In this document: positions 1-64,000 of the stretch, in pieces
Layout: each line of letters opens with the position of its first letter
How positions within the stretch are numbered: the stretch's first letter is position 1
DNA from: Nocardia sp. NBC_01503
Lineage (GTDB): Bacteria > Actinomycetota > Actinomycetes > Mycobacteriales > Mycobacteriaceae
Direction: 5' to 3'
Assembly: GCF_036327755.1 (NCBI RefSeq)
Contig: NZ_CP109596.1
Coordinates: 2,852,001-2,916,000, forward strand
DNA length: 64,000 nucleotides
The notes under the pieces: model-generated
The model's database searches: none
Seen by the model: the letters and a program-made list of their open reading frames with translations, nothing else
What the model was told of the DNA's origin: nothing
Made by a program: the position numbers and the translations under genes

Positions 1-313
1 TACCGGCCTCGTCGAGCCAGGAGCCCGCGAAGACCTGCGGGAACTGGCGCTGCGCGGTGGCGGAGAAGGCGGCCACCTGCTGGGCGAGGGCGGCGCGGTT
101 CAGATAGTCCTGGGGGGAGATCTTGAGATCGCGGGTGATGGCGGCGATCAGCTCCGCGGGCAGATCGGGCGTCGCGGGCTCCGCGTGTGCGCTTACCGCC
201 ACCGGTCCGGCGATCAGCAGCGCGCTGGCCGCGATCGCCGCTGAACGGACAAGGGACCGCGGCCTGCGGCGGCCCACGGGCAGCGAGGAATAGCGCATAC
301 GTGGCAGGAGCAT
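1..313 (-). CDS. Secreted S1-family (alpha-lytic-like) protease, N-terminal fragment cut by window edge
   Basis: Only the first ~104 codons lie inside the window; the gene runs off at base 1. From the ATG at 313 the protein has a basic N-terminus, an Ala/Leu-rich signal segment ending near AHAEPA, and then a stretch (PAELIAAITRDLKISPQDYLNRAA) that closely resembles the propeptide start of the complete protease at 494-1852. It is therefore read as a second, tandem prepro-protease, although the catalytic domain is not visible. An in-frame ATG at 298 is an alternative start. One copy of the dispersed palindromic repeat (348-438) ends 35 bp upstream of the start. Confidence 0.7.
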   Translation of the reverse strand, partial: MLLPRMRYSSLPVGRRRPRSLVRSAAIAASALLIAGPVAVSAHAEPATPDLPAELIAAITRDLKISPQDYLNRAALAQQVAAFSATAQRQFPQVFAGSWLDEAG

Positions 314-347
314 GACGCCGACTATATGGGCTCCAGGCGCTATTGTC

Positions 348-438
348 TGCCTCCGCTTCGCTTCGGCGGGGCTCGCGGCCTCGAAGTCTCGCTTCTTCCC
401 TCCCCCCGCTCGGTCCAGAAACGAGACGGCCGCGAACC
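348..438 (-). repeat. Copy A of dispersed gene-start-proximal palindromic repeat
   Basis: Read on the minus strand it begins with GGTTCGCGGCC, passes a TTCTGGAC box and a G-rich run, contains the second arm GGCCGCGAGCC, and ends with a GAAGCGAAGCGGAGGCA tail just before the start of the gene at 313. Copies B (35416-35532) and C (36461-36580) have the same order of parts and the same orientation relative to the following gene. Confidence 0.75.
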
Positions 439-456
439 TTTGACGGGTTCGCGGCC
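428..456 (-). terminator. Hairpin after the S1 protease gene
   Basis: GGCCGCGAACC and GGTTCGCGGCC form a perfect 11-bp stem around a 7-nt loop, 38 bp past the stop codon of the gene at 494. On the minus strand it is followed by GTCTCGTTTC, a weak T tail. One arm is also the first box of repeat copy A. Confidence 0.6.
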
Positions 457-493
457 GAAGTTGGTCGGGTGAATATTTATTTGGAGTTCACGG

Positions 494-1852
494 TCAGTTC
501 GTGTTCGGACGTGTGCGCACCTGAATTCCGTTGCCGAGTCCACCACCGGAATTCGCGCTGATATCGGCGAGGATGGCGCGCACCGGAATGCCCAGCGTCG
601 CGGTTCCGCCGTACTGGGCGAGTTGGGTGTTGGCCTCACTGCAATTCGGCGCGTCGGCCGCATTCGAACCGCTGGTGATTCCGAGGGCGAGCGTGCCGGA
701 GACGATCGCGCCGCCACTGTCACCACCCAGGGTGCAGGCGCTGGAGGCGAAGCCGCGCACCGTCTTGGACTGGCCCTCGGAGGTGAACAGCTGCGTCTCC
801 ACACGATCGGCCACCACGAAACCACAAGTGAATGTGGAGGATTGGCCCGACTTGCAGATCGGCGCACCGGTGATCGGATCGGCCACACCGGTGATGGTGA
901 GCGTGGTGCCGTTGGCGCCGCGCACCGACGGCTGATCCATTCCGGCGTGCACCGCGGCCTCGTTCAACTTGATGACCGAGTAGTCCAGTGCGTTGCCGCC
1001 ACCCAGCTGCGAGCGCACGAAGCTGCCCAGCGGCGGGCTCGCGGTCAGATTGCGAATATTGGGCAGGTACACATCGGCCTGCTCATTGGCCTTGCCGATA
1101 TTCGGATTGCAGTGCCCGGCGCTGATGTTGAGTGCGTTGCCCGCGGTATCGACACTGTTGAATCCGAACGAGCAGACATCGACGCTCTGCAGCGACGAAT
1201 CGGTCAGCGAGGTCGGCGCGCTGATATAGGTGTCGCCACCCATCGGGCGACGCTCCACCGGACCACCGCTGTCGGGGGAGAGCACCACCTTGATATTCGC
1301 GATCAGGGTGGGCAGATTCAGCAGATGCCCGGCGGGCGTGTTCGCGACGCTCAGTACCAGTTGGCTATTGAGGAAATCGATGGCGACCGAATTGATGGCG
1401 CCGGAGATTTCGCGCGGCAGACTGCTGATCCAGCTGTTCAGCTGATCGACCGAGCCCTCCAGGCCGTCGGCGTTGATCGGGGCCAGCCGGGTCTGGTAGC
1501 CGTCGGCCGCGGCGATCTTGGCGGCATCGAGGGAGGTGACCGCGAGTACCGGCTTGCCATCGGTGCCCATCCAGGCGCCGGCGAAGTCCTCGGGGCGCTC
1601 CGAGCGGAATTCCTTTGCGTAGTCCCGCAATTGCTGTGCCTTGGCGGCGCGGTCCAGGTACTCGACGGGCGTCATCTTGAGATCGCGCTGGATGGCCTGG
1701 ACGAGCTCGGCCGGAAGCTTGTCCGCGGCAAGCTGATCGGCTGGTTCCGCACCGGCGGGAATCGCTGCGAACAAGGGGCCGACCAGGACGGTCGAGGCAA
1801 AGGCGATGGTTGCTGCTCGGACCGTGGCGCGGCGCGCCATGAACTTGCGCAT
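494..1852 (-). CDS. Secreted S1-family serine protease with propeptide (alpha-lytic/streptogrisin-like)
   Basis: A 452-aa prepro-protease predicted to be exported and self-processed. Residues 1-36 are a Sec-type signal peptide ending near AGAEPA. Residues ~40-190 are an alpha-lytic-protease-type propeptide. The catalytic domain shows the chymotrypsin triad: His in SAGHC (~247), Asp in LDYSVIKL (~289) and Ser in GDSGGA (~378). Paired cysteines near each catalytic residue fit the disulfides of streptogrisins. The C-terminal tail is Gly-rich. It sits in tandem with a second protease start at 1-313. Substrate specificity cannot be read from sequence. Confidence 0.88.
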   Translation of the reverse strand: MRKFMARRATVRAATIAFASTVLVGPLFAAIPAGAEPADQLAADKLPAELVQAIQRDLKMTPVEYLDRAAKAQQLRDYAKEFRSERPEDFAGAWMGTDGKPVLAVTSLDAAKIAAADGYQTRLAPINADGLEGSVDQLNSWISSLPREISGAINSVAIDFLNSQLVLSVANTPAGHLLNLPTLIANIKVVLSPDSGGPVERRPMGGDTYISAPTSLTDSSLQSVDVCSFGFNSVDTAGNALNISAGHCNPNIGKANEQADVYLPNIRNLTASPPLGSFVRSQLGGGNALDYSVIKLNEAAVHAGMDQPSVRGANGTTLTITGVADPITGAPICKSGQSSTFTCGFVVADRVETQLFTSEGQSKTVRGFASSACTLGGDSGGAIVSGTLALGITSGSNAADAPNCSEANTQLAQYGGTATLGIPVRAILADISANSGGGLGNGIQVRTRPNTN

Positions 1853-1957
1853 GGAGTCCCTTCGTAGTGCACCAGCAGACCGACGCTCCGAGTTACATGA
1901 CGGAACATCGGTCAGCGCACCACTTTAGGGCATCAATCACATATGGGCGCTATGAAA

Positions 1958-3088
1958 TCAGTTCGGATACAGCGGCCACGGATCCTGGAAGACCGGCGGT
2001 GTCGGCAGGCTCCAGGTGGGTACCGGTGGGTACCGGTAGTACGGCGGTGTGGTGACCGTGGTCGGCGGTGGGGTGGGCCGGGCCGTGGTGGTCGGCGGTG
2101 CCTCGGTGGTCGGCGGCGGGGTGGTGGTCGGCGGGGCCACGGTGGTGGTCTGGGAGTCGACCGAATCGGCGGACGGCGGCGGCGCTTCGGAGGAGGAGTC
2201 CGGCGGCGGGGGTGGCAATGGTGGCGCCGCGCCCGCGGTGGCGACCGGTTGATTCGCGACCTCGCCGCGCGGCGGGCCCGGGGTGGAGTCGTCCTGACGC
2301 AACACCGCCGCCACCCCTAGGGCACCGAGTAGCAAACCGATCAGGGCGGTGGCCGCGGCGATCAGGTAGGTGCCGCGATTGGCCCGCTGTCGTGGCAGCC
2401 GCACTATCGGTTGCTCGGCGGTAACCGGACCGACGGTGCGATCGACCGTGGTGGCGGTGGGAATGGCGGCCGAGTACGCCTGCAACGGCGGTTCGGCGGT
2501 CGCCAGCGCCGGGAGGATATCGGTGACGTCGGCGGCATTGGCGGTGCCCGCGTCCGGATCGGGCGGGGTCAGGCCCGCGGGCGTGGCCAGCACCGCGGCC
2601 AGCGCGGCCCGAGCGGCGTTGTACGCGAACGACTTTCCGGTATCACCGTCGGACTGCGGCAGATCACGCTCACTGACCAGCACCACCGACTTCAGGCCCA
2701 GATAGTCCAGGGCCTCGCGCAGCGCCCGCACATTCGCCTCCGGCCAGCCGGTCGGATGCGTGGCATAGAACTCGGCCGGGCCGTTCAGATGATCGGCGGC
2801 CAGATTGATCAGGCAGAAGGCGGCGGTCGCCATCAGGTCCTCGGCGCGGTACGCCTCGCCCTCGTCCACCGGCATACCCGCCGGATCGCCGACGGCGGCC
2901 ACGAAACCGCTGATCGAATGCGCGTCCTCGCCCGGTGCGTCGCCGCCGAGCACCGCGTCACCGTCATCGGACATGTGCAGGATCGACTCGCGGACGATGT
3001 AGTGCACCGGGAGTGTGGCGTCGTCGCCGGTCACGACAGCCACGACCGATTCGTCGTCGGCTATGCGCAGCCCCACCCCAGTGGCCAT
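1958..3088 (-). CDS. Half-length Hsp70-like, single-pass membrane protein with Pro/Thr-rich tail
   Basis: 376 aa. Residues ~1-165 resemble the first lobe of the Hsp70-like protein encoded at 6097-7812 (GLRIADDESVVAVV at the start; an EDLMATAA helix; a FYATHPTGW segment; a LGLKSVVLVSE segment). The second phosphate loop and adenosine motif (TGGG) of an actin/Hsp70 ATPase are absent. A transmembrane helix follows at ~240-263, then ~110 residues rich in Pro, Thr and Ser. The predicted topology puts the half-domain in the cytoplasm and the tail outside. It is the third gene of a minus-strand operon, 45 bp after the LuxR-type regulator. Probably a non-hydrolysing partner of the full-length protein; the function is unknown. 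Confidence 0.7.
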   Translation of the reverse strand: MATGVGLRIADDESVVAVVTGDDATLPVHYIVRESILHMSDDGDAVLGGDAPGEDAHSISGFVAAVGDPAGMPVDEGEAYRAEDLMATAAFCLINLAADHLNGPAEFYATHPTGWPEANVRALREALDYLGLKSVVLVSERDLPQSDGDTGKSFAYNAARAALAAVLATPAGLTPPDPDAGTANAADVTDILPALATAEPPLQAYSAAIPTATTVDRTVGPVTAEQPIVRLPRQRANRGTYLIAAATALIGLLLGALGVAAVLRQDDSTPGPPRGEVANQPVATAGAAPPLPPPPPDSSSEAPPPSADSVDSQTTTVAPPTTTPPPTTEAPPTTTARPTPPPTTVTTPPYYRYPPVPTWSLPTPPVFQDPWPLYPN

Positions 3089-3133
3089 CGTCGTTACCTC
3101 ACTCGGTGTGTCCGGGAACTCTCCGCGCCCGGA

Positions 3134-6082
3134 TCATACGAGGAGGGAACCGTGACCCATGGCGCGGAGCATTGACAATAACTCCGAACGTGAGCTCGCA
3201 CCGATCCGACGCCGTATCCGGGCGACATGGTGCTCCACCGTTTTCGCGGAGATATAGAGGCGAGCCCCGATTTCCCGGTAGGTCAAGCCCAGTAGTACAA
3301 GCTCGGCGACCTCCCGCTCCCGTTCACTCAGGACCGTATCGGTGCGCGGTTCCGAGCGCGGCGCCGGGGCGGCCGGAGCGGGTGCGCGCATCGGCTCGGG
3401 CGGATGGGACTGCGCGCGGACCGTACGCGCCAGCTTCAGCAGGGCGGTCGCGACGGCCGAATCATCGGCGGCCAGCGCGGCCTCACTCGCCAGTCGCGCG
3501 GCATCCCAGCGCAGGCCCAGGCCGGCCAGTCTGGCGACCGCCGCCTGCACCTGATCGTGCTGCACCTGACCCCGCAGCACCAGCACCCAGGTGCGGCCCG
3601 CGTCCGCGAGCGCGGCGGCCTGCGGATCACCGGCCGCCGCGGCGGCCTTGAGCCGATGTGCGTGCGGCAGCAGCTCATTCGGGCACTCGCGGGCAATGGC
3701 GGCCTGAATCGCGTACCAGTGGAACGCATTCGCCCACGCGGGCGGATCGCCCAGTCCGCGCAGCAGCTCACCGGCCGCGGCCACCAGGGCCTCGATGCGC
3801 CCCTCATCCCGCAATCGGATTCCGGCAAGCCACAATTCACCGATCGGCAAGAGCGCCAATAGATCCGCCCCCACCTCGTCGAAGAGTGGGTAGGCGGCCC
3901 GCCAAGCCAAGGTCAGCGCCGTGTGATCCCCGCTGCGCCTGGCCAATCCGACAATGATGCCGTGCGCCAGCAGCCGGTCTCGCGCATCCAGTTTCGCGAG
4001 ATCGAGGCCCTCGATCACCGCTGCCGCCGATTGCTCGTCACCACCCAGCATGGCGACCCACGCCGCCAGCGCCAGGTGCTGTGGATCCTGTCCGGTCCCG
4101 CGCAAAGCATCCGCGGCCCTGCGTGGTTCACCCATGCTCAGACACAGCAGCACCGCGATCGACACGGCCGAACAGGGCAGGAACCGATCCCCGCCGTTCT
4201 CGCCCGGGCCTACGCCCGAATGGGCGGCGTGAATCAACGCGGACGCGGCGGCCATCGCCGCTGCGCGCGTGGGTTCGGGCCTGGGCGCGGGGGACCGCCG
4301 GGCGGTGGCACCGGCGCTCACGGCCGTGAAACCCGCTGTATCCATAGCCATACCGGAGGCGACGGGCGGTGAGCCATGTGGAACGAAGCCGCGCTGATAC
4401 CCAGATGCCGGGGCGTCGTCGGTGCGCCGCGTACCGTCCGGCGCGGGCTCGGCGGCCACCCCGCGGCGCGCGGCGAACTCCGCTGTCACCGAGCCGTTGG
4501 GGCGTTGCGCGGGCAACGCGAAGGCGGCTGCGCCGGAAGTGTCGTCATGCGCGAGCGCGATCGGCCCCGAGCGGTCGGTGTACTGATCGGCCCGGGCGAA
4601 AAGGATTGGAGGCTTGGGGGACTCGACCGAGTCGGCCAGCGCGCCGGCGATCAGGGCGGCGCGAGCGGTGGCCTCGGTGGGGGGCCAGTGGGCGGCGGAG
4701 GCCGAGAGGGTATGGCCGGTGTGGGCGTCACCGGCGAGGTACTGGACGGTGGCGGCCACGGCCCAGTCGGCGCCTACGCGGTCGGGGCCGAGCCAGGTGT
4801 AGAGCTGGGCGGCGCGGGCGGCCAGGCCGCGGCGGGTCCAGACACCCGCGCAGATGCGCACCGCCGCGGCCAGATCGGTGGGGCAGGAGTAGGCGGCGGA
4901 TCCCGCGTCGGCGGGGGAGGTGCGGCCGATGGACCTCGGATCGACGCGGGGGGTGGGGCGGGCCAGTAACGGTTCGGCCAGGCGCAGGGCGGTATCGCAG
5001 TCGCCGGTGCGGGCGGCGGCGTCGGCCCAGCGCAGGGCGATGGTGTCGCGGTCGGCGCCGGCGGCGGCCGCCGCCGCGTAGTGGCGGGCGGCCTCGTCGC
5101 CCGCCTTCTCGGCTGTGGTGCAGAGGAATTCGGCGAGGCGGGGGTCGCGGACGCCGGATTCGGCCAGCAGCAGGGCGGTGTGGTCGCGCAGCAGGCCGGC
5201 GTCCAGGCGGGCGTGCAGCAGGCGGCGCTGAACCGACAGCAGGCGGCGGTCACCGACCAGGGTGCGTAGCGGGGCGATGGCGGGGGCCAGCAGCAGGTCC
5301 GCGTCGGTGATGAGGGCGCTGGCGCGGGCGCGATCCACCAGATCCTGTGCGGCCGTGTGGTTTATGTCCAGGACCTCGGCGAGTTCGCTGGTGTCCAGGC
5401 CCGCGCCGATGGCGGCGACCACGAAGGTGTCCAGCATTTCGGGGTCGGCGTCGTCGAGCCGGGCGCGGGCCCAGGCGGTGACCGCGGCGTCGACGGCGGG
5501 TATTCCGGAGTCGAGGCGGGTCGCGCAGGCGGCCGTCAGCGCCGCCACCACACCGCCGTGGATTCCGGCGGTCTGGCGGTGAATGTGCTGCGCCAGCCCA
5601 CGCGGCACCATCATGCCCAATTCTCTTGCGAAGGGCGCGATCTCGGTGACACCCAGGGCGCGGAGGTCCACCACCCGCCCGCGCCTGGCCACGGCTTCGG
5701 CGAGTGCGCGCAGCCGCGCGTCGTGCGGTCGAGGCAGCGTCGCGACCACCACCGAATGTGTTCCGGATTCGACTGCGGCACAGAGTGTCTCGAAATCGGC
5801 ATCGGTCATGGCCTGGGCATCGTCCAGTACCAGTGCCAGCGCGCCCCGGCCGCGTGGATGCGGCCCGCCGCGCTGTGCGAGCACCTCGGCCGGATTCTCG
5901 GTGAGCGTGACACCGTGTGCGCGCAGGCGATTGCGGATCGCGGTCAGTAGCGTGGATTTTCCGGTGCCGGAGCGGCCGCGGAGCAGATACAGCAGGGGAG
6001 CCGGATCATCGGAGTCCAGTTCCCGGAAGATCTCGCGCGCGCACGGCAGCGTGTCGAGCGCGACCGGTGGATTGCCTATCAC
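3134..6082 (-). CDS. Large AAA-ATPase/LuxR-type transcriptional regulator (IniR-like)
   Basis: About 982 aa from the GTG at 6082, which follows the stop of the Hsp70-like gene by 14 bp; the reading frame stays open much further upstream, but that part overlaps the Hsp70-like gene and is Arg/Gly shadow sequence. Walker A GRSGTGKS is at residues 36-43 and a Walker B-like LALVLDDAQ follows. A long helical (TPR-like/MalT-like) middle leads to a C-terminal LuxR helix-turn-helix (LSEREREVAELVLLGLTYRE, then KTVEHHVARIRRR). Position next to iniBAC matches M. tuberculosis Rv0339c, reported as an iniBAC regulator (IniR). A role as activator of the divergent iniB promoter is inferred from that. Ligand unknown. 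Confidence 0.82.
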   Translation of the reverse strand: MIGNPPVALDTLPCAREIFRELDSDDPAPLLYLLRGRSGTGKSTLLTAIRNRLRAHGVTLTENPAEVLAQRGGPHPRGRGALALVLDDAQAMTDADFETLCAAVESGTHSVVVATLPRPHDARLRALAEAVARRGRVVDLRALGVTEIAPFARELGMMVPRGLAQHIHRQTAGIHGGVVAALTAACATRLDSGIPAVDAAVTAWARARLDDADPEMLDTFVVAAIGAGLDTSELAEVLDINHTAAQDLVDRARASALITDADLLLAPAIAPLRTLVGDRRLLSVQRRLLHARLDAGLLRDHTALLLAESGVRDPRLAEFLCTTAEKAGDEAARHYAAAAAAGADRDTIALRWADAAARTGDCDTALRLAEPLLARPTPRVDPRSIGRTSPADAGSAAYSCPTDLAAAVRICAGVWTRRGLAARAAQLYTWLGPDRVGADWAVAATVQYLAGDAHTGHTLSASAAHWPPTEATARAALIAGALADSVESPKPPILFARADQYTDRSGPIALAHDDTSGAAAFALPAQRPNGSVTAEFAARRGVAAEPAPDGTRRTDDAPASGYQRGFVPHGSPPVASGMAMDTAGFTAVSAGATARRSPAPRPEPTRAAAMAAASALIHAAHSGVGPGENGGDRFLPCSAVSIAVLLCLSMGEPRRAADALRGTGQDPQHLALAAWVAMLGGDEQSAAAVIEGLDLAKLDARDRLLAHGIIVGLARRSGDHTALTLAWRAAYPLFDEVGADLLALLPIGELWLAGIRLRDEGRIEALVAAAGELLRGLGDPPAWANAFHWYAIQAAIARECPNELLPHAHRLKAAAAAGDPQAAALADAGRTWVLVLRGQVQHDQVQAAVARLAGLGLRWDAARLASEAALAADDSAVATALLKLARTVRAQSHPPEPMRAPAPAAPAPRSEPRTDTVLSEREREVAELVLLGLTYREIGARLYISAKTVEHHVARIRRRIGASSRSELLSMLRAMGHGSLLV

Positions 6083-6096
6083 GGAGTAACCAACTC

Positions 6097-7812
6097 TCAG
6101 CCGCCGTTGTTCGGAACGATCTTGGGCACCGTCGGAATTCCATTGCCCAGCTGATCCACGGTCTTGCCCAGATCCGGGAGCTGCGGGACGGTCGGCGCGG
6201 CGATCACCGGCTGCGGCAGGGTGGGCGCCGGTGCCGGAGCGCTGGGAACGGTCTGCGGTGCCGGGGAATCCTGGGCGGCGGGCGGTGCGGGCGGTGCGGC
6301 CGCGGCGGGTACGCCGGCATCGGTCGTCGCGACCGGAGCCGCGCTTCCCGGAGCCGCCGCGCCCGGTACCGCCGCGCCCGGCGTCCCCGGTGCCGGGGCG
6401 CTCGCCCGCGCCTGGGTGGCGCCCGGATGCAGTGCGGGCACGGCCTGCCCACTCGTGGCCGGTCCGGCCTCGGAGTTGTCCAGCGCCGCGACCGAGGTCG
6501 AAGGCGCCTGCGGTGCGGGCGAATCCGATGGCGCGGATTGCGCGCCCACGCCCATGGCGAGTGTTCCGGTCGCCAGCGCCGCCACCGCGATCGCCACCGC
6601 ACCGATCACCGCCACTCGTCGCCAATGCGCGAAACCCGCGCGCTGCTCGGCCTCCGGAAGCGGGGGTAGTAGTGGAACCCGTTCGGCCGCAACGCTCTTC
6701 GCGTCCTCGCCCACCACGCCGATATCGGCGGGCGGGCGAACGCGGTCGGAATCACTTCGCACGGTGGCGTTTCCGACTTCGCGATGCTGTTGCGGCTCGA
6801 CCACGGCCGGATGAGGTTCGGTCGCGGTCGTATCGGCGAGCAGGTCGGCGGCGAGCAGCGCCGCACCGTGTGCGCTCAGGTGTGCGGGATCGGTGGCGGC
6901 GGCCACCGGAATACCGAATTCGGTCGAAAGCAGCTCTGTCACCAGGGGAATCGACGCGCCACCGCCGGTGAGCAGAATGCCGTCCACCTCTTCGATGGTG
7001 AGTCCGGCGCGGCGTACGGCCTCGCGGACCAGATCGGCGGAGGCGAGCAGCGGACCGCGGAACAGTTCCTCGACCTCGTCGCGCACCAACCGGACATCGA
7101 TACCGCCGATTCCGGGCAGCCGAACCGGAACCATGGTCGCCGTATTCTTGGAGAGAGTTTCCTTGGCGATTCTGCACAAACCGCGCAGGGTGGACAATTC
7201 CTGCTCCACCACCGGATCGAATGGATCGAAATCCTTTTCGCCCGTGGCGAATGCGAGCACGTAGCGGGTTATCAACAGATCGAATTCCGCGCCCGCCACC
7301 GTGGTCGAGCGCACCGGTTCACCCAGCGGCCCGGAGAGCGCGCCGGTGCGGGCCAGGGAAACGGTCAATCCGGTCGCACCGAGGTCGTACACGATCATCG
7401 ATCCGTCGTGGGTGGATTCGTGAACCTCCCGCAGCCAGCGCAGGGCGGCCGCCGACTCGGGCACCAGGGCCACGCCATCGAGGCCGGCGGTGCTCAGCGC
7501 GGTGCGCTGCACCTCCACCGTGTGCTGGCTCCACCAGGCCGGATAGCAGGCGACCATGGCCGCGGCGGGGCCGGAGTCGTCCACGGCTCGGCCGACCGCC
7601 GCGGCCACGAGATCCGCTGCGCGCACAGCGGATCCGTCTCGCATCCGGATGTCCACCGGATCCCCGACCCGGGCCAGCACACTCTCCGGAACCTCTCGCT
7701 CCGCGCCGAGCAGGCTCGGCCGGACGTGCACTCTGCGCTGTCCCCCCGAAGACGTCACGGCGACCGTATTCGACGACCCGACGGTAATGCCGAGCGCCAT
7801 CCCCTGACTCAT
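6097..7812 (-). CDS. Membrane-anchored Hsp70-like (actin-fold) ATPase
   Basis: 571 aa. Start ATG at 7812 with GGGGATCT seven bases upstream; an in-frame extension to 10176 overlaps iniB and is not real. Residues 1-330 form an Hsp70/actin-fold nucleotide-binding domain: phosphate-1 LGITVGSSNTVAV (7-19), phosphate-2 YDLGATG (142-148), adenosine motif LLTGGGA (280-286). No substrate-binding domain follows. Instead there is a linker, a transmembrane helix at ~400-422 and an extracytoplasmic Pro/Ala/Gly-rich tail of ~150 residues. It is first in an operon with the LuxR regulator and the half-Hsp70 protein, divergent from iniBAC. Likely a membrane-tethered stress or scaffold ATPase; not a canonical chaperone. 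Confidence 0.82.
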   Translation of the reverse strand: MSQGMALGITVGSSNTVAVTSSGGQRRVHVRPSLLGAEREVPESVLARVGDPVDIRMRDGSAVRAADLVAAAVGRAVDDSGPAAAMVACYPAWWSQHTVEVQRTALSTAGLDGVALVPESAAALRWLREVHESTHDGSMIVYDLGATGLTVSLARTGALSGPLGEPVRSTTVAGAEFDLLITRYVLAFATGEKDFDPFDPVVEQELSTLRGLCRIAKETLSKNTATMVPVRLPGIGGIDVRLVRDEVEELFRGPLLASADLVREAVRRAGLTIEEVDGILLTGGGASIPLVTELLSTEFGIPVAAATDPAHLSAHGAALLAADLLADTTATEPHPAVVEPQQHREVGNATVRSDSDRVRPPADIGVVGEDAKSVAAERVPLLPPLPEAEQRAGFAHWRRVAVIGAVAIAVAALATGTLAMGVGAQSAPSDSPAPQAPSTSVAALDNSEAGPATSGQAVPALHPGATQARASAPAPGTPGAAVPGAAAPGSAAPVATTDAGVPAAAAPPAPPAAQDSPAPQTVPSAPAPAPTLPQPVIAAPTVPQLPDLGKTVDQLGNGIPTVPKIVPNNGG

Positions 7813-8133
7813 TCGAGATCCCCTGTCGATTCGAAACACGCGGCGCGGGTGTGAGCGCGTGCTGCTCGAAAGCTGTTCGGTCCGAAATGTACGAAAATGG
7901 TGGTGCAGGGCGCGTGGCCCATGGGTGCTGTCGGTTGCTGGGGGATCGTCGTTACCGATTCCAGCCCAGGTTCGGGGAAATTCCCCTAATGGATACCCGG
8001 CCCCTAACGGGGCGACACGCGAAACCCGGGGGATTGTCCCCGTTTCGGCGTAACGCGTCGCGTTCCTAACGTGAAAGGACAGTCGAGCAGGGCGGGCCAT
8101 CCGGGCTCCGCCGCACCCAGGAGACGATTCGCC
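7813..8133. promoter_or_regulatory. Divergent regulatory region between the Hsp70-like operon and iniBAC
   Basis: This 321-bp gap has no credible ORF. Its iniB-proximal half contains three GGGG/CCCC-type inverted repeats (7974-7986, 8001-8012, 8020-8047). CCCCTAA occurs twice, 18 bp apart (7983 and 8001). The iniB ribosome-binding site AGGAG is at 8119-8123. I could not place a convincing -35/-10 pair for either direction. Confidence 0.6.
7974..8047. promoter_or_regulatory. Array of three inverted repeats upstream of iniB (candidate regulator binding sites)
   Basis: GGGGAA-a-TTCCCC at 7974-7986, CCCC-taac-GGGG at 8001-8012, and CGAAAC...GGGGA-ttg-TCCCC-GTTTCG at 8020-8047. The first two are separated by about two to three helical turns. 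They lie 87-160 bp before the iniB start, a suitable place for the divergently encoded LuxR-type regulator. Binding is inferred, not shown. Confidence 0.5.
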
Positions 8134-10077
8134 ATGAGCCCCAACGCAATTCTCGAGTTCATCCTCAATCTGCTGCGGGATCACGAAGCAGCCGTCGGCT
8201 ACTGCGCCAATCCGGGCCAGGCCCTGATCAATGCCGGATTGGAGAACGTGACCCCCGAGGACATCGCCGCCGTCGCGCCCATGGTCGCCGAATCCGCGCT
8301 GGTAACCGGAGGTTCGCAACTCGGCGCGATCATCGCGGCGGGCGGCGGTGCGGGCGCGGCCGCCGGAGTGAACGGGGCTGGGGGACTGAATGGTTCGACC
8401 ACCCTGAATGGTGGGACCGATGTGAATCTCGGGACCGGTGTGAATGGTGCTGCGGGCGTGAATGGTTCGGTGCACCTCGGCACCGCGACCGCGACCGAGG
8501 TCTGCTTCACCGGTGATGCCGGATCCGGACTGGAATTGGGCCTCACCAGCGGAATCGGTGGCGTGGTCGGGGCGGCCGCCGACCTCGGGGCGGATCTGTC
8601 CGCGGGCATCGGCGGAGCGGTCTCCACCGCCGCCGACGCGGCAACCGGCCTGCAGGCCAACCTCTCCGGAGTCCTCGGCACCCAGGCCGCCGCCGATCTC
8701 ACCTCGGCCCTCACCGGCGGCCTGACCGTGGGCGCGGGCCTGCAGGCGGGGATAGACGCGGCCGTGAACGGCGCGGCCCAATCCGGTGCGACCCTCAGCA
8801 CCGCCCTCACCGGTGCCCTCGATTCCGCCGCCAACCTCGAGACCGATCTCGGCACCACGGTGAACACCGCCCTCGGCGCGGGCGCGACCCTCGGTACCGA
8901 CCTCTCCGGTGCGGTGAACGGCGCACTCGGCGCGGGCGCGGGCCTGGAGACGGGTCTCTCCGGCGCGGTGAACGGTGCCCTGGGTGCGGGCGCGGGTTTG
9001 CAGACCGGGCTGAACGGCGCGCTCAACGGCGCGGCGAATCTCGGCACAGATCTTTCGGGTGCTGTGCACACCGCGGTGGGTGCGGGCGCGGGATTGGAGA
9101 CCGGCCTGAACGGCGCGGCGAACCTCGGCGCGCAGCTCGCAAGTGGGCTCGGCGCAGGACTTTCCGGCGGTGTCGACACGGCTGTCGGCGCGGGCGGCCA
9201 GGTCGGCGCGGGGCTGGGTGCGGGCCTGGAGACCGGTCTGAACGGCGCGGCCAACCTGGGAGCCGAGCTCGGAAATAGTGTCGGTGCGGGGCTTTCCGGT
9301 GGACTCGATACCGCTGTCGGGGCGGGTACCCAGGCGGGTGCAGGTTTGGGTGTGGGGCTGGATGGCGCGGTGCATGCGGGAACGCATGCGGCGGGCGATC
9401 TCGGAGCGGGGCTTTCGACTGGGTTGTCCGGAAGCGCCGATGCCGCAGCAGGTTTGGGTGCGCAGCTGGGGAATGGGTTGGAGACCGGGCTTTCGGGGGC
9501 GCTGAATGGGGTCACCGCCGGTAGCGGGCAGGTGGGGGCCGGGTTGAGCAGTGGGATCGATTCGAGCGTCGGGGCCGGGGTGCATGGGGCCGGGGATCTC
9601 GGAGCCGGATTCTCCTCCGGGGTCGGCACCGTCGGGAATCTCGGTGCACAGGTTGGGAATGGTTTGGAGACCGGACTTTCCGGCGGTGTCGATACGGCCG
9701 CACACGGTGTCGGCGGGGTCGAGACGGGGCTCTCCTCCGGGCTGGATGCCGCGGTGCACGGGGGTTCGCAGGTGGGGGCGGGGCTCTCCTCCGGATTGGA
9801 CACCGTCGTTCACGGTGCGTCGCAGGTCGGTGCCGGGCTCGACACCGGGGTGGGTAGCGGGATCGATTCCTCGGTCGGCGGCGGTGCGCAGGTGGGGACC
9901 GATATCGGTGCGGCGGCGAATCCCTGGGCCGGACTGGATGTTTCGCAGGCCTTCGGTGAGGGAGTGCACAGCGGGGGTGTGGATTCCGGGCTGTTCGGCG
10001 ATGCCGGGGCGCACGGCGGGATGGAGCTCGGAACGCATCCGGGTGGGGACATCGTCGGCGACATGCTGCACTCGTAG
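8134..10077 (+). CDS. iniB: IniB, Gly/Ala-rich repeat protein of the iniBAC operon
   Basis: 647 aa from ATG 8134, preceded by AGGAG. Residues 1-~60 are the conserved IniB N-terminal domain (helical, starting MSPNAILEFILNLLRDH). The rest is a long low-complexity region of Gly, Ala, Leu, Val, Asn and Thr with imperfect ~18-residue units such as VGAGLSSGLDTVVHGASQ and frequent GLETGLNGAANLGA blocks. There is no signal peptide or clear membrane helix. In mycobacteria iniBAC is induced by inhibitors of cell-wall synthesis; the protein's biochemical role is unknown. It is longer than M. tuberculosis IniB (~479 aa) through extra repeats. Its stop is 138 bp before iniA. Confidence 0.85.
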   Translation: MSPNAILEFILNLLRDHEAAVGYCANPGQALINAGLENVTPEDIAAVAPMVAESALVTGGSQLGAIIAAGGGAGAAAGVNGAGGLNGSTTLNGGTDVNLGTGVNGAAGVNGSVHLGTATATEVCFTGDAGSGLELGLTSGIGGVVGAAADLGADLSAGIGGAVSTAADAATGLQANLSGVLGTQAAADLTSALTGGLTVGAGLQAGIDAAVNGAAQSGATLSTALTGALDSAANLETDLGTTVNTALGAGATLGTDLSGAVNGALGAGAGLETGLSGAVNGALGAGAGLQTGLNGALNGAANLGTDLSGAVHTAVGAGAGLETGLNGAANLGAQLASGLGAGLSGGVDTAVGAGGQVGAGLGAGLETGLNGAANLGAELGNSVGAGLSGGLDTAVGAGTQAGAGLGVGLDGAVHAGTHAAGDLGAGLSTGLSGSADAAAGLGAQLGNGLETGLSGALNGVTAGSGQVGAGLSSGIDSSVGAGVHGAGDLGAGFSSGVGTVGNLGAQVGNGLETGLSGGVDTAAHGVGGVETGLSSGLDAAVHGGSQVGAGLSSGLDTVVHGASQVGAGLDTGVGSGIDSSVGGGAQVGTDIGAAANPWAGLDVSQAFGEGVHSGGVDSGLFGDAGAHGGMELGTHPGGDIVGDMLHS

Positions 10078-10215
10078 CCGTCGGTCCGGGTCGGCTCGCG
10101 CGATGTCGAGTCGGCCCGGATCCGCGGTGGTGCGGAGCGATGCTCGCTCGGGATGAATATCGATGGTAGGACGCACCTTTCACGGTGCGGTGGACAAAGG
10201 AAGGTGAGCCCCGCG

Positions 10216-12048
10216 ATGGCTGAGATCGTGGCGGTGCAACCGCTGTTGGCGATGCTGACCGAGACCATCGCGGTTGCCCGGGACGCCGAGCGGGGGGATC
10301 TGGCCGAGCGGTTGGCGGGCGTCGCGGGGCGGGTGCGGGATCCGCGACGGCGGATCGTGGTGTGCGGGTTGGGGAATCAGGGCAAGAGCCAGTTCGTCAA
10401 CGCACTGGTCAATGCTGATATCTGCGCCGTCGGGGATGATGCCACCACCGCGGTGACGACCACCCTCGCTCATGCCACGCAGGCACAGGCGATGCTGGTG
10501 CTGGCCGGGGATGGTGAGGAGGCGCGAGTCACGGTGCCCTGGAACGAGATCGGGCCCGGTGTGGCGCGATCGGCGTACGCGCGGGGCCGGGCCGTGCTGC
10601 GGGTGGAGCTCGGGGTGCCCAATCAGCTGTTGGCGGACGGGATCGTGGTTGTCGATACGCCCGCGCTCGGGGCGCACGGGAACAGTGCGGTGGCAGGAGT
10701 TCTCGGCGTCGTGCCGACCGCCGATGCGGTCCTGGTACTGAGTGACGCCTCCACCGAATTGACCGATCCCGAGGTGGAGTTCCTGCGCCAGGTGCGGGAA
10801 TTGTGCCCGGCGGTGGCGGTGCTGATCGGCAAGATCGACCTGTATCCGCATTGGCGGCAGGTGTTCGAGGCGAACTCCGAACACCTGCGGCGCGCCGGAA
10901 TCGAGGTGCCGATGCTGGCGGTCTCCTCGGTGCTGCGCACACACGCGCTGCGGCTACAGGATGCCCAGCTCGGGCAGGAGTCCGGCTTCGGCGCGGTATT
11001 CCAGTTCCTGCGCGAACACGTGGTGGTGCGGGATCAGATCGCGGCGCAGCGCGCGGTCGCCGTCGATATCGGTTCGGCCGCGGAGCATTTGGCCCTCGCC
11101 CTGGGCAGTGAACTGGTGGCACTGAAGGATCCGGAGCGCGCGGCCGCCGCCGTACGCGAATTGCAGTCCGCCAGAACAGCCGCCGAACAACTGCATCGCC
11201 GCACCTCGGTATGGCAGCAGACCTTGAGCGACGGCATCACCGACCTGGTCGGCGATGTCGATCACGACCTGCGCAATCGCCTGCGGGATATCGCGCGCAC
11301 CGCCGAGGAGTGGATAGACGAGCATGATCCGGGCCGGCATTGGGAGCGTATGGAGGAGTGGCTCACCGGAACCGTCGGAACCGCCGTCGGTGACAACCTG
11401 CTGTGGACCCGCACCCGCGCGGTGAGACTCGCCGAGAAGGTGGCGACACACTTCACCGAATTGGGTGCGGTCGACCTACCGGATGTGCGGGAAAGCCTGG
11501 ACGGCAGTGGTTCTCGCGCCGGATCCTGCACGCTGTCGGATCTCGAACCGGACCTGGGTCTCGGCCACAAACTCTTGGTGGGCGTGCGCGGTTCTTATGG
11601 CGGCGTGGTCATGGCGGGACTGGTCGGTACCCTCGCGGGACTCTCGCTCATCAACCCGATCTCGCTCGGCGCCGGAGTCATCCTGGGCGGTAAGGCGTTC
11701 CGTGACGATAAGCAGGCTCGCCTGGCCAAACGCCGTGCCGACGCCAAGATGGCGGTTCGCCGCTATCTCGACGACGTCGCGTTCCACACCGGTAAGGAGA
11801 CCAAGGATCGCCTGCACCGTATCCATCGACTGCTGCGTGATCACTTCACCGCCATTGCCGAACGCACCCTGCGCTCGCTCGACGAATCCCTGCGCGCCGC
11901 CCAGGAGGCCGCCAACCTGGAGTCCACCCGTCGCGCCGAACGCACCGCCGCCGTGGAGCGCCGCCTGCACATCCTGGCCGAGCTGCGCCGCCGCGCCACC
12001 CTCATCCTGACCCCGGCCCCCACCCATCCGGCGCTTCCCGCACACTGA
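10216..12048 (+). CDS. iniA: IniA, bacterial dynamin-like GTPase
   Basis: 610 aa. ATG 10216 is chosen because AAGGTGAG lies ~10 bp upstream; a GTG at 10204 is possible. GTPase motifs: P-loop GLGNQGKS (51-58), Thr in the TTAVTTT region (~78-82), DTPALG (147-152) and a GKID G4 motif (205-208). A hydrophobic Gly-rich segment at ~455-495 is a membrane paddle or insertion element as in other bacterial dynamins, flanked by long coiled-coil helices. M. tuberculosis IniA is a membrane-fission dynamin linked to isoniazid and ethambutol tolerance. Expected to work on the inner leaflet with IniC. Confidence 0.92.
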   Translation: MAEIVAVQPLLAMLTETIAVARDAERGDLAERLAGVAGRVRDPRRRIVVCGLGNQGKSQFVNALVNADICAVGDDATTAVTTTLAHATQAQAMLVLAGDGEEARVTVPWNEIGPGVARSAYARGRAVLRVELGVPNQLLADGIVVVDTPALGAHGNSAVAGVLGVVPTADAVLVLSDASTELTDPEVEFLRQVRELCPAVAVLIGKIDLYPHWRQVFEANSEHLRRAGIEVPMLAVSSVLRTHALRLQDAQLGQESGFGAVFQFLREHVVVRDQIAAQRAVAVDIGSAAEHLALALGSELVALKDPERAAAAVRELQSARTAAEQLHRRTSVWQQTLSDGITDLVGDVDHDLRNRLRDIARTAEEWIDEHDPGRHWERMEEWLTGTVGTAVGDNLLWTRTRAVRLAEKVATHFTELGAVDLPDVRESLDGSGSRAGSCTLSDLEPDLGLGHKLLVGVRGSYGGVVMAGLVGTLAGLSLINPISLGAGVILGGKAFRDDKQARLAKRRADAKMAVRRYLDDVAFHTGKETKDRLHRIHRLLRDHFTAIAERTLRSLDESLRAAQEAANLESTRRAERTAAVERRLHILAELRRRATLILTPAPTHPALPAH

Positions 12049-12124
12049 CCACGGTCGCCGGAGGTCCCGGTGCTAACGCGGGCCGGGGCCGGCGCGAAGA
12101 GTTGGCGATGCGTGGAGGTGCGAT

Positions 12125-13753
12125 GTGGTTCGAGAGCGTGAGCCTGTGAGGTATGACCTGGGTACGGCCGGATATGGGGTGGGGGCCGAGACCCGGGGGC
12201 TTTTGGCGGCCGCGCGCCGGGCCTTCGTGCAGTATGCGGGGGTGCGCGGTCAGGTCGAGGAGTGCGCGCGCAGGTTGGATCAGCCATTGCGAGTCGCGCT
12301 GGCCGGACAGCTCAAGGCGGGCAAATCGACACTGTTGAACGCGCTGGTCGGGCAGGACATCGCACCCACCGACGCGACCGAGTGCACCCGCCTGGTGACC
12401 TGGTATCGCAATGGGAACGCGCCCCGGGTGACCGCGTACGCGCGGGACGGCGCGCGAGCCGATGTGGTGGTGCGCCGCGGGCGTGGCGCGGAGGGGCTGC
12501 CGGGCGCGCACGGATTGACCTTCGATCTGTCCGCGCTGCGCTGGAATTCGGGAGCGCCGCGGGAGGTCGAGCATCTCGAGGTGGAGTGGCCCTCGGCGGA
12601 GTTGGCGCAGACCACGATCATCGATACCCCGGGCATCTCCTCACTCTCGCGGGATGTGTCCGCGCGTACCTCGCATCTGCTCGCGCCCGGTGGCGGCGGA
12701 GCGGATCTGCCCAATGCCGACGCGGTGGTCTACCTGCTGCGGCGATTGGACACCGCGGATGTGGAGTTCCTCGAACAGATCGGCTCGGCGGCGAGTGGCT
12801 CGGGAGTCGGTGCGCGGCAGGGTCATCCGGTCGGCGCCGGCGGTCCGCTCGGCGTCATCGGCGTCGTCTCGCGCGCGGATGAGATCGGCGCGGGCCGGAT
12901 CGACGCCCTGAACTCGGCGCGCGATGTGGCCTCGCGATTCGCGGGGGAGTTGGAGCGAACGGGCCTGTGCCAGTCGGTGATTCCGGTGGCGGGACTGCTG
13001 GCGTTCGCCGCCGCGACTCTTCGGCAGCGTGAGTACCAGGCGTTCGAGGTGCTCGCCGGGGTGCCGACGGACACCCTCGCCGCCGCCCTGTTGTCGGCGG
13101 ATCGCTTCGCCCGCCCCGACCTACCCCTACCACTACCTCCGGAGTTGCGCGCCCACCTCGCGGCCCGCTTCGGCCTGTTCGGTATTCGCCTGGCCGTCAC
13201 TCTGATTCGACTCGGCGTTCGAGACTCCGCCACGCTCGCGGCCGAACTCACCCAGCGCAGTGGCCTCGATGAACTCCGCGCCGTCCTCGATATCCAATTC
13301 GCCCAGCGCGCGGAGGAATTGAAGGCGCATTCGGCGCTCACCGCCCTGGCCCGCATTCTCATCGCCAATCCGGGCACCGAGGCGGACAACCTGCTACCCC
13401 GGGTGCGGACACTGCTCGCCGACGTACACGGCTTCACCGAACTCCGGCTGCTCGGCCACCTGCGCGCCGACGAACTCCCGCTGCCCGCCGGGGATCTGGC
13501 CGAACTGCACCGCCTGATCGGCGGCGCGGGCGTGGCGGCACACCGCCGCCTCGGCCTCTCCGCACATACGGATCTGGCCACCCAGCGCACGGAAGCCCTT
13601 GCCGCGGTTCGGAAGTGGCGTACGCGAGCCGGCCACCCCCTCGCCGATCAGTTCACCGCGAACGCCTGCCTGACCGCGGCCCGCAGCGCCGAGGGGCTGT
13701 TGGAGATCCTGCACGAACCGCCGACCACCCCGTTCGCCCGAATCACCCCTTGA
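12125..13753 (+). CDS. iniC: IniC, second dynamin-like GTPase of the operon
   Basis: 542 aa, GTG start at 12125 with GGAGGTG four to six bases upstream. P-loop GQLKAGKS (61-68), Thr switch in ECTRLVT (~86-92), DTPGISS (~166-172); the G4 motif is atypical (SRADE, ~246-250), replacing N/TKxD. The rest is helical. It lies 76 bp after iniA and is clearly co-transcribed. Its stop codon abuts the stop of the convergent alcohol dehydrogenase gene with no spacer. Like other dynamin pairs, IniA/IniC may form a hetero-oligomer; this is inferred. Confidence 0.9.
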   Translation: MVREREPVRYDLGTAGYGVGAETRGLLAAARRAFVQYAGVRGQVEECARRLDQPLRVALAGQLKAGKSTLLNALVGQDIAPTDATECTRLVTWYRNGNAPRVTAYARDGARADVVVRRGRGAEGLPGAHGLTFDLSALRWNSGAPREVEHLEVEWPSAELAQTTIIDTPGISSLSRDVSARTSHLLAPGGGGADLPNADAVVYLLRRLDTADVEFLEQIGSAASGSGVGARQGHPVGAGGPLGVIGVVSRADEIGAGRIDALNSARDVASRFAGELERTGLCQSVIPVAGLLAFAAATLRQREYQAFEVLAGVPTDTLAAALLSADRFARPDLPLPLPPELRAHLAARFGLFGIRLAVTLIRLGVRDSATLAAELTQRSGLDELRAVLDIQFAQRAEELKAHSALTALARILIANPGTEADNLLPRVRTLLADVHGFTELRLLGHLRADELPLPAGDLAELHRLIGGAGVAAHRRLGLSAHTDLATQRTEALAAVRKWRTRAGHPLADQFTANACLTAARSAEGLLEILHEPPTTPFARITP

Positions 13754-14914
13754 TCAGGGCGCGGTCGCGGAGCTGCGCGGGTCGACGAGGATCTTGGCAT
13801 GGTGGTCGGGGGAGGCGAGTGCGGTATACGCCGCGTCGATACCGTCCAGGCCGACCGTGCCGGTGATCAGCGGGCTCGGGTCGACCTTGCCATCGGCGAT
13901 CATGTGCAGCGTGTCGCGGAATTCGCCCGGGTCGTAGCCGAGTACGAAGCGGAGTTCGATCTCCTTGTTGATGGCCGTGGCCGGGTGGATGCGATCCGAT
14001 TCCATACACACCCCGACCACCACGATGCGGGACATGGGCGGGGCCGCGGTCAGCAGTTGATCGAGAATGCCGGGTACGCCGACACATTCGAAGATGACCG
14101 GCCCGGCCGGTCCCTTGTTCAGGGCGTGTGCCAGGCGGAAGACGTACCACCACGGGATATTCGGCAGGCGCCGCAGGCGTTCCATGGCGTCGAAGCCGAG
14201 GTTGAGCACATCGCTCGCACCGGTGATGCGGGACTTCTTCGGCGAGGCCGTCCACGGTGCGTCCACCGCCGGGTCGACCACCACATCGGCGCCACACGCC
14301 GCGGCGAGCTCCCGGCGGCGCGGGGAGAAATCACTGGCGATGACGAGCCGCACCCCCGATGCCTTCAACATCGAGATGACCGCGAGACCGATGGGGCCGC
14401 AACCGATGACGAATGCCGTCTGTCCCTTGCCGACCCGCCCCCGGCGCACCGCGTGCCAGCCCACCGCCATCGGCTCGGTCAGTGCCGCATGCTCGGCGGA
14501 CAAGCCATTGGGGACCGCGAAGGTCATGGACTCCTGCACCACCACCTGCTCGGCGTAGCCGCCGGGCGCGTGCACGGACAATCCCGTCAGCTGTGGTTCG
14601 CGCCCGCTGCGCAGGATCGGCAAGGCCACCACGGGTGTACCGGATTTCCAGCGGCGCCGGGTGTCCGCCCCGTAATCGACCACCGCACCGGAGAATTCAT
14701 GCCCCATCACCACGCTCTGCTCCGAGCGCATGAAGTGCTGATATCCGGTGGCGGCCGCCAGGTCGGCGAGCTCATCGCAGTGCGCGCGGGCGTGCAGATC
14801 GGAGCCGCAGATACCGCAGCGCAGGACGTTCACCACCAACTGTCCGGGCCCGGGAGTCGGTTCGGGTAGGTCACGCACCTGGAATTCGCCCTTGGTCACC
14901 GTGGCAGCCCGCAT
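13754..14914 (-). CDS. Zinc-dependent alcohol dehydrogenase (medium-chain family)
   Basis: 386 aa. Catalytic zinc ligands are visible: Cys33 in RCGICGSDLH, and His/Glu of the GHE motif at 71-73. The Rossmann glycine motif is VIGCGPIGLAVIS (~170). The four-cysteine structural zinc loop found in classical ADHs is missing. An unusual segment after the nucleotide-binding site (WYVFRLAHALNKGP) is typical of a mycobacterial/nocardial subgroup. Substrate unknown. Monocistronic; no partner gene is evident. Confidence 0.82.
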   Translation of the reverse strand: MRAATVTKGEFQVRDLPEPTPGPGQLVVNVLRCGICGSDLHARAHCDELADLAAATGYQHFMRSEQSVVMGHEFSGAVVDYGADTRRRWKSGTPVVALPILRSGREPQLTGLSVHAPGGYAEQVVVQESMTFAVPNGLSAEHAALTEPMAVGWHAVRRGRVGKGQTAFVIGCGPIGLAVISMLKASGVRLVIASDFSPRRRELAAACGADVVVDPAVDAPWTASPKKSRITGASDVLNLGFDAMERLRRLPNIPWWYVFRLAHALNKGPAGPVIFECVGVPGILDQLLTAAPPMSRIVVVGVCMESDRIHPATAINKEIELRFVLGYDPGEFRDTLHMIADGKVDPSPLITGTVGLDGIDAAYTALASPDHHAKILVDPRSSATAP

Positions 14915-14983
14915 GGTTCACTCCTGTCGAAAGATGTTGACAGTCGGCGATTCTTCTCGCTTCGGGCGATGCGGGCACGAAAA

Positions 14984-15023
14984 CGGCCCACAGATCCGGC
15001 GTTTCGGCCGGACCCGTGGGCCG
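14984..15023 (-). terminator. Rho-independent terminator of the MFS gene
   Basis: CGGCCCAC (14984-14991) pairs with GTGGGCCG (15016-15023), with a further TCCGGC/GCCGGA stem inside. On the minus strand the hairpin is followed directly by TTTT. It lies 15 bp after the stop of the exporter gene. Confidence 0.75.
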
Positions 15024-15037
15024 CGCTGGTGCTCCGA

Positions 15038-16738
15038 TCAGACCTGAACCAGTTCGTTGTCCAGGTCATCGAGTTCGTGCTGCTCCAGCCTGGTCTCCTT
15101 CGGCAGGGCCGCGAAACCGAGGCATACCAGCACCATCAGACCGATACCCCAGGCCAGGGTGTAGTCGAAGGTGTGCGCGAAGTTGACCGCATTGGCCTCC
15201 GCGCCCGCACCGCTGAGCGTCTTCGCCACGGCCGCATCGCCGCCGGTGCTCCGGCAGCTCTCCGGTACCGCGGACGGATCGACCGCGGCGGACCGATCCC
15301 GCACGCAGGCACGGAAATTCGCGAGAATCTCCTCCTGCGCCGGTCCGGGCAGGCCGGTTGCTGCGAGTTCGGTGCGGGTCTGCGCGGTGACCGCGTCCAC
15401 GCCGCGCGCCGAATCATGATCGAGCTGTCCGAAGAAGATGATGCCGACCAGCGCCACGCCCAGCGCCATCCCCAACTGCTGACCGGTATTGAGCAGGCCC
15501 GAGGCCGCGCCCGCCTCCCGATCCGGGATCTGGCCGAGCAGCATATCGATGGTCGGCGCTACCACGATGCCGAATCCGGTACCGGTCACGATGAGCGGCA
15601 ACACCATCTGCCAGGAAGCGAAATCACTGCCGTAGTGCGCGGCCATCCAGCCGTATATGCCGAACCCGGCCGCGGTGACCAGGCCACCCGCCATGAGCAC
15701 CCAGCGGCCGAACCTCGGCGCCAGCACGCTCACCGAGGTGCCCGCGCCGATGCCCGCGCCGACCGCGAAGAACACCGAGGTGAGCCCGGCCCGCATGGGC
15801 GACCAGCCCAGACCGGCCTGCATGAACAGCGTCCAGATCAGGAAGAAACCGCCCATGCCGATCCAGAACAGCAGCCAGGACGACAGGCCGATGGTGAAGG
15901 GACGGGACCGGAACAGGTCCAGGTCGATCAGTGGTGAGCCGACCGTGCGCGCCCGCCACCGCTCATAGACCACGAAGGTGGCGAAGGCGGCCGCGGCCGT
16001 GCCCATCATAATGAATGTCCAAGCGGGCCAATCTTTTTGACGGCCCTCGGTGAGCGGATAGGCGAGCAGCACGACCGCCGAGACCGCCAGCACCATGCCG
16101 ACGATATCCAGCTTGGGGGCATGTGCGGAGCGTGAATCCCGCATCACGATGCTCGCCGCGATGAGCGCGGCGATACCGACCGGGATATTGACCAGGAAGA
16201 TCGGCCGCCAGCCCAGATCGAAGAGATTCCACTGCACCAGCAGGCCGCCGAGGGATAGGCCGACCGCGGAGGCGGAGCCGCCGACCCCGCTGTAGATGGC
16301 GATCGCCTTGGCGCGCTCATGCTTCGGGAAGGTCACCCGGATGATGGCGAGGATCTGCGGCACCATCAGTCCGGCCATCGCACCCTGTACGAAGCGGGAG
16401 CCGATGAGTACGGCCGGATCCGAGGCGATACCGCAGGCCGCCGAGGCCAGGGTGAAGCCGGTCATGCCGAGCAGGAACAGCCGTTTGCGGCCGTAGATAT
16501 CGCCGAGTCGGCCACCGGTGATGAGCACCGCCGCGAAGGACAGTACATAGGCGGCGATGATCCATTCGATCTGGGAGTACTCGGCTTTCAGATCGTTCTG
16601 GATGCTGGGGACGGCCACATTGACGATGGTCACGTCGAGCAGATCCATGAATCCGGCGGCGAGGACGACGGCGAAGGCGATCCAGCGGCGCGGGTCGAGG
16701 GTGGAGACGGTGTCGGGGGGCGCGGTGTCGGGTTCCAC
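15038..16738 (-). CDS. MFS drug exporter, DHA2 (14-TMS, EmrB/QacA) family
   Basis: About 566 aa from GTG 16738 (GAGAG upstream); the frame can be extended to 16789. Around 14 hydrophobic helices. Family signatures: LDVTIVNVAVPSIQ in TM1 (DHA2 motif D1) and GRLGDIYGRKR (motif A, loop 2-3). There is a large loop before the last helix containing two Cys. Predicted proton antiporter for lipophilic drugs or metabolites. Divergent from the MarR regulator at 16820, which probably represses it. Confidence 0.87.
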   Translation of the reverse strand: MEPDTAPPDTVSTLDPRRWIAFAVVLAAGFMDLLDVTIVNVAVPSIQNDLKAEYSQIEWIIAAYVLSFAAVLITGGRLGDIYGRKRLFLLGMTGFTLASAACGIASDPAVLIGSRFVQGAMAGLMVPQILAIIRVTFPKHERAKAIAIYSGVGGSASAVGLSLGGLLVQWNLFDLGWRPIFLVNIPVGIAALIAASIVMRDSRSAHAPKLDIVGMVLAVSAVVLLAYPLTEGRQKDWPAWTFIMMGTAAAAFATFVVYERWRARTVGSPLIDLDLFRSRPFTIGLSSWLLFWIGMGGFFLIWTLFMQAGLGWSPMRAGLTSVFFAVGAGIGAGTSVSVLAPRFGRWVLMAGGLVTAAGFGIYGWMAAHYGSDFASWQMVLPLIVTGTGFGIVVAPTIDMLLGQIPDREAGAASGLLNTGQQLGMALGVALVGIIFFGQLDHDSARGVDAVTAQTRTELAATGLPGPAQEEILANFRACVRDRSAAVDPSAVPESCRSTGGDAAVAKTLSGAGAEANAVNFAHTFDYTLAWGIGLMVLVCLGFAALPKETRLEQHELDDLDNELVQV

Positions 16739-16795
16739 GGCGAGCTCTCTTCGATTCGGTGGGGCGTTGCGACCCCTCAAACTATGCACTTGAAG

Positions 16796-16808
16796 TGATT
16801 ATCAATCA
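16796..16808. promoter_or_regulatory. Candidate MarR operator
   Basis: TGATT-atc-AATCA inverted repeat in the 81-bp gap between the exporter and its MarR-type regulator, flanked by wider CTTGA...TCAAG arms at 16790-16811. Location and symmetry fit auto-repression; not tested. Confidence 0.4.
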
Positions 16809-16819
16809 AGAGGGCAATC

Positions 16820-17371
16820 ATGATTCATGCCTTGATGTACTCTGAGGGGGTGAGCGATGCCGAACCCCAGTTCCCACGGCTGTTCGATTCCCCCGCATTC
16901 CTGCTGGGGCAGTTGGGTTCCCACTCCGCCTACCGATTCGCCGAACTGCTGGCGCCGCTCGGCATCAAACCCCCGCAATTCGGCACCCTGCGGATTCTCG
17001 AAGCCAATGACGGGCGCTCCCAGCAGCAGCTGTGCGAGGCGCTGGGCATCCACCGCAATGTGATGGTCGGGCTGGTCGACGACCTGGAGAAGCGTGGACT
17101 CGTCGAACGCCGCCGGCATCCGGTGGATCGGCGCGCCCATGCGGTGCATCTGCTCCCGGCCGCCCGAGAGCTGCTCGCCGAGGCGGCCGCCCTGGCCAGG
17201 GGACTCGACGCCGAAATCCTCTCGGCGCTGGACGAGGGGGAGCGGGCCGTGATGGTCCGGCTGCTGCAGCGGGCCGCCGTCGGCAATGGGCTCACCCCTG
17301 GTATCCACCCCGGTTTGACCGCCGCACCCGGGACCGCCGCGGCATGTGAGGTGGATCACGCGCGCGGGTAG
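16820..17371 (+). CDS. MarR-family transcriptional regulator
   Basis: 183 aa. ATG 16820 has AGAGGG six bases upstream; GTG 16850 is an alternative. Winged-helix DNA-binding region at ~55-115 (RSQQQLCEALGIHRN recognition helix, then the wing ERRRHPVDRRAHAV). Divergent from the DHA2 exporter at 15038-16738 and 64 bp upstream of the haloalkane dehalogenase, so it may control both. Ligand unknown. Confidence 0.85.
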   Translation: MIHALMYSEGVSDAEPQFPRLFDSPAFLLGQLGSHSAYRFAELLAPLGIKPPQFGTLRILEANDGRSQQQLCEALGIHRNVMVGLVDDLEKRGLVERRRHPVDRRAHAVHLLPAARELLAEAAALARGLDAEILSALDEGERAVMVRLLQRAAVGNGLTPGIHPGLTAAPGTAAACEVDHARG

Positions 17372-17435
17372 TCACAGCGCGCCGCGGTGCGTGTCCAACC
17401 GGGTGAAGGCAATTCACTCGGAAGGAACGGCCACC

Positions 17436-18308
17436 ATGCCAACCATCGATGTACTCGACTCGTTCATCAACTACAGCGATACCGGGACCGGGGATATCCC
17501 CGTGGTGTTCCTGCACGGCAATCCCACCTCGAACTACATCTGGCGCAATGTGATTCCGCACGTCAGTGGCGAAACAAGGGTGCTGGCACCGGATCTCATC
17601 GGAATGGGAGCCTCCGGTAAGCCGGAGAGTGACTACCGGTTCGTGGACCACGCCCGCTACCTCGACGCCTGGTTCGAGGCCATGCACCTGGATCAGGTCG
17701 TCATCGTCGGTCACGACTGGGGCGGTGCGCTCGGAATGCACTGGGCGGCAAGGCATCCCGAACGTGTGCGGGGAATCTCCGTGGTCGAGACCTTCCTGCG
17801 GCCCATGCACTGGTCGGAGCTGCCGCCGCAGGGCGCGGAGCTCTTCCGCCGCTTCCGCTCCCCGGAGGGCGAGGAGATGGTGCTGCAGCGGAATATGTTC
17901 ATCGAATTCAACCTGCCCGCCTCCACTCACACCCTCACCCCCGAGGCCCTCGACGTCTACCGCGCGCCCTACCCGACACCGGAGTCCCGCAAGCCGATGC
18001 TGGTGTGGCCGCGTGAATTCCCGCTCGACGGTGAGCCCGCCGATGTGGTCGCAATTATCGAGAACTACGACCGGTGGATGGCCGACAGCCCGCGGGTGCC
18101 GAAGCTGGTGATGGCTGTGGAGAACGGTGTCGGCCTCGGCTCGCCCGCCGCGATGGAGTGGGCGGCGCAAACCTTCGCCGCCACCGAGATCGCGAATATC
18201 GGACCGGCCGGACACCACTGCCCGGAGGATCAGCCGGACCGCATCGGCACCGCGGTCGCCGACTGGATTCACAGGCATGCCCTCATTACGGCCGCGGTCG
18301 TCGCCTGA
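17436..18308 (+). CDS. Haloalkane dehalogenase (alpha/beta-hydrolase, HLD-II type)
   Basis: 290 aa; ATG 17436 with GGAAGGAA upstream. Hydrolyses carbon-halogen bonds to alcohol plus halide. The catalytic pentad of the DhaA/LinB subfamily is intact: Asp94 in GHDWGG (nucleophile), Glu118 in VVETF (acid), His260 in GPAGHH (base), with halide-stabilising Asn29 (HGNPTS) and Trp95. Length matches Rhodococcus DhaA and the mycobacterial enzymes (~300 aa). Natural substrate not predictable. Confidence 0.88.
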   Translation: MPTIDVLDSFINYSDTGTGDIPVVFLHGNPTSNYIWRNVIPHVSGETRVLAPDLIGMGASGKPESDYRFVDHARYLDAWFEAMHLDQVVIVGHDWGGALGMHWAARHPERVRGISVVETFLRPMHWSELPPQGAELFRRFRSPEGEEMVLQRNMFIEFNLPASTHTLTPEALDVYRAPYPTPESRKPMLVWPREFPLDGEPADVVAIIENYDRWMADSPRVPKLVMAVENGVGLGSPAAMEWAAQTFAATEIANIGPAGHHCPEDQPDRIGTAVADWIHRHALITAAVVA

Positions 18309-18326
18309 GACCGCTGTGGCAGGGGC

Positions 18327-18361
18327 GATCACGGGGTGCGGAACCGGCCCGTCCCGTGATC
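18327..18361 (+). terminator. Strong hairpin between dehalogenase and sigma-factor genes
   Basis: GATCACGGG (18327-18335) pairs with CCCGTGATC (18353-18361); adjacent GGGG/CCCC extends the stem. It is 19 bp after the dehalogenase stop and lacks a T run, so it may be a weak terminator or an operator for the sigma-factor gene that starts 50 bp further on. Confidence 0.5.
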
Positions 18362-18410
18362 CCCGCCGGAAATTGTTGCGGACGGGCCGTTTCCGTCCCA
18401 AGCTGGCGGG

Positions 18411-19286
18411 GTGGAGACCGAATCAGAGCCGTCCGCCGATGCGGGGCACGGACCGGACGAGCGGGAGCTCGCGCTGGTCGCTCGGGCGATCGACGGCGAT
18501 CGGGCCGCGATCTCCGAAGTGGTGGTGCTGCTGCAGGATCCGATCTACCGGCTGGCGCTGCGCATGGTGTGGCGGCCCGCCGACGCCGAGGACGCCACCC
18601 AGGAGATTCTGCTGCGGGTCATCGGCAAGCTCGGCACCTGGCGGGGCGAGGCCAAACTGCTCACCTGGGCGTACCGGATCGGCGTCAACTACCTGCTGAA
18701 CCTCAAGCGCAGAACCCCGCAGGAGGCGATCGAGCTCAGCCTCGACTCCTACGGGGCGGGCTTGAAAGACGGTCTGGCCGAAGCGGATTACCGCGGCCCC
18801 GAATCCGAGCTGCTCACCCATGAGACCAGGCTCAACTGCACCCAGGCCATGCTGCAATGCCTGGCCCGCGAGGAACGCATCGCCTTCGTACTCTCCGATA
18901 TCTTCGAATTGAGCTCCACCGAGGCGGCCTGGATCACCGACACCACGCCCGCCGCCTATCGAAAACGCCTGGAGCGCACCAAGAAACGTCTGGGCAATTT
19001 CCTCACCGCCGCGTGCGGTCTGGCCGCCCCGCAAGCCTTCTGCCGCTGCTCCCGCCGCGTCGACAAGGCCATCGACCTCGGCCGCGTAGACCCGCACCGC
19101 CCCGCGTTCGCCGCCCACCGGATCACCCCCGGAGGTCGCGGCGTGGCAGCCGCCGCCCAGCAGATGTCCACGCTACGCGATGCCGCCGCGGTGCTCGGGG
19201 CACACCCGGATTACGCTGCCCCGCAAGCGAAAATGGACGCCATCGCCGGATTGATCAGCTCCGGTCGCTTCCCCCTGTTGGACTGA
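18411..19286 (+). CDS. ECF-type RNA polymerase sigma factor with Cys-containing C-terminal extension
   Basis: 291 aa, GTG start. Region 2 at ~25-100 includes the ADAEDATQEILLRVIGKL segment (region 2.2/2.3); region 4 at ~145-195 ends TPAAYRKRLERTKKRLGNFL. After region 4 there are ~95 extra residues starting with Cys-x8-Cys-x-Cys (AACGLAAPQAFCRCSRR), unlike simple ECF sigmas. No adjacent anti-sigma gene is seen. The last 32 bp overlap the convergent LLM enzyme gene. The extension could serve as an internal regulatory or metal/redox-sensing domain (inference). Confidence 0.8.
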   Translation: METESEPSADAGHGPDERELALVARAIDGDRAAISEVVVLLQDPIYRLALRMVWRPADAEDATQEILLRVIGKLGTWRGEAKLLTWAYRIGVNYLLNLKRRTPQEAIELSLDSYGAGLKDGLAEADYRGPESELLTHETRLNCTQAMLQCLAREERIAFVLSDIFELSSTEAAWITDTTPAAYRKRLERTKKRLGNFLTAACGLAAPQAFCRCSRRVDKAIDLGRVDPHRPAFAAHRITPGGRGVAAAAQQMSTLRDAAAVLGAHPDYAAPQAKMDAIAGLISSGRFPLLD

Positions 19287-20190
19287 TCTCGGAAGGTTGA
19301 GCCGCGCCTATCATTTCGCGCGCGATCGGTACCACCCTACGTGCGAAGCGCTGCACCTGGTCCACATCGAAACCGGGCGGCCAGTAGATGAAGGTGTCGA
19401 ACCGGGCGTTCTTATGCAGGGCCGCAATGATTTCCGCCCATTCTCGGGCGGAGCCGTTGATCGGATCGTTCCCGCGCGGCCGAGGTCGCAGCGATTGATC
19501 ACTGATCGCCCCCGGGAGCGCCGCCATCCGCGTGATTCCGCTCGGATCGCGTCCCGCCGCCCGCGCCGCCGCGTCGATCCGATCCTGCGCACCTCGCCAT
19601 CTCTCCCAGGGCAACCAATTCGGCAGTGGCGCAACCCATCCGTCGCCTACCCGGCCGATCAGGTCCAGGGCGCGTGGCCCCATGGCTCCGATCCAGATAC
19701 CCATATCGTGTGCGGGTGCGGGACCGCCCGCGATCCCCTGCACCGTGTATTCGTCACCCTGGACCGAGACCAGCCGCCCCGGTCTCCAGGTGGCGCGGAT
19801 GATCTCGATGCCCTCCTCGAGCGCGCACAGCGCGGCTCGGCCTTTCAGTTCCGGTCCGCCCATGGCGACGATGCCGTCCTCGAAGGCACCCGCCCCCACG
19901 CCGAGTTCGAACCGCCCGCCGCTCAACAGATCGAAGGTGGCAGCCTGCTTGGCCAGCATCGACGGCCGCCGCAACGGCATATTCGCCACCCCGGGATAAA
20001 CGCTGATCCGATCGGTCGCGCTCAAACAGGCTCCGAGCACCGCGAAGGTATCGCCGAACTCCGGTGCGTACGGATGATCCTGGATCCCCACCAGATCCAG
20101 CCCCGCATCCTCGGCGGTCTTCGTCATATCCAGCACGTCTTCCAGCGCCGCCGCGGTAGGCGGGATCGAGATGCCGAATCGCACACCCAT
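19255..20190 (-). CDS. LLM-class flavin-dependent oxidoreductase (luciferase-like)
   Basis: 311 aa TIM-barrel protein of the bacterial-luciferase/F420 family: FGISIPPT at the first strand, DLLSGGRFELGVGAG in the middle and IWIGAMGPRALDLIGRVGDG toward the C-terminus. In mycolic-acid bacteria many such proteins use coenzyme F420, but FMN use cannot be excluded. AGGAGG is well placed before the ATG at 20190. Its 3' end overlaps the sigma-factor gene by 32 bp on the opposite strand. Confidence 0.85.
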   Translation of the reverse strand: MGVRFGISIPPTAAALEDVLDMTKTAEDAGLDLVGIQDHPYAPEFGDTFAVLGACLSATDRISVYPGVANMPLRRPSMLAKQAATFDLLSGGRFELGVGAGAFEDGIVAMGGPELKGRAALCALEEGIEIIRATWRPGRLVSVQGDEYTVQGIAGGPAPAHDMGIWIGAMGPRALDLIGRVGDGWVAPLPNWLPWERWRGAQDRIDAAARAAGRDPSGITRMAALPGAISDQSLRPRPRGNDPINGSAREWAEIIAALHKNARFDTFIYWPPGFDVDQVQRFARRVVPIAREMIGAAQPSEISPTGGSDRS

Positions 20191-20204
20191 CGGGCCTCCT
20201 CAGC

Positions 20205-20244
20205 CGCAGGTTCCAAGACCTCGATCTTGGCCCGCCAACCTGCG
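20205..20244 (-). repeat. Stem-loop between secreted-protein gene and LLM gene
   Basis: CGCAGGTT pairs with AACCTGCG, with an inner CCAAGA/TCTTGG stem. It sits between the stop of the gene at 20282 and the RBS of the LLM gene; no T run follows on the minus strand. Could be a terminator or mRNA-processing hairpin. Confidence 0.45.
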
Positions 20245-20281
20245 AAAATCGGTTATTTCGGGCGCAGTGCGTGTCCGGAAG

Positions 20282-20761
20282 TCACGGCACGTCGAAGGCC
20301 GCCACATAACGGGACTCATAGGCGGCGCTGTGCGCGGTGCCCCCGATATCCATCAGCACCCGCCCCGACCCGGTGGGCAGATCCAGCACCGTGGTCGCGC
20401 CGCCCTCGGGCCCCGCGTGCACCGGCCGCCATTCGGTGAACCAGTCGATGCGCAGCCCCGCGGGATTCGCCCAGCGAATCGCCACCCAGCCATCACAACC
20501 GCCGGGAGCATCCCCACTGGGACCATAGGTGTTCAACCCCTGCAGATTCAGCGTGATCGACCCCGGCCGATCGGGGTTGTAATCGACCCACGCCCGGAAA
20601 TCGACACCGCAGCCACCCAACAGCGCCCGGCCCTGCGCCTGTCCGAAGAAGACCTGACTCGGCGCGAGTTCTTGCGCATCGGCGACACCGCCGCCCGCGA
20701 GGGTGAGGGCCAGGGTGGTCGCTCCGGTGATGCCAGCGGTGATGAGGGTGCGAGGTCGCAT
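20282..20761 (-). CDS. Small secreted protein, paralogue of the adjacent gene
   Basis: 159 aa with a typical signal peptide (positive MRPRT, hydrophobic core, cleavage near GVADAQE). The mature part has two cysteines (GGCGVDFRAW and GGCDGW) likely forming a disulfide, and ends with a LDLPTGSGRVLMDIGGT stretch. The same landmarks, in the same order, occur in the protein at 20815-21279. Predicted extracellular beta-rich domain of unknown function. Confidence 0.75.
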   Translation of the reverse strand: MRPRTLITAGITGATTLALTLAGGGVADAQELAPSQVFFGQAQGRALLGGCGVDFRAWVDYNPDRPGSITLNLQGLNTYGPSGDAPGGCDGWVAIRWANPAGLRIDWFTEWRPVHAGPEGGATTVLDLPTGSGRVLMDIGGTAHSAAYESRYVAAFDVP

Positions 20762-20814
20762 GGATTTCCCTTCGCGCGGTTGGTGGTGCGGGGTCGATCT
20801 GTCCCGAAGCAGGA

Positions 20815-21279
20815 TCAGGGCAGGTCGATCTGGGCTAGATAGAAGCTGTTCAAGGAGAAGCCGTTCTGGGTGCCGGTGACGCTCACCTGGATTCGGCCGG
20901 GGCCGGTGGGGAGGTCCGCCATCGAGGTGTCTCCGCCGCCGGGGATGGCGTGGGCATTGAGGTAGCGCGGGCCGTAATCGGCTGCGCCGGTGGAGGTATT
21001 GACCCAGGTGTAGTTCACCGGTGCGTCGCAGCCGTTCGGGCCGGCCGCGGGGCCGAAGGGGTCGAGACCCTGGATTTCGAGGCGGAGGCTGTCGGGCACA
21101 CCGGGGGTGGGGGTCAGGGTCGCCCGATAGTGGACGCCACAGAACCCGGTGATGGCACTGCCCTCCGGCCCTCCGGACAGGATGGTCACCGGGATATCGG
21201 CGTGCGCGGTGCCGACGGTGCCGACGGTGATCGCGGCGGTAGCGCCGAGGATCACCGCGGCGAGAGACTCGAGACTCAT
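20815..21279 (-). CDS. Small secreted protein, tandem paralogue
   Basis: 154 aa from ATG 21279, preceded by AAGGAAG; the open frame further upstream is not used. Signal peptide of ~27 residues ending in AHADIP. Shares with its neighbour the CGVHYR motif, a QGLDPFGP segment, a second Cys in NGCDAP and ADLPTGPGRIQVSVTGT near the end. A recent-looking tandem duplication with diverged sequence. Function unknown. Confidence 0.75.
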   Translation of the reverse strand: MSLESLAAVILGATAAITVGTVGTAHADIPVTILSGGPEGSAITGFCGVHYRATLTPTPGVPDSLRLEIQGLDPFGPAAGPNGCDAPVNYTWVNTSTGAADYGPRYLNAHAIPGGGDTSMADLPTGPGRIQVSVTGTQNGFSLNSFYLAQIDLP

Positions 21280-21372
21280 AGGCTTCCTTTGGCGAACTAT
21301 TAGCAAAGAGTGTTCCATGCGGTATGTCCGCTTCGTTCGTCCGGGTGGGCGGTGGACGGATACGATCCGCTG

Positions 21373-22464
21373 GTGAGTGCGAGATCGTCCGATGCGGCGG
21401 GGTCTGCGAGCGCCGGGCGGTTGCGGGCGCGGGATATCGATCGGGTGAATGCCCGGGCTCGTATCGATGCTGCTTATGAAGAGGGGCAGCTGGGGGCCGA
21501 CGAGTATGAGCAGCGGTCGCAGCGGGCGCAGACGGCGCAGACGCTGGAGCAGCTCGCGCGGTTGGTGGGGGATCTGCAACCGGGGAAGACCGAGACCCGG
21601 GTGGCCGCGCCGCCTACGCGGCAGGCTGAGGTCAGCCGGTATCCCACGCGTACTCGGGCTCGGGACAGCGATCGCGCGGCAACCTGTCTGCTACTCGATG
21701 CGGGGCTCGCGGACGGACAGTTGAACGAGGGCGATCATCGCGCCCTGACCGATTTGGCGGGGGAGGCGCGGACTGTGGGGGAGCTGGCGGAGCTGACCGC
21801 CGATCTCCAGCGCTCGGTGAACGCGCCCGCCGTGGCGCAGCCGCCGCGTTCGTATCGCGGGCAACTGTTCGGATGGGGTGTGCTCGCGGCCTGTGCGGCA
21901 CTGTTCGTGGCCGGGTTCGCCGCAGTGAACAGGCCCGCGCCGATTCCGGCCGCGCCTGCCGGGGTGCAGATGGGAACTGTCGCGCCGATCGTGCTGAGTA
22001 TCCCGAAACTGCATACCGGGGAAGGTATTTCGGCGTTTATAGCGCAATACAAGGCCAAGTTCGGTGACCTGTCCGTGGATGACCTGAACCTCTACGCGGA
22101 CTACGCGATCCTGAAGCGCATGGTGCCCGGACAGCCGAATCGTCAGGTGGACTACGACTATCGAGGCGGTTTCGTCGCGGATTCGGCCCCGACCACGCGC
22201 AAGACCGACGCACCCGTCTTCGATCTGGGCGCGATCGACACCGCCGCACTCGGAAAACTGCTGGTCAGCGCACCCGGAGACCTGAAGGTGGCGCAGGGCG
22301 AAATCAGCCATATCGGTTTCGAGCCCGATCAGATGCCGCCCACGCGCGGCGGCCCGCCCACGCCTATCGTGCGGATCTACGTGAGCAACAAGGTGAATGA
22401 GAGCGGTTTCCTCGAGGCGACCCCGACGGGCGTGGTCACGCGTTCGTACCCGTTCGGCAGATAG
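21373..22464 (+). CDS. Membrane protein with two DUF1707-type N-terminal repeats
   Basis: ~363 aa from GTG 21373 (start uncertain; GTG 21352 and 21310 are also in frame). Two copies of the DUF1707 motif: RLRARDIDRVNARARIDAAY and, ~75 residues later, TRARDSDRAATCLLLDAGL. A single transmembrane helix (WGVLAACAALFVAGFAAV) then leads to a ~160-residue extracytoplasmic domain also found in the next gene (ISAFIAQYKAKFGD; YADYAILKR). Function unknown. Confidence 0.72.
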   Translation: MSARSSDAAGSASAGRLRARDIDRVNARARIDAAYEEGQLGADEYEQRSQRAQTAQTLEQLARLVGDLQPGKTETRVAAPPTRQAEVSRYPTRTRARDSDRAATCLLLDAGLADGQLNEGDHRALTDLAGEARTVGELAELTADLQRSVNAPAVAQPPRSYRGQLFGWGVLAACAALFVAGFAAVNRPAPIPAAPAGVQMGTVAPIVLSIPKLHTGEGISAFIAQYKAKFGDLSVDDLNLYADYAILKRMVPGQPNRQVDYDYRGGFVADSAPTTRKTDAPVFDLGAIDTAALGKLLVSAPGDLKVAQGEISHIGFEPDQMPPTRGGPPTPIVRIYVSNKVNESGFLEATPTGVVTRSYPFGR

Positions 22465-22478
22465 GACGGATCAAGACC

Positions 22479-23246
22479 ATGGCCGACTACCGCAATCAGA
22501 GCCTGCGTGCCCGCGATGCCGATCGCGTGGACGCCTGTGCCCTGCTCGACAATGCCCGGGCCGAAGGCGAATTGACCGAGGCGGAGCACGCGCAGCGGAC
22601 GGCGGCGGCGATGCGAGCGCGCACCTTCGGCGACCTGGACAAGCTCATCGACGATCTGCAGATTCCCGCGAATCTGATGGCCAGTGCGCTGATTCGGCCG
22701 CAGCGCCGAAATGAGCTGCGGCGCTGGAAGATCGCCATAGCCGCGTTGTCGACCGCGGCGGTGGTGGGCGCGCTGGGCGGTTGCGTCGCCCGCAGTACCG
22801 TCTCGAAACCGGAGATGCCCGACGCCACGACCGGCGCGGGGCTGGCGAGTTTCGTTGCCGCGTACCGGGATCACTTCGGCGACAGCATCGCGAACGATCT
22901 GACGCTGTACCCGGATTACGTGGTGATCGAGCGCCCGTCGGGAACGGACGATCATGACGATTACTACATATACAACGGCGAGTTCAAGCAGAGAAGTGAT
23001 GTACCGCGCAGTTCGGGCGTCGAACCGTTGGACATGTCCACCTTCGATCTGCCGAAGTTGGCGAGCGTGCTCGCCGGTGCGCCCGCGTCGGCCGGGGTGC
23101 CCGAGAGCGCGATCGCCCATATCGGCATCGAGCACAAGACCGATAAGGATCCGACGGTCTCCATCTACGCCGGACAGGGCTCGCGGTCCGGCTACCTGGT
23201 CGTTTCCACTCAGGGTGAGCCGCTCTCCCTCTATCCCGCGAAGTAA
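22479..23246 (+). CDS. DUF1707-type membrane protein, tandem paralogue
   Basis: 255 aa, ATG 22479, 14 bp after the preceding gene, so probably one transcript. One DUF1707 repeat (LRARDADRVDACALLDNARA), a hydrophobic helix (IAALSTAAVVGALGGCVA) and an outer domain with LASFVAAYRDHFGD and YPDYVVIERP matching the upstream protein. It has one N-terminal repeat where the neighbour has two. Confidence 0.75.
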   Translation: MADYRNQSLRARDADRVDACALLDNARAEGELTEAEHAQRTAAAMRARTFGDLDKLIDDLQIPANLMASALIRPQRRNELRRWKIAIAALSTAAVVGALGGCVARSTVSKPEMPDATTGAGLASFVAAYRDHFGDSIANDLTLYPDYVVIERPSGTDDHDDYYIYNGEFKQRSDVPRSSGVEPLDMSTFDLPKLASVLAGAPASAGVPESAIAHIGIEHKTDKDPTVSIYAGQGSRSGYLVVSTQGEPLSLYPAK

Positions 23247-23278
23247 TCTCGATTCCGGGAAATTTTTCTCCGCTCCCT

Positions 23279-23304
23279 GGAATAGATGTCGCGCGTCCCC
23301 CGTT
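23279..23304 (+). promoter_or_regulatory. SigH/SigR-type promoter of the dnaK operon
   Basis: GGAAT (23279-23283), an 18-bp spacer, and GTT (23302-23304) match the GGAAT-N18-GTT consensus of actinobacterial thiol/heat-stress ECF sigma factors. It is ~172 bp upstream of dnaK. The mycobacterial dnaK operon is known to be SigH-dependent. Confidence 0.6.
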
Positions 23305-23321
23305 GGTGCATGTCAGACAAG

Positions 23322-23342
23322 GTTGAGCGAGGCTGACTCAAG
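23322..23342 (+). promoter_or_regulatory. HAIR operator (HspR binding site) of dnaK
   Basis: GTTGAGC-N7-ACTCAAG matches the HspR consensus CTTGAGT-N7-ACTCAAG with a perfect right half and 5/7 in the left. A second palindrome, CAAGTT-c-AACTTG, overlaps it at 23339-23351. HspR is encoded as the last gene of this operon, giving autoregulation. Confidence 0.7.
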
Positions 23343-23475
23343 TTCAACTTGCACAGGACGAACATCCGGTGCAGGATTGAGCCGACCACGCTCAGTGTTG
23401 CTGAGGATCCTGCCCCGTCTCGGGGCAAGATCCCGCCGCTAAGACACATAGGTACGTCAACCAGGAGGAATCACC

Positions 23476-25310
<1,835 letters not shown>

Positions 25311-25314
<4 letters not shown>

Positions 25315-25907
25315 CGAACCCGAACCCGGAACAGGAACCGGTCACGGGTGAGTTCGGCGAGGCCGCGGTGGAGGATTTCACCGCGGCTTCGGCCGCCGAC
25401 GTGCTGGCCGAAGAGGCGATGGCCGACACCATCAGCGCCGAACTCGCCGAGCGCACCTCGGATCTGCAGCGGCTCACCGCCGAGTACGCCAACTACCGCC
25501 GCCGTGTCGAACGGGACCGCAAGGCCACCATCGACAATGCCAAGGCGACGGTCGTCAGTGAACTGCTCGGTGTGCTCGACGATCTCGACCGCGCCCGCGC
25601 ACACGGTGATCTGGAGGGACCGCTCAAGGCGGTCGCCGACAAGCTCGCCACCGCCCTGCAGAAGCAGGGCCTCGAGGAATTCGGTTCGGCGGGCGACCCG
25701 TTCGATCCGACCCTGCACGAGGCCGTTCAGCACGAGGGCTCCGGACACGATCCGGTAATCGGCATGGTCATGCGCAAGGGGTACCGCTTCGGCGATCGCG
25801 TGCTGCGGCACGCGCTGGTCGGAGTGACCGATCGGACAGAGGATCTGAATGGCTCGGCCGCATCAGAGACGACGAACGCCGACCCCGATGCCGCTGGCAC
25901 CGAGTAA
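25311..25907 (+). CDS. grpE: GrpE nucleotide exchange factor
   Basis: 198 aa, GTG start overlapping the dnaK stop by 4 bp (translational coupling). A disordered acidic N-terminus, a long helix ([19 protein letters not shown]), then the beta domain ([26 protein letters not shown]), the GrpE signature. It releases ADP from DnaK. Confidence 0.96.
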
Positions 25908-25967
25908 GACGCCGGACGTCCCGAACGGGACACCGGCGCTGAGCAATTCGAGAGGAGGAGATGCCCG

Positions 25968-27143
25968 GTGAATCGGGAGTGGCTCGAAAAGGACTTCTAC
26001 AAGGAGCTGGGTATCGCCTCCGGCGCCAGCCAGGACGAGATCAAGAAGGCGTACCGCAAACTCGCCCGTGATCTGCATCCGGATAAGAATCCGGGTGACG
26101 CCAAGGCCGAGGAGCGCTTCAAGCTCGTCAGCGAGGCGCATGCTGTGCTGTCCGATCCGGAGAAGCGCAAGGAGTACGACGAGGCGCGAAAGCTCTTCGC
26201 GGGCGGCGGTTTCGGCCGCGGCGGCTTCACCCCCGGCGCCGGCTACGGCCAGCCCGGCGGTGGCTTCTCCGGTGACTTCAACCTGGGCGATATCTTCGGC
26301 GGGCAGCAGGCGGGCGCCGGTGACGGCGGCCTCGGTGACCTGCTCGGCGGATTGTTCAACCGGGGCGGCACCCGCACCTCCTCGCGGCCGCGGCGCGGCA
26401 GCGATGTGGAGACCGAGACGACCCTGGGCTTCCGCGAGGCCGCCCAGGGCGTGACGGTGCCACTGCGGATGACCAGCCCGGCCGCCTGCACCACCTGCCA
26501 CGGCAGCGGCGCCAAGCCTGGCACCTCACCGCGAGTCTGCCCGCACTGCAATGGTTCCGGCGTGGTCAGCCGGAATCAGGGCGCGTTCGGATTCAGTGAG
26601 CCGTGCGAGGACTGCCGGGGCACCGGGTCGATCATCGACGACCCGTGCGTCGACTGCCACGGCTCCGGTATTCAGAATCGGACCCGCACCATCACCGTAC
26701 GTATCCCCCCGGGGGTGCGCGATGGTCAGCGAATCCGGTTGGCGGGGCAGGGTGAAGCGGGTCTGCGGGGCGCACCGCCCGGCGATCTGTTCGTCACCGT
26801 GCACGTCAGCCAGGACAAGGTCTTCGGCCGCAATGGTGATGATCTGACCCTGGTGCTCCCGGTGAGTTACAGCGAGCTGGTTTTGGGTACAACGGTTTCC
26901 GTGCCGACACTGGAGGGACGCGTAGGCGTCAAGGTGCCCCCGGGTACCGCCGACGGCCGGACCCTGCGGGTGCGCGGGCGCGGTGTTCCCAAGCGCGACG
27001 GCGGCGCGGGCGATCTGCTCGTCACCGTCAAGGTCGCGATCCCGCAGAAGCTGGACGACAATGCCGCCGAAGCGCTGCGGCGCTATGCGGAGGCGGAGAA
27101 GACCAGTGGCTTCGATCCGCGTGCTGGATGGGCAGGTGCGTGA
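25968..27143 (+). CDS. dnaJ: Chaperone DnaJ (type I Hsp40)
   Basis: 391 aa; GTG 25968 is chosen because GGAGGAG lies about eight bases upstream and the J-domain begins immediately. J-domain at 8-72 with HPD (HPDKNPGD), Gly/Phe-rich linker (~75-125), four CxxCxGxG zinc modules ([32 protein letters not shown]) and two C-terminal client-binding domains. Corresponds to mycobacterial dnaJ1 by position. Confidence 0.96.
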
Positions 27144-27535
27144 TGAGTTCCGATCCGAAGAAAGCCGCCGAGGCACAGTACTTCCTGATCTCGGTGGCGG
27201 CGCAGCTGGCGGGCATGCATGCCCAGACGCTGCGCACCTATGACCGGCTGGGTCTGGTTTCGCCGCAACGTACTTCGGGCGGCGGGCGACGCTACTCGGA
27301 CCGGGATGTGCAGCTGCTGCGCGAGGTGCAGCGTCTGTCCCAGGACGAGGGCGTCAATCTGGCGGGCATCAAACGGATCATCGAACTCACCAATCAGGTC
27401 GAGGAGCTACAGCAGCGGGTATCCGAGCTGAGCAATGAGGTGGATCGGCTGCGGGCGGGGTACCGCCCGGATCTGACTCCGCCGCAGCGCAGTACGGCGC
27501 TCGTGGTCTGGCAGCCTAGGCACCGCCGCACCTGA
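27143..27535 (+). CDS. hspR: HspR, MerR-family heat-shock repressor
   Basis: 130 aa from ATG 27143, which shares one base with the dnaJ stop. MerR winged helix (FLISVAAQLAGMHAQTLRTY, then GRRYSDRDVQLLREV) and a C-terminal coiled coil with repeated EELQQRVSELSNEVDRL. HspR with DnaK as co-repressor binds HAIR sites; candidate sites are at 23322-23342 and 32718-32738. Last gene of the operon, followed by a terminator. Confidence 0.95.
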   Translation: MSSDPKKAAEAQYFLISVAAQLAGMHAQTLRTYDRLGLVSPQRTSGGGRRYSDRDVQLLREVQRLSQDEGVNLAGIKRIIELTNQVEELQQRVSELSNEVDRLRAGYRPDLTPPQRSTALVVWQPRHRRT

Positions 27536-27553
27536 TCGGTACGGAGGGATTTA

Positions 27554-27572
27554 CCGGGGACTAAGTCCCCGG
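27554..27572 (+). terminator. First hairpin after hspR
   Basis: CCGGGGACT and AGTCCCCGG are perfect complements separated by one base, 18 bp after the hspR stop. No T run follows. Probably acts together with the terminator at 27593. Confidence 0.5.
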
Positions 27573-27592
27573 ACCCTGAAAAGGGTTGAAAG

Positions 27593-27621
27593 CAGCGCTC
27601 CGGTTTCCGGGGCGCTGTTTT
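27593..27621 (+). terminator. Rho-independent terminator of dnaK operon
   Basis: CAGCGC-t-CCGG and CCGG-g-GCGCTG form a 10-bp stem with a TTT loop, followed directly by TTTT. 57 bp after the hspR stop. Confidence 0.88.
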
Positions 27622-28060
27622 CGCTGTTGCAGGCTATGTGCTGAGTTTCTTTGTGCGAAGCAATGATTTATCCGTTAGGTTGATCATGAATTTCATACAG
27701 ACCGCTCGGTTGAATTATTTGCTGATTGAGAGCTTTGTCCTTATCTGGCAAAGGGATTCACACCCTGTCAGAGTTGCGGCGGGGTCGCTCGATATCTGAA
27801 GGTTGCAAAACGAATCCCCCAAGATCGACGGGATCGGACTGGTCTTGCTCGGCGTTTCCCAGTTGAACAGTCTGTTTTCCGGTGTGATTGCTTGCCGTGC
27901 GCTCGTTTTTGGGGAATTACAGGCGTGTTGTTGAAACGTCCCGTTCCGTTGCTGGCAAACCTCGCCTATAGTTGCTCAGCAACGGCCGCTGTCGAGTGTC
28001 CCGCAGCACTGCACTCGCCGATCTGCCTGTGTTCGAGTGCGAAATGGGGTTGTGACACAA
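27622..28060. other. Gene-free, relatively AT-rich spacer upstream of a flavohemoglobin gene
   Basis: ~440 bp with no credible coding frame. The part from ~27640 to 27760 is visibly richer in A and T than any neighbouring gene. The last ~135 bp carry GTTG-based repeats and a TATAGT box described separately. I see no tRNA fold. Confidence 0.6.
27927..27983 (+). promoter_or_regulatory. Flavohemoglobin promoter with GTTGCTCAGCAAC operator
   Basis: TATAGT (27967-27972) is a good -10 box. GTTGCT-c-AGCAAC (27971-27983) is a perfect 6-1-6 palindrome overlapping it. A degraded copy GTTGCTGGCAAAC is at 27948-27960 and a half-site GTTGTTGAAAC at 27927, spaced 21-23 bp (two helical turns). The -35 region (TTCCGT) is poor. 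The same box in the same register precedes the reductase gene at 29311-30096. Confidence 0.5.
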
Positions 28061-29230
28061 ATGGATTCGCGGACCGTCGCATTGATTAGAACGACGTTCA
28101 AGTCGGTAGCTGCAGAAGACGGTGGCTCTGAGAAACTGGCTCGTTCCTTCTACGCCATCCTCTTCACCGAGTACCCGCAGGTTCGCGATTTCTTCCCCGC
28201 CGCCCTGGACGCCCAGCGCGACCGGTTGGTCAAAGCCATTGCGTACGTGGTCGATCGGCTCGAAGAACCGGAGAAGCTGCTGCCCTTCCTGGCCCAACTC
28301 GGCCGCGATCACCGCAAGTACGGTGTCGTCGCCGAACACTATGCGGCCGTGGGCAAATCACTCCGGTCCGCACTCGAGGCCTATGCGGGCACCGAAATCT
28401 GGACCGACGAGATCGGCCGCGCCTGGGATGAGGGCCTGGACCTCATCGCGAGCACCATGATGGAGGCCGCCGACCGGGAGAGCACCCCGCCGGTCTGGAC
28501 CGGCACCGTCATCGAACACCGTGAGGTACTGCGCAATCTCGCCATCGTTCGGCTCAAGCTGGATCAACCCATCCAGTACGCGGCGGGGCAGTACATGAGC
28601 GTGCAGATCCCCTCCCGCCCGCGCATGTGGCGGTACCTGTCCCCGGCCATCCCCGCCAATCCGAGCGGTGAGATCGAATTCCATATCCGCGGTGTCACCG
28701 GCGGCTGGGTGAGCCCGGCCATGGTGGGGCACACCAAGGTCGGCGAACAGTGGTTGATCGGCTCACCGCTCGGCGGGCTCGGCGTGCCTCGCAATACCCG
28801 GCGCAAACTGCTCATGGTCGGCTGCGGCACCGGTATCGCCCCGCTGCGCGCTCAACTCATGGCCATGACCCAGCGCCGCTCCAACCCGAAGGTCGATCTC
28901 TTCGTCGGCGGCCACTACCCCTGTGACCTCTACGATTTGGAGATCCTCAGCCAACTCGCACTGGCCAACAAATGGCTCACCATCACCCCGGTCACCGAGA
29001 GTGATGAGGATCCGTGGTGGCAACTCTCCAATTCCGGTGAGCCCCGGGAACATCCGGGCCTGCAACCGCGACTGGTCGGCCAAATCGGCAAGGTGGTAGC
29101 GGGTTTCGGCTCCTGGGACGATCGCGATGTGCAGATCGTCGGCTCACCCTCGATGGTGCAGACCACCAAGTTCCGCCTGATGGCGGCGGGCATGCCCACC
29201 GCGAATATCCGGCACGATCCGCTCTTCTGA
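28061..29230 (+). CDS. Type II flavohemoglobin (globin + FAD/NAD(P)H reductase), copy 1
   Basis: 389 aa. ATG 28061 is chosen because the paralogue at 30263-31423 starts at the aligned residue; GTG 28052 is possible. Globin domain 1-~135 with proximal His84 (GRDHRKYGV) and an aromatic B10 region (SFYAILF); ferredoxin-reductase-like domain from ~148 with FAD motif RMWRYLSPA and NAD motif VGCGTGIAPL. Type I flavohemoglobins are NO dioxygenases; the type II group (M. tuberculosis Rv0385 belongs here) differs in its active site and has been proposed to act on D-lactate/quinones, so NO detoxification should not be assumed. Confidence 0.85.
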   Translation: MDSRTVALIRTTFKSVAAEDGGSEKLARSFYAILFTEYPQVRDFFPAALDAQRDRLVKAIAYVVDRLEEPEKLLPFLAQLGRDHRKYGVVAEHYAAVGKSLRSALEAYAGTEIWTDEIGRAWDEGLDLIASTMMEAADRESTPPVWTGTVIEHREVLRNLAIVRLKLDQPIQYAAGQYMSVQIPSRPRMWRYLSPAIPANPSGEIEFHIRGVTGGWVSPAMVGHTKVGEQWLIGSPLGGLGVPRNTRRKLLMVGCGTGIAPLRAQLMAMTQRRSNPKVDLFVGGHYPCDLYDLEILSQLALANKWLTITPVTESDEDPWWQLSNSGEPREHPGLQPRLVGQIGKVVAGFGSWDDRDVQIVGSPSMVQTTKFRLMAAGMPTANIRHDPLF

Positions 29231-29244
29231 GCGGATTCCACAGA

Positions 29245-29283
29245 CCCCCGCGCCGCTGCCTGTCGCTCGGCAGCGGTGCGGGG
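29245..29283. terminator. Bidirectional hairpin between convergent flavohemoglobin and reductase genes
   Basis: CCCCCGCGCCGCTGCC pairs with GGCAGCGG-t-GCGGGG around an 8-nt loop, 14 bp after the flavohemoglobin stop and 27 bp from the stop of the reductase gene. No T run on either side. Confidence 0.6.
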
Positions 29284-29310
29284 CACCAAACGATCTACCT
29301 CGCCGCGGGC

Positions 29311-30096
29311 CTAAAAGCCTTCGTAGCGAATGAGTTCCGGCGGAGTGCCGGTGGCCACCAGCATCTCGACGGTGGCGTGCACCGTGGCCGCGCCACCGCA
29401 GACCAGAATGTGCTGATGGTCCAGCGGGGTGAAGCGGGAGACCACCTCGGCGAGGGTGCCGGTGATCAACTCCTCCGGCTGGAAGCCGATATCCACCCGA
29501 CAGGATTCGTACCAGTCGTCGATCCAGTCCGGATCGTCCTCGTCCAGCACCACGGGAATGATTGTCAGCCAGGGCATTTCATTGCCGAGCAGGGCCAGCA
29601 TATCCGAGGCGTAGAGATCGCGGGGGTAGCGGCCGCCGACGAACAGGTGGGTGCGCGGCGGCTGCTCGCGACGCGAGAGGTCGAGCAGCAGAGCGCGTAG
29701 CGGGGCCAGGCCGATACCGTCGGCGATCATCACCACCTCGGTCGCGGCCTCGTCCACCGCCAGCCAGCCCGCCGGATTGCGGACCTTCCACTCGTCGCCG
29801 GTGCGGGTGTCGGCCACCATGGAGCCGCTACACCAGCCGCCGGGCACGGTCCGAATATGGAACTCCAGCTTGCCGTCCAGCGACGGCGGCAGCGCGGGGT
29901 ACAAACGCCGCACCATATTCGGATGCTGCGGGGTCCGCACCTCCACCGACTGGCCGGGCGCGAACGGCACGAACTCGCCGATCAACCGCACCACGGTGAG
30001 GTCCTCGCGCAGCCGGTGCGCCCCGACCACCGTGGCGGGCCATTCGTTCGGCTCGCCGATCCGAATCGGTCCGGTCTGATCGGGGTCCTGCGTCAC
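29311..30096 (-). CDS. Stand-alone FAD/NAD(P)H reductase related to the flavohemoglobin reductase domain
   Basis: 261 aa, GTG start with AGGAGGG just upstream. It aligns with the reductase half of its two neighbours: MVRRLYPALPPS for the FAD site, HIRTVPGGWCSGSMV, ADGIGLAPLRALL for the NAD site, and HLFVGGRYPRDLYA. No globin domain. Could supply electrons to a separate globin or be a decayed flavohemoglobin; the motifs look intact, favouring a working enzyme. Confidence 0.8.
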   Translation of the reverse strand: MTQDPDQTGPIRIGEPNEWPATVVGAHRLREDLTVVRLIGEFVPFAPGQSVEVRTPQHPNMVRRLYPALPPSLDGKLEFHIRTVPGGWCSGSMVADTRTGDEWKVRNPAGWLAVDEAATEVVMIADGIGLAPLRALLLDLSRREQPPRTHLFVGGRYPRDLYASDMLALLGNEMPWLTIIPVVLDEDDPDWIDDWYESCRVDIGFQPEELITGTLAEVVSRFTPLDHQHILVCGGAATVHATVEMLVATGTPPELIRYEGF

Positions 30097-30121
30097 CGCA
30101 CCCTCCTGCTCATCGAAAAAC

Positions 30122-30138
30122 GTTGTTCAACAACACTA
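30122..30138 (-). promoter_or_regulatory. Promoter/operator of the stand-alone reductase gene
   Basis: On the minus strand a TAGTGT -10-like box runs into GTTGTT-g-AACAAC, a perfect 6-1-6 palindrome (30122-30134), ending 26 bp upstream of the GTG start. Its layout equals TATAGTTGCTCAGCAAC at 27967-27983: 12 of 17 bases identical, with compensating changes in the two arms. Confidence 0.5.
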
Positions 30139-30144
30139 CTCACG

Positions 30145-30227
30145 CCCAGTCCGGTCATCCCGGCGCGCTTCTTGGCCGGGATCCTCGGTCAGTGGATCCC
30201 GGCCGAAAACATGCCGGGATGACTGGG
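30145..30227. repeat. Nested 83-bp palindromic element (MITE/REP-like)
   Basis: Outer arms CCCAGT-ccg-GTCATCCCGGC (30145-30164) and GCCGGGATGAC-TGGG (30213-30227); inner perfect 11-bp hairpin GGCCGGGATCC/GGATCCCGGCC (30174-30204). It occupies half of the gap between the two minus-strand genes and may also terminate the upstream one. GTCATCCCGGC-type palindromes recur in intergenic DNA of many bacteria. Confidence 0.65.
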
Positions 30228-30262
30228 TGATGGAGCCGGGGAGGGGTTCGTGACGGCGGTGC

Positions 30263-31423
30263 TCATACCGGGTCCGAGTTTATGGCCGACTCCGGGGTGC
30301 CGACCGCGAGCAGTGCGCGCCTGGTGTCCGCGATCATCCGCGCCGATCCGGCGATCTGGATCTGCCGGTCCGCCCACGCGCCGAAGCTGGCCACCACCGC
30401 GCCCAGATTACCGATCAACCGCCGATGCATACCGAACGGCGGATCGGCGGGCGGATACGGATGCCACCACGGATTGGTTTCGTTCTCGCACACCGGAATA
30501 ACGGTCAACCACGGATTACTCTGCGACAGCTGCCACATGTTCTCCACGTCGTACAGATCGCACGGGTACCGTCCGCCCATGAACAGGTGCACGCGCGGAT
30601 TGATACCGCGCCGCCCCATCTCGATCAGCTGCGCGCGAATCGGCGCGATACCGGTGCCGGAGCTGATCATGAGCACATCGCGCCGACTCTGCAGATCCAC
30701 GTGCAACCCGCCCAGCGGGGACGCGATCATCCAGCGGTCGCCGACCTTGGTCTCATTGATGATGGCCGGGCTCACCCAGCCGGTGCGCACCTTGCGGACA
30801 TGGAACTCGATCTCTCCGTACTGATTCGCGGGAATCGCGGGCGAGAGATACCGCCACATCTTCGGGCGCTGCGGAATCGCCACCGGCACATACTGGCCGG
30901 CCTGATACGGAATCGGGGTATCGGATTGCAGTCGCACGATCGCCAGATCGTCGACCACTCGCCGGTGCCCGACCACGGTCGCCTCCCAATACGGTTGTGA
31001 CGTATCGGAATTCGCGCCGATGGCCATGGAGGCCGAGATCAGGATGGTGATGTCCTGCCATCCCGCCTCCAGCTGCCGACTCCAATTCCCGACCCCGTTA
31101 TAGGAGCGGAACGCCGCCAGCAGCGCACGACCGGCAATGTCGTAGTGCGCCGCCTCTACCCCGTATTTACGGTGGTCGCGCGCGAGCTGCTCCAGGAATC
31201 GCTGCGCCCGGTCCCAATCCTCCAGATTGTCGAGTACGAACTGCACGGCCGTGACCAGCCGCTTGGGCTGCATATCCATGGCCGAGGGGAAGAGCTCCCG
31301 CAGGGCGGGGATCTCCGCGAATAGATGTCCGTAGAACGCGCTGATCAGTCGTTCCGGCCCGTGCGGGGCTTCGACGACTGTCCGGAAGTTTGCGCGGACC
31401 AGCGCTGCTGAACGCGCATCCAC
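30263..31423 (-). CDS. Type II flavohemoglobin, copy 2
   Basis: 386 aa from GTG 31423, preceded by AAAGGAAA; the frame runs further upstream to 32590, but that overlaps the next gene in Arg-rich shadow sequence. Globin domain with LARDHRKYGV (proximal His) and AFYGHLF; reductase domain with KMWRYLSPA (FAD) and SSGTGIAPIRAQL (NAD). About half of residues match copy 1. By gene order relative to clpB this copy is the likely positional counterpart of Rv0385. It lacks the GTTG operator of copy 1. Confidence 0.84.
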   Translation of the reverse strand: MDARSAALVRANFRTVVEAPHGPERLISAFYGHLFAEIPALRELFPSAMDMQPKRLVTAVQFVLDNLEDWDRAQRFLEQLARDHRKYGVEAAHYDIAGRALLAAFRSYNGVGNWSRQLEAGWQDITILISASMAIGANSDTSQPYWEATVVGHRRVVDDLAIVRLQSDTPIPYQAGQYVPVAIPQRPKMWRYLSPAIPANQYGEIEFHVRKVRTGWVSPAIINETKVGDRWMIASPLGGLHVDLQSRRDVLMISSGTGIAPIRAQLIEMGRRGINPRVHLFMGGRYPCDLYDVENMWQLSQSNPWLTVIPVCENETNPWWHPYPPADPPFGMHRRLIGNLGAVVASFGAWADRQIQIAGSARMIADTRRALLAVGTPESAINSDPV

Positions 31424-31557
31424 GACGTCGAGCTTTCCTTTCCTTGCTACTACCCCGGACTCGCCTGGTTCCAGGCGGTCCTCCGGGTCAAGTATCCCTG
31501 AAAAAACGGTGGTCGCACGGATATAGCCGGAGCCGGTGGATTTGCGGTACCGGGGGT

Positions 31558-32535
31558 TCAGATAACCAGCACGGTCTTGCCTCGTGCGCCGGACGCGCCG
31601 ATTACATCCGCGGCAGCCTCGAGGGGTGGGGTGTTGTCGATCGGGACCACCAGATCGCCATTGCCGACATCGCGCAGCAGTTCCCGCAATTCCGGTGCGC
31701 CGCCGGTGGATTCGAAGTTTCCGCCGCCGATGCCGCGTGCCTTCAGGGCCTCCTCGTCGGCGGCCCAGGTGGTGGTGTACGCCGCGCCTCCGGCCTTGAC
31801 CACGCCGGCATTGTCGGCGAACGCCGGCGGTGCGCTGACCAGATCGAAGAGCACATCGACTCCGGCGGGCAGGGTGATGCGCACCGAATCGGCGACCGTC
31901 AGCGGTGAGCTCTCGGCATGGGTGGGGGAGTCGGTGACGGTGATCCGCCCGTAGTTGACCACCTCGGAGGCGCCCAGCCGGATCATCCGATCGGTGTCGT
32001 CGGGCCGGGCGGTGGCGATCACATGCGCGCCGGCCAATGCGGCGAGCTGTACGAGGTAGGAGCCGACGCCGCCGGACGCGCCCACGATCAGCACGCTCTG
32101 ACCCGCGCCCACCTTGGCCGCGTGGATGAGATCCAGTGCGGTGATGCCCGCGGTGGGCAGTGCGGCGGCCTGGATCGAGGTCACCTCGTCCGGAATCCGG
32201 GCGATGATCGAGGTCGCGGGCACCACGATGAATTCGGCGAAGGTGCCGTGCCCGAGCGGCGGATTGAGGAATTTGCCGACCACGCGTTCGCCGTACTCCA
32301 CATCGGTGACATCGGTTCCGATGCCGACGACCCGCCCGGCCCCGTCCACGCCCGGAATGAGCGGAAAGTCGTGTGGCAGCTTGCCGTCCAGGAAGCCGTC
32401 GATAATGCGCTGGTCGAAGGGGTTGACGCCCGCGGCCTCGAGCTCGATCTTCAGCATGCCGGGTCCGGTCTCGGGGGTGGGCATATCGGCCGCTTCGGGT
32501 TTGCCCCCGAATTCTCGAACCACGATCGCGCGCAT
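31558..32535 (-). CDS. NADPH:quinone reductase-like MDR oxidoreductase (zinc-free)
   Basis: 325 aa. GroES-like N-terminal fold (GVNPFDQRIIDGF; PGVDGAGRVV) and Rossmann domain with VLIVGASGGVGSYLVQLA (~150-167). The zinc ligands of alcohol dehydrogenases are absent, so it belongs with quinone/enone reductases. Monocistronic, 134 bp before the start of flavohemoglobin copy 2 on the same strand. Substrate unknown. Confidence 0.83.
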   Translation of the reverse strand: MRAIVVREFGGKPEAADMPTPETGPGMLKIELEAAGVNPFDQRIIDGFLDGKLPHDFPLIPGVDGAGRVVGIGTDVTDVEYGERVVGKFLNPPLGHGTFAEFIVVPATSIIARIPDEVTSIQAAALPTAGITALDLIHAAKVGAGQSVLIVGASGGVGSYLVQLAALAGAHVIATARPDDTDRMIRLGASEVVNYGRITVTDSPTHAESSPLTVADSVRITLPAGVDVLFDLVSAPPAFADNAGVVKAGGAAYTTTWAADEEALKARGIGGGNFESTGGAPELRELLRDVGNGDLVVPIDNTPPLEAAADVIGASGARGKTVLVI

Positions 32536-32717
32536 TGCTGCTCCATTCGTCCGGGATGTCCGAGCTAGGGATGAGCGGGTGATGCGTCAACGAACCCGCC
32601 TCATCGTAGGCGGAAAGGCCTCGAAACCGGTGTCATTCAGGCCATTCGGTTTTGTTGATGGCGAGTAGCCTTACCAAGGACCTTCGGCACTGGTGGTCGC
32701 GCCGGAAATTCGTCAGA

Positions 32718-32738
32718 CTTGAGTGGAACAGACTCAAC
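32718..32738 (+). promoter_or_regulatory. HAIR operator (HspR site) of clpB
   Basis: CTTGAGT-N7-ACTCAAC: the left half is perfect and the right half is 6/7 against the consensus CTTGAGT-N7-ACTCAAG. It lies 45 bp upstream of the clpB start and contains the -35 box of the promoter below. Confidence 0.78.
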
Positions 32739-32750
32739 TCTTGTCGCGTT
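32725..32750 (+). promoter_or_regulatory. SigH/SigR-type promoter of clpB overlapping HAIR
   Basis: GGAAC (32725-32729), 18-bp spacer, GTT (32748-32750). The -35 box is entirely inside the HAIR spacer, so HspR bound here would cover the sigma-factor contact. Spacing equals that of the dnaK promoter. Confidence 0.6.
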
Positions 32751-32782
32751 GGATCGTGTAAGCGACTAGTAGGAAGGTGAAC

Positions 32783-35338
<2,556 letters not shown>

Positions 35339-35362
35339 TCCGTTCGGAGAACAGCTCAGCTC

Positions 35363-35392
35363 AGGCCCCCGGAGACGACTCTCCGGGGGCCT
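35363..35392 (+). terminator. Terminator hairpin after clpB
   Basis: AGGCCCCCGGAG pairs perfectly with CTCCGGGGGCCT around a 6-nt loop, 25 bp after the clpB stop. No T run. Confidence 0.75.
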
Positions 35393-35415
35393 CGCTGCGA
35401 TGAGCTGACCTGTGT

Positions 35416-35532
35416 GTTCGCGGCCCGCCCCCGCTTCTGGACTGAGTGGAGCGGGGGAGCGAAGCGGAGGAGCGGAGGGAGGGAGCGAAGCGGGGTTACA
35501 GGGCCGCGAACCGCCGTAGCGAAGCGGAGGCA
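35416..35532 (+). repeat. Copy B of dispersed gene-start-proximal palindromic repeat
   Basis: GTTCGCGGCC (35417-35426) ... TTCTGGAC ... GGGGGAGCGAAGCGGAGGAGC ... GGCCGCGAACC (35502-35512) ... tail AGCGAAGCGGAGGCA. Ends 30 bp upstream of the ATG at 35563. Same order of parts as copies A and C. Confidence 0.8.
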
Positions 35533-35562
35533 AAATTTGCAGAGCAGCTTAGGCTGGAGGTC

Positions 35563-36444
35563 ATGACCAACCCGAGCGATCCGTGGTCGCGGCGGCCCGA
35601 ACCTGAGCCCGGGGAGGAGCCGACCGAGCGGGTCGCGCACCCCACCGAGCAGGTCGGGTACCCCTCGGAAGTCGCCGATCCCCACGGTGCGGCCCCCACC
35701 ATTTCGCCCACCGAGTACTTCGCACAGCAGCAGGGACCCGAGGCCACCCGGGTGCTGCCGCCGTATGACGCCAGTTGGGGCGGATACGAGACGGGCGGCG
35801 GGTACGCACCACCCACCGCGAGTTATCCCCAGGGGTACGCCCCGAGCGGTGTCGCCGGATACGGGCAGATGCCCGGGCCCGAGGGCGGCGTGAGCTACGG
35901 CCAGACCGGCGGCCCCGGCGGTTATCAGCCCGGGGGCTTCCCACAGCAGCCCGGCCCACCGCAGCCGCCCCGCAAAACCGGTATGTGGATCGGCATCGCG
36001 ATCGCGGCCCTCGTCCTCGTCGCGCTGGCCGGTGTGCTGGCGGGAGTGCTTCTGGCGAACAAGGATTCGTCCGATACCTCCGCCGCGGCCAGCACCACCC
36101 GCACCAGCGGACTCGCGTTCCCCGGTTTACCCGGAAACACCTCTTCACAGCCGCTGCCCAGCGGCATCCCGGAGATTCCGGGCCTGGGCGATATCGACTC
36201 TCTCGGTGCGAATATGGGCACGCTCGCGAGCAATGACGGCACCACCTTGACCATGACCACCCTCTCCGGCACTACGGTGACCGTGCACACCGACGAACGG
36301 ACGCAGGTGATTTCGCTGGGCAGTACCAAGGTGGCGGACCTGCCGGTGGGCGAAATGGTGATGGTCCAAGGCGATAAATCCGCCGACGGCTCGATCCAGG
36401 CCAAGCTCATCATCAGCACGTCTTTACCCGGCGGAACCCGGTGA
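35563..36444 (+). CDS. Single-pass membrane protein with Pro/Gly-rich cytoplasmic part and DUF5666-like outer domain
   Basis: 293 aa from ATG 35563 (GGAGG six bases upstream). Residues 1-~140 are rich in Pro, Gly, Tyr and Gln (disordered). A transmembrane helix follows (GMWIGIAIAALVLVALAGVL), then a Ser/Thr linker and a ~75-residue beta-rich domain (TLASNDGTTLTMTTLSGT; VADLPVGEMVMVQGDKSADG) resembling DUF5666. Flanked on both sides by copies of the dispersed repeat. Function unknown. Confidence 0.72.
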   Translation: MTNPSDPWSRRPEPEPGEEPTERVAHPTEQVGYPSEVADPHGAAPTISPTEYFAQQQGPEATRVLPPYDASWGGYETGGGYAPPTASYPQGYAPSGVAGYGQMPGPEGGVSYGQTGGPGGYQPGGFPQQPGPPQPPRKTGMWIGIAIAALVLVALAGVLAGVLLANKDSSDTSAAASTTRTSGLAFPGLPGNTSSQPLPSGIPEIPGLGDIDSLGANMGTLASNDGTTLTMTTLSGTTVTVHTDERTQVISLGSTKVADLPVGEMVMVQGDKSADGSIQAKLIISTSLPGGTR

Positions 36445-36460
36445 AAGACAACCGCTCTCA

Positions 36461-36580
36461 GGTTCGCGGCCGTCCCGGTTCTGGACAGACCGGAGGCGGG
36501 GGAGCGCAGCGGAGGAGCCGGAGGGAAGGAAGAACCGGGACTTCGAGGCCGCGAACCCGCCCGGAGCGCAGCGGAGGGCA
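36461..36580 (+). repeat. Copy C of dispersed gene-start-proximal palindromic repeat
   Basis: GGTTCGCGGCC (36461-36471) ... TTCTGGAC ... GGGGGAGCGCAGCGGAGGAGC ... CTTCGAGGCCGCGAACCC (arm at 36547-36557) ... tail GGAGCGCAGCGGAGGGCA. Begins 16 bp after the preceding stop and ends 26 bp upstream of the next ATG (36607). TAGGGT at 36593-36598 could be a -10 box. Confidence 0.8.
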
Positions 36581-36606
36581 AATTGGACACAGTAGGGTAG
36601 GCGGCG

Positions 36607-37686
36607 ATGACGGCTATATGGTTCGGGTTGGCGGCGATCGCGCTGGTGGGTGCGATCGTGCTGCTCTATTTCGATCGGCTGCAGCGGCAGCGCACGGGGC
36701 ATGTGCGCCAGGTCTGGGCGAAATCCCAGGGGTACACCTATGTTTCGGTGGAACCGGCGCTGGCCTCCACCTGGCGGCGCGGTGCGCTGGCCAAGCTCGG
36801 GTACCTCTCCGCGGTGGATGTGGTCTCCGGTAATCGCAAGGGCGAGAAGTTCGTTCTCTTCGATCTGGAGGATGCCGCCACCCTGGTCGCGGTGCGCCGG
36901 CAGATCGGGTCGGACATCGATATCGATCTGCGCATGAAGACCGCCGCCCCGCCCAAGGATCACGATCTGGAAATGCTTGGCGCCATTGGTGATCGGGTGG
37001 TCTTCGCGACCAATCCCGATATCGCCCGGCATGCGGTGGACCAGCGCATGGTGGCCTTCATCGAATCGCTGCCCGATACCGTGCAGCAGCTCTGGAGTGA
37101 GGGCAACTGGACGCTCGGCATGCTGCATGTCAGTTCGGTGGCCAAGGATTGGGAGATGGCGATCGACGCCGTGCTGCGCCTGTCCGGGCTGCTGCACGTG
37201 CTGCCGCCGGTGATCAACTCCGAGCGCGGTCGCGATGAACTGCCCGAACCCGGTCGCTCGCATCCGGTTCCGGAGGATGACGACTACGACGGTTACGACG
37301 AGGACGGCGACTACGAGCCCGAACGGGCCCGCACCCGCCCCGCCGGGGACGATGAGGACGACTACAGCCCCGTGCTCGGCGATATCGCCGGAGCCGAGGG
37401 CGAGGACGAAGGTGCGGGCGAGCCCGAGAACTGGCGTCCCGCACTGAAAGTCGTGCCGGATCCGCGTAATCGCCCGCGCCGCAACTGGCCGCCCGCCGAT
37501 GAGGATCCCGACGAGGACGATCCGCGTCGCCCCGCCCCTGAGGACGAGTGGCACGACGATGAAATCGGGGACCCGCGCGACGAGGAGCCCGAACAGGGCT
37601 GGCGCAAGGATCAGGGCCGCAGTGCCCCGCCCGGTGGCCCCTTCCATCCGGGCTTCCGGCCCTACCAGGGCCCGACCCCCAGGTGA
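36607..37686 (+). CDS. Conserved membrane-anchored protein (Rv0383c-like by position)
   Basis: 359 aa. N-terminal helix (IWFGLAAIALVGAIVLLYF), a globular domain to ~215 (GEKFVLFDLEDAATLVAVRR; MVAFIESLPDTVQQLWSEGN) and a long acidic/Pro/Arg tail rich in Asp, Glu and Tyr. No enzymatic motif is recognised. Located between clpB and pyrE as in M. tuberculosis, where this position holds the conserved gene Rv0383c. Role unknown. Confidence 0.7.
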   Translation: MTAIWFGLAAIALVGAIVLLYFDRLQRQRTGHVRQVWAKSQGYTYVSVEPALASTWRRGALAKLGYLSAVDVVSGNRKGEKFVLFDLEDAATLVAVRRQIGSDIDIDLRMKTAAPPKDHDLEMLGAIGDRVVFATNPDIARHAVDQRMVAFIESLPDTVQQLWSEGNWTLGMLHVSSVAKDWEMAIDAVLRLSGLLHVLPPVINSERGRDELPEPGRSHPVPEDDDYDGYDEDGDYEPERARTRPAGDDEDDYSPVLGDIAGAEGEDEGAGEPENWRPALKVVPDPRNRPRRNWPPADEDPDEDDPRRPAPEDEWHDDEIGDPRDEEPEQGWRKDQGRSAPPGGPFHPGFRPYQGPTPR

Positions 37687-37866
37687 GCCCGACGCTCCGG
37701 TACCGAGATCTCGAACGCACCCGCGGCGGAGATTCCCGGGCCGGGGCGTTTCGATCTCCGCCTTCGCGCGTGTATTCGGCGTGTGTCGGCCCGCGAGGGT
37801 CCAGAATGGTGGCGCAGTCCCGGTCATCGCCGACCGTTCCCCAGTCGTGCGAGTGATGGGTAGTCG

Positions 37867-38664
37867 ATGAGCGTTCGTATGCCCGGTGCCACCCGCCCGG
37901 TGGCCCTGGTCACCGGTCCCACCTCCGGTATCGGCAGGGCGTACGCGACCCGGCTCGCGGCCCTCGGTTACGACCTGGTGCTGGTGGCCCGGGACGAGGA
38001 CCGGCTCGGTGCGCTCGCACACGATTTCGAGGTGCGGTTCGGGGCGCGCTCGCAGGTGCTGCCGGCCGATCTGGCGCTCGCACCCGATCGCGAAAGGGTG
38101 GCCGCCCGCTTGGCCGACGGCGTCGAATTCCTGGTCAACAACGCGGGATTCGGGCTCGCCGGCGAGTTCTGGGAAGCGGACCCGGAGCGGCTGCGAGCGC
38201 AACTCGATGTCAACGTCACCGCGGTCGTGCGATTGACCCGCGCGGCCGTGCCGCCCATGCTGCACGCCGCCAATGGAACCGTGGTGAATGTAGCCAGTAT
38301 GGCCGGGCTGATACCCGGGCGGGGCTCGACCTATTCGGCCTCCAAGGCGTACGTCGTATCCTTCTCGCAAGGGCTGGCGAGCGGGCTGGCCGGGACCGGC
38401 GTCCGGGTGCAGGCCTTGTGCCCGGGATTGGTCCACACCGAATTCCATGAGCGGGCCGGTCTGCCGACCGAATCGCTACCCAGGCCGTTCTGGCTGAACG
38501 TGGATCAGGTGGTCGCCTGCTCACTGGCGGATCTGGAGAAGAACCGGGTGATCAGCGTGCCCGGCATGCAGTACAAAGCGATCGCCGCGGTCGCCGGACT
38601 GATCCCGCGGTCCCTGGTGACCCGCCTGAATCGGGGCCTTTTCAACGCACGCGGAAGGATATAG
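37867..38664 (+). CDS. Short-chain dehydrogenase/reductase
   Basis: 265 aa classical SDR: TGPTSGIG cofactor motif (16-23), NNAGFG (91-96), catalytic Ser143, Tyr156 and Lys160 (YSASK). Arg41 after the second strand (VLVARDEDR) favours NADP(H). C-terminal segment (AAVAGLIPRSLVTRLNRGL) resembles lipid-modifying SDRs of actinobacteria. It ends 8 bp before pyrE and is probably co-transcribed with it. Confidence 0.85.
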   Translation: MSVRMPGATRPVALVTGPTSGIGRAYATRLAALGYDLVLVARDEDRLGALAHDFEVRFGARSQVLPADLALAPDRERVAARLADGVEFLVNNAGFGLAGEFWEADPERLRAQLDVNVTAVVRLTRAAVPPMLHAANGTVVNVASMAGLIPGRGSTYSASKAYVVSFSQGLASGLAGTGVRVQALCPGLVHTEFHERAGLPTESLPRPFWLNVDQVVACSLADLEKNRVISVPGMQYKAIAAVAGLIPRSLVTRLNRGLFNARGRI

Positions 38665-38672
38665 ACACAGCA

Positions 38673-39218
38673 ATGCAGGTAACGACGACCGACCGGGACA
38701 GACTGGCCGAACTGGTGCGCCAACTCGCTGTCGTGCACGGCAAGGTCACCCTGTCCTCGGGCAAGGAAGCCGACTACTACGTGGACCTGCGCCGGGCCAC
38801 CCTGCAACACGAGGCGGCGCCGCTCATCGGCAAACTGCTGCGTGAACTGGTGGCGGACTGGGACTTCGAGTCCGTCGGCGGGCTCACCATGGGCGCCGAT
38901 CCGGTGGCCGCCGCGGTCATGCACGCGCCGGGGCGACCCATCAACGCGTTCGTGGTCCGCAAGGCCGCCAAGACGCACGGTATGCAGCGTCAGATCGAGG
39001 GCCCGGACATTGTGGGCAAGCGTGTACTGGTGGTCGAGGACACCACCACGACCGGTAACTCGCCGGTCACCGCGGTGCGCGCACTGCGCGAGGCCGGGGC
39101 CATCGTGGTGGGTGTGGCGACCGTGGTGGATCGCGAAACCGGTGCTGACGGCGTGATCGCGGCCGAAGGACTGGAGTACCGCTCGATTCTGGGGTTGAAG
39201 GATCTGGCGCTGGGCTGA
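38673..39218 (+). CDS. pyrE: Orotate phosphoribosyltransferase
   Basis: 181 aa. Converts orotate and PRPP to OMP in pyrimidine synthesis. The PRPP-binding motif VLVVEDTTTTGNS is at ~111-123, an orotate-loop Lys is in VRKAAKTHG, and N-terminal GKVTLSSGKEADYYVDLR is the family start. Mycobacterial-length enzyme. Gene order clpB-(unknown)-pyrE is shared with M. tuberculosis. Confidence 0.95.
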   Translation: MQVTTTDRDRLAELVRQLAVVHGKVTLSSGKEADYYVDLRRATLQHEAAPLIGKLLRELVADWDFESVGGLTMGADPVAAAVMHAPGRPINAFVVRKAAKTHGMQRQIEGPDIVGKRVLVVEDTTTTGNSPVTAVRALREAGAIVVGVATVVDRETGADGVIAAEGLEYRSILGLKDLALG

Positions 39219-39257
39219 AGAGGTGCCCTGGGTTAGCCTGGGTGCTGGTCTTCTGTC

Positions 39258-39271
39258 CGACAACGTTGTCG
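39258..39271. promoter_or_regulatory. Perfect 14-bp palindrome upstream of the KAS III gene
   Basis: CGACAACGTTGTCG reads the same on both strands and lies 37 bp before the probable start; a TAGCCT box is 18 bp further upstream. Shape fits a TetR-type operator. No TetR gene is in the window. Confidence 0.45.
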
Positions 39272-39307
39272 AACTGCTGTTGTGAAGGGTCGTGTGAGTC
39301 ACCTGTG

Positions 39308-40363
39308 GTGAGCATTGCAATCAACAAGGGTCCTCAGAATGTTGCGATGCTCGGCATCGGCGCTTACCGGCCCGAGCGCATCGTCAGCAATGCCGAGGTG
39401 TGCGAGGTACTCGACTCCACTCCCGAGTGGATCTTCGACCGCACCGGTATCAACAACCGGCGCTGGATCAGCGGCGACGAGACGATTCGATCGATGTCGG
39501 TGGCGGCGGGCGAACGCGCGCTGAAGAACACCGGCATCGATCGCTCCAAGATCGGCGCGCTGGTGCTGTGCACCTCCAGCTGGCTCAAGCTCACCCCGCA
39601 CGGCGCCCCGTCCATCGCCTCCGATCTCGGAATGAACGGTATTCCGGCGTTCGACCTGGTCTCGGGCTGCGGCGGCTTCTGCTACGGCCTCGGGGTGGCC
39701 ACCGATATGATTCGCGCCGGTTCGGCCGAGTACATCCTGGTCATCGGCGCCGAGACCATGACCGTCGGCCTGGATCCGACCGATCGCGGCACCGCCATGA
39801 TCTTCGGTGACGGCGCGGGCGCGGTCGTGATCGGCCCCGCCGAGGAGAACGGTATCTCCCCGACGGTCTGGGGCAGTGACGGCGAGAACGCCGAGGCCAT
39901 CGCCCAGGACGTCGACTTCCTGGCGTACATGAACAAGGCGCAGGCCATGCAGGGCACCGATCCCGAGGTCGACCCGATCGGCCGGATGTCCCTGCATATG
40001 GAGGGCCCCAAGGTCTTCCGCTGGGCGGCTGTGACCCTGCCGCGCGCGCTGTCGAGCGCCATCGAGCTCTCCGGCGTGGCCAAGGAGGACATCGAGGTGT
40101 TCGTCCCGCATCAGGCCAATGCCCGCATCAATGAGCTCATGAAGAAGAATCTCGGCCTGCCCGACGATCTGCCCATGGCCAATGACATCGAGAACACCGG
40201 CAACACCTCGGCGGCGTCGATTCCGCTCGCCATGGAGGAGATGCTGGTGACCGGTAAGGCCAAGGGTGGTCAGCTGGCCCTGCTGCTCGGTTTCGGTGCG
40301 GGCCTGTCCTATGCCGGTCAGGTCGCGGTGCTGCCGCCCGCTCCCGCGGAACCCTCCTTCTGA
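39308..40363 (+). CDS. Beta-ketoacyl-ACP synthase III family enzyme (FabH-like)
   Basis: ~351 aa; start uncertain (GTG 39305 or 39308, no strong RBS). Thiolase-fold condensing enzyme with the KAS III triad: Cys121 in SGCGGF, His ~268 in PHQANARIN, Asn ~298 in NTGNTS. FGDGAGAVVIG is a family hallmark. It would condense an acyl-CoA starter with malonyl-ACP. It is not in the fatty-acid synthase cluster, so starter choice is open. Coupled to the YhhN gene by a one-base overlap. Confidence 0.86.
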   Translation: MSIAINKGPQNVAMLGIGAYRPERIVSNAEVCEVLDSTPEWIFDRTGINNRRWISGDETIRSMSVAAGERALKNTGIDRSKIGALVLCTSSWLKLTPHGAPSIASDLGMNGIPAFDLVSGCGGFCYGLGVATDMIRAGSAEYILVIGAETMTVGLDPTDRGTAMIFGDGAGAVVIGPAEENGISPTVWGSDGENAEAIAQDVDFLAYMNKAQAMQGTDPEVDPIGRMSLHMEGPKVFRWAAVTLPRALSSAIELSGVAKEDIEVFVPHQANARINELMKKNLGLPDDLPMANDIENTGNTSAASIPLAMEEMLVTGKAKGGQLALLLGFGAGLSYAGQVAVLPPAPAEPSF

Positions 40364-41049
40364 TGCCGCGGCCGTTCCGCGCCGCATTCGTCGGCGCGGC
40401 GGCCGTGACAGTGTTCGGCGCTGTCACCGGCCGCGACAAATTGCAGTGGGTCGCGAAGCCGTTGCTGATGCCGTTGCTGGCGGCGGATGTGGCCACCAAT
40501 GACGACGGGCTCGAATCCGCCGATCGCACAGTACTTCTCGGCGCGCTGGCCGCCGCGACGGTGGGCGATATCCTGCTCATCGAACCGGACGATGATCGCC
40601 GATTGATCGCGGGCGCATCGTCTTTCGCCGTCATGCAGACCGGATACTCCTGGCTGTGGTGGCGGCGCGGTGGCAGGCCGCAGCCCGCCATCGCCGGACA
40701 GCGGCTGGCCGCCTGGCTGGGTGCCGCGGCATTGCTGCGGGCGAAGGCTCCCGCGGTCGCCCTGCCGCTCACCGCCTACGGTGCGACGCTGGGCACCGCG
40801 GCCACCCTGGCCTCGGATCCCGGTATCGCCCCGGGTGCGAAAAACATTGCGGGCCTGAATATTCCGGGTCGTGATCCGCGCAGCCGCCTCGGCCTGGGCG
40901 CACTGCTGTTCACCGTCTCGGACGGACTCATCGTGCTGCGCAAGATCTTCGCCCGCGGCGAGCGCTCGCGCCGGGTCACCGAGGGCGTCATTCTCGGCAC
41001 CTACACCGCCGCGCAGTACCTGCTGGCGGATCCTCGCGCGCACCGTTAG
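40363..41049 (+). CDS. YhhN/lysoplasmalogenase-family membrane protein
   Basis: 228 aa; ATG overlaps the KAS III stop (TGATG). About seven to eight hydrophobic helices. Family landmarks: WVAKPLLMPLL near residue 30 and VGDILLIEPDD (~67). Characterised members cleave the vinyl-ether bond of lysoplasmalogens. Pairing with a condensing enzyme suggests a lipid role. The last 4 bp overlap the convergent phosphotransferase gene. Confidence 0.78.
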   Translation: MPRPFRAAFVGAAAVTVFGAVTGRDKLQWVAKPLLMPLLAADVATNDDGLESADRTVLLGALAAATVGDILLIEPDDDRRLIAGASSFAVMQTGYSWLWWRRGGRPQPAIAGQRLAAWLGAAALLRAKAPAVALPLTAYGATLGTAATLASDPGIAPGAKNIAGLNIPGRDPRSRLGLGALLFTVSDGLIVLRKIFARGERSRRVTEGVILGTYTAAQYLLADPRAHR

Positions 41050-42131
41050 CGCAGGGCGGCCAGCAGGGCTTGCCCCTCTCCCGCCCACCAGGCGGTGTGG
41101 CCGAGAAAGTAATGGCGGTAGGCGATTTCGGCGTTCTCGGGATTGCCGCCGGGTACCACGCCGAGGAAGTAGTCGATCTCGGAGAGCTCGTATTCGGCGT
41201 GCACCAGCGGTAGCAGCCGCGGCAGCGCGCGCGACTCGGTCACCGTCAGCGGGCGGATCGATCGATAGCCGTCCAGCAGGGCCCGCACCTGATCGAACTG
41301 GATGCGGGCGAGACCGTCATCGCGGAGCGAGATCCAGTCGACGGCGCAGCGTTCGATGGCGATCGCCAGGTCGTGGATGGCGGTGGTGCGGTCGCACAAC
41401 CCGAAATCTATGACGGTGGACGGGGTTTCGTGCGTCCAGAGCAGGTTGGTGCCGTGCCAGTCGTTATGCGTCCAGCGCGGGGACAACTCACTCAGCAATG
41501 GGTGGAGACGGGAGTGGAAGGGGAGGTGGAGCCGCTCCATCTCGGCCTGCCAGCGGTGGGTCGCGAGGAAGTCCGCGAGGGCCGGGCGGCTGGTGGCCAG
41601 CTTCTCCACCGCGGCGATCGGATCGGGGGAGGAGAAGACGGTGAAGCTCGCCAGTAATGGGCGGGTCGGGCGCGCCGGGGCGTCGTATCCGATTGCGGCC
41701 AGGTGTAATTGGGCCAGAGTGCGCCCGGCCGCGGCGGCCTGCGCCCGGGATTGATACGGCGACCAGGAGAAGGTGCCGCGATACAGGTCATCACCTATGC
41801 CGAGTTCCTGTACCTCGTAGGTGAATTCGCCGTGTTCGCGAGTGAGCAGTACCCGCGGGATCGGTATTCCGTTGCCGCGCAGGTGATTCATGAACCCGTG
41901 CTCTTCGCCGAGCGCCGCCGCATCGCGCAGGGTGCGGGGGAGCCGCTTGACGATCACCGGTGTGCCGTCGGCGGTGCGCACCTGCGCGGTGGCGGAGAGC
42001 GGTCGGGGACTGCGCCATTCGATCCGCGCGTCCGGGCCGAGCAGGTCCGCGATCTCCGGTGCGGTCAGGGGCGGCCAGTCGGGGGCGACGAGCGGGTCCG
42101 AACCCATTCCGAAGACGCGGTCCCGCTCCAT
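41046..42131 (-). CDS. Aminoglycoside phosphotransferase-fold small-molecule kinase
   Basis: 361 aa. APH/choline-kinase fold: PVIVKRLPR (ATP lysine), catalytic loop THNDWHGTNLLW (Asp base and Asn), and VIDFGLCD (metal Asp). These kinases act on hydroxyl groups of sugars, choline, thiamine precursors or antibiotics. It starts 4 bp after the NCS1 permease gene, so the imported compound is the likely substrate. Confidence 0.82.
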   Translation of the reverse strand: MERDRVFGMGSDPLVAPDWPPLTAPEIADLLGPDARIEWRSPRPLSATAQVRTADGTPVIVKRLPRTLRDAAALGEEHGFMNHLRGNGIPIPRVLLTREHGEFTYEVQELGIGDDLYRGTFSWSPYQSRAQAAAAGRTLAQLHLAAIGYDAPARPTRPLLASFTVFSSPDPIAAVEKLATSRPALADFLATHRWQAEMERLHLPFHSRLHPLLSELSPRWTHNDWHGTNLLWTHETPSTVIDFGLCDRTTAIHDLAIAIERCAVDWISLRDDGLARIQFDQVRALLDGYRSIRPLTVTESRALPRLLPLVHAEYELSEIDYFLGVVPGGNPENAEIAYRHYFLGHTAWWAGEGQALLAALR

Positions 42132-42135
42132 CGGG

Positions 42136-43467
42136 TCAGGCCCTCCGGCGCTGTACGGCCACCAGCACGGCGGTGACGAAAGCCGCTGCCAGCCAGGAGA
42201 ACAGCGAGGCCGACGACCACCAGCCGGGGTGGAATCCGATGGCGTCCCGCACCTTGGTCCAGAGGTTCACCCACCAGGTGAGCGAGCCCGGATTGCAGAG
42301 CTGATACACCACGAATCCGATGACCCAGGGCAGCAGCATGAGCGGGCGAGCGGGTGCGTTCTGTGCGAGATCCCAACCGTGCCTGCCACTTCCGAAGAAG
42401 AAGTCGACAATCAGCACCGCGCTCAACGGCACGAAGACCGAGCCGATCAGATACAGGAAGTTGGCGTAGCCGCTGAAGTCGCGCACCGGCAGCGCCAATA
42501 CGGTGACGATGACGCCGACACCGAGCGCCAGCACACGGCGGTCGACCCGCGGCAGCAGGTTCTGAATGGACATGGCCGTCGAGTAGACGTTCGCGAAGGA
42601 CTGATCGGATTCGCGCAGCACCAGCACCGCGAAGAAGGCCCAGCCCGCCGTCACGCCCAGCAGGGTGTCGAAGATGTGCTCGGTATTGCCGCCCGCCTGC
42701 AGAATGGCCAGGATGCCCAGCAGATAGCACCAGAACTGGGCGACCGAATAGCCGAGCGTGGCCGCCCCCGCCGCGGTACGCGCCGAGCGCGAATGCCGGG
42801 TGTAGTCGGCGGCCAGCGGGACGAAGGACACCGATACCGCCAGCGTGGTGTCCACGGCCGGGAAGAATCCGCTCCAACTGGTATCGGGTAGCTCCGGAAC
42901 CGGTTGCCGCAGCAGCTGAATCGTGAAGTAGACGAGTGCGATACCCACCGCCACCGAGACGTACTTGCGCAGAATGTGCAGTACTCGCAGCGGCCAGATG
43001 GCCATGGTGGTGGACAGGATGCCCGCCGCCACGATCACCGGCGCGTGCGGGACCCGATCATGGGTGAGCGCCGAGACGCCCAGCGCGATGACGGTCAGCT
43101 CGTACACACCCCAGCCGATGCACTGCACGATATTCGCGGCGGTCGGCAGGTAGGAGAGTTTGGTGCCGAACAGGCCGCGCAGCACCGCCATCGCCGGTGC
43201 GCCGGTGCGGGTGCCCACGGCGCCGGTCCCGGCGACCATGGCGATACCGGCGACGGTGCCGACCAGCGTGGCCAGCAACGCGCCCGCGATCGGCAGTGGG
43301 GCGTGTCCGGTCGGGAACAGCACATAGGCCGCGCCGCTGAACCCGATCAGGCTGACGCCGAGATTCAGCCAGAAGGCCGCCTGGTCGCTGAAGCTCAGCG
43401 TGCGCGGCGGCTCGGTATCCAGCAGCAGCGGCGCTTCCTGGCGGTCCGGGGGTGTAGCGGTGGTCAT
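42136..43467 (-). CDS. NCS1-family nucleobase/vitamin-precursor permease
   Basis: 443 aa, about 12 transmembrane helices. NCS1 features: FWLNLGVSLIGFSGAAYV in TM1, GTRTGAPAMAVLRGLFG in the TM3 region and VSFVPLAADYTRHSR mid-protein. NCS1 carriers import cytosine, purines, allantoin, hydroxymethylpyrimidine or related compounds with Na+ or H+. First gene of a two-gene operon with the kinase. No TPP or purine riboswitch fold seen upstream. Confidence 0.83.
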   Translation of the reverse strand: MTTATPPDRQEAPLLLDTEPPRTLSFSDQAAFWLNLGVSLIGFSGAAYVLFPTGHAPLPIAGALLATLVGTVAGIAMVAGTGAVGTRTGAPAMAVLRGLFGTKLSYLPTAANIVQCIGWGVYELTVIALGVSALTHDRVPHAPVIVAAGILSTTMAIWPLRVLHILRKYVSVAVGIALVYFTIQLLRQPVPELPDTSWSGFFPAVDTTLAVSVSFVPLAADYTRHSRSARTAAGAATLGYSVAQFWCYLLGILAILQAGGNTEHIFDTLLGVTAGWAFFAVLVLRESDQSFANVYSTAMSIQNLLPRVDRRVLALGVGVIVTVLALPVRDFSGYANFLYLIGSVFVPLSAVLIVDFFFGSGRHGWDLAQNAPARPLMLLPWVIGFVVYQLCNPGSLTWWVNLWTKVRDAIGFHPGWWSSASLFSWLAAAFVTAVLVAVQRRRA

Positions 43468-43531
43468 GACCAGTGATGCTACGGGGCAGGCCGGGCAAAT
43501 CGGGCAGGCTGCCTGCGGTCACGGCCGACCG

Positions 43532-43978
43532 CTACAGGCACACCATGATGCGATCGCGGTTCGCCGGATCGACGCGGATCGAAAGTATCCCGCCCACAGT
43601 GATTCTCGGCCGGATCACCGGCTCCACATCGAAGACGATGCTGCCGTGATAGGTCTCCGAACCCGGCACCACCAGCTCCAGCTCGAGTTCGGTGAGTTCG
43701 GTCCAATGGTCGGTGGGGGTGAGCGGATGTATGCCCTCGATGGTGGCCCAGCCCTCCAGGCCGTGCCGGCGCAGCTGCCGATCGCTGTGTGAGGGCTGCT
43801 GTGCGAGCAGCATTCCGACGCCGAGGAAGGTGCCGAACATACCGACCAGCACGATCACCTGCAGCGGCACCGTGCCCGGCGGGGTGAGCGGCACCAGCCA
43901 GGCCAGCCAGACGCAGAGAGTGACGAGGTACGCGGCGGTGACGCCGAGCACGGTGCGAAGTACACGCGCGTGGTCCAT
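43532..43978 (-). CDS. Small membrane protein of unknown function
   Basis: 148 aa, ATG with GGAGGG upstream. Two transmembrane helices (VLGVTAAYLVTLCVWLAWL and VIVLVGMFGTFLGVGMLLA) then an ~85-residue soluble domain (GWATIEGIHPLTPTDHW; SIVFDVEPVIRPRITVGG) that resembles DUF3592-like domains. Not recognised further. Confidence 0.65.
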   Translation of the reverse strand: MDHARVLRTVLGVTAAYLVTLCVWLAWLVPLTPPGTVPLQVIVLVGMFGTFLGVGMLLAQQPSHSDRQLRRHGLEGWATIEGIHPLTPTDHWTELTELELELVVPGSETYHGSIVFDVEPVIRPRITVGGILSIRVDPANRDRIMVCL

Positions 43979-44053
43979 GAAGACCCTCCAACCACGGCTT
44001 ACGGAACTCCAGGATAGTCCCGTTCTCCCTTGTGGGTGGCGGATCCGGCGAGG

Positions 44054-44656
44054 TCAGGCCGTTGTGCGCAGGGCGGTAAGAGCATCCAGGTCGAGCGGGA
44101 GCACCATGCCGTCGAGTTCGAGGGTGACGTGTCCGGTGTAGTCGCCGGTGGATTCATAGCGGCCGTCGCGTAATCCGAAGGTGGTCAACCGCACCGACCC
44201 GTCGGTCTCCAGCAGCCAGTAGTGCTCGATACCGCACTCGGCGTACTCGGCGAACTTCATGACGCGATCGGTGCGCCGCGAGCCGGGCGAGACGATCTCT
44301 ATGGCCGCCAAGACATCGCAAGGGCGCACCCGGGTCGCATGCGATGCCCCGGCCGCACCACCCACCACCAGCACATCCGGTACCCGCACCGTCGGCGGAT
44401 GGGTCTCCTCGATCACCAATTCGACGCGGGCCAGCGCGGCCACCCGGCGCGGCAGCGCCGGCTCCAATTGAGCGGCCAAGCGCCACACCGCCAATTGATG
44501 CCGCGGCGGCTGCGGGGCCACCAGCAGTACGCCGTCCACCAATTCGCGGCAGGAGCCGCGCTCATCGGGTAGCGCCGACCACTCCGCCAGCGTCAATAGG
44601 TGATCAGGCCAGGACGCAACGGCTTTCACGTTTTCCGTGGGACTCGACCGAACCAT
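44054..44656 (-). CDS. Uma2-family (DUF820) predicted endonuclease
   Basis: 200 aa. PD-(D/E)xK-type core: CRELVDGVLLV, VRVPDVLVVGG, AIEIVSPGSRRTDRVMKFAE and YWLLETDG, the standard Uma2 blocks. These proteins are widespread in actinobacteria and cyanobacteria with unclear roles; no toxin partner or transposase is next to it. Start uncertain: ATG 44656 lies in a TGGAAC-N4-GTTCCA palindrome without an RBS, and GTG 44629 is in frame. Confidence 0.78.
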   Translation of the reverse strand: MVRSSPTENVKAVASWPDHLLTLAEWSALPDERGSCRELVDGVLLVAPQPPRHQLAVWRLAAQLEPALPRRVAALARVELVIEETHPPTVRVPDVLVVGGAAGASHATRVRPCDVLAAIEIVSPGSRRTDRVMKFAEYAECGIEHYWLLETDGSVRLTTFGLRDGRYESTGDYTGHVTLELDGMVLPLDLDALTALRTTA

Positions 44657-44696
44657 GGAACCAGTGTTCCACGCCTGGCAACCGCACAGCGACGTT

Positions 44697-45371
44697 TCAA
44701 CCCTTCAGCCGGAGAACCGCCAGCACCCGCCGATGATGCAGATCCGACGGCGGCAACTCCAGCTTGGTGAAGATATTGCCGATATGCTTCTCCACCGCCC
44801 GCTCGGTCACCGTGAGCGCCTGTGCCAGCGCCGAATTCGACAGGCCCTGCGCCATCAACTCCAATACCTCGCGCTCGCGCGGAGTGAGCCGCGCGAGCGA
44901 ATCCTGTTGCCGGGCCGCACCCATGAGCTGACTCACCACCTCCGGATCGAGGGCGGTGCCGCCGGTCGCGACCCGCCGCAGGGCATCGGTGAAATCGCCG
45001 ATATCGGCCACCCGGTCCTTGAGCAGATAGCCCACACCGCCCGCGCCCGCGGCGAGTAGTTCGGTGGCATAGCGCGTTTCGATCCACTGCGAGAAGACCA
45101 GCACACCGGTCTCGGGGTGACTGCGGCGCAGTGCGAGCGCCGCCAGCAAACCCTCATCGGTGAAGCTCGGCGGCATCCGCACATCCACCACCGCCACATC
45201 CGGCCGGTGCTCCGCCACGGCCGCCGCCAACCCGTCCGCCTCGCCGACCGCCGCGACGACCTCATGCCCGCGATCGGCGAGCAGTGCGGTCAGGCCGTCG
45301 CGCAGGATGGCGTTGTCCTCCGCGATCACCACCCGCAATCGGTGGGACTCCTGCTCGGTGCCGACGGTCAT
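44697..45371 (-). CDS. NarL/LuxR-type response regulator
   Basis: 224 aa from ATG 45371 (AGAGGA upstream). Receiver domain 12-~130 with acidic pocket VVIAEDN, phospho-acceptor Asp in VAVVDVRMP and a conserved Lys in YLLKDRV. C-terminal LuxR HTH: LTPREREVLELMAQGLSNSA, AVEKHIGNIFTKL. Pairs with the histidine kinase whose stop is 50 bp upstream in the transcript. Target genes unknown. Confidence 0.92.
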   Translation of the reverse strand: MTVGTEQESHRLRVVIAEDNAILRDGLTALLADRGHEVVAAVGEADGLAAAVAEHRPDVAVVDVRMPPSFTDEGLLAALALRRSHPETGVLVFSQWIETRYATELLAAGAGGVGYLLKDRVADIGDFTDALRRVATGGTALDPEVVSQLMGAARQQDSLARLTPREREVLELMAQGLSNSALAQALTVTERAVEKHIGNIFTKLELPPSDLHHRRVLAVLRLKG

Positions 45372-45421
45372 GGGGTCCTCTCGCGCTGGGGGGTTGGCTC
45401 GGGGGTCGCGGGTACGGTCGA

Positions 45422-46813
45422 TCACTCCGGTCCCGCGATCGGCAGCACCATGGTGATGACGGTCGGCCCGCCGGCGGGACTGTCCACGTGCAGCGTGCCG
45501 TCCACCGACCGAGCGCGCGCCGCCAGCCCCGAAAGTCCGCCCGCCACAGTGGTTTCGCCGGGACGCTCGGCCGGTTGCAGCGCACCGCCCTGGCCGTTGT
45601 CGCGCACGCTCACCATCAGCGCATCCGCGCCGCTGGGCAGTACCGCCACCCAGATCCGGTTGGCGCCGGCGTGTTTCACCACATTGGTGAGCAGTTCGGC
45701 CACCGAGAAGTAGGCGATGGCCTCGATGGCGGGACTCGGTCGCACCGGCAGCAATACGCGCAACTCCACCGGGACGGCGCAACGCGCCGCGAGGGTTTCC
45801 AGTGCCGGTTCCAAGCCCAATTCCAAAGCGGGCGGATGGATGCCGCGCACCAGTTCACGCAGTTCGGTCAGCGCTTCCTTGGACCCCGCACGCGCCTGGG
45901 CGATGAGTTCACCGGCGTCACCGCCCGAGGCCAGGCGTTCTTCCGCACGTCCGAGCATCATCGCGATACTGACCAGTCGCGCCTGGGTGCCGTCATGCAG
46001 ATCGCGTTCCAGCCGGCGCAGGGTGGCGGTGGAATCCTCGACCGCCGCGCGGCGGCTCTCCTGTAGTTCGGCCATCCGGCGATCACGCTCGGTCGGGGTG
46101 AGCAGCCACAGCGCGAGCAGCCGATGCAGATGGCAGACCGCGCGAATCAGCCACGGCAGCAGGAAACAGCCGATGATGCCCACCGCGCTCAGGGCCAGGG
46201 TGCGCGGCCAGGTGTCGACGTAGAAGTCGCCGAACTGCATCAGGGAGTGATGCTCCACCCCGTTCTCGTCCACATTGGTGGGATCGCCGAGCGCCCACGG
46301 AATCGGTGACAGTGCGATAAATCCCGTCATCAGCACCACCATCAGCGTCACATAGCCGATCACCATGCCGTGCACCGCCTGGATCACCAGGAAAAGCAGT
46401 GCGCGCCAAGAGGTTCGATCGGTGAACGCACCGCGCAACCAGCCCCATACGCCCGGGCGGAAGGTGAACGGCGGCGGCTCCGGTAGCGGAGAATCCAGCA
46501 GCACCGAGCACAGCACCCGATAGATCCGGCCCCAGACGCGTCCGCCGAGAATCACGCACGCCAGCAACGGGATGCCGATCAGCACGATGGATGCGTACAG
46601 GCTGCCGCCGAAACCGAGGAACAGATAGGCGACAGCGATGCAGCCGAGCCCGAAAGCGATGATCAGATAGGCGAATTCCTTCCAGGTGCGTGCCCGGAAC
46701 GGCGTCACCAGAAAGGTGCGCAACACGTCGCCCGAGCCCGAGTGCGGCGGCGGGACGGGTTCCGGGTCGGGCATGTCGAGCACGATAGTGGGGAGGGCGG
46801 ACGTATCGCTCAT
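45422..46813 (-). CDS. Membrane sensor histidine kinase (HisKA_3/NarX-type)
   Basis: ~463 aa from ATG 46813 (ATG 46822 also possible). Proline-rich start, four to six transmembrane helices grouped in pairs (~45-240) with a short outer loop (WALGDPTNVDENGVEHH), then HisKA_3 with phospho-His in ERDLHDGTQARLVSI and an ATPase domain with ELLTNVVKHAGA and VRDNGQGG. Transcribed just before its response regulator. Stimulus unknown, but the multi-helix sensor suggests a membrane or envelope signal. Confidence 0.9.
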   Translation of the reverse strand: MSDTSALPTIVLDMPDPEPVPPPHSGSGDVLRTFLVTPFRARTWKEFAYLIIAFGLGCIAVAYLFLGFGGSLYASIVLIGIPLLACVILGGRVWGRIYRVLCSVLLDSPLPEPPPFTFRPGVWGWLRGAFTDRTSWRALLFLVIQAVHGMVIGYVTLMVVLMTGFIALSPIPWALGDPTNVDENGVEHHSLMQFGDFYVDTWPRTLALSAVGIIGCFLLPWLIRAVCHLHRLLALWLLTPTERDRRMAELQESRRAAVEDSTATLRRLERDLHDGTQARLVSIAMMLGRAEERLASGGDAGELIAQARAGSKEALTELRELVRGIHPPALELGLEPALETLAARCAVPVELRVLLPVRPSPAIEAIAYFSVAELLTNVVKHAGANRIWVAVLPSGADALMVSVRDNGQGGALQPAERPGETTVAGGLSGLAARARSVDGTLHVDSPAGGPTVITMVLPIAGPE

Positions 46814-46906
46814 ACCTTTCATCGTGGTCGGGAGCGGGGCCCCGGCACGAGGGAGCAGACCCGTAAATGCGTGGTGGGGCCAGCACGAAGACCTAGCATC
46901 ATGTGC

Positions 46907-47224
46907 ATGAGCTATCAACCGCCGCCACCGGGGTATCAGCCGGGGTATTACGGCGCACCGCCACCGGACCATCCGCAGACCACCACGGTGCTCATCCTGG
47001 GCATTCTGAGTCTGGTGCTGTGCCAGTTCCTCGGACCGGTGGCCTGGGTGATGGGCCGCCGGGCCCGCGATGAGATCGACGCCTCACAGGGCACCATCGG
47101 CGGGCGCGGCCTGGTGAACGCGGGCTATATCTGCGGCATCGTCGCCACCTGCCTGCTGGTTCTGGGACTGCTCTTCCTGGTGTTCGGCATCGTGGTCGGC
47201 GTGGTGGGCAGCTCCAGCAACTAG
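46907..47224 (+). CDS. DUF4190-type small membrane protein
   Basis: 105 aa from ATG 46907 (ATG 46901 also in frame). Pro/Tyr/Gly-rich start (SYQPPPPGYQPGYYG), two transmembrane helices around a conserved GRRARDEIDASQGTIGGR loop, the DUF4190 pattern. Divergent from the sensor kinase. Function unknown. Confidence 0.75.
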   Translation: MSYQPPPPGYQPGYYGAPPPDHPQTTTVLILGILSLVLCQFLGPVAWVMGRRARDEIDASQGTIGGRGLVNAGYICGIVATCLLVLGLLFLVFGIVVGVVGSSSN

Positions 47225-47260
47225 CCGCGCCGATCGGGGCTCCGCTGACCTGCCATTACG

Positions 47261-47977
47261 ATGGCCCGGGTGAGTTCCGCCCGTATCTCCGACGACCCGC
47301 CCGCCCCCGACGCCACCGAGGGTGACCCCGCCGGTCCCACGGAGTGGGGTGAGCATCCGCACGGCGTCGGCCCGTGGGTCGAGGAGTTCGGCACCGAACC
47401 CCCGGACGATCCGCGGCTGGATCCGGAGTTGCTCGCGCACGGCGACCGCCGCAATGTCGTTGACGCCTACCGCTATTGGACCCGCGAGGCGATAATCGCC
47501 GATATCGACCGCCGCAGGCACCCCTTCCACGTGGCCATCGAGAACTTCGGCCACGACGCGAATATCGGCACCGTCGTCCGTACCGCCAATGCCTTCGGCG
47601 CGGCCGCGGTTCACATTGTCGGCCGCAAGCGCTGGAATCGCCGCGGTGCCATGGTGACCGACCGCTACCAGCACATCCACCACCATTCGGATACCGCCGA
47701 ACTCCTGAAGTTCGCGGTCGCGAACGATCTCACCGTGGTCGCGGTGGACAACGTCCCGGGCTCGGTTCCGCTGGAAACCGCTGAGCTGCCCCGCGATTGC
47801 CTGCTGCTCTTCGGACAGGAGGGGCCGGGCGTCACCGACGCCGCGAAGGACGCCGCCCTGCTGACGGTCTCGATCGCCCAGTTCGGCTCCACTCGGAGCA
47901 TCAACGCCGGCGTCGCGGCGGGCATCGCCATGCACGCCTGGATCCGCCAGCACGCGGACCTCGCCAACGCCTGGTAG
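47261..47977 (+). CDS. SpoU/TrmH-family RNA 2'-O-methyltransferase
   Basis: 238 aa. Trefoil-knot (SPOUT) motifs: 1 NIGTVVRTANAFGA (with the catalytic Arg), 2 LLLFGQEGPGV, 3 QFGSTRSINAGVAAGIAM. N-terminal ~60 residues are an acidic/Pro extension. Position corresponds to M. tuberculosis Rv0380c. tRNA versus rRNA target cannot be told from sequence. Confidence 0.88.
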   Translation: MARVSSARISDDPPAPDATEGDPAGPTEWGEHPHGVGPWVEEFGTEPPDDPRLDPELLAHGDRRNVVDAYRYWTREAIIADIDRRRHPFHVAIENFGHDANIGTVVRTANAFGAAAVHIVGRKRWNRRGAMVTDRYQHIHHHSDTAELLKFAVANDLTVVAVDNVPGSVPLETAELPRDCLLLFGQEGPGVTDAAKDAALLTVSIAQFGSTRSINAGVAAGIAMHAWIRQHADLANAW

Positions 47978-48018
47978 CTCCGCCTTCCCGCCGCCACCGG
48001 GTGACACGCCCGGGCTCA

Positions 48019-48048
48019 GCACCCCCCTGTCACCAGGCACGGGGGTGC
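48019..48048 (+). terminator. Hairpin after the methyltransferase gene
   Basis: GCACCCCC pairs with GGGGGTGC across a 14-nt loop, 42 bp after the methyltransferase stop. No T run. Confidence 0.5.
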
Positions 48049-48112
48049 GAGAGCTGGACAGTGGTAACAAATCAGCCACGAAGTCGGGCGTTCGGCTGGC
48101 AGTATTTGTCCT

Positions 48113-49255
48113 ATGACTTCGCGGACCGGGCGCAATATCGAGCCGACCGCCGCGCTCTGGTCGGAGCGCGCCGATCTGGCGGAGTCGGCGATCGTATCGC
48201 GGCACCTGCGGGCACTGTGGGGTATGCCGGGGACGGCGCTCGGGGTGGTGGGGTGGCCCGCCACCAAGCGCGAGCGCGGCTTCGCGAATTGGCATTACTG
48301 GTGGCAGGCGCATCTGGTGGATTGCGCCGTCGACGCGGCGAATCGGTCGCCGACCCCGGTGCGGCAGAAGCGGATCTGGTCCATCGCGCATGCCATGCGG
48401 TTGCGCAATATCTCCGGCTGGACCAATAACTACTACGACGATATGGCCTGGCTGACAATCTCTTTGGAGCGTGCCGAGCGCACCCAGGGCGTCGCCGAGG
48501 TGCGCGGTGCGCTGCTCGCGCTGGACAAGGAGTTGTACGCCGGGTTCGAGTCGCAGTTCGGGGCGGTGCCGTGGCGTAAGGGTTCGGATTTCTTCAATGC
48601 CCCGGCGAACGGTCCGGTCGGTATTGCCATGGCCCGGCTCGGCCGCTACCCCCGCGCCCAGGAGATCTCCGACTGGCTCGACAGCACCCTGCGGGATAAG
48701 GACTCCGGGCTCATCCTCGACGGCATCCACCTGCCCTCGGGTGAAGTGGAGCGCCCCACCTACAGCTACTGCCAGGGCGTGGTGCTCGGCCTGGAGACCG
48801 AACTCGCGGTGCACACCGGTGAACCCCGGCATGTCGAGCGCGCGGTCCGCATGATCGCCGCCATCGAGGAGCATATGGTCGGCGGCGGTGTGGTCATCGG
48901 CGGCGGGGGCGGGGACGGCGGCCTCTTCAACGGCATTCTGATCCGCTATCTCGCACTGGCCGCGGTCATGCTCCCCGGTGATGAGATCGCGCAGGTGAAC
49001 GCCCGTCGCATAGCCGCCGCGATAGTCCGCAATTCGGCCACGGCCGCCTGGGAGAACCGTTTGGAGGTCGAGGGTGAACCCCTATTCGGCCCGGATTGGC
49101 GACTCCCCGCCCGACTACCCGGCATCTCCGGCGCGGGTCGTCTCGAGGGCGGTTCGGTCTCGGCCTCGCGCACCCCCGAACGCGATCTCTCCGTGCAACT
49201 TTCGGGCTGGAAACTCATGGAAGCCGCGCATACGGTCACCGCCGCGGGGCTGTGA
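48113..49255 (+). CDS. Glycoside hydrolase family 76 protein (endo-alpha-mannanase-like)
   Basis: 380 aa (alpha/alpha)6 barrel. The GH76 catalytic Asp pair is present in NNYYDDMAWL (Asp109-Asp110). No signal peptide, so a cytoplasmic location is likely. GH76 enzymes cleave alpha-1,6-mannan; a substrate derived from lipomannan-like glycans fits the host group. Homologue by position: Rv0365c. Followed by convergent DedA genes. Confidence 0.82.
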   Translation: MTSRTGRNIEPTAALWSERADLAESAIVSRHLRALWGMPGTALGVVGWPATKRERGFANWHYWWQAHLVDCAVDAANRSPTPVRQKRIWSIAHAMRLRNISGWTNNYYDDMAWLTISLERAERTQGVAEVRGALLALDKELYAGFESQFGAVPWRKGSDFFNAPANGPVGIAMARLGRYPRAQEISDWLDSTLRDKDSGLILDGIHLPSGEVERPTYSYCQGVVLGLETELAVHTGEPRHVERAVRMIAAIEEHMVGGGVVIGGGGGDGGLFNGILIRYLALAAVMLPGDEIAQVNARRIAAAIVRNSATAAWENRLEVEGEPLFGPDWRLPARLPGISGAGRLEGGSVSASRTPERDLSVQLSGWKLMEAAHTVTAAGL

Positions 49256-49261
49256 AATCTC

Positions 49262-49972
49262 TCAGCCGTTGATCCGGCGGACGTCCAGCGGCACCGTCTC
49301 GCACTCCGAATCCAGGTCGAAATCCTCTGCGGGCCGCGACATTTCCGCCCGGTACTGGCGCACGCCGACAATCGTCCCCAGGATCAGCCCGACCACCAGC
49401 GTGCCGATCACCGCGGGCATCAGCCAGGACACGCTCTCCAGGAAACCGCCCGCGTAATACCCGATCAGCAGCAGTACCGGAGCCCAGATGATCGCGCCGA
49501 TGGTCGAGGCGATGGTGTATTTGCGGTGATCCATTCCGGCCGCACCCGCGACCAGCGGGCAGAGCGTGCGCACCCACGGAATCCATCGTGCGATGAGCAC
49601 CGCCAGGAAACCGTGCCGATGCAACAGCTCGGCCACCCGGCCCAGATTCCGGGTATTGATGTATTTGCCGTTCTTACGCGCCACCAGGTGATGTCCGGTG
49701 CGCTGTCCGATCACATAGCCGACCTGATTACCGGCGATGGCCGCGATCATGGTCCCGACCGCCAGCGCCCAGATATGCATCTCGCCGGTGGCCTGCGAGG
49801 CGAGTACGACACCCGCGGTGATGAGCATCGAATCACCGGGTAGGAACAGCCCGATGATGAGCGCGCACTCCAGGAAGACGAAGGTCAGGACCACGGTCCA
49901 GACGATCACCGGCCCGGCCGTCTCGAGCGGCCCGAAGGCGCTCAGGGCGGAGGTTAGTGGGGTCGTCGACAC
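49262..49972 (-). CDS. DedA-family (SNARE-associated/VTT) membrane protein
   Basis: 236 aa, GTG start 9 bp after the upstream DedA stop. DedA motifs: FLECALIIGLFLPGDSMLI near the N-terminus and the FLAVLIARWIPWVRTLCPLVAG amphipathic region, with GNQVGYVIGQRTG between. Members flip polyprenyl phosphates or phospholipids and support envelope homeostasis. Second of two tandem DedA genes. Confidence 0.86.
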   Translation of the reverse strand: MSTTPLTSALSAFGPLETAGPVIVWTVVLTFVFLECALIIGLFLPGDSMLITAGVVLASQATGEMHIWALAVGTMIAAIAGNQVGYVIGQRTGHHLVARKNGKYINTRNLGRVAELLHRHGFLAVLIARWIPWVRTLCPLVAGAAGMDHRKYTIASTIGAIIWAPVLLLIGYYAGGFLESVSWLMPAVIGTLVVGLILGTIVGVRQYRAEMSRPAEDFDLDSECETVPLDVRRING

Positions 49973-49980
49973 CGATGGCT

Positions 49981-50697
49981 CTAGCGGTTCGGCTCGTTCG
50001 ACGTGGCGGCCAGCTCCTGCTCGACGGCGCCGCGTCCACGCAGGTTCTTCACCACGGTGACGATGCCGGGCAGGATCGAGACGAACACGATGAGCAGGAA
50101 GATCGCCTCGACGTTCTTGCGGATGAACTCCACATTGCCGAGGAAGTAGCCGAGCACGGTGACGCCGCCGCCCCAGAGAATGGCGCCGACGATGTCGAAG
50201 GTGACGAACTTGCGGTAATCCATCTTGGAGACGCCCGCCAGCACCGGCATGAACGTGCGCACGATGGGCACGAAGCGCGCCAGGATGATGGTCTTGGGGC
50301 CGTACTTCTCGAAGAATTCGTGCGTCTCGGTGACGTACTTCTTCTTGAAGAAGCGACTGTCCTCTTTCTGGAACAGGGCCGGGCCGATGGCTCGGCCGAT
50401 CCAATATCCGGACTGGTCACCCAGGAATGCGATGAGAATGACCGCGGGCAGCAGCACCCAGATGGAGACCGGCGGGTTCGACTGGGCGCTCAGCAGACCG
50501 CCAGTGAACAGCAGGGAATCGCCCGGCAGAATCGGGAACAGCAGCCCCGTCTCGATGAAGACGATCACCAAGATCGCCGGGAGCACCGCGTTCTTGAGCC
50601 ATGTCTCGGTGAGGAGGTGCATGGGATCGAGAATCGCGGGGAGCGCGACGTTGGTCGTCACGGCATCGGACACGGCCAGCAAGGTCACGGGCACCAC
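49981..50697 (-). CDS. DedA-family membrane protein (tandem partner)
   Basis: 238 aa; one of several GTGs (50697, 50694, 50688) is the start. Motifs: FIETGLLFPILPGDSLLF, GDQSGYWIGRAIG, FVPIVRTFMPVLAGVSKM. Divergent from fba, matching the DedA-fba order in M. tuberculosis (Rv0364-Rv0363c). It and its neighbour share under half of their residues, so the duplication is old. Confidence 0.87.
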   Translation of the reverse strand: MVPVTLLAVSDAVTTNVALPAILDPMHLLTETWLKNAVLPAILVIVFIETGLLFPILPGDSLLFTGGLLSAQSNPPVSIWVLLPAVILIAFLGDQSGYWIGRAIGPALFQKEDSRFFKKKYVTETHEFFEKYGPKTIILARFVPIVRTFMPVLAGVSKMDYRKFVTFDIVGAILWGGGVTVLGYFLGNVEFIRKNVEAIFLLIVFVSILPGIVTVVKNLRGRGAVEQELAATSNEPNR

Positions 50698-50846
50698 CCT
50701 ACCGGGGAATGCGGTCCATCACAGAATGTCTCACAGCGTCCGCTCAGGATGTTCGGTCCGAGGCCACCGAGTGCGTTGAAACCACACTGCCTTAGGGTGT
50801 CGCCTGACAGAATTGTTGTACACAGCACACCACTACGGAGGTCATT

Positions 50847-51884
50847 GTGCCCATCGCGACTCCGGAGATCTACGCCGAGATGATTGCTCGGGCCAAGGAG
50901 AACTCCTTCGCGTTCCCCGCGATCAATTGCACGTCGTCCGAGACGATCAACGCCGCGATCAAGGGTTTCGCCGACGCGGGCAGTGACGGCATCATCCAGT
51001 TCTCCACCGGCGGAGCCGAATTCGGTTCGGGCCTGGGTGTGAAGAGCATGGTGACCGGCGCGGTCGCGCTCGCCGAGTTCGCGCATGTGGTGGCCGCCGA
51101 GTACGACATCACGATCGCGCTGCACACCGATCACTGCCCGAAGGACAAGCTGGACACCTTCGTTCGGCCGCTGATCGCCATCTCGGCCGAGCGCGTGAAG
51201 GCCGGGCTGAACCCGCTGTTCCAGTCGCATATGTGGGACGGCTCCGCGATCCCGATCGACGAGAACCTGGAGATCGCCAAGGAGCTGCTCAAGCAGTGCC
51301 ATGCGGCGAACATCATTCTCGAGGTCGAGATCGGTGTGGTCGGTGGTGAAGAGGACGGCGTCGAGGCCGAGATCAACGACAAGCTGTACACCTCGCCGGA
51401 GGACTTCCAGAAGACCATCGACGCGCTCGGCGCTGGCGAGAACGGTAAGTACCTGCTGGCCGCCACCTTCGGCAATGTGCACGGTGTGTACAAGCCGGGC
51501 AATGTGGTGCTCAAGCCCGAGGTGCTCGCCGAGGGCCAGCGCGTCGCCGCCGCCAAGCTGGGTCTGGGCGCGGACGCGCAGCCGTTCGACTTCGTCTTCC
51601 ACGGTGGTTCGGGCTCGCTCAAGTCCGAGATCGAGGATTCGCTGCGCTTCGGTGTGGTGAAGATGAACGTCGACACCGACACCCAGTACGCCTTCACCCG
51701 CCCGGTCGCTGGGCATATGTTCGCCAACTACGACGGCGTGCTGAAGATCGACGGTGAGGTCGGCAACAAGAAGGTCTACGACCCGCGCAGCTACCTGAAG
51801 AAGGCCGAAACCTCCATGGCCGCACGCGTGCTCGAGGCGTGCAACGACCTGAAGTCGGCCGGTCGCTCCATCAGCGCCAAGTAA
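50847..51884 (+). CDS. fba: Class II fructose-bisphosphate aldolase
   Basis: 345 aa, GTG start with CGGAGG upstream. Zinc-dependent aldol cleavage of fructose-1,6-bisphosphate. Zinc-site and catalytic features: LHTDHCPKD, EVEIGVVGGEEDG, ATFGNVHGVYK (His) and VFHGGSGS; NVDTDTQYAF binds the phosphate. Length equals mycobacterial Fba (344 aa). Single gene followed by a terminator. Confidence 0.97.
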   Translation: MPIATPEIYAEMIARAKENSFAFPAINCTSSETINAAIKGFADAGSDGIIQFSTGGAEFGSGLGVKSMVTGAVALAEFAHVVAAEYDITIALHTDHCPKDKLDTFVRPLIAISAERVKAGLNPLFQSHMWDGSAIPIDENLEIAKELLKQCHAANIILEVEIGVVGGEEDGVEAEINDKLYTSPEDFQKTIDALGAGENGKYLLAATFGNVHGVYKPGNVVLKPEVLAEGQRVAAAKLGLGADAQPFDFVFHGGSGSLKSEIEDSLRFGVVKMNVDTDTQYAFTRPVAGHMFANYDGVLKIDGEVGNKKVYDPRSYLKKAETSMAARVLEACNDLKSAGRSISAK

Positions 51885-51927
51885 GGTAGCTCCGAGGCCG
51901 GTAAAACTCCGGCCCAGTGAGCAGAGC

Positions 51928-51967
51928 CCGCCGCGGTGGCCAGGTGCTGCCGCGGCGGTTCGCTTTT
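51928..51967 (+). terminator. Rho-independent terminator of fba
   Basis: CCGCCGCGG (51928-51936) pairs with CCGCGGCGG (51950-51958), followed by TTCGCTTTT. A smaller GCCGG/CCGGC stem precedes it at ~51898-51913. Confidence 0.8.
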
Positions 51968-51986
51968 CTACACGAGGTGCAGCGCA

Positions 51987-53105
51987 ATGACTCTCGATGT
52001 GCGGGTCCTCGGGCCTGTGCAAGTGCTGGTCGGCGGCCGTCCAGTACTGGTCGGCGGCCCCAAGCCGCGCGCACTGCTGGCCGCGTTGACCGTGAACCGG
52101 CGGCGTGCGGTCTCTTCGCAGGCGCTGGCGGATATCGTCTGGAATGACGAGCCGCCGGATTCCTATCAGGCCAGCTTGCAGGTGTTCGTCTCCAATATTC
52201 GTAAGACACTGCGCAATGCCGGTGTCGATCCGGCCGCGGTGCTGCGGACCGAATCGTCCGGGTATCGACTCGAAATCTCCGATGAGCACTGCGATCTGGG
52301 GCGTTTCGAGACCATCCGCCGCTCCGGTACCGAGGCCGCCAATCTGGGTGATCACGAGAGCGCGGCCCGCCGGTACGCGGATGCCTTGGCGCAGTGGACG
52401 GGTCGCGCGCTCGACGATCTCTCCGGACTGTCGTTCGCCGAAAGCTTCGCCACCGCAATGGATGAGGAGCGACTGCTGGTCGCCTCCGCGCGCGTCGACG
52501 CCGAAATCGCCTGCGGCCGTGCTTCGTCCGTGGTCGGTGAACTGGTGGCCATGACCAACGCGCATCCGCTGCGAGAACCGTTGTGGGCGCAGTTGATTAC
52601 GGCGCTCTACCTATCCGGGCGACAGGCGGACGCGCTGGAGGCGTGCCGCCGGGTGCGCGGGGTGCTCTCCGAGGAGCTCGGTATCGATCCCGGTCCGGCG
52701 CTGATCGCGTTGGAGCAGCAGGTGCTGCGGCAGGAGCCGCTGCTGACCGGTCAGATCGCCGAGGTCGAGCGGCTGGCCAAGGCCATGACCGAGACCGTCA
52801 CCGAGATGCCGCGCGCGGTCCGGGCCGGACAGCTGCTCACCGCCGAGGGGCGGGTCGTTCCGATCGCGGTGGGCGGCATGAAGATCGGCCGCATGACCGA
52901 TAACGATCTGGTCCTGGACGACCCCAAGGCCAGTCGCTACCACGCGCAGATCACCCCGAGCCGGGCCGGCCTGCTGATCAAGGATCTGGGCTCGGCCAAC
53001 GGGGTCTACATCAACGAGCAGGCCATCGAGAGCGCCGCGGTGCTGGCCGACGGTGACGCCATTCGAATCGGCGCGACCGTCTTCGTTTTCCAGGCGGTGC
53101 GCTGA
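51987..53105 (+). CDS. EmbR-like SARP regulator with FHA domain
   Basis: 372 aa from ATG 51987 (GAGGTG upstream). Three domains as in EmbR: OmpR-type winged helix (1-~100; PKPRALLAALTVNRRRAVSS), bacterial transcriptional activation domain BTAD (~105-255), and a C-terminal FHA domain (~285-370; GRMTDNDLVLDDPKASRYHA; SANGVYIN) that binds phosphothreonine. In M. tuberculosis EmbR is phosphorylated by PknH and raises embCAB arabinosyltransferase expression. No embCAB is in the window. The downstream DUF4185 gene (126 bp away) may be a target. Confidence 0.88.
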   Translation: MTLDVRVLGPVQVLVGGRPVLVGGPKPRALLAALTVNRRRAVSSQALADIVWNDEPPDSYQASLQVFVSNIRKTLRNAGVDPAAVLRTESSGYRLEISDEHCDLGRFETIRRSGTEAANLGDHESAARRYADALAQWTGRALDDLSGLSFAESFATAMDEERLLVASARVDAEIACGRASSVVGELVAMTNAHPLREPLWAQLITALYLSGRQADALEACRRVRGVLSEELGIDPGPALIALEQQVLRQEPLLTGQIAEVERLAKAMTETVTEMPRAVRAGQLLTAEGRVVPIAVGGMKIGRMTDNDLVLDDPKASRYHAQITPSRAGLLIKDLGSANGVYINEQAIESAAVLADGDAIRIGATVFVFQAVR

Positions 53106-53231
53106 GCCGCTGCCGGATTCGGCTATCGATTCGGTTGATCTCGGGCGAGTGCCCGCGGATCACCGGGGGTCCCGGGTAGGGTCTGCTGCCGGATGTGTCC
53201 GGAGAGCCCGATTGTCGAGAGGTTTTGACGC

Positions 53232-54698
53232 ATGGCCGAACGGCTGCTGGCCGCGGTGGGAGCGATGGTGTTCGGCGCGGGGGTACTCGTCGCCGCCAAC
53301 CCCACGATCGCCACGGCAACACCGTCGGAACCCGGTGCGGCGGAGTCGATTCCCGGTATCGGACCGTGTAAGTCCGATCCGGAACCGGTGCACGAATCCC
53401 TGGTCCCCAAGACCATGGAGGTGCCGATCTCCTATCCGGCCATCACGGTCGATCCCGGCCCGCCGCCGGAGAACACCAAACGGATCAAGATGGAGCTACC
53501 CACCGATCCGTGCATCAACCCGTGCCCTGATCTGACCGATCTGCCCGCACCGCCGCCGAGTCTCAATGAGCAACTGGGCATTCCGCGGCTCATCCTGCAT
53601 CCACAGGCGTTCAATTTCGCCTTCCCCAACCCGAACCCACCCGCGGTGCCGCCCGGCCCGGAACCGGCGCATCCGGGTGTCGAGGCCGCCCCCCAGGCTC
53701 CGGCGCGCCCCATCCCCCGGGTGTCCGCCGTGCGCGAGGTGGCCAAGCTGACCGGGGCCAACTCGGTCAACCGCACCGATAAACGCTGGCAGGTCCAGGG
53801 CACCGACCTGGGCATCATGTGGGAGAGCGCACCCGGTGAGGTCGCTATCGCCTTCGGCGACACCGTCGGTCGCGATTTCCATCCGCCGGGCGGTATGGGG
53901 GAGGACTGGCGCAGCAATCTGCTCGCCTTCAGCAGCGATAAGGATCTGACCGACGGCGTCACCTTCGACCGCATGGTCACCGACGCGCGCTGCCACGCCG
54001 GCGAACTGCTCACCAGCAAGAAGCTCGACAATGTCGAGATCACCACCATCCCGACCTCCGGGTTCGCGCTGGGCGACCGGCAGTACATGAGCTACATGTC
54101 GATTCGCACCTGGAACAGCATTCCCGGCACCTGGTACACCAACTACGGTGGCATCGCCTACTCCGACGATCACGGCGAGACCTGGACCAAGGACCCACAC
54201 GCCAAGTGGGACAACATCTTCGGCGTCTCCAACTTCCAGGTCGCCGCCATGGTGCCGCAGGGCGATTGGGTGTACATGTTCGGCACCCCCAATACCCGCC
54301 TCGGCTCGGTCGGCCTGGCCCGCGTCCCCAAGGACCAGGTCCTCAACACCACCGCGTATCAGTACTGGCGGAACGGTGAATGGACCCCGGTGGGCGGCTA
54401 CACCTCCGCCTCCCAAATCGTCGAGGCCCCCGCCGCGGAGCTGTCCGTCCGCTACGACGCCGCCCGCAAGGTCTGGCAGATGAGCTACCTCGACACCGCC
54501 AAGGCCGCTCTCGTCGTGCGGGAATCCGATTCACCCCAGGGCGTCTGGTCCGAGAGCGCCGCGACGGTCAGCGCCCTGCAATTCCCGGAGCTCTACGGCG
54601 GCTTCATCCACCCCTGGTCCACCGGCGACGACCTGTACTTCACCATGTCCACCTGGAGCGACTACAACGTCTATCTGATGCACGTGACGCTGAACTGA
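53232..54698 (+). CDS. Secreted DUF4185 (GH183-like) protein, candidate endo-D-arabinanase
   Basis: 488 aa. Signal peptide ~1-30 (cleaved near ATATPS), a ~150-residue Pro-rich linker with several Cys (GPCKSDPEP; DPCINPCPD), then a five-bladed beta-propeller DUF4185 domain (~165-488: VQGTDLGIMWES, AFGDTVGRDF, YSDDHGETWTKD, YGGFIHPWSTGDDLYFTMS). DUF4185 members from mycobacteria have been assigned as endo-D-arabinofuranases (GH183), acting on cell-wall arabinan; the acidic residues in AFGDTVG are candidate active-site positions. Activity here is inferred. Confidence 0.8.
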   Translation: MAERLLAAVGAMVFGAGVLVAANPTIATATPSEPGAAESIPGIGPCKSDPEPVHESLVPKTMEVPISYPAITVDPGPPPENTKRIKMELPTDPCINPCPDLTDLPAPPPSLNEQLGIPRLILHPQAFNFAFPNPNPPAVPPGPEPAHPGVEAAPQAPARPIPRVSAVREVAKLTGANSVNRTDKRWQVQGTDLGIMWESAPGEVAIAFGDTVGRDFHPPGGMGEDWRSNLLAFSSDKDLTDGVTFDRMVTDARCHAGELLTSKKLDNVEITTIPTSGFALGDRQYMSYMSIRTWNSIPGTWYTNYGGIAYSDDHGETWTKDPHAKWDNIFGVSNFQVAAMVPQGDWVYMFGTPNTRLGSVGLARVPKDQVLNTTAYQYWRNGEWTPVGGYTSASQIVEAPAAELSVRYDAARKVWQMSYLDTAKAALVVRESDSPQGVWSESAATVSALQFPELYGGFIHPWSTGDDLYFTMSTWSDYNVYLMHVTLN

Positions 54699-54717
54699 GC
54701 AGTGCCCCGGACGAAAA

Positions 54718-54751
54718 GGGCGGGCCGCGCGTGAATGCGCGGCCCGCCCTG
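54718..54751. terminator. Bidirectional terminator between DUF4185 and dehydratase genes
   Basis: AGGGCGGGCCGCGC pairs perfectly (14 bp) with GCGCGGCCCGCCCT around a 6-nt loop. T-rich tails follow on both strands (GTGTCTTT on plus, TTTTCGTCC on minus), serving two convergent genes. Confidence 0.9.
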
Positions 54752-54763
54752 TGTCTTTCGAAA

Positions 54764-55822
54764 TCAGGCGGAGAGGCGTACTTCGGCCACTGCCCGGCCG
54801 AAGAGCTTCTTACCCTCCGAGGTCGCCCCGAGAACGATGGTGGCGGACCCGTTTTCGGCATCCACCGACTTCACCTTGCCGGTGAAGTCCACGAAGGTCG
54901 CCGCGGCGGGCCACACCGGCACGAAGCCGGAGAAGCGCACGCTGAACTTGCCCAGCGCCGCCGGGTCGCCCAGCCAGGAGACCAGGTAGCTGGCGGTCAT
55001 ACCCATGGTGAGCATGCCGTGCGCCACCACGGTCGGCAGACCCGCCAGCTGCGCGGCGGTATCGCTGAAGTGGATCGGGTTCGGATCACCCGACACACCG
55101 GCGTAGTTGGCCAGATCACCGCGGGTGACCGGCATCCGGGCATCCGGCAGCTCGGTCCCGGCGGTCAGCGTCGCGGCGGTCGGCACGGTGCGCACCGGCA
55201 ACGCCGGGGCGGGATCGCGGAAGGCGGCCACATCCTCGGGCGCGAGCAGAATCAGTCCGTTCGGGTCCGAGGCGCTGGAGGCGCTGTCCGCGACGTGGCC
55301 GTGCATGACCACGCCCGCCATGGTCTCCGCGATCGCCGCGTCGATCTCCACACCCAGGCGGGCCACGATGGTGGTGGTCGCGGCCAGCACCGGGAGCGCG
55401 TCCGCATCGGTGAACGTCACCTTGACGGTGATGAAGTCATTGCCGCCGTAGGAGCGGATCTGCTCGATCGCCACATCCACCGAGAGCAGGTCGTCGGCGA
55501 GGATCGGGCGGTGGTACTCGAAGATCTGGTCCGTCTGTAGGAACTGCGAGACGTCGTACTCGGTGAGTACGGTGCCGATCAGTGAACGCGTGGTGGCCGC
55601 GCCGATCACCGAGGCGAAGGTCGGCGGTGCGAGCAGACCGGAGTAGCCGAGCTCGCGAGCGTCCTGCGCGTGGTGGTGGGCGGGGTGGTTGTTGCGGACC
55701 GCGCGCGCGAATTCACGAACCTTCTCACGGCCCACCTCGTAGTGATCCCGCACTCGGAAATGCCGACCGACCAGATCGGTGGCGGTGGCGCTGGCGGCGG
55801 CCGCCTCGGCCGTCTCCGTCAT
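54764..55822 (-). CDS. Double hot-dog (R)-specific enoyl/3-hydroxyacyl dehydratase, MaoC family
   Basis: 352 aa from ATG 55822 (AGGGAG upstream). N-terminal half is an FAS1_DH-type hot-dog domain (GRHFRVRDHYEVGREKVREF; ELGYSGLLAPPTFA); C-terminal half is a MaoC domain with the hydratase motif YAGVSGDPNPIHFSD (Asp/His dyad, ~265) and VVAHGMLTMG. The fusion equals HadA-HadB-like subunits joined in one chain. It could act in fatty- or mycolic-acid elongation or CoA-ester degradation. Confidence 0.85.
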   Translation of the reverse strand: MTETAEAAAASATATDLVGRHFRVRDHYEVGREKVREFARAVRNNHPAHHHAQDARELGYSGLLAPPTFASVIGAATTRSLIGTVLTEYDVSQFLQTDQIFEYHRPILADDLLSVDVAIEQIRSYGGNDFITVKVTFTDADALPVLAATTTIVARLGVEIDAAIAETMAGVVMHGHVADSASSASDPNGLILLAPEDVAAFRDPAPALPVRTVPTAATLTAGTELPDARMPVTRGDLANYAGVSGDPNPIHFSDTAAQLAGLPTVVAHGMLTMGMTASYLVSWLGDPAALGKFSVRFSGFVPVWPAAATFVDFTGKVKSVDAENGSATIVLGATSEGKKLFGRAVAEVRLSA

Positions 55823-56044
55823 GGTGTTCAGCTCCCTGCACAATCGAAACCTGGTGGGTCCAAGCCCGATCGGAGTCGGCACGGCAACGCGGCAGGAGGC
55901 CACGGAGGCGCCGACACGCCATCGTGGCTGGCCCAGACAATCCGGGCCATGCTACCGGCGAGTCGGACTGTTGACCAGGTGTATGTGATGTTCGTCGCGG
56001 GCAGCGGCGCGAATGCGTCATCGCCCGCTCGGAACATCTGCAGG

Positions 56045-58279
56045 TCAGTTCTGGCCGTTAGCCGGATCGCAGACCTTCCAGCCATCGGAGGTGTGCTGGA
56101 GGTCGAAGGTGCGCGCCGACGCCTTGCTCGGATCGGCCTCGGTGTAGACCGTCGCCTGCGCGAGCGCGGTATCCCCGGTGATGCGGATGGCATCCACACT
56201 CTTCACCACGGGAATGCTCTTCTGCTCCTTGGAAGTTCGGTACACACCGGCGAACTGGTCGGCCGAAATGTTCTGGTAGAAATCGTGCTGCGCACCGCAG
56301 GTGATACCGCGCAACTTCTCCAGATCGCCGTTCGCCAGCCCGTCCGTGTAGGTGGTTATCGAGCTCTTGACCTGCGCCTCGGGTGAATTGTCCGAGGAAT
56401 TCGCCATGAATGCGACCACCGCGATCACCACGGCGACCACCGCTACCAAGGCCCCGGCAATGATCAACACCCGATTACGGGATCCCGCAACGGGTTTCGC
56501 GGGTGCGTCAGCATTCTCGCCGGGCGCGGGTACCCGCTGTGGCGCGGCAATGGTCCGCCCCGCGTCGAGCCCTTGACCGTCCTGCGGCCGCTGTCCAACC
56601 CCCTGAACACCGGGCGCTCCCTGCGAAGCCCCGCTCTGCCCCTGTGCACCGGGTGCCCCGCCGACTTCCCGCGCACCATTCGGCCCCTGCGGCGCACCGG
56701 ATCCCTGCCCGCCCGGCTTCGTCAGCGGGACAGCGGATCCCTGCGGTCCGCCTTGCCCGGGCCCACCGGGGCGTTGCTGTCCGCCTTGGCTGTTCGGCCC
56801 CTGCGGCGCGCCCTGTCCCGGTCCGCCGGGTAGTTGCGAGCCGCCCTGCCCGTTCTGCCCGATGGGTGCACCCGGCCCCTGCGGCGCGCCCGGCCCGACA
56901 CGCTGCGGTCCGGCCGGCATGGCGCGCGGCCCGCGAATCGGGACGGCGGGCGCGGTCGGCTGCATATCGGCGGGCGAGGGCGCACTGCCCGGGCGTCGCG
57001 GTGCGTGCGGCGGACGCGGCGGCGACGGCCGGGTCTCCTCGACCGGACCCGCCGGACCCGCCTGCTCCGGTGAACTGACGCGCGGCCCCACATTCCGCGG
57101 CCCCTGATTCATCCGCGGCGAAGCGGGCGGCTTGCTCACGGCCCGCCCCTGCGGCCCCGAAACCCGCATCTTCTCGGTCTTCTGCTCACCCGAGACAATC
57201 GGCAGCGCGGTGGTGGCGTCCTCCGCTCCCATCGGAACACGCTTCATCACAACGGTTTCCGAATCCGCGTCACCGTCGGCCGCGCCTTGCTCGGTAGCGT
57301 CCGCGCCGCCTTCGGATCCAGCCGCGGACTTCTCATCCGACCCGATCGGTGCGCCCGCATCGCCCTGTGCGGAACCCGGCTCCCGCGCTCCGGCCTGACC
57401 CGCCGCGCTCTGGTTCGTACCCGCATCCGCCGGGCGCTGTGCCGCGTCGGTGGACGCGTCGTTCGCTGTCGATCCGGCCCGGCCGCCGGAAACACCCTGT
57501 CCACCAGCAGCGTTCGCCGCGGCCGCACCGGGCCCGGCGGCCGGATCGGCCGAGTTGTCCGCGCGGGCGGCATCGGTCCGATCCGCGGGCGAACCCGGTT
57601 GCGTGGCTGCGTTATTCGACTGTGCGGCCGAATCGCTGCCCGGTTGACCCGTGGGCCGCTGCTGCGCGTCCGCGCGCGGGACGACCTTGAACTGGGTGGT
57701 GACATCCGCTGAGGGAGGCGGGTTTCCGGAGTCCACCGGGTTTCCGGGCTGTGCGGTCGCGGGGGGCTGCGCACCGCCCTGCGGTGCGGCGGCGTTCGAG
57801 GTCGCGCCCTGCCGCGCTGCGCCCTGCTGTGCCGAGCGGGCACTTTGCTGTGCGGGACCGCCCAAGTGCGGGGGGAGTTTTCGCTGTGCCGGACCACCCT
57901 GTGCCGGGCCGCCCGGTCCCGCCGCGCCGGACGCATTGCCCGGTCCGACCGCCCCGGGCGCACCACCACTCTGCGCGGGCGCGCCGCCCTGTCCTGCCGG
58001 AGAAGCCGCTCCACTCTGTCCCGCCGGAGTGGGCGCTCCGCCCTGCCCCTCGGCACCAGGTGTACCCGCGGGGCGCGGGGTGGCGGGGATGCGGGCGGTG
58101 GGGCCGTCGTTCGGCTGCGGCGGTTCGTACTTGATGGTGGCGAAGCCCGGCTTGGAGGTGGGGATCACCTCGGTGGCGGCGGTTTCGGGTGCGGCTGCTG
58201 TGTCCTGGTCGGCGCCCTTGCCGGGAGCTGCCGGGACGGCAGAATCCTGTGGCTGCTGGTCGTCGTTCGAGTCGGACAC
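56045..58279 (-). CDS. Large Gly/Pro/Gln/Ala-rich membrane protein with DUF4878-like outer domain
   Basis: 744 aa. Residues 1-~600 are low complexity: Ala/Pro/Gly first, then collagen-like runs of G-x-x units (PGGPGQGAPQGPNSQGG and similar). A transmembrane helix follows (VLIIAGALVAVVAVVIAVVAF), then a ~115-residue NTF2-like domain (AQVKSSITTYTDGLANGDLE; TSDGWKVCDPANGQN) with two Cys. The same domain order, much shorter, is found in M. tuberculosis Rv0361 at the equivalent place, next to the DUF3151 gene. The long part is presumably cytoplasmic and disordered. Confidence 0.78.
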   Translation of the reverse strand: MSDSNDDQQPQDSAVPAAPGKGADQDTAAAPETAATEVIPTSKPGFATIKYEPPQPNDGPTARIPATPRPAGTPGAEGQGGAPTPAGQSGAASPAGQGGAPAQSGGAPGAVGPGNASGAAGPGGPAQGGPAQRKLPPHLGGPAQQSARSAQQGAARQGATSNAAAPQGGAQPPATAQPGNPVDSGNPPPSADVTTQFKVVPRADAQQRPTGQPGSDSAAQSNNAATQPGSPADRTDAARADNSADPAAGPGAAAANAAGGQGVSGGRAGSTANDASTDAAQRPADAGTNQSAAGQAGAREPGSAQGDAGAPIGSDEKSAAGSEGGADATEQGAADGDADSETVVMKRVPMGAEDATTALPIVSGEQKTEKMRVSGPQGRAVSKPPASPRMNQGPRNVGPRVSSPEQAGPAGPVEETRPSPPRPPHAPRRPGSAPSPADMQPTAPAVPIRGPRAMPAGPQRVGPGAPQGPGAPIGQNGQGGSQLPGGPGQGAPQGPNSQGGQQRPGGPGQGGPQGSAVPLTKPGGQGSGAPQGPNGAREVGGAPGAQGQSGASQGAPGVQGVGQRPQDGQGLDAGRTIAAPQRVPAPGENADAPAKPVAGSRNRVLIIAGALVAVVAVVIAVVAFMANSSDNSPEAQVKSSITTYTDGLANGDLEKLRGITCGAQHDFYQNISADQFAGVYRTSKEQKSIPVVKSVDAIRITGDTALAQATVYTEADPSKASARTFDLQHTSDGWKVCDPANGQN

Positions 58280-58351
58280 GCGCTACCCCTCGCTTCGGCG
58301 GAACTGTGATTCGACGGTCAGCCTACTGAGCATTCCGATAGTCGGTGCAGA

Positions 58352-58795
58352 ATGATCGGCATGACCTCCTTCGGTGATCTGCTCGGACCCCAGCCGGTAC
58401 TGCTCCCGGAAAACACCGACGCCGAGGACGCGTTGCTGGAGAACAAGGACCCGGTGCAGGTCGCGGCGGCACATCCGACCGCCTCCATCGCCTGGGCCTA
58501 CCTGGCAGAAGGCGCTCTCGAACGCGGTAAGGACGAGGTGAACGCCGACACCCTCGCCGGGTACGCGTTCGCCCGCACCGGCTACCACCGCGGCCTGGAC
58601 CTGTTGCGCCGCAATGGCTGGAAGGGCTTCGGCCCGGTGCCGTGGAGCCACGAACCCAATCGCGGATTCCTGCGGAGTGTCGGCGCGCTGGCCCGTGCCG
58701 CCCGCACCATCGGCGAGACCGACGAGTACGCGCGCTGCCTCGACCTGCTCGAGGATTGCGATCCGCGCGCGGCCGCCGAACTCGGCCTCGACTGA
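58352..58795 (+). CDS. DUF3151 family protein
   Basis: 147 aa, actinobacterial conserved family; position and length match Rv0360c (145 aa). Sequence includes LLGPQPVLLPENTDAEDAL, SIAWAYLAEGALE and YAFARTGYHRGLDLLRRNGW, suggesting a TPR-like helical fold. No catalytic motif. Function unknown. The next gene begins 5 bp later. Confidence 0.82.
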   Translation: MIGMTSFGDLLGPQPVLLPENTDAEDALLENKDPVQVAAAHPTASIAWAYLAEGALERGKDEVNADTLAGYAFARTGYHRGLDLLRRNGWKGFGPVPWSHEPNRGFLRSVGALARAARTIGETDEYARCLDLLEDCDPRAAAELGLD

Positions 58796-58800
58796 CCACA

Positions 58801-59952
58801 TTGAGCAGTGGCCTGGGCACCACGTTCGACGCCGCCAAGGACAGCGGCGTCGCACGCATGCGCACGGCGACCGCACGGGTCCGCTCGTCACTGCTGCCGA
58901 TCGTGCAGTGCGCGGTCGGCGCGGGCGTGGCCTGGTTCATCGCGCACAATATCGTCGGTCATCCGCAGCCGTTCTTCGCGCCGATGGCGGCCATGATCTC
59001 CATCGGTGTGTCGTTCGGGGCGCGATTGCGGCGCGCGGTCGAGTTGATCGTGGGTGTCGCGGTCGGCATCGGTATCGGCGATCTGTTCGTCTCGCGGGTG
59101 GGTACCGGCGTCTGGCAGATTTCGATACTCGTCATCTTCGCCATGTGCGCGGCCGTCTTCCTCGACGGCGGCCCGGTCATCACCATGCAGGCGGCATCGT
59201 CGGCGGTGCTGGTGGCCACGCTCCTGCCACCGGCGAGCGGCGCCTCGCATCTGCGCATCATCGACGCCTTGGTCGGCGGCATGGTCGGCATCGTGGTGGT
59301 GGCGGCGATTCCACTGCATCCGGTGCGCCGCGCCAGACAGCAGGCCGCCGACATTCTGGGCGTCATGGGCAAATCCCTCACCGATTGTGCGGACGGACTG
59401 CTCGAACACGACGCCGACAAGATCAAGAACGCGCTGGAGGCGGTGCGCGGCACCCAATCCCGGCTCGACACGCTGCGCTCAACTCTCGAGGGCGGGCGGG
59501 AGATCAGCAGAATCTCACCGCTGTACTGGAATTCGCGTGCCCGGCTCGAGCGCCTGCGCGAAGTGGCGGACCCCCTCGACAACGCGGTCCGCAATACCCG
59601 AGTCCTGTTGCGCCGGGCCCTGTCTCTCGTGCGCGATGACGAAATCCTGGACCCGCGACTGACTCTCGAAGTCGAGCGGCTCGGCGACGCCGTGGATGTG
59701 GTGCGGCAGATGGTCCTCGCCGATCCGGGTGATCAACCCGATGCGGCCGAGGCCACCCGCATCCTGCGTACGGTCGCCAAGGGCGCGACCAAGGATCTGG
59801 TCGACGGCGCGGGCATCTCGGCGCACGTCGTGTTCGCACAACTGCGCTCGATCGTGGTCGACCTCATGCAGGTGTGCGGTATGCGCAGACTCTCCTCGAT
59901 CGCGCTACTGCCGCCGACCGTCGCGAATCCCTATGTGACGCCGATCGATTGA
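58801..59952 (+). CDS. FUSC/aromatic-acid-exporter-like membrane protein
   Basis: ~383 aa from TTG 58801; ATG 58858 is an alternative and neither has a clear RBS. N-terminal half has about six close-packed helices (VQCAVGAGVAWFIAHNIVG, FFAPMAAMISIGVSFG, VWQISILVIFAMCAAVFL) as in ArAE/FUSC-type exporters; the C-terminal ~200 residues are a cytoplasmic helical domain. Likely co-transcribed with the DUF3151 gene. Substrate unknown. Confidence 0.75.
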   Translation: MSSGLGTTFDAAKDSGVARMRTATARVRSSLLPIVQCAVGAGVAWFIAHNIVGHPQPFFAPMAAMISIGVSFGARLRRAVELIVGVAVGIGIGDLFVSRVGTGVWQISILVIFAMCAAVFLDGGPVITMQAASSAVLVATLLPPASGASHLRIIDALVGGMVGIVVVAAIPLHPVRRARQQAADILGVMGKSLTDCADGLLEHDADKIKNALEAVRGTQSRLDTLRSTLEGGREISRISPLYWNSRARLERLREVADPLDNAVRNTRVLLRRALSLVRDDEILDPRLTLEVERLGDAVDVVRQMVLADPGDQPDAAEATRILRTVAKGATKDLVDGAGISAHVVFAQLRSIVVDLMQVCGMRRLSSIALLPPTVANPYVTPID

Positions 59953-60045
59953 TTCGAGTAGTCCGCTACTCGGGTTCATGGGCACTCGTGCCGATAACTT
60001 CCCACCATGGCCGGGCTGACGAGGGGTAGCCCGGCCACACATCTG

Positions 60046-60828
60046 TCAGCGCCAGAACCGTGTCAGCTGACTACCGAAGTCCGACCAGAACGACGGCACG
60101 CCCGACAGCTCGAACAGCGCGCGAATCCCGTCGAAGAACAAGATATTGATCTGCGGCACGAACAGCAGCGCCACCAGAATCAGAATCCCGTACGGCTTGA
60201 TCTGATCCATCGACCGCCGCGTCTGATAGCTCAGCGACGGCTCCAGAATCCCGTACCCGTCGGTCCCCGGCACCGGGATCAGATTCAGCACGGTCGCCAT
60301 GATCTGCAGGAACGCGAGGTAACTCAGCCCGAACCAGAACGCGGAATGCGAATACGAACTACCCCACAGCCGCACGATCACCAGCAGCACGATCGCGCAG
60401 GCGGCATTGGTGGCCGGTCCCGCACCGCTCAGCATCCGCTGGACGCGCGCACCGAAACTGTTCGAATTCACGTACACCGCACCACCCGGCAACGCGAACC
60501 CGCCGATGGCGATGAACAGCAGCGGCAAGCCGATCGACAGCAGCGGATGACTGTATTTCAGCGGATTCAACGTCAGATATCCGCGCAGTTCGACCTCGCG
60601 GTCCCCGGCCCGCCACGCCACGAACGCGTGCGCGAACTCGTGCAGGCAGATGGAGACCACCCAGCCCGCCACCACCATCAGGAAAACCCCGAGTTTCGCT
60701 TGGTTGGACAGCAGATCGGCGGTCCAGGCCAGCACGCCGCCCGCCGCCGCGATCGCGACCACGAGCAGGAATACCGGACTGGGCCGCACCGCCCCCGAAG
60801 CACGGCCGATCGCACGGGGAGAGCTCAT
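60046..60828 (-). CDS. M50 site-2-protease family membrane protein
   Basis: 260 aa with six hydrophobic helices. Zinc motif HEFAH in helix 2 (SICLHEFAHAF, ~62-68) and the second metal motif NLIPVPGTDG (~180), both intact. Rv0359 is the positional homologue. Rip1-type members of this clan release anti-sigma factors, but this short form has no PDZ domain. Substrate unknown. Confidence 0.87.
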   Translation of the reverse strand: MSSPRAIGRASGAVRPSPVFLLVVAIAAAGGVLAWTADLLSNQAKLGVFLMVVAGWVVSICLHEFAHAFVAWRAGDREVELRGYLTLNPLKYSHPLLSIGLPLLFIAIGGFALPGGAVYVNSNSFGARVQRMLSGAGPATNAACAIVLLVIVRLWGSSYSHSAFWFGLSYLAFLQIMATVLNLIPVPGTDGYGILEPSLSYQTRRSMDQIKPYGILILVALLFVPQINILFFDGIRALFELSGVPSFWSDFGSQLTRFWR

Positions 60829-60867
60829 CGGACTCCTTGTATGGAACCCGGATTCACCGGGTGAAGG

Positions 60868-61530
60868 TCAACGGACCAGCAGCCAGGGTTCATGATGCCG
60901 GTAGAAGGTGGAGCGCCGCACCGGCTTATCGGTGGTGATGCCGTCGCGGGTGACGATGGCGCCACGCGTGCCGAGCTGCATGGCCCGACCCTGCGCCCAA
61001 CGCTTCTTACCCAGGATCCCGCGCTGCGCGCTCGCGTGCAGGCCGGGCATCTCCAGTGTCGGTGACACCAGCAGTGCGGCGACCTTACCGGTGAACAACC
61101 GCGTGTCGTCCACGTACGCTTCGCCTTCGAGCTTCTCCCCGCCCTCGCCGACCAGGGTGGCACGGCCGATCAGCACCTTGCCGGTGTCATCGCGAATGAG
61201 CGGGGTCTCCATCGGCTTACCCTCGAGCGCGCGCTTGGCGGCGGCCGAACCGGTACCGGTCTCGTAGGCGCGCGACCCGTAGGTGCGGTCGACGGGCACA
61301 TAGCCGATCTCGACGCCGAGGCGTTCGGTGCGCATCAGATGGGTCAGCACCGCGGCGAGCCCGGCGTCCTCACCGAGCACGATGAGGCGGGGCAGACTGT
61401 CCGCGGCCATGACGGGAAGCAACTCGTCCAGGACATTCGTATCCGGTATGGCCGAGGTCTGGGTGAGCGGGAGAGAAGCGAGCGCGATCGGTACGGGTGC
61501 GCCGTCGCAGCGGAGAACATGGGTACTCAA
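60868..61530 (-). CDS. Conserved protein of unknown function (Rv0358-like by position)
   Basis: 220 aa from TTG 61530, chosen because GGAGGG lies about ten bases upstream; longer in-frame extensions lack an RBS. Soluble, alpha/beta composition (LPRLIVLGEDAGLAAVLTHL; KVAALLVSPTLEMPGLHAS), ends STFYRHHEPWLLVR. No motif recognised. 39 bp upstream of the M50 protease start, so probably one operon. The same pair lies next to purA in M. tuberculosis. Confidence 0.72.
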   Translation of the reverse strand: MSTHVLRCDGAPVPIALASLPLTQTSAIPDTNVLDELLPVMAADSLPRLIVLGEDAGLAAVLTHLMRTERLGVEIGYVPVDRTYGSRAYETGTGSAAAKRALEGKPMETPLIRDDTGKVLIGRATLVGEGGEKLEGEAYVDDTRLFTGKVAALLVSPTLEMPGLHASAQRGILGKKRWAQGRAMQLGTRGAIVTRDGITTDKPVRRSTFYRHHEPWLLVR

Positions 61531-61757
61531 CTGCCGTACACCCTCCTCTGACCTGACAACACCATCGCCTCGCTGCGCTCCTGCGGGCCCGCTTACCGGC
61601 CCGGCTCCCCGTGTCACCATAGCCCCGCTTCATTTGCCGCGCCGCCTTCGAAGCTCACCCGTTACGTCGGTTTCGTCCCGTGCCGGGTCGCGAACCTGGG
61701 GGTATTCGAGCATCTACTAGACTGTGCCTCCGGCCACCGCCTTCCGACGGCGGATAG

Positions 61758-63092
<1,335 letters not shown>

Positions 63093-63093
63093 C

Positions 63094-63357
63094 CCGCCTC
63101 TCCGAGACTTCGGCGCACGGCTGAGGGCCGTTGGCTGTTGGGGACGCGGGGTGCGGTCGGGTGTCGAAACTGTTTTGGAGGTACCCGGTGAGTTACCCCG
63201 AACTCGCGAGATCAGTTGTGCCGTACCGCCTCCCCGAGACTTCGGCGCACGGCTGAGAGCCGTTGGCTGTTGGGGACGCGGGGTGCGGTTGGGTGCCGAA
63301 ACTGTTTTGGACGTACCCGGTGAGTTACCCCGAACTCGCGAGATCAGTTGTCCCGTA
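63094..63357. repeat. Two tandem copies of a 132-bp sequence after purA
   Basis: Copy 1 63094-63225 and copy 2 63226-63357 are ~95% identical by eye (about six substitutions, no indels). Copy 1 begins two bases after the purA stop. It contains no ORF supported by a start or RBS. Internal CTCGCGAG and GGTACCCGGTGAGTTACCCC-like symmetry is present in both. Confidence 0.85.
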
Positions 63358-63372
63358 ACGTAATAAAGACTC

Positions 63373-63398
63373 TCCCGCTGTGCTGAAGTGCAGCGGGA
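63373..63398. terminator. Terminator hairpin between purA and the MocR gene
   Basis: TCCCGCTG pairs with CAGCGGGA across a 10-nt loop, just past the tandem repeat and 19 bp from the stop of the convergent gene. No T run on plus; may serve both genes. Confidence 0.6.
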
Positions 63399-63416
63399 CG
63401 AGGCGTTTCAGGCGGG

Positions 63417-64000
63417 TCAGTAGCAGGTCAGGGGGGCCAGGGGCTCGGCGGCGTGTGGGGTCAGCGACGCATACGCCGCTGCGAGGGATTTCACGCCCAG
63501 GCGGATATCGCCTTCCTCGTGGGTGAAGGGGAGGCGGAGGAAGCGTTCGAAGGCGCCTTGGACGCCGAAACGTGGTCCGGCGGCGAGTAATACGCCGTGA
63601 TTGGGGGCGGTGGCGGCCAGGGCGCTGGAGACGGGGGCGGGGAGCTGGGCCCAGAGGGACATGCCGCCCGCGCCGGGGGAGACGCGCCAGTCGGGGAGCT
63701 CCTCGGCGAGGGCATCGAGTAGGGCGGCTCGGCGGGAGCGGAGCTGTTCCCTTCGCACGGTGAGGATTCGGTCCGCGTGCTGGAGCAGGTGCACCGTCGC
63801 CAGCTGATCCATGACCGGGGTGCCCAGGTCCATGGTCGAGCGGGTGCCGAGCAGTTTGGTGATCAGGGACTGATTGGCGCGCACCCAGCCCACGCGCAGG
63901 CCGCCCCAGAACGATTTCGACGCCGAACCGATGGTCACGATCTCCGTACCACGCGCGAATGACGCTACGGGCGGCATGATTTCGTGATCGGTGAGATGCA
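63417..64000 (-). CDS. PLP-dependent aminotransferase domain, probably MocR/GntR type (N-terminus beyond window)
   Basis: The last ~194 residues of a fold-type I aminotransferase; the frame is open to base 64000, so the start is outside. The PLP lysine sits in SASKSFWGGLRVGWVRA, followed by PGAGGMSLWAQLP and FLRLPFTHEEGDIRLGV. This pattern is common to the C-terminal domain of MocR regulators; the GntR-type DNA-binding part would lie outside, so a free aminotransferase remains possible. Confidence 0.78.
   Translation of the reverse strand, partial: HLTDHEIMPPVASFARGTEIVTIGSASKSFWGGLRVGWVRANQSLITKLLGTRSTMDLGTPVMDQLATVHLLQHADRILTVRREQLRSRRAALLDALAEELPDWRVSPGAGGMSLWAQLPAPVSSALAATAPNHGVLLAAGPRFGVQGAFERFLRLPFTHEEGDIRLGVKSLAAAYASLTPHAAEPLAPLTCY

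Follow-up and report, generated by a model that had tools for sequence, protein, structure and literature searches.

MITEs and repeats of the RUP, BOX, ERIC and RU types are small, intergenic, multi-copy and non-autonomous, while elements of the IS200/IS605 and rolling-circle types are recognised by ends that are precise, arrays whose members share an end, a helix near the 5′ end and no duplication of the target. The name MIRU, for mycobacterial interspersed repetitive units, reportedly goes back to Supply et al. in 1997. An excerpt of PMC2734929 gives MIRUs a length of 40-100 bp, and an excerpt of PMC12548453 describes them as inserting at start codons, with an internal open reading frame coupled to the next gene. 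Judged from their descriptions and not from sequence, MIRUs are nearest in behaviour to the repeat described here, which makes up 264 bp behind purA in Nocardia sp. NBC_01503. It seems likely that these 264 bp consist of two tandem units of a short interspersed Nocardia repeat, a MIRU-like, non-autonomous mobile 3′-end element with a putative function.

Like the MIRUs of these excerpts, the Nocardia repeat is short, occupies tens of intergenic sites with tandem copy-number variation at some of them, is apparently mobile and is tied to a translation signal; there are 60 matches in the genome, 39 of 39 near-complete copies are intergenic and 15 loci are tandem. It differs from the excerpted descriptions in length, with a core of 125 nt, or about 139 nt with both 7-nt ends, and a period of 132 against 40-100 bp. 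It differs also in position, being placed at stop codons where MIRUs are placed at start codons with a coupled reading frame; its copies differ by 1-nt indels, and none of 81 downstream starts lies within 12 nt of an element. With MITEs and the RUP/BOX/ERIC/RU repeats it shares its small size, intergenic location, multiple copies and lack of autonomy, but unlike a MITE it has no terminal inverted repeats and no target duplication that could be found. The absence of target duplication, the precise ends and a helix near the 5′ end are shared with the palindrome-associated elements derived from IS200/IS605, although, in place of the conserved flanking tetranucleotide of these, only two near-fixed bases were observed on its left flank, and no partner transposase was seen. 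No description of a Nocardia repeat of this kind was found among open-licence PMC papers, and in the excerpt of PMC5543724 purA and isocitrate lyase do not occur.

The window, that is the whole stretch of 64,000 nt that was analysed, contains two 132-nt copies of the repeat head to tail at 63094-63225 and 63226-63357. They are 95% identical with no gaps, differing at exactly six substitutions (63101/63233, 63126/63258, 63158/63290, 63164/63296, 63180/63312 and 63220/63352), and the pair has the top Tandem Repeats Finder score, 486, among the 24 rows for the window. The repeat begins at the second base past the purA stop codon (63090-63092). The initial annotation had described a 132-bp tandem pair of about 95% identity with six substitutions and no indels, two bases after the purA stop, and all of these points hold. 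The features of the region are:

61803-63092, + strand: purA, adenylosuccinate synthase, an open reading frame with its stop codon TGA at 63090-63092 and a match to NCBIfam NF002223 (E 2.8e-189)
63088-63094, + strand: heptamer GCTGACC at the 5′ terminus of copy 1, sharing bases with the purA stop codon; the family form is RCTNNNC
63095-63219, + strand: the 125-nt core of the dispersed repeat in copy 1 (profile match, positions 1-125)
63220-63226, + strand: 7-nt junction GCCGTAC, with which copy 1 ends and copy 2 begins
63227-63351, + strand: core of copy 2, 125 nt (profile match)
63352-63358, + strand: 3′ terminal heptamer of copy 2, CCCGTAA; the family form is CGCGTTC
63374-63397, no strand assigned: inverted repeat CCCGCTG..CAGCGGG beyond the pair, a possible 3′-end hairpin of purA, read from the sequence
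63417-63998, − strand: 3′ portion of a MocR-like (YczR) gene, convergent and cut off by the window edge, an open reading frame with NF052290 as its best NCBIfam match

Since one heptamer serves both copies, the tandem period is 132. The best NCBIfam match of the MocR-like gene (NF052290, E 7.6e-69) falls under the cut-off because the gene is partial. A hairpin 3′ of purA is also present in element-free relatives (L078 and L087); the terminator scan made no call for the inverted repeat at 63374-63397. Elsewhere in the window, the DNA at 8835-9840 is repeated in tandem with 54- and 132-bp periods, the common period of 132 seeming to be a coincidence.

While correct in what it observed, the initial annotation missed the wider scope, in that the unit is a member of a dispersed non-coding repeat family. 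BLAST placed it at 40 positions in the NBC_01503 genome, counting the purA pair once, and a sequence-only profile built from an alignment of 37 copies from this genome gave 60 matches at E ≤0.01. A BLAST match to the unit was present in 80 of 118 Nocardia genomes, its own included, and the profile found 44 and 28 matches in two further Nocardia genomes (G011 and G072, assemblies of 2 and 1 contigs, respectively). A pattern scan of named genomes gave at least 80 places; among the matches listed 64 were in Nocardia and 16 outside it, those in Rhodococcus sp. SMB37 and Rhodococcoides trifolii being real and the other 14 possibly due to chance. The pattern of both ends occurred at 43 places in the NBC_01503 genome compared with 0-2 per genome in other genera, where some single matches are plainly not the element; the backward control gave 2 and 0 in NBC_01503. 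A phage or plasmid origin was considered and rejected, neither collection containing a match to the repeat.

All 39 near-complete copies fall between called genes, although some of them reach into the end of a neighbouring gene, by 19 nt at most. For this count 3 of 42 matches, covering fewer than 100 model positions, were left out; the alignment comprises 37 of the remaining 39, omitting two of L041. The gene calls used here, at aceA-fadB2 and for placing at stop codons come from a home-made codon-usage caller and not from an annotation. In the aligned copies homology begins and stops sharply and the flanks are unrelated, so that the copies are not segmental duplications, and the 1-nt indels between copies argue against a protein-coding unit. 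Copies crowd into the origin-proximal half of the genome (52 of 60 in NBC_01503, 39 of 44 in G011 and 23 of 28 in G072). A replication-linked function is not claimed, there being no fork orientation (29 of 60 in NBC_01503) and the crowding having been counted without a gene-content control.

The median identity between copies within the NBC_01503 genome is 60%. The purA pair is 96% identical over the core, and the only other close pair in the genome, at 98%, is another tandem pair; the doubling behind purA is thus much younger than the repeat family. These values bear on an alternative account of the locus, in which unique non-coding DNA was recently doubled in tandem, or a rearrangement left a scar, with no wider meaning. 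The 95% identity of the two copies against the family median does indicate a recent and local tandem step, but the genome holds some 60 occurrences of the unit, others are spread over the genus, and purA and its convergent neighbour are also adjacent in G011. As a full account simple duplication is refuted and is true only for the doubling step; that nothing beyond it is involved is very improbable. Of the meanings offered in the initial annotation, that of a doubled 3′ untranslated unit stands, the pair being far younger than the family. The scar at a rearrangement junction is not supported, given about 60 dispersed copies and the adjacency of purA and the convergent gene, which is kept in G011 and several other relatives.

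The core is bordered on each side by seven weakly conserved bases, RCTNNNC before it and CGCGTTC after it. Among 57 copies of the NBC_01503 genome the 5′ heptamer has C at -6 in 46 and C at -1 in all 57; these two positions are the only ones near fixation in the left flank, which shows no clear fixed tetranucleotide. Tandem copies are found at 15 loci in the data set, and in 12 of them the following copy has an intact 5′ end (the exceptions being L055, L248 and L378), while the preceding copy may stop anywhere from position 41 to full length. Arrays of at least three units, mostly partial, are seen at L068 (in G112), L327 and L360, which are candidate VNTR loci. The two ends are not linked by any inverted repeat of at least 12 nt. 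Among 104 full-length copies that were flanked by 40 nt at either end there was no significant flanking direct repeat that would mark a target duplication, the best z being 3.2 over 2,559 windows of four lengths; a diagonal with a z of 3.2 on 68 copies vanished with 104 copies and was dropped.

Ends of this kind might suggest descent from an element of the IS200/IS605 (single-strand, Y1) or rolling-circle type. Such an origin would fit the lack of target duplication, the arrays, the position near the 5′ end of helix P2 (see below) and a dimer period of 132, which equals the core plus one 7-nt end. It appears unlikely, however, as the left flank offers only RCTNNNC and no clear fixed tetranucleotide, and no autonomous partner was seen, the one split copy examined holding an unrelated island. 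In this split copy (L238, NBC_01503 C1:1183859-1190785) the repeat is interrupted by a 6.8-kb island that has a GtrA-like gene on one side and a histidine kinase on the other, with translations that read as WXG100-type proteins, a Fic protein and an IS transposase remnant, on a reading of the translations and not a family search. The island was considered as an autonomous version of the repeat and was taken as incidental. Likewise, at 1334463-1336332 a half copy and a full one enclose a gene, called with the same home-made caller, that was considered as a transposase and set aside, its translation reading like GMP synthase. No mobilising gene was found at either of these two places.

The copies are not distributed at random with respect to stop codons. 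Of 194 distinct copies that score at least 30, are complete at both ends and lie between two called genes, 99 follow a co-directional gene and 95 have a divergent 5′ neighbour. Behind a co-directional gene 53 of the 99 start no more than 7 nt after the stop codon, where 11.2 would be expected for a copy placed anywhere within its own intergenic space. The gap in these 53 is 7 nt in 18, 2 nt in 12, 1 nt in 9 and 6 nt in 5, and in a further 9 the reading frame runs into the element; gaps of 3-5 nt are absent because the heptamer RCTNNNC permits no stop codon there. In copies with a gap of 1-2 nt the heptamer itself contains the stop codon. No such excess is seen where the 5′ neighbour is divergent (6 copies against 6.0 expected) or where the 3′ side faces an opposed stop codon (11 against 13.9). 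Beside a divergent gene the commonest middles of the heptamer are TCC (23 of 95) and TGT (22 of 95). The placing suggests that insertion prefers stop codons in one orientation, to which selection at gene ends after insertion could add. As the 5′ gene is divergent in 95 of the 194 copies, a 3′-end function cannot apply to every copy.

Orthologous copies were compared in 12 independent pairs of 15 qualifying, so that no copy was used twice; to qualify, a pair had flanks at least 88% and at least 85% identical and an element at most 22% different, and the column classes were taken from all other copies. Conserved columns changed in 16 of 493 cases (3.2%) and variable columns in 144 of 687 (21.0%; Fisher p 5e-21). 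Neutral decay after insertion would give equal rates in both classes, and the copies appear to be kept from decay in place, although part of the signal could also be produced by gene conversion between them. With 209 copies, nearly all from Nocardia, RNAalifold proposed a small domain in the 5′ half. The three pairs of its helix P2 take the compensatory types CGC/GCG, CGG/CCG and GCC/GGC across subfamilies; all are formed in 77 of 137 dereplicated copies compared with 33.1 after shuffling, counts that are inflated by subfamily relatedness, and slid versions are worse. The same helix was the best in a register scan of 57 NBC_01503 copies (41 against 23.6 expected). Helix P1 has no covariation and P3 little. 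RNAalifold returned no pairs for the 37 NBC_01503 copies, in which P2 is 97% paired but nearly invariant and so neither supports nor refutes the helix. The helix emerged only with the 209 copies from many species and so rests on differences between subfamilies. Taken singly, the two window copies fold no better than shuffled sequences on either strand (z -0.35 and -1.00).

Conserved blocks that are kept in place and a covarying helix would also be expected of a family of small-RNA genes, each copy with its own promoter, in which case the purA pair would be a doubled sRNA gene, much as the initial annotation had suggested with its duplicated small-RNA unit; relatives in other genera that bear a strong hairpin (see below) point in the same direction. 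There is, however, no Rfam match at the element, Rfam 15 giving none in the window at the gathering score and one in 20 related loci, an ASdes match in L113 away from the element. The region has no consensus promoter or terminator, by a test that is weak in actinobacteria, and the tight placing behind stop codons better suits the 3′ part of a message. A small-RNA family would thus seem quite unlikely.

Outside Nocardia the profile gave one or two matches per genome; when 121 genomes of the family, from 31 genera, were searched, it matched 23 genomes in 10 genera overall. At 19 of 20 non-Nocardia loci, in eight genera, the match is a hairpin-bearing relative that sits between aceA and fadB2, L113 being the exception and L112, L127 and L132 being left out of the count. 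In two loci the neighbours were named by NCBIfam as isocitrate lyase (aceA) and 3-hydroxybutyryl-CoA dehydrogenase (fadB2). Rhodococcus sp. SMB37 (L269) has the same two neighbours, and in Rhodococcoides trifolii (L281) the match lies directly behind aceA. The aceA-fadB2 element resembles the Nocardia repeat over both conserved halves, CCGCCTCYCCG.. and ..GTACCC..GAGTTACCC.., and like it begins close behind a stop codon, that of aceA. It differs in having one or two matches per genome and a central stem of 14 pairs, where the Nocardia copies have a short helix. In this stem 94.6% of cells are paired (93.2 after shuffling) and four pairs are changed on both sides compared with 2.0 after shuffling, a value reached in 9 of 500 shuffles; seven of the non-Nocardia sequences folded singly gave z of -2.9 to -5.7. 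No published name for the hairpin element was found in the open-licence PMC literature.

Among 30 Nocardia aceA loci, three (L180, L181 and L189) have a match between aceA and fadB2, one (L182) has a match behind fadB2 and 26 have none, two of these (L168 and L169) ending within 90 nt. NBC_01503 itself has one reverse copy between aceA and fadB2 and one copy behind fadB2, and N. aobensis (L258) has one copy between the two genes. Many of the repeat-free Nocardia loci (in the set L165-L194) carry a different conserved hairpin, GTAGGGGTGTACCGCCCTCCCC..GGGGAGGGCATCCCTATA, before fadB2, perhaps a leader or attenuator of that gene. With somewhat less certainty than the family itself, the aceA-fadB2 hairpin would appear to be the nearest known relative of the repeat. 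The Nocardia repeat may derive from the aceA-fadB2 element, or that element may be an old insertion. A fuller scheme, to which we would give modest weight and regard as doubtful, would have the repeat as both mobile element and standard part, sharing descent with or arising from the aceA-fadB2 hairpin, inserting in a stop-linked manner and being kept as interchangeable folded 3′-end modules of dozens of genes.

Occupancy differs between species at individual sites. In the 30 best purA loci of 98 genomes, own included, of which L077 ends 78 nt past the gene, the site behind purA is occupied in two, NBC_01503 and N. niigatensis (G027). The initial annotation had proposed that copy number be checked in related strains and that single copies be sought behind purA in other Nocardia, and the check came out otherwise, 28 of 29 relatives having no copy there and N. 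niigatensis one. The N. niigatensis copy shares 71.7-74.0% identity with those of the window, a little more than the median of 67.5-68.8% for the whole set of copies, and it is possibly an independent insertion. In the 0.8 Mb compared with the close relative G011, 11 sites had both flanks in view, counting the purA pair once. Four of these are empty in G011 (purA, L012, L034 and L042) and three are shared (L031, L241 and L244); at two (both L029, around aceA and fadB2) the copy is in the opposite orientation, and the remaining two are ambiguous, L021 being rearranged and L243 having 150 nt in which no copy was detected. Because the flanks of the empty sites have diverged, none of them presents a clean pre-insertion site. 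In NBC_01503 the fadB2 reading frame takes its end from the copy behind the gene, so that the protein finishes with ..YQYNSASPRT*, as against ..YQYNR* in G011, the sole relative compared there.

The three sites in common with G011, together with placing at stop codons, constraint in place and an aceA-fadB2 relative conserved across eight genera, could be read as pointing to a vertically inherited 3′-end regulatory element, such as a terminator or processing site, spread by recombination and local duplication and not by transposition. We regard this as rather unlikely, since sites turn over between close species, the two orientations relative to the 5′ gene are about equally frequent (99 and 95), a copy ends fadB2 and the flanks have no homology. 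The repeat family looks mobile, with no terminal inverted repeats or target duplications found. The shared G011 sites and the uncertainty over N. niigatensis weaken the turnover argument a little; the polymorphism, placing and constraint stand.

The repeat is dispersed, non-coding, intergenic and polymorphic in site between species, with a defined 5′ end, arrays, a compensatory helix and conserved blocks that are kept. On the preferred reading, of a short interspersed mobile repeat with a putative 3′-end role, this non-autonomous element would be copied in trans by a putative enzyme, its 5′ end tending to be inserted on a stop codon or immediately after one. A copy would have landed on the purA stop codon in the NBC_01503 lineage, and a later 132-bp tandem step through the similar 7-nt ends would have doubled it. 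More tentatively, an inserted copy may act as a folded 3′-end element of the preceding gene, affecting the 3′ end of the transcript, the stability of the message or protein binding, and selection may keep the conserved blocks because the copy works in this way.

Should this reading hold, a short mobile repeat would be present in many Nocardia species, no name for it having been found in the open-licence PMC literature, and its VNTR-like arrays could serve for strain typing, as MIRUs do in mycobacteria. Two traits would be odd for such a repeat, its placing at stop codons in one orientation and the selection that holds copies in place. They would make it possible to test how a short element finds the ends of genes and how mobile DNA turns into a reusable 3′-end part, with the aceA-fadB2 relative providing a named locus at which both questions could be addressed.
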